13,091 bases of DNA, from positions 1 through 13,091 of the forward strand of contig CANRCH010000038.1 of assembly GCA_947629065.1 (NCBI GenBank). The letters are read 5' to 3'. The stretch comes from an uncultured Aliarcobacter sp. (GTDB lineage Bacteria; Campylobacterota; Campylobacteria; Campylobacterales; Arcobacteraceae). The position numbers and the translations under genes are program-made. Below the pieces are notes generated by a model, which was not told where the DNA came from, made no database searches, and was given only the letters and a program-made list of their open reading frames with translations. Shown here one piece after another: positions 1 to 13,091 of this stretch (positions within the stretch are counted from its first letter, which is position 1; each line of letters begins with the position of its first letter).

Positions 1-1
1 A

Positions 2-34
2 CAATTAATAAATAAAGCTTTAGAAGATAATTAA
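2..34 (+). CDS. 3' end of an upstream gene, partial (probably polysaccharide operon)
   Basis: Only the frame starting at base 2 stays open at the window edge. It reads QLINKALEDN and stops at TAA 32-34, two bases before the next ATG. The close spacing fits the preceding gene of a polysaccharide operon. Ten residues are too few to name a product, and an open frame this short could be chance. Confidence 0.4.
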   Translation, partial: QLINKALEDN

Positions 35-36
35 TT

Positions 37-1143
37 ATGAAAATAGCAATAGTTCATGATTGGCTTGTTGTAAATGCAGGTGCTGAAAAAGTTTTAAGAT
101 CTATTTTAGATATATATCCAAAGGCTGATATTTTTTCTTTAGTTGATTTTTTAAACTCTAAAGATAAAGAAGATGCAATAAGTAATAAATCTGTAAAAAC
201 ATCATTTATTCAAAAACTACCATTTGCAAAAACAAAATTCAGAAACTATCTACCACTTTTTCCAAAAGCAATAGAGAGTTTGGATTTAAGCTCTTATGAT
301 TTGATTATAAGTTCATCTTGGGCCGTAGCAAAAGGTATTAAAAAAAGCCCAGGGCAGTTACATATTTGTTACTGTCACACACCTATTAGATATGCTTGGG
401 ATCTATATGATGAATATACATCAAACTTAAAAAATCCAAAAAAATTTATAGTACAAAAAACTTTAAAATATATTAAAAATTGGGATATAAAAAGTTTAAA
501 TAGAGTTGATTATTTTATAGCAAACTCAAAATTTGTTCAACAAAGAATAAAAAAAACATACAATAAAAATAGCATTGTAATATATCCACCTGTAAAAACA
601 GATAGATTTTTACTAGATATAAATAAAGATGAGTATTATTTAACAGCCTCAAGACTAGTTCCTTATAAAAAAACAAAACTTATTGTAGAAGCTTTTAATG
701 AGATGAGTGATAAAAAACTACTTGTAATTGGAACAGGTGAAGATTTTGATAATATCAAATCAATAGCAAAAGATAATATTATTTTACTAGGATTCCAAGA
801 AGATAAAGAGTTGATAAAATATATGCAAAAAGCAAAAGCTTTTTTATATGCTGCAATTGAAGATTTTGGAATAGTTCCAATTGAGGCTATGAGTTGTGGA
901 ACTCCTGTAATTGCACTAAATAATGGTGGAACAGCTGAAACAGTAGAGGATAAAATAACAGGTATACATTTTGATAAACAAACAAAAGAAGATATCATAA
1001 TGGCTGTAAAAAAGTTTGAAGATACGCACTTTGATTTTAGAAATATTTCAGAACTTTCAAGAAAATATAGTGAAGAAAGATTTAAACAAGAGTTTGAAGA
1101 TTTTGTAAATTTAAAGCTAAAACAAAATATCAAAAGAGACTAA
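37..1143 (+). CDS. Glycosyltransferase, GT4 (group 1) family
   Basis: Probable retaining glycosyltransferase that transfers a sugar from a nucleotide-sugar donor to a lipid-linked glycan at the cytoplasmic face of the inner membrane. The 368-residue protein has a GT-B layout. The N-terminal half opens with MKIAIVHDWL and a glycine-containing loop near residues 12-20, then CYCHTPIRYAWDLY at 111-124, a stretch typical of WbaZ-like mannosyltransferases. The donor-binding C-terminal half has SRLVPYKK at 205-212, GTGED at 232-236, and the GT4 E-x7-E motif with E275 and E283, followed by a GGTAE segment at 297-301. There is no signal peptide or membrane segment. It lies 3 nt before a sugar-1-phosphate transferase gene, which places it in surface glycan assembly (capsule, O-chain or exopolysaccharide). 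Sugar and linkage cannot be read from sequence; mannose is only a family-level guess. Confidence 0.92.
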   Translation: MKIAIVHDWLVVNAGAEKVLRSILDIYPKADIFSLVDFLNSKDKEDAISNKSVKTSFIQKLPFAKTKFRNYLPLFPKAIESLDLSSYDLIISSSWAVAKGIKKSPGQLHICYCHTPIRYAWDLYDEYTSNLKNPKKFIVQKTLKYIKNWDIKSLNRVDYFIANSKFVQQRIKKTYNKNSIVIYPPVKTDRFLLDINKDEYYLTASRLVPYKKTKLIVEAFNEMSDKKLLVIGTGEDFDNIKSIAKDNIILLGFQEDKELIKYMQKAKAFLYAAIEDFGIVPIEAMSCGTPVIALNNGGTAETVEDKITGIHFDKQTKEDIIMAVKKFEDTHFDFRNISELSRKYSEERFKQEFEDFVNLKLKQNIKRD

Positions 1144-1146
1144 GAG

Positions 1147-2484
1147 ATGAAAAGTAAAAATAGTTTAGCCAATATTATATATATTTTTATTTTACTACTA
1201 GTAGATTATTTAGTACTAGTTTTATCTTTAGAGATTGTAATCTATTTAAGAAGTTCATATTTGCAAGAGCTTTTACCACAATTTACTGAAAATAATATCT
1301 ATAGATATCAGTGGATTATTTTTATTACTTTACTTATATTTAGTTTTGAAAAGATATATTTTATAAGATATGATTTTTGGAGTGATACAAAAAGAGTATT
1401 AAAAGGTCTTTTTTTCTCTATGATTGCTGTTTTGTCTGTAATTATACTTTCAAAAATGTCAGAAGAGTTTTCGAGATTATTTATAGTACTTTTTTATTTA
1501 ATAGCAACTATTTTATTACCTATATCAAAAAGGTTTTTAAAAAAATTACTCTTTAAAATGAGCTTCTTTAAAATAAATGTAAAAGTTGTGGGAAACTCCA
1601 ACTTAGTTTTAGATATGGAAAAAGAGATTAAAAACAATTGGTATTTTGGTTTTAAATCTTCTAAAAGAAAAGCTGATTTAATAATTATTATTTCAAAGAA
1701 TATAGAAGTAAAAAAGTTAGAAAAAATAATTAAAAGGTATTCAAAAAAAGCTAGAAATATATATGTTGTACCCTATATGTACCATTTAGATTTTACCTAT
1801 TCTAGTATAGTAGATTATTTTAATATTAGAATTTCTGCAATACATATAGAAAATAGACTTTTAAATATTAAAAATATAATTATAAAAAATATATTTGAAA
1901 AAATTATGGTAGTTTTATTCTTTCCTTTTGCATTGATTTTACATCTTATAATCTATTTTCTAATAAAGCTAGATTCCCAAGGTAGCGTTATATTTAAACA
2001 AAAAAGATTAGGTCTAAAAGGAGAAAAATTTAGCTGTTATAAATATAGAACTATGTATGTAAATGGTGATGAAATATTAAAAGAGTATTTGATAAATAAT
2101 CCAGATGAACTTGAATATTATTCAATTTATCATAAATACAAAAAAGATCCAAGAATTACAAGAGTTGGTAGATTTTTAAGAGCTAGTTCTTTAGATGAAT
2201 TTCCTCAATTTTTTAATATATTAAGAGGAGATATGAATTTAATAGGACCAAGACCATATATGCTAGAAGAAAAAGAGAATATTGGTAAAGAAAATGAAGA
2301 TATTATTCTTGAAGTAAAACCAGGAATTACAGGTCTTTGGCAAGTAAGTGGAAGAAATAATTTAACATTTAACAAAAGAGTTGAGCTTGATAAATGGTAT
2401 ATCCAAAACTGGTCTTTATGGATAGATTTTGTAATATTTATGAAAACACTAAAAGTTGTTTTTTCAAAAATCGGAGCAAAGTAA
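1147..2484 (+). CDS. Polyprenyl-phosphate hexose-1-phosphate transferase (WbaP/WcaJ type)
   Basis: Initiating transferase that moves a sugar-1-phosphate from a UDP-sugar to undecaprenyl phosphate, the first membrane step in building a surface polysaccharide. The 445-residue protein has the long polyisoprenyl-phosphate hexose-1-phosphate transferase layout. Four hydrophobic segments lie at about 8-34, 54-72, 87-103 and 109-126. A soluble CoA-binding-like domain at about 140-235 follows, then the catalytic domain. The catalytic domain starts with a hydrophobic helix at about 250-273 containing P260, the position expected for the helix-breaking proline of the re-entrant helix. It continues with KYRTM (299-303), the catalytic Asp-Glu pair D350-E351 in LDEFPQFFNILRGDMNLIGPRP, and KPGITGLWQVSGR (391-403). 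It starts 3 nt after the glycosyltransferase stop and appears to end the operon. The sugar (glucose, galactose or other) is not decidable here. Confidence 0.93.
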   Translation: MKSKNSLANIIYIFILLLVDYLVLVLSLEIVIYLRSSYLQELLPQFTENNIYRYQWIIFITLLIFSFEKIYFIRYDFWSDTKRVLKGLFFSMIAVLSVIILSKMSEEFSRLFIVLFYLIATILLPISKRFLKKLLFKMSFFKINVKVVGNSNLVLDMEKEIKNNWYFGFKSSKRKADLIIIISKNIEVKKLEKIIKRYSKKARNIYVVPYMYHLDFTYSSIVDYFNIRISAIHIENRLLNIKNIIIKNIFEKIMVVLFFPFALILHLIIYFLIKLDSQGSVIFKQKRLGLKGEKFSCYKYRTMYVNGDEILKEYLINNPDELEYYSIYHKYKKDPRITRVGRFLRASSLDEFPQFFNILRGDMNLIGPRPYMLEEKENIGKENEDIILEVKPGITGLWQVSGRNNLTFNKRVELDKWYIQNWSLWIDFVIFMKTLKVVFSKIGAK

Positions 2485-2486
2485 AT

Positions 2487-2527
2487 TATAATCTATAATA
2501 TTATTTTAAGAGATAAGTACTTATAAT
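2487..2527 (+). promoter_or_regulatory. Promoter region of the pseudopilin gene (three TATAAT boxes)
   Basis: Three exact TATAAT hexamers occur in the short gap before the pseudopilin gene: 2487-2492, 2494-2499 and 2522-2527. Campylobacterota vegetative promoters depend mostly on the -10 box, with a weak or absent -35, so any of these could serve. The last would give a leader of about 20 nt before the strong AAGGAG (2542-2547), and the first two a leader of about 45-55 nt. Start-site mapping would decide which is used. Confidence 0.5.
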
Positions 2528-2535
2528 CTCTAAAA
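2504..2535 (+). terminator. Possible hairpin after the polysaccharide operon
   Basis: An inverted repeat pairs AGAGAT (2509-2514) with ATCTCT (2526-2531). It extends outward by TTTT (2504-2507) with AAAA (2532-2535) around one bulged A. No proper U-tract follows. It could be a weak terminator for the upstream operon or a structure in the pseudopilin leader. It overlaps a TATAAT box, so both readings may not hold together. Confidence 0.3.
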
Positions 2536-2552
2536 TTATTTAAGGAGAGATT

Positions 2553-2948
2553 ATGAAAAGTGCTTTTTCACTTTTGGAGTTGATTTTTACAATTGTTATT
2601 TTGGGTATTGTTGCATTTTTTGCTGTTCCAAAATTTATGGGAACAAAAGATAGTGCTTTAGCTTCAACTATTAAAAGAGATGTAAATACAGTTGTAAACT
2701 CAATTCAAAGCTACTATATGTTAAATCAAAAAATAGAAAAAATTAGTGATGCTTTAAATATAAGTTCTGATAACTGGACTATAGAAGATTCAAAATTAAC
2801 TGATAAAAACTCTTGTGTTTCTATTGAACTTAAAAATAGTACATCACCTGTTTCTCTTGCTGTTTCAGTTGATAGTTCAAAAACTAGTGATATTTGTAAA
2901 AAAATACAAGATTCAGGAATTGAGTCAAAAACTTATGAAATTTATTAA
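2553..2948 (+). CDS. Type II/IV pseudopilin with N-terminal methylation motif
   Basis: A 131-residue prepilin-like protein. The N-terminus MKSAFSLLELIFTIVILGIV has a short basic leader, a predicted prepilin peptidase cut between A4 and F5, the conserved Glu at mature position 5 (E9), and a single hydrophobic helix at about 5-26. Alanine replaces the usual glycine before the cut, as is common in Campylobacterota pseudopilins. The rest is a small globular domain with two cysteines, C88 and C115, that could form a disulfide. The gene has a very good ribosome site (AAGGAG, 5 nt before ATG). Such proteins are inner-membrane-anchored subunits of type II secretion pseudopili, type IV pili or DNA-uptake fibres, and which machine it joins is not shown here. 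It stands alone and converges on a secreted DNA ligase gene, which makes DNA uptake an attractive but unproven role. Confidence 0.87.
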   Translation: MKSAFSLLELIFTIVILGIVAFFAVPKFMGTKDSALASTIKRDVNTVVNSIQSYYMLNQKIEKISDALNISSDNWTIEDSKLTDKNSCVSIELKNSTSPVSLAVSVDSSKTSDICKKIQDSGIESKTYEIY

Positions 2949-2960
2949 AAAAGATATAAA

Positions 2961-3773
2961 TTATTCTTGATTCCTAACTCTTAAAAAAGATGCAAATTTT
3001 GGTTTACTGTTTTTTGTAAAACCATAATATTTAAAAGTTACAAACTCTCCAATTTTTGGAGGGTTCAATCTTTGTTCTTCACTAAAACCATTTCCAAGGT
3101 TAAATATTATTTTATTTTTAGAACTATTAATATATTCACAAACTAAACTTTTTAATCTATTTTTTTCAAGATTGTATGCAACTATAAGGCACTCATCATC
3201 AAAATATTTTTTTACTTTTAAAATATCTTTGCTTCTTCCTGTAAAATAGTCTAATTTGGGATTTTTTAGCATCACTCCTTCACCATTTTTGCTTAAAACT
3301 TCATCTAAATATTTATAAACTTCTTCTTTGTTTTCTACTTTTATTTGTGGAATTATTTTTATAAATCTATTTGGATTTTTATCTAAAAAGTTTTTTAGAT
3401 GATTTAATCTTTCATTAAAATCACCTTTTATATTTGGAACTTCAAATATATTATAAGTTATATTTTCCCACTCTTTTTGCTCTTGTTGGCTTAAAACAAT
3501 ACTTTGAATATTTTCAAAATCGCCTTGCTTTGTCCATAGTTCTCCATCAAGTTCAAATGGTGGAAAATTAGATAAAAACCAAAAAGGTGCATAGATTTTA
3601 TTTCCATTTTTGCTTAAAAGTTCAACTCCATTCCAATATGCACGAACACCATCTAGTTTTTCACTTAAGTAAAAGCCGTTAATATTATGTTTTCTTTCGT
3701 CATATATAATTGCTTTTTGTAAATTGTTAGCAAATATATTAGTAAATAGTAGGAAAAAAAGAAAAAACTTCAT
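2961..3773 (-). CDS. Secreted ATP-dependent DNA ligase (LigE-like, minimal)
   Basis: Small 270-residue ATP-dependent DNA ligase that would seal nicks using ATP. A hydrophobic signal peptide spans about 1-15, with likely cleavage after NIFA, so the enzyme should act in the periplasm. The adenylation domain shows motif I EKLDGVR (38-44) with nucleophile K39, ELDGEL (74-79, motif III region), EGVMLK (165-170, motif IV) and DILKVKKY (183-190, motif V). A C-terminal OB-fold-sized region follows at about 192-270. There are no extra DNA-binding domains, as in the minimal periplasmic LigE group of Neisseria, Haemophilus and Campylobacter, which has been linked to extracellular DNA handling. The start is supported by AAGGA shortly upstream. 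The gene is single, divergent from apt and convergent with the pseudopilin, with only 12 nt between stops. Chromosomal replication would depend on an NAD-dependent ligase elsewhere (inference). Confidence 0.9.
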   Translation of the reverse strand: MKFFLFFLLFTNIFANNLQKAIIYDERKHNINGFYLSEKLDGVRAYWNGVELLSKNGNKIYAPFWFLSNFPPFELDGELWTKQGDFENIQSIVLSQQEQKEWENITYNIFEVPNIKGDFNERLNHLKNFLDKNPNRFIKIIPQIKVENKEEVYKYLDEVLSKNGEGVMLKNPKLDYFTGRSKDILKVKKYFDDECLIVAYNLEKNRLKSLVCEYINSSKNKIIFNLGNGFSEEQRLNPPKIGEFVTFKYYGFTKNSKPKFASFLRVRNQE

Positions 3774-3798
3774 AAATATCCTTAAAATAATTTATATA

Positions 3799-3804
3799 AT
3801 TATA
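3799..3804 (-). promoter_or_regulatory. -10 box for the DNA ligase gene
   Basis: The minus strand reads TATAAT from 3804 to 3799. Transcription would start near 3792, giving a leader of about 19 nt to the ATG at 3773. No clear -35 box is seen. A TATAAT also lies on the plus strand at 3795-3800, but it is about 100 nt from apt. Confidence 0.4.
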
Positions 3805-3897
3805 AATAAATATTATTAAATCTGGCGTAAATCATAGGTTCATAATATTATTTTGGCTAAAATAAAATAATTTTACAATTTTTATAAAAGGTTCACT

Positions 3898-4455
3898 TTG
3901 AATAATAACTTAGTATTAGACGAACATGATAAACAAATCTTAATTGATTCAATAAGAAGTATTGAAGATTTCCCAAAACCTGGCATTATTTTTAAAGATA
4001 TTACAACACTTTTTAATAACAAAGATGCATTTTTACTCTTAATGCAACATCTTGAAAATAGATATAAATCATATAATTTAGATTATATTGCAGGAATAGA
4101 AGCAAGAGGATTTATGCTAGGAAGTGCATTAGCAAGTAGATTAAATATTGGTTTTGTACCTTTAAGAAAAAAAGGAAAACTTCCAAGCACAACAGTTTGT
4201 GAAAAGTATGAACTTGAGTATGGATTTGATGAAATAGAGATACATTTAGATGCATTTAATAAGGATAAGAAATCAAGAGTTCTTTTGATTGATGATATTA
4301 TTGTAAGTGGTGGAACAGCACTAGCAGCTGCAAATTTAATAAAAAAACTTGAAGTTGAGTTATTAGAAGTTTGTTTTTTAATGAACATAAAAATTTTAGA
4401 TGGGGCTAAAAAAATGAGAGAAATAGCACCTGTATATTCAGTATTAGAGGTATAA
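3898..4455 (+). CDS. apt: Adenine phosphoribosyltransferase
   Basis: Cytoplasmic purine-salvage enzyme that makes AMP and pyrophosphate from adenine and PRPP. The 185-residue length is normal for the family. Key features are [12 protein letters not shown] (25-36), the substrate-region segment GIEARGF (66-72), RKKGKLP (90-96) in the flexible-loop region, and the PRPP-binding motif [13 protein letters not shown] (129-141). The start codon is TTG, chosen because AAAAGG (3886-3891) lies 6 nt upstream. The product then begins [13 protein letters not shown], and no ATG lies nearby in frame before the conserved core. It is the first gene of a tight operon with trpB, a DedA-family gene and pepA, and only 1 nt separates it from trpB. 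A plausible but weak -10 (TAAAAT) sits at 3858-3863. Confidence 0.95.
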
Positions 4456-4456
4456 A

Positions 4457-5665
4457 ATGAGTGATTATATTCCAAAGAAAAGTCCTTTTGACCCAAATAG
4501 CAAAGGTGAGTTTGGTATTTTTGGTGGGCAATATGTACCTGAAACATTAATGCCAATTTTAAAAGAGCTTGAAAGTACGTACGAAAAATATAGATTTGAT
4601 AAAGAGTTTTGGGAAGAGGTAAACTATTATTTAAAAGATTATGTAGGACGAGAAAATCCACTATATTATGCCCAAAATTTAAGTTCTGAGTTAGATGCAA
4701 AAATCTACTTAAAAAGAGAAGATTTAAACCACACAGGTGCACATAAAGTAAATAATGTTATTGCTCAAGGATTATTGGCTAAAAAAATGGGAAAAACAAA
4801 GGTTATTGCTGAAACAGGTGCTGGACAACACGGAGTTGCAACAGCAACAATAGCAGCACTTATGGGCTTAGAGTGTACAGTTTTTATGGGTGCAAAAGAT
4901 GTTGCTAGGCAAGAGTTAAATGTATTTAGAATGAAGCTTTTAGGTGCAAAAGTAATTGCAGTTGAAAGTGGAAGTAAAACTTTAAAAGATGCTATGAATG
5001 ATGCTATAAGATATTGGGTAACAAACGCAAGAGATACCTTTTATATAATAGGAACAATAGCAGGTCCTCATCCATATCCTATGATGGTGAGAGATTTTCA
5101 AGCAATTATTGGTTATGAAGCAAGAAAGCAAATTTTAGAAAAAGAGGGTAAATTACCTGATTATGTTGTTGCTTGTATTGGTGGTGGATCAAATGCTATT
5201 GGAATGTTTTCACACTTTTTAGAAGATGATGGTGTTACTTGCATTGGAATTGAAGCTGGTGGATTAGGACTTGATACGCCCAAACACGGAAGCTGTTTAG
5301 CTCTTGGAAGCCCTGGAATTTTACATGGACAATGTTCATATCTGCTTCAAGATGAAGATGGGCAAGTTCTTGAAGCTCACTCTATTAGTGCTGGGCTTGA
5401 TTACCCTGGAGTTGGACCTGAACACTCATTTCATAAAGATAATAAAAGTGTAGAGTATGACAATATCACAGATAAAGAAGCACTTGATGCTTTTGTTTGG
5501 TTAAGCCAAAAAGAGGGAATTATTCCTGCTTTTGAATCATCTCATGCGGTTGCATATTTAAAAAAAGCAAAAGATAAAATAAAAGGAAAAACAGTAATTG
5601 TTTGCCTATCTGGTAGAGGTGATAAAGATATGATTCAAGCAAAAAGCTTGTTAAATTTTGAATAA
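4457..5665 (+). CDS. trpB: Tryptophan synthase beta chain
   Basis: PLP enzyme joining indole with serine to give tryptophan, normally in an alpha2-beta2 complex with TrpA. The 402-residue protein has the standard TrpB1 pattern: FGGQYVPE (22-29); the PLP Schiff-base lysine K97 in HTGAHKVNN; the catalytic glutamate E119 in AETGAGQHG; the phosphate-binding loop GGGSNA (242-247); and S385 in the C-terminal SGRGDKD, the position contacting the cofactor ring. The N-terminal region is that of the main TrpA-dependent form rather than the longer TrpB2. No other trp genes are in view. Instead it sits between apt and a DedA-family gene, so it is either the only trpB, split from its pathway, or an extra copy. 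Transcription should come from the apt promoter, and a local ribosome site is weak. Confidence 0.97.
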
Positions 5666-5673
5666 GGAATAAA

Positions 5674-6375
5674 ATGAGAGAACTTTTTAGAAAAATACAA
5701 CCTTACTCTGGGAAAATTTTTGCCGTATTCTTGGTATTATTTATCTCATTTTTGGCTTATAATTTATATAAAGCACCAGTTGATGGAATTGATGAAAAGT
5801 TCATATATTTATTAAAGCAACATGGATATATTATTCTTTTTGTGTGGGGAATGCTTGAGGGAGAAGCTGGATTAATTATGGCTGGACTTTTAAGTCACTC
5901 AGGAGATATGAATTTATTTATAGCAATATTTGTTGCAGGTCTTGGAGGTTTTGCTGGGGATCAAGTATATTTTTATATAGGAAGATTTAATAAAGAGTCT
6001 GTTTTAAAAAGATTAAGAGGACAAAGAAGAAAGTTTGCATTTGCCCATTTACTACTTAAAAAACATGGTTGGCCAATAATTTTTACTCAAAGATATATGT
6101 ATGGAATGAGAACAATTATTCCTATTTCAATAGGACTTACAAAATATGATGCAAGAAAGTTTGCATTTATAAATCTTATTTCTGCTTGGATGTGGGCAGC
6201 TATTACAATAGTTCCTGTATGGTATTTTGGAGAAGAGATTATGGTTGTACTTCATTGGGCAAAAGATCATTGGTATATGGCAATTCCAATAGCACTACTA
6301 GCAGGTGGTGGAATTATTTATATGTTTAATAATGCAACAAAAAAAATTGAAAGAAAGGTAATGAATGAAAATTAA
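5674..6375 (+). CDS. DedA (SNARE-associated/VTT) family membrane protein
   Basis: Integral inner-membrane protein of the DedA family. Members act in membrane homeostasis, and some flip undecaprenyl phosphate or other phospholipids. The 233-residue protein has a hydrophobic N-terminal segment (15-32), the acidic re-entrant region GMLEGEAGLIMAG (59-71) with E62 and E64, the glycine-rich GGFAGDQVYFYIGR (91-104), and RYMYGMRTIIP (140-150) with R140 and R146, matching the family's F-x-R-(F/Y)-x-x-G-x-R-x-x-x-P pattern. Two more membrane segments lie near 164-184 and 201-217. It follows trpB by 8 nt and overlaps pepA by 11 nt. As I recall, a DedA-family gene also sits between apt and pepA in Campylobacter, which suggests an old gene order. 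The transported lipid cannot be named from sequence. Confidence 0.9.
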   Translation: MRELFRKIQPYSGKIFAVFLVLFISFLAYNLYKAPVDGIDEKFIYLLKQHGYIILFVWGMLEGEAGLIMAGLLSHSGDMNLFIAIFVAGLGGFAGDQVYFYIGRFNKESVLKRLRGQRRKFAFAHLLLKKHGWPIIFTQRYMYGMRTIIPISIGLTKYDARKFAFINLISAWMWAAITIVPVWYFGEEIMVVLHWAKDHWYMAIPIALLAGGGIIYMFNNATKKIERKVMNEN

Positions 6376-7774
6376 TATTATAGAAAATAGTAAGAAAAAG
6401 AGTTTTGATTTAGAAGTTTTTTTCGTAAAAGATATTAAAGAGTTAGAAGATAAAGATATTTTAGAGACTTTAGAGTTTAAAGCAAAAGATGAGACATCTA
6501 TACTTTTGGCTGAATCAAAAAAAGTTTATGTAGGATATGAAGAAGACTCTTATGATAGTTTTGCAATCGCAAGTGCAACAGCAATTAAAAAAATTGCTAG
6601 TACAAAGTTTAAAAGTGCAAAGATTGTACTTGATGAGGTTTTAAAAGAGAATTTTAAAGCTTTAGTTGAGGGTGCAATTTTAGGAAGCTATAAATTTGAA
6701 GCTTATAAAAGTGAAAAAACTGATAAAAAATTTGAATTGAGTTTTGTTGTAGATAAAAAATCTTCAAAACTTGATGATATTTTAGAAGAGTCATCAATTA
6801 TTGCAAATGCAGTTAATAGTGCTAGAGATATGGTAAATACAAGCCCACAAGATTTTTATCCTGAAGTTTTTTCTACAAAAGCAAGAGAGTTTGCAAGTGA
6901 ATTAGATATATCTTGTGAAGTTCATGGAGAAGAGTATTTAGAAAAACATGGAATGATGGCAATGCACAGTGTAGCAAGAGCATCTATTCACGAACCAAAA
7001 TTAATTCATCTTACATATAAACCTAAAAAAGCAAAGAAAAAAATAGTATTCGTAGGTAAAGGATTAACTTATGATAGTGGTGGATTATCTTTAAAACCAG
7101 CTGATTTTATGATTACAATGAAAGCTGATAAATCAGGTGGAGTTGCTGTTTTAAACGCAATTTATGCAATTGCAAAACTAAAACTTCCTATTGAAGTACA
7201 CGCTATTATTGGTGCTGTTGAAAATATGATTGGTGGAAATGCATATAAACCAGATGATATTTTAAAAGCAAAAAATGGAAAAACTATAGAAGTGCGAAAC
7301 ACAGATGCTGAAGGAAGATTAGTTTTGGCTGATTGTTTATGTTATGCACAAGATAGTATTAAAAATATTGATTATATTTTTGATTTTGCAACACTAACGG
7401 GTGCTTGTGTTGTAGGACTTGGTGAATATACAACAGGTGTTATGGGAAATAGTGAAGAGTTAAAACAAGAGGTACTAAATGCTTGTACAAATAGTGGTGA
7501 GTATGCAACAAAACTAGATTTCAATAGATACTTAAAAAAATGTATAAAATCAGAAATTGCAGATGTTTGTAATATTTCAAACACTAGATATGGTGGTGCA
7601 ATCACTGCTGGAATGTTTTTAGATAACTTTATTTATAAAGAGAATAAAGATAAATGGATTCACTTTGATATAGCAGGTCCTGCATTTGTTGAGAAAGCTT
7701 GGGGATACAATCCTTATGGAGCAAGTGGAACGGGTGTTAGATTTGCAGTTGAATTAGCAAAAACTCTTTCATAA
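6365..7774 (+). CDS. pepA: Leucyl aminopeptidase (M17)
   Basis: Cytosolic two-metal aminopeptidase of family M17 that removes N-terminal residues from peptides. In some bacteria PepA also binds DNA. The 469-residue protein has a divergent N-terminal domain (about 1-140) and a complete catalytic domain. Expected metal and catalytic residues are present: K232 and D237 in GKGLTYDSGG, K244 in LSLKP, D255 in MKADKSGG, and D314, E316 and R318 in the signature NTDAEGRL (313-319). The ATG lies within the end of the DedA-family gene (11-nt overlap), so translation is probably coupled. As expected for a housekeeping enzyme, there is no signal peptide. It is the last gene of the apt-trpB-dedA-pepA run unless the transporter 29 nt downstream is co-transcribed. 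Confidence 0.96.
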   Translation: MKINIIENSKKKSFDLEVFFVKDIKELEDKDILETLEFKAKDETSILLAESKKVYVGYEEDSYDSFAIASATAIKKIASTKFKSAKIVLDEVLKENFKALVEGAILGSYKFEAYKSEKTDKKFELSFVVDKKSSKLDDILEESSIIANAVNSARDMVNTSPQDFYPEVFSTKAREFASELDISCEVHGEEYLEKHGMMAMHSVARASIHEPKLIHLTYKPKKAKKKIVFVGKGLTYDSGGLSLKPADFMITMKADKSGGVAVLNAIYAIAKLKLPIEVHAIIGAVENMIGGNAYKPDDILKAKNGKTIEVRNTDAEGRLVLADCLCYAQDSIKNIDYIFDFATLTGACVVGLGEYTTGVMGNSEELKQEVLNACTNSGEYATKLDFNRYLKKCIKSEIADVCNISNTRYGGAITAGMFLDNFIYKENKDKWIHFDIAGPAFVEKAWGYNPYGASGTGVRFAVELAKTLS

Positions 7775-7803
7775 ATTAAAATACAAATAGGTCTCATTTT
7801 CTA

Positions 7804-9021
7804 ATGGATAAACAGATACTTTATTGGACAATGAGCCTATTTGGTACAGCAATTGGTGCTGGGATTCTTTTTTTACCAATTAGTATTGGTACAGGTGGAT
7901 TTCTCTCTTTGATTATTATGGCTATTTTAGCCTATCCTTTAACTCACTATTCTCACAAACTTTTAGCAAAATTTATCTATAAAAACGATGGCTTAGATGA
8001 TATTACAGAGGTTTTGGATAATACCTTTGGAAAAAATATAGGCTTACTTATAATCATCTCATATTTTTTGGAGATATTTGTAGTTTTGCTTTTATATACA
8101 ATTGCTTTAACAAATGCAATAGAGTTAATTCTTACTGAAAATTTAGGTTTTGTAGATATTAATAGAGTAATACTATCTTTTTTTGTGGTTGCTTTTTTAA
8201 TGTTTATTATAAGTAGAGGGCTTGAAGTAATTATAAAAGTAATTAGCTATTTGGTTTTTATTTTTATTATCTCTATTTTTATTTTATCAATATATTTAAT
8301 ACAGTTTTATAATGGCGGAGTTTTTAATGATTTCTCAATAGATTTAATAAATACTCAAGAGATTTTTAAAAGTACACTTTATGTAATTCCTATTATGATT
8401 TTTGCTTTTAATCATGTTGCTATTATATCTTCAATGGTTATTGAGCAAAAGAAATTAAATATAAAAAGTGCTGAAAATAGTATTGATAAAATTTTAGAAT
8501 ATTCTCATATTTTAATGGTATTTGTAGTTTTGTTTTTCCTTTTTTCTTGTGCTTTTGTATTTAATAGCCTTGAATTAAATGAAGCAAATAGTAAAAATAT
8601 AAATATTTTAAGTTATATCTCCATAAAAATTGATAATCTTGCACTTCAATATATAGCCCCAATAATTGCTTCAATTGCAATTATGAAATCTTTTTTGGGT
8701 CACTATATGGGAACAAAAGAGGGATTTGAAGCTATTATAAAAAGGTCAAAAAAAATCAATAACTTTTCAAACAAAAGTTTAAGTATTTTCACTTTTATAT
8801 TTGTATCAATATCTTGTTTTACAGCTGCTGTTTTAAATCCAAGTATTCTTGATATGATAAATAAAATAATAGCACCACTAATAGCTGTTACACTATTTTT
8901 AGTTCCTGCTTATGTTGTAATAAATCTTAAGAAAATGGAAGGGTACAAAGGAATTAGTGCTTATTTTGTTGGTATTATTGGGATTTTAGCAACAGGAGTT
9001 ATAATCTTTGAATTTTTTTAA
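7804..9021 (+). CDS. Amino acid transporter, HAAAP family (SdaC-like)
   Basis: Probable proton-coupled amino acid importer of the hydroxy/aromatic amino acid permease family, close in pattern to SdaC/TdcC serine and threonine carriers. The 405-residue protein is hydrophobic throughout, with about 11 membrane segments. The first contains the hallmark GTAIGAGILFLP (14-25). A later segment reads IPIMIFAFNHVAIISSM, an aromatic and histidine-bearing helix typical of this family, and KSFLGHYMGTKEGFE is the cytoplasmic loop also conserved in SdaC relatives. The start has only a weak ribosome site (AGG 7789-7791, 12 nt before the ATG), so expression may be low or depend on read-through from pepA. Serine or threonine is the best substrate guess, but aromatic amino acids are not excluded. 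Confidence 0.85.
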   Translation: MDKQILYWTMSLFGTAIGAGILFLPISIGTGGFLSLIIMAILAYPLTHYSHKLLAKFIYKNDGLDDITEVLDNTFGKNIGLLIIISYFLEIFVVLLLYTIALTNAIELILTENLGFVDINRVILSFFVVAFLMFIISRGLEVIIKVISYLVFIFIISIFILSIYLIQFYNGGVFNDFSIDLINTQEIFKSTLYVIPIMIFAFNHVAIISSMVIEQKKLNIKSAENSIDKILEYSHILMVFVVLFFLFSCAFVFNSLELNEANSKNINILSYISIKIDNLALQYIAPIIASIAIMKSFLGHYMGTKEGFEAIIKRSKKINNFSNKSLSIFTFIFVSISCFTAAVLNPSILDMINKIIAPLIAVTLFLVPAYVVINLKKMEGYKGISAYFVGIIGILATGVIIFEFF

Positions 9022-9033
9022 TCCAAAGATTAT
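9001..9033. terminator. Convergent inverted repeat between transporter and selD
   Basis: A perfect 10-bp inverted repeat, ATAATCTTTG (9001-9010) with CAAAGATTAT (9024-9033), brackets a 13-nt loop. Its left arm and stop codon region belong to the transporter, and its right arm ends 6 nt from the selD stop. The position between convergent genes suits a two-way terminator, but no strong T-tract follows on either strand. Confidence 0.45.
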
Positions 9034-9039
9034 AAATAT

Positions 9040-10077
9040 TTAAGAGACAATAATATCTGAATATGATTTTGGAATTACTTCTCCAATAATCTTTGCATAT
9101 CCAAAACTTAACTCTTCAAGCTCTTTTATATACTCTTTTGCATCATCTTTATTCATAGCAATTAGTAATCCACCAGATGTTTGTGCATCACACAATATTG
9201 CTTTACAATGTTCTGGTAAATCTTTTAAATATGTAACTTTATCTTCACAAAACTTCATATTTTTCTTTGTTCCACCTGGAATTACACCTTCAAGTGCCAA
9301 AGGTAAAGCATCTTCTAAGATGGGAACTTCACTACAAAATATATTAAATGAAATAAGCTCATTTATACACTCAGAGGCGTGTCCTAAAAGCCCAAAACCT
9401 GTAATATCTGTACAAGAGTTTACTCTATATTTTCTCATTATTTTTGATGGCAAATAGTTTAGACTAGCCATTATATTTGCACACTCTTTAATACTTGAAA
9501 TATCCAATAAATCTCTTTTTATAGCTGTTGTTAAAACTCCAAGCCCTAAAGGTTTTGTAAGAACTAAAACATCTCCAATTTTTGCACCATTATTTCTAAT
9601 TATATCTTTTGGATGAATAGTTCCTGTTACACTTAATCCATAATACATCTCAGGTGATTCAATAGTATGTCCACCAAGAAGTGCTCCACCACACTCTTTG
9701 ATTTTTTCAAAACCACCTCTTAGAATTTCACCTAAAGCTTCAGATGATAGGTTCTTTTTATCAAAACCTACAATATTAAGTGCTGTTTTAACAACAGCTC
9801 CCATAGCAAAAACATCACTAAGTGAGTTTGCAGCAGCTATTTGCCCATAAATATATGGATCATCAATAACAGGTGTTATAAAATCAAGAGTTTGCACAAG
9901 TGCTAAATCATCACTTATTTTATAAACCCCAGCATCATCGCTTGTATCAAATCCAATTAAAACTTGTTCATTACTACTATTTATTTTGCAAAGTGTCTGT
10001 TTTAGGTCCGCCGAACCCATCTTTGCAGCTCAACCAGCAGCTTGAACAAACTTTGTTAGTTTGTATTCGTTATTCAT
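9040..10077 (-). CDS. selD: Selenide, water dikinase, selenocysteine-containing (UGA read-through)
   Basis: Makes selenophosphate from selenide and ATP, the selenium donor for selenocysteine and selenouridine. The frame from ATG 10077-10075 runs to TAA 9042-9040 through an in-frame TGA at 10030-10032 and gives 345 residues. The start reads MNNEYKLTKFVQAAG-U16-AAK. U16 and K19 have the same spacing as catalytic C17 and K20 of E. coli SelD (GCGCK). Other family residues are present: D48 in SDDAGVY, D65 in LDFITP, D88 in SLSDVFAMG, GGHT (135-138), D224 in TDITGFGLLGH, and DAQTSGG. A start at the inner ATG 10018-10020 would lose the catalytic Sec and Lys. A weak AGAGAAAG precedes the true ATG. 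A SECIS-like hairpin follows the UGA. The gene is single and convergent with the transporter. Selenocysteine insertion genes must lie elsewhere (inference). Confidence 0.95.
9988..10032 (-). promoter_or_regulatory. Bacterial SECIS element of selD
   Basis: On the minus strand, after UGA 10032-10030, a lower stem pairs GCAAAG (10026-10021) with CTTTGC (9993-9988). An upper stem pairs GGGUUC (10018-10013) with GGACCU (10009-10004), including two G-U pairs, around loop GGC (10012-10010). If the top two pairs open, the loop is UCGGCGG. The apical loop starts with G and lies about 18 nt after the UGA, as known bacterial SECIS elements require for SelB binding. The codons in this stretch (TCG GCG GAC) are unusually GC-rich for the window, which suggests RNA-level selection. 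Confidence 0.75.
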
Positions 10078-10104
10078 TCTTTCTCTTTTTTAAAATAATC
10101 ATTT

Positions 10105-10110
10105 ATTATA
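10105..10110 (-). promoter_or_regulatory. -10 box of selD
   Basis: The minus strand reads TATAAT from 10110 to 10105, within TTTTGTATAAT. Transcription would start near 10098, about 21 nt before the ATG at 10077. This independently supports the upstream start, since the inner ATG would have a needlessly long leader that is itself coding. No clear -35 box is seen. Confidence 0.5.
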
Positions 10111-10182
10111 CAAAATCAATATTAAAAAAGTATAAAATAAAAGTAAATAATTTTTTACCTTTAAGATATTGCTTAGATTATT

Positions 10183-10188
10183 TATACT
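10183..10188 (+). promoter_or_regulatory. -10 box of the transglutaminase/MerT/MerP operon
   Basis: TATACT at 10183-10188 is a one-mismatch -10 box in a T-rich setting. Transcription would start near 10195, placing the first stem of the structured leader (10207) about 12 nt from the RNA 5' end, as in many riboswitch leaders. No convincing -35 box is present. Confidence 0.45.
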
Positions 10189-10206
10189 AGGATATTAGCC
10201 TAATTA

Positions 10207-10290
10207 GTTCACAGTCCATAGGTTATGGATAGACATAAAGAGGAACAATTTTATCTTTATATCTGACCCCTGAACGAAATAATATAAAGA
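10207..10290 (+). promoter_or_regulatory. Structured 5' leader, candidate translational riboswitch (class unassigned)
   Basis: The leader folds by eye as a three-way junction. P1 pairs GTTCA (10207-10211) with TGAAC (10271-10275) and may continue as CAG (10212-10214) with CTG (10263-10265), bulging ACCCC. P2 pairs TCCATA (10215-10220) with TATGGA (10224-10229) around GGT. P3 pairs ATAAAGA (10235-10241) with TCTTTAT (10254-10260) around a 12-nt loop. TCTTTATAT (10254-10262) is also perfectly complementary to ATATAAAGA (10282-10290), which holds most of the ribosome site AAAGAG (10286-10291) before ATG 10298. P3 and this blocking helix cannot coexist. L2 GGT could pair with ACC (10266-10268). 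I recognise no known aptamer consensus. A/T richness makes chance pairing a real concern. Confidence 0.5.
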
Positions 10291-10297
10291 GAAAAAA

Positions 10298-11392
10298 ATG
10301 GAGAGAAGAACTTTTTTAAAATCTACGGCAGCACTTACAACTTTAGCAGTGCTAACACCAAATCTTGCATTTGCAAATGAATCAAAAAACCCTTTTGGAA
10401 TTACAAAAACACCAAGAAAATTTAGTGTAAAAAATAGCTATATTTTTGAGAAAAGTGATGAAGTAACTCAAGCTTGGATTCCACTTCCAAAAGAGATTGA
10501 CTTTCAAAAAATTTCAAATTTAGAGTATAAAGGCGATTATACTGAAGCAAAAATTGTAAAAAATCCTTACGATAGCGATGTTTTATATGTAAAATGGGAC
10601 AAAATAGAAAAAGAGGCTAAATTAGATTTAGAGTTTAGTGTAGTAACTCAAGAAAGAACTACAAATTTTGAACTTGCAAAAAATAACAAAAACTATAGTG
10701 ATGAAGTAAAGCAATATCTTGAAGGAACAAAACATATTCCAGTGACTCCTAAATTACAAGATTTTGCAAAAGATATTATAAAAGATGCAAAAACTGATTT
10801 AGAAAAAGCAAAAGCTATATATGAGTGGACTGTAAGTACTATGTATAGAGATGAGAGTGTTATTGGATGTGGAATTGGAGATGCACAAAAATCTATTGAA
10901 GAGAAGATTTTTGGTGGAAAGTGTACAGATATAAGTTCTGTTTTTGTTTGCCTTTTAAGAAATGCAAATATTCCAGCAAGAGAGCTTTTTGGAATTAGAT
11001 TAGGTCAATCAAAAATATCAAATGCTTGTGGAAAAGCCGATGATAAAGGTTTTGCAGATATTACAGGAGCACAACACTGTAGAGCAGAATTTTATATAGA
11101 TGGTCTTGGATGGGTAGGAGCAGATCCAGCTGATGTTGCAAAAGTAAAATTAGCAGAAGATTTAAAAGCGAATGATAAAAAACTTTTAGATGTAAAAGAG
11201 TATTTCTTTGGATCTTGGGAGATGAACTGGGTTGGATTTAATAGTGCTAGAGATTTTGTACTAAATCCAAAACCTACACAATATCCTTTAAATATGCTAG
11301 GTTATCCTTATGCAGAAGTTGGCGAAGATGCAAAGGATTATTACAATCCAAAAACATTTACATATACATATAGTTCCCAAGAAGTTTTATGA
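10298..11392 (+). CDS. Tat-exported transglutaminase-like protein
   Basis: A 364-residue protein of the transglutaminase-like (papain-fold) superfamily, exported folded by the Tat system. The signal peptide starts MERRTFLKS with the twin-arginine motif RRTFLK (3-8), a hydrophobic stretch (10-24) and likely cleavage after AFA (24-26). A beta-rich N-terminal domain spans about 40-120 and the catalytic-type domain about 150-290. It has a full Cys-His-Asp triad: C209 in GGKCTDISSVFVCLLR, H260 in AQHCRAEF and D276 in GWVGADPADV. Bacterial members are often proteases or peptide-modifying enzymes rather than crosslinkers, so the substrate is unknown. The mature region has several more cysteines (191, 218, 244, 261), which fits a redox or metal link but does not prove one. 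The stop overlaps the MerT-like start by 4 nt (ATGA), so the two are translationally coupled. Expression is probably controlled by the structured leader upstream. Confidence 0.85.
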   Translation: MERRTFLKSTAALTTLAVLTPNLAFANESKNPFGITKTPRKFSVKNSYIFEKSDEVTQAWIPLPKEIDFQKISNLEYKGDYTEAKIVKNPYDSDVLYVKWDKIEKEAKLDLEFSVVTQERTTNFELAKNNKNYSDEVKQYLEGTKHIPVTPKLQDFAKDIIKDAKTDLEKAKAIYEWTVSTMYRDESVIGCGIGDAQKSIEEKIFGGKCTDISSVFVCLLRNANIPARELFGIRLGQSKISNACGKADDKGFADITGAQHCRAEFYIDGLGWVGADPADVAKVKLAEDLKANDKKLLDVKEYFFGSWEMNWVGFNSARDFVLNPKPTQYPLNMLGYPYAEVGEDAKDYYNPKTFTYTYSSQEVL

Positions 11393-11718
11393 GAAAATCA
11401 AGATTTGCGATAATTGGTGCAGTTTTAACTGCCCTTTTATCCACACTTTGTTGTTTACCAGCATTTTTATTTCTTTTTTTTGGATTTTCAAGTGGATTTT
11501 TGAGCTATTTTACAAGTTTGGAATATACAAGAGTTCCACTAGCACTTATTTCAATAATCTCTTTTTTAATCTATTTATATAGTATAAAAAACTCTAGTTC
11601 GAGCTGTGATATTAATAAAAAAACAAGAAGAAAAAGATATATATTTGCAACTGTTTTTTTCTTAATATTACTAGGATTAATATTTTATCCTGAGATAATC
11701 CCACTTTTTATGGAGTAG
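11389..11718 (+). CDS. MerT-like inner-membrane metal transport protein
   Basis: A 109-residue, three-helix membrane protein resembling mercuric transport protein MerT. Helix 1 (about 6-27) holds the vicinal cysteine pair C21-C22 followed by L-P, where MerT has its mercury-passing Cys-Cys. Further hydrophobic segments lie at about 27-40/50-66 and 87-104. The loop after helix 2 has only one cysteine, in SSSSCD, where classical MerT has a second pair, so the relay is incomplete compared with Tn501 MerT. It overlaps the transglutaminase gene by 4 nt and sits 3 nt before a MerP-like gene, the usual MerT-MerP partnership. No mercuric reductase or MerR gene is in the window. Mercury is thus not assured as the substrate, and copper or another thiophilic metal is possible. 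Confidence 0.75.
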   Translation: MRKSRFAIIGAVLTALLSTLCCLPAFLFLFFGFSSGFLSYFTSLEYTRVPLALISIISFLIYLYSIKNSSSSCDINKKTRRKRYIFATVFFLILLGLIFYPEIIPLFME

Positions 11719-11721
11719 TTT

Positions 11722-11985
11722 ATGAGAATTATATTTCTATTTTTTGTTTTGGTAAATTTTGTTTTTGCAAGTGAAACTTCAAAATTTAAGGTTGAAGGGA
11801 TGCACTGTCCACTTTGTACAACAGCTGTAAAAAAAGCTATTACAAAACTTGATGGAGTAGAAAAAGTTAGTGCTAGACTTAATACAAAAGAGGTAAGTGT
11901 AACTTATGATGAAAAAAAAGTTGATATAGAAAAAATTCTTGAAGCTATTAAAACAACATCTTATGAGGGAAAATTAATAGATTAA
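11722..11985 (+). CDS. MerP-like periplasmic heavy-metal-binding protein (HMA domain)
   Basis: An 87-residue protein with a signal peptide (1-16, cleavage after VFA) and one heavy-metal-associated domain (about 20-85). The metal site is GMHCPLC (26-32) with C29 and C32 in a C-x-x-C loop, followed by the expected helix TTAVKKAITKL and a beta-alpha-beta-beta-alpha-beta pattern. Its size and architecture match periplasmic MerP, which hands metal to MerT. The Pro-Leu between the cysteines differs from the more common CxxC loops of MerP and CopZ. It lies 3 nt after the MerT-like gene and is probably co-transcribed from 10183. Metal identity cannot be read from sequence; Hg(II), Cu(I) and Zn(II) are all seen in this fold. 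Confidence 0.88.
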   Translation: MRIIFLFFVLVNFVFASETSKFKVEGMHCPLCTTAVKKAITKLDGVEKVSARLNTKEVSVTYDEKKVDIEKILEAIKTTSYEGKLID

Positions 11986-11996
11986 AATAAAAAATA

Positions 11997-12016
11997 ACAA
12001 ATCAGTTTTACTGTTT
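11997..12016 (+). terminator. Weak hairpin after the MerP-like gene
   Basis: AAATCAG (11999-12005) can pair with CTGTTT (12011-12016) around TTTTA with one bulged T, followed by ATTTAT. It is short and A/T-rich, so it may be chance, but it is the only terminator-like structure between the operon and the chemotaxis gene. Confidence 0.25.
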
Positions 12017-12068
12017 ATTTATCATAATTTAGTCAATATATCAAAATAATAATTTTTTAGGATGAAAA

Positions 12069-13091
12069 ATGAATAAATTAAGATCACTATATTTTAGAAT
12101 GAGTTTCTTGCATTATGTGGGAATAATCTCAATGCCACTTATTGCAATATTTTTAGTTGATGATATTATTGTAAAAACACTTTTAATAATAATTGGAATA
12201 GCACTAATTTTTCACGAAATAGATGAAAATAAAAATGGTAAAAATCTATCTTTAGAGCTTATAAATTTTCTTGAAAATATGGATAATGAAAATCAAAAAC
12301 TGCAAATTGATACAAGATTTGCAAGTGAATACTCAAAAATAAAAGAGATAATTGATAATAGAGAGAAAGAATTAAGAATAGCACTTGAAGCTGATAAAAA
12401 CTTCATAAATGAAGCAAAATCTGTTTTAGAGCAAGTAAAACTTGGAGATTACAGCAATATTATTAAATCTTCAACAAATAATAGTTCACTTGAAGAGTTT
12501 AAAAAAGTTGTAAATGATATGATAATCTCAACAAAAGCAAATTTTGATGAGATTAATTTAATTTTAAATGAGTATATAAACTACAACTACAAAAAAGATA
12601 TAAAACTTGATAGTTTAAAACAAAATACAGATTTTTCAAATACAATCTCTTCAATTAACTCTTTAAAAATGGCAATTGTTTCAATGTTAAATGAGAGCAG
12701 AAAAAATAGTTTAGATTTGCAAAACTCTTCAAATACTTTGAATGAAAATGTAAAAACTTTAACAATCTCATCAAATGAGTCACAAAATAGTTTAGAACAA
12801 ACAACAAATATTTTACATAAAATGACAGATATTATGCAAGAAACTACTACAAAAACGAATACTATGTCAAATCTGGCTTCAAATCTAGCAAACTCTTCAC
12901 AAGAGGGACAAAATCTTGCAAATGCAACTACACAATCTATGCAGGAAATTTATGCAAAGGTGCAATCAATAAACGAATCAATCACAATTATTGATGATAT
13001 TGCATTTCAGACAAATATATTATCTTTAAATGCAGCTGTTGAAGCAGCAACTGCTGGAGAAGCTGGAAAAGGCTTTGCAGTTGTAGCTCAA
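12069..13091 (+). CDS. Methyl-accepting chemotaxis protein, 3' truncated by window end
   Basis: The frame from ATG 12069 stays open for 341 codons to the window end with no stop, so the C-terminus is missing. The ATG has AGGA (12059-12062) 6 nt upstream; the ATG at 12062 gives only MKNE and stop. Two hydrophobic segments (about 14-30 and 33-48) are joined by only Asp-Asp, so there is almost no periplasmic sensor. A charged, coiled-coil cytoplasmic region follows (about 50-300), rich in Asn, Ser and Thr as in methylation helices. The last 34 residues are the conserved MCP hairpin, including [17 protein letters not shown] and [10 protein letters not shown], which binds CheA and CheW. It should form trimer-of-dimer arrays at the inner membrane and sense an internal or membrane-related signal (inference). 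No sigma-28 promoter was recognised. Confidence 0.93.

Follow-up and report, generated by a model that had tools for sequence, protein, structure and literature searches.

A three-way-junction leader RNA tied to selenium genes in Aliarcobacter and its relatives

A compact leader RNA with a conserved three-way junction was detected by covariance searches in 62 copies, distributed over 59 genomes, 14 genera and three families, and it probably acts in cis, setting the translation of genes for selenium acquisition according to selenium status. The stretch of DNA analysed (hereafter the window) has 13,091 nucleotides and is contig C38 of an assembly of an uncultured Aliarcobacter sp. that is 87.8% complete (GCA_947629065.1, contig CANRCH010000038.1). 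A candidate new riboswitch controlling a transglutaminase-MerT-MerP operon had been proposed here from the letters alone (the original prediction), and the features of the window are collected in Table 1.

Table 1. Positions of the leader, its parts and the neighbouring genes in the window
Feature	Position	Strand	Remarks
Conserved leader element, entire (covariance-model match)	10202..10278	+	R1 75.9 bits, 2.7e-12; R2 72.8 bits, 1.2e-10
P1 5′ strand, GUUC	10207..10210	+	partner 10272-10275; alternative partner GAAC of the P3 tip, 10243-10246
P1 3′ strand, GAAC	10272..10275	+	covariation
P2 hairpin, 7 bp, triloop GGU 10221-10223	10214..10230 (10214-10220/10224-10230)	+	covariation, SECIS comparison
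P3	10232..10263	+	10232-10233/10262-10263, mismatch 10234/10261, 10235-10241/10254-10260
P3 variable tip, contains GAAC 10243-10246	10242-10253	+	
J3/1	10264..10271	+	site-pairing strand in relatives (CUCUUAAUA and others); window copy (UGACCCCU) diverged
AUAUAAAGA, complement of 10254-10262	10282..10290	+	second pairing option in the window copy; duplex energy -8.3 kcal/mol, z -1.68
Shine-Dalgarno-like AAAGAGA	10286..10292	+	weak anti-16S duplex, -2.9 kcal/mol
Candidate -10 box TATACT	10183..10188	+	scan at chance level; in register with genus relatives
Upstream palindrome GTAAA-N6-TTTAC, then TTTAAG	10143..10165	+	candidate operator or promoter element
selD, selenophosphate synthetase, divergent	9040..10077	-	in-frame UGA (Sec) 10030-10032; 5′ limit is the ATG complement 10075-10077
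First gene, Tat-signal transglutaminase-like protein	10298..11392	+	PF01841
MerT-like membrane protein	11389..11718	+	PF02411; NF045683 (MerT/CopZ fusion-like selenoprotein) below cut-off
MerP/CopZ-like HMA protein, CPLC motif	11722..11985	+	PF00403; NF041115 (UxxU metal-binding (seleno)protein) below cut-off

Structure and conservation of the junction

All the pairings listed in the original prediction exist at the coordinates given for them, namely GTTCA/TGAAC (10207-10211/10271-10275), TCCATA/TATGGA (10215-10220/10224-10229) and ATAAAGA/TCTTTAT (10235-10241/10254-10260), and the sequence likewise contains the ATAAAGA repeat (10235-10241 and 10284-10290), the 9-nt complement (10254-10262/10282-10290) and the GAAC at 10243-10246. 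The three-way junction is real, with covariation in P1, P2 and P3, and only its limits were refined: the conserved P1 has 4 bp, P2 has 7 bp, and P3 is longer at the base, where G10232-C10263 and A10233-U10262 extend the stem across the C10234/A10261 mismatch. Folded alone, the window gave z values of -1.69 (10200-10280), -1.40 (10202-10300) and -0.74 (coding start included), which are unremarkable as thermodynamics, so this leader is noteworthy because of the comparison with its relatives, from which the window copy diverges in J3/1 and in the P3 tip.

Among the 31 genomes of the genus, the product of the first gene was matched in 28 (E 0.001), with 24 true orthologs; the gene lies in two pieces on separate contigs in G017 and runs off the contig in G024. 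The element precedes the operon in 24 of the 24 genus leaders examined, about 20-30 nt before the start, and throughout them it keeps its place between the promoter and the start codon, with the pattern AGUUC(n)AGA-CCAUAGGUUAUGG-UUUGACAUAAAG...CUUUAUCUCUUAAUA-GAAC. From the 24 homologous leaders, P1, P2 and P3 were recovered unaided by RNAalifold.

Alignments A4 (50 rows) and A5 (31 copies), unlike A1, had been aligned to the model and are to that extent biased towards the structure. With this reservation, 97.3% of 923 cells were paired in the 50 copies (49 distinct), and the covariation score was 0.229 against 0.079 after shuffling, with none of 500 shuffles as high and with versions of the pairing that were slid along reaching at most 0.046. 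For the 31 diverse copies, comprising one copy each from 29 of 31 chosen loci and two from L062, both sides had changed in 11 of 19 pairs, 95.4% of the cells were paired and the score was 0.375 against 0.143 in shuffled alignments; in the same copies the number of pair types was not above the shuffles (225/500), and four P3 pairs depart by unpaired cells only. P1 changes from GUUC/GAAC to GCAU/AUGC (UA to CG, UA to AU and CG to UA), and P2 shows changes on both sides in five of its seven pairs (four of seven in the 50 copies), its stems reading CCAUA, GCAUA, CCUAA, CCCAA or CUCAA, each with a matching 3′ strand. The covariance check proposed with the original prediction thus found compensatory changes in P1, P2 and P3, and stems that are conserved. 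The P2 loop and the P3 base (GA, mismatch, AUAAA / UUUAU, UC) hold the conserved sequence, whereas the junction strands vary in length and sequence. Of 60 copies, 57 have GGU or GGC as the P2 triloop (the script had placed four stems wrongly, and these were corrected by eye), and the rest are AGUU (twice) and GUU (once); a conserved G-U pair is present in 41 of the 49 distinct copies.

It is most improbable that this conservation belongs to a DNA operator, with the palindrome CCATA-N3-TATGG serving a transcription factor instead of an RNA. P2 is a perfect inverted repeat and a second palindrome, GTAAA-N-TTTAC, lies upstream, as such an operator would have it, but the strands of P1 covary though about 65 nt apart, the conserved G-U pair becomes an A-C mismatch on the opposite strand, and the element stays between promoter and start codon within the genus. 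A DNA palindrome only is largely refuted by the covariation of P1.

The upstream GTAAA-N-TTTAC palindrome, followed by TTTAAG, was observed before the candidate -10 box in most copies and in all three gene classes described below, and is absent from L101-L103. A strict form of the pattern occurs eight times in six whole genomes, four of them at leader or selD promoters, and is near chance genome-wide, as the backward control pattern occurs five times; it is possibly the operator of a regulator. A scan of the window gave five promoter-like sites against 3.6 by chance, among them TATACT at 10183-10188, which aligns in position with the genus relatives and makes the transcript start assumed by the original prediction plausible.

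No match at gathering score was found in the window with Rfam 15. When 10100-10400 (to E 10) and the relatives L011, L021 and L007 (to E 5) were searched by E-value, only weak matches far below the gathering scores appeared, and one of them, overlapping the leader of the window, is to a plant-type microRNA model (E 8.6); a known Rfam class is excluded, there being no match at gathering score. The claim that the leader matches no known riboswitch holds against the Rfam models. Stem conservation, covariation and the lack of identity with a known Rfam element, the points on which the original prediction had offered itself to refutation, all came out in its favour.

Distribution and association with selenium genes

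Model R1 matched in 48 of the 104 genomes of the family. Model R2 added G055, G056, G058, G059, G061 and G085 within the family and G389, G380 and G243 outside it, with 39 of 398 genomes of the order matching (two judged chance), and a further set, in which six of 175 genomes match (two judged chance), added G491 and G492. Since Infernal's stricter filters were on during the searches, some copies were likely missed. Named records carrying the element are Arcobacter vandammei, Arcobacter caeni, Poseidonibacter lekithochrous, P. ostreae and Sulfurospirillum arcachonense. Out of 31 pattern-matched sequences, 18 reach E 0.001 with R2 and may overlap the 62 copies, and the other 13 miss this threshold. 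Counts over 60 copies omit the true copies L004 and L021, which are included in the totals of 62 and 40 and in the analysis of P1 and the P3 tip. A reverse-strand match (L002 1422-1483) was left out, L080, which is outside A4, was counted in the 62 by eye, and L081, L090, G026:C1:727826, L104, L105, L149 and L150, being weak and without fitting genes, were judged chance.

The genes and genomes point to selenium. A divergent, adjacent selD was found for 45 of 60 copies by motif and for two more by coordinates (L069, L079); ten other copies have selD on the same contig, at most about 12 kb away, L101 and L102 have it on a different contig, and for the L146 copy no selD was found in the 92%-complete assembly of G492. 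With R1, the leader is present in 48 of 73 selD-positive and in none of 31 selD-negative family genomes (Fisher p 2e-11, ignoring kinship), and within the genus in 24 of 25 versus none of six, two of the six being only 54% and 76% complete. R2 raises the count to 54 of the 73 selD-positive family genomes, leaving 19 of 73 in which the covariance search, run with the stricter filters, detected no copy. SelB exceeds its cut-off in 70 of the 104 family genomes and in 46 of the 48 that harbor the element, being split in G095 and not found in G096. MnmH was absent from nine of 11 genomes tested, including all six Arcobacteraceae, and found in two, and therefore selenium in the Arcobacteraceae tested appears to go to selenocysteine. 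The genomic evidence thus points to selenium in place of the metal, thiol or envelope signal guessed before.

One member of the genus, G027, has selD and SelB and lacks both the leader and the transglutaminase operon. The active site of selD carries an in-frame UGA in the window and many relatives, and TGT or TGC in others, and because this varies even within the genus, the Sec and Cys versions of selD interchange.

Three classes of genes stand behind the 62 leaders: transglutaminase-MerT-MerP in 40, a PhnD-like ABC operon in 19 (L102, L146 and L147 showing the first part of the operon only) and a formate dehydrogenase operon in three, with four copies left unclassified by the script placed in the transglutaminase class on a separate reading of their loci. 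The one binding protein tested from the ABC class (class 3), that of L072, scored 365.7 bits on TIGR04553 (cut-off 250), a model named 'putative selenate ABC transporter substrate-binding protein'. Under the same leader, the transglutaminase and ABC operons are swapped even inside genus g9 (L106 and L108 versus L109-L111). The gene beside L066, L067 and L108 is presumably yedF, read from a motif of its product. In the window, MerT and MerP are above the Pfam cut-offs, and their best NCBIfam matches are mercury and copper models, all below cut-off. The scores of NF045683 and NF041115 in 11389-11985, also below cut-off, hint that this transporter family may handle selenium, not mercury.

Formate dehydrogenase homologs (E 1e-100) were obtained in 24 of 25 genomes, most with one TGA. 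G014, G003 and G030 each possess one TGA and one Cys formate dehydrogenase, and the leader stands only before the Cys copy. In L062, L063 and L064 a duplicated leader was observed before a Cys-type formate dehydrogenase operon adjoining selD, with the Sec-type enzyme elsewhere. These class-2 leaders offer a weak clue to the direction of control, because they come from a single genus and are worn, G31 being U in all three and L064 lacking two of the four P1 pairs. Upstream of two formate dehydrogenases without TGA (G056:C1:1354278-1357061 and G079:C1:966091-968892), no leader match was found at E 1 (L144, L145).

This confinement to selenium genes and selD-positive genomes, together with the replacement of operons under one leader, is hard to explain if the leader served another RNA-binding factor or a tRNA, or only stabilised the message or aided translation start as a structural 5′ element with no sensor, and a selenium-linked role is therefore favoured. 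Such a reading is unlikely, and no T-box or other known leader appears among the Rfam matches, although the variable junction strands, the short leader and the absence of a known ligand would agree with it.

Alternative pairings around the ribosome site

The mechanism that we propose, in which selenium status would be the signal, has an RNA of about 75 nt with constant P2 and P3 hairpins alternating between two states. In the open state, P1 would close the three-way junction and leave the ribosome site free; in the closed state, J3/1 would pair with the Shine-Dalgarno region, a part played in most GCAU-type copies by the UUCAAA after P1, and the P1 5′ strand would perhaps be held by the P3 tip. 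The window operon would serve selenium acquisition, and the genes would be off when selenium is sufficient.

Forcing the junction raised the predicted probability that the site is unpaired from 0.29 to 0.57, and it was higher in 45 of 48 copies (48 of the 50 A4 rows), a gain that is partly automatic because the constraints remove pairing partners. When J3/1 and the spacer were shuffled with stems and site kept, the openness rose from 0.245 to 0.458, with the native sequence lower in 24 of 30; no closing beyond this control was predicted for the window, L015, L016, L069, L079 and L082 (n=30). The duplex of J3/1 with the site was better for own than for swapped strands among 21 representatives (permutation p 0.022), and over 60 copies the mean z was -0.80 and own strands beat the mean of swapped ones in 37 of 60; these duplexes are weak in g9, g17 and g4. 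Lowest-energy full folds of L020, L066, L101 and L103 keep P2, lack P1 and close the site via J3/1, with P3 rearranged too in L066. Most GCAU-type copies can pair the UUCAAA that follows P1 with UUGAGG (read by eye), and L083 has this pairing in its centroid fold. For most relatives a closed ribosome site is accordingly predicted unless the junction forms, and the competition between junction and site supposed at the outset is thus predicted there.

The particular lock that had been suggested, pairing of the 3′ strand of P3 with the ribosome site over 9 nt, fared differently. The complement is present, but its closing function is not borne out: the window site is predicted to be 97% unpaired (0.97 open with native junction and spacer versus 0.89 shuffled), so the 9-nt lock is probably not the mechanism in the window copy. 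The lock predicted in relatives is formed by J3/1 or by the nucleotides that follow P1 directly, and as a general mechanism the 9-nt pairing is ruled out by the site-openness predictions and the shuffle control.

The original prediction also paired GTTC of P1 with GAAC in the P3 loop. Within alignment A1 the window copy alone has an exact GAAC in its P3 loop, and the tips of relatives read GAGCU, GAACU, GGGCU, GAGUU or GAAUU. In GUUC-type copies, 20 of 39 tips make five pairs with AGUUC and one of 39 with AGCAU; shuffled tips give a mean of 3.2, and none of 1000 shuffles is as high, a comparison that ignores kinship. Eight of the 23 GCAU-type copies have at least four pairs to their own P1 strand, which is not significant (90/1000 shuffles as high), and 16 of the 23 tips reach four pairs with AGUUC, a foreign P1 strand. 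Over 24 representatives the P1 5′ strand fits the P3 tip better within a copy than when swapped (permutation p 0.006). This analysis used 62 copies, with loop borders cut by rule and the L063 loop set by hand, and its numbers overstate the evidence because the genus copies are related. The alternative pairing is therefore upheld for GUUC-type relatives, as AGUUC with GAGCU or GAACU, and not for the GCAU type as a group; if real, it would make the P1 5′ strand common to the junction and the P3 tip.

Candidate sensors and comparison with known systems

Two hallmarks of riboswitches are present in the leader, namely a covarying conserved structure and a recurrent tie to one pathway (selenium genes, in 14 genera of three families). 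Our first choice for the sensor is a small selenium compound bound by the RNA itself, the alternative being a protein such as SelB; the small ligand is preferred because SelB binding alone needs neither P1 nor P3. As a tentative model, which might well prove wrong, the leader could represent the first class of selenium-metabolite riboswitches (e.g., for selenophosphate or selenite), governing alternative selenium-uptake systems in Campylobacterota. P2 would lie beside the P3 base with the GGU loop docking on P3, and the ligand would set the partner of the P1 5′ strand, junction or P3 tip, by which the ribosome site would be opened or locked. The matching lengths of P2 (7 bp) and the conserved part of P3 (8 bp) suggest side-by-side packing. 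The variable junction strands, unusual for a small-ligand pocket, count against a small ligand. Moreover, the junction is predicted to be the on state, so a selenium ligand stabilising it would activate, contrary to the selenium repression that is expected because uptake genes and the Cys isoform follow such logic. A UGA at J2/3 was rejected as a signal for Sec or for tRNA reading, its first base being U, G or A and absent in some copies.

The bacterial SECIS (bSECIS) is described as a hairpin of 5/6 bp with an invariant G in the loop (PMC4607533). P2 resembles it as a short hairpin with a G in each of 60 loops, in genomes that make selenocysteine, and its loop usually starts with GG, as do most loops of the selD and fdhA SECIS hairpins of the group. 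Unlike bSECIS, the leader 10207-10290 lies outside plus-strand ORFs of at least 60 aa, has no in-frame UGA ahead, and embeds its hairpin in a junction. In 2002, Thanbichler and Boeck reportedly found a SECIS-like element in the 5′ leader of E. coli selAB through which SelB mediates selenium-dependent repression of translation; both are 5′ leaders, yet the one described here has other genes and another architecture, and SelB binding to it is hypothetical.

That our leader is a SECIS-like switch of this kind, in which SelB with GTP and Sec-tRNA would bind P2 in selenium plenty and repress translation with no small ligand, is somewhat doubtful, since it gives no reason for the conservation of P1 or of the P3 base with its 1x1 mismatch. 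The near-fixed loop on a variable P2 stem does speak for SelB, as do the SECIS stretches of SelD in the same genome group, with triloops GGC or GGG in seven of nine (two of the nine having TGT, not TGA), and the FdhA SECIS loops, which are mostly the five-base GGUGU, GGGGU or GGAGU; repression in selenium plenty would also suit the Cys-type formate dehydrogenase and the uptake genes. The frequent presence of SelB in family genomes with the element agrees with it too, but any selenium regulator would show the same co-occurrence, and no complete SelB turned up in G096, G491 and G492, whose assemblies are each incomplete or fragmented. Element genomes without SelB were set aside as a test between riboswitch and SelB, the assemblies of G491 and G492 being fragmented and G491 carrying, on the same contig, a selD with in-frame TGA.

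For the preferred small-ligand reading, the nearest likeness is to three-way-junction translational riboswitches, which share a covarying junction upstream of the ribosome site, a strand masking the Shine-Dalgarno region (predicted here for most copies) and a position before the transport genes of one pathway; our leader differs in having no Rfam match, poorly conserved junction strands and a putative ligand. No selenium riboswitch was found among the listings and abstract openings covered by a literature search of 5.39 million open-access papers. Stav et al. (2019) screened the intergenic RNAs of Arcobacter sp. L and gave no names to motifs confined to a genus, according to the main text (PMC6429828), in which 'selenium', 'selD', 'transglutaminase' and 'formate dehydrogenase' do not occur; the present leader spans three families, in contrast to such motifs, and possibly overlaps one of them.

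In Methanococcus, scarcity of selenium is reported to raise Cys isoforms and several putative transporters (PMC5322559, PMC11097638), and FdhA itself to have no Cys isoform (PMC11097638). The Cys formate dehydrogenase behind our leader resembles this Cys-isoform response as outlined there, with the difference that HrsM / LysR_Se is a protein regulator of transcription in archaea and the regulator here a leader RNA. The selenium regulatory network is called not clear in PMC5322559, where a LysR-type regulator is proposed.

The leader looks like an unrecorded switch that adjusts selenium uptake to supply. If the sensor proved to be SelB, SECIS-type control of translation start would have a second, independent case beside the one reported for E. 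coli selAB. Bacterial selenium sensing is largely open, and a leader this compact and conserved, linked to selD and selenium transporters, opens the question to direct tests in vitro. The transglutaminase-MerT-MerP operon, otherwise read as mercury-related, is predicted to be a selenium-acquisition system, interchangeable with a putative selenate ABC transporter.
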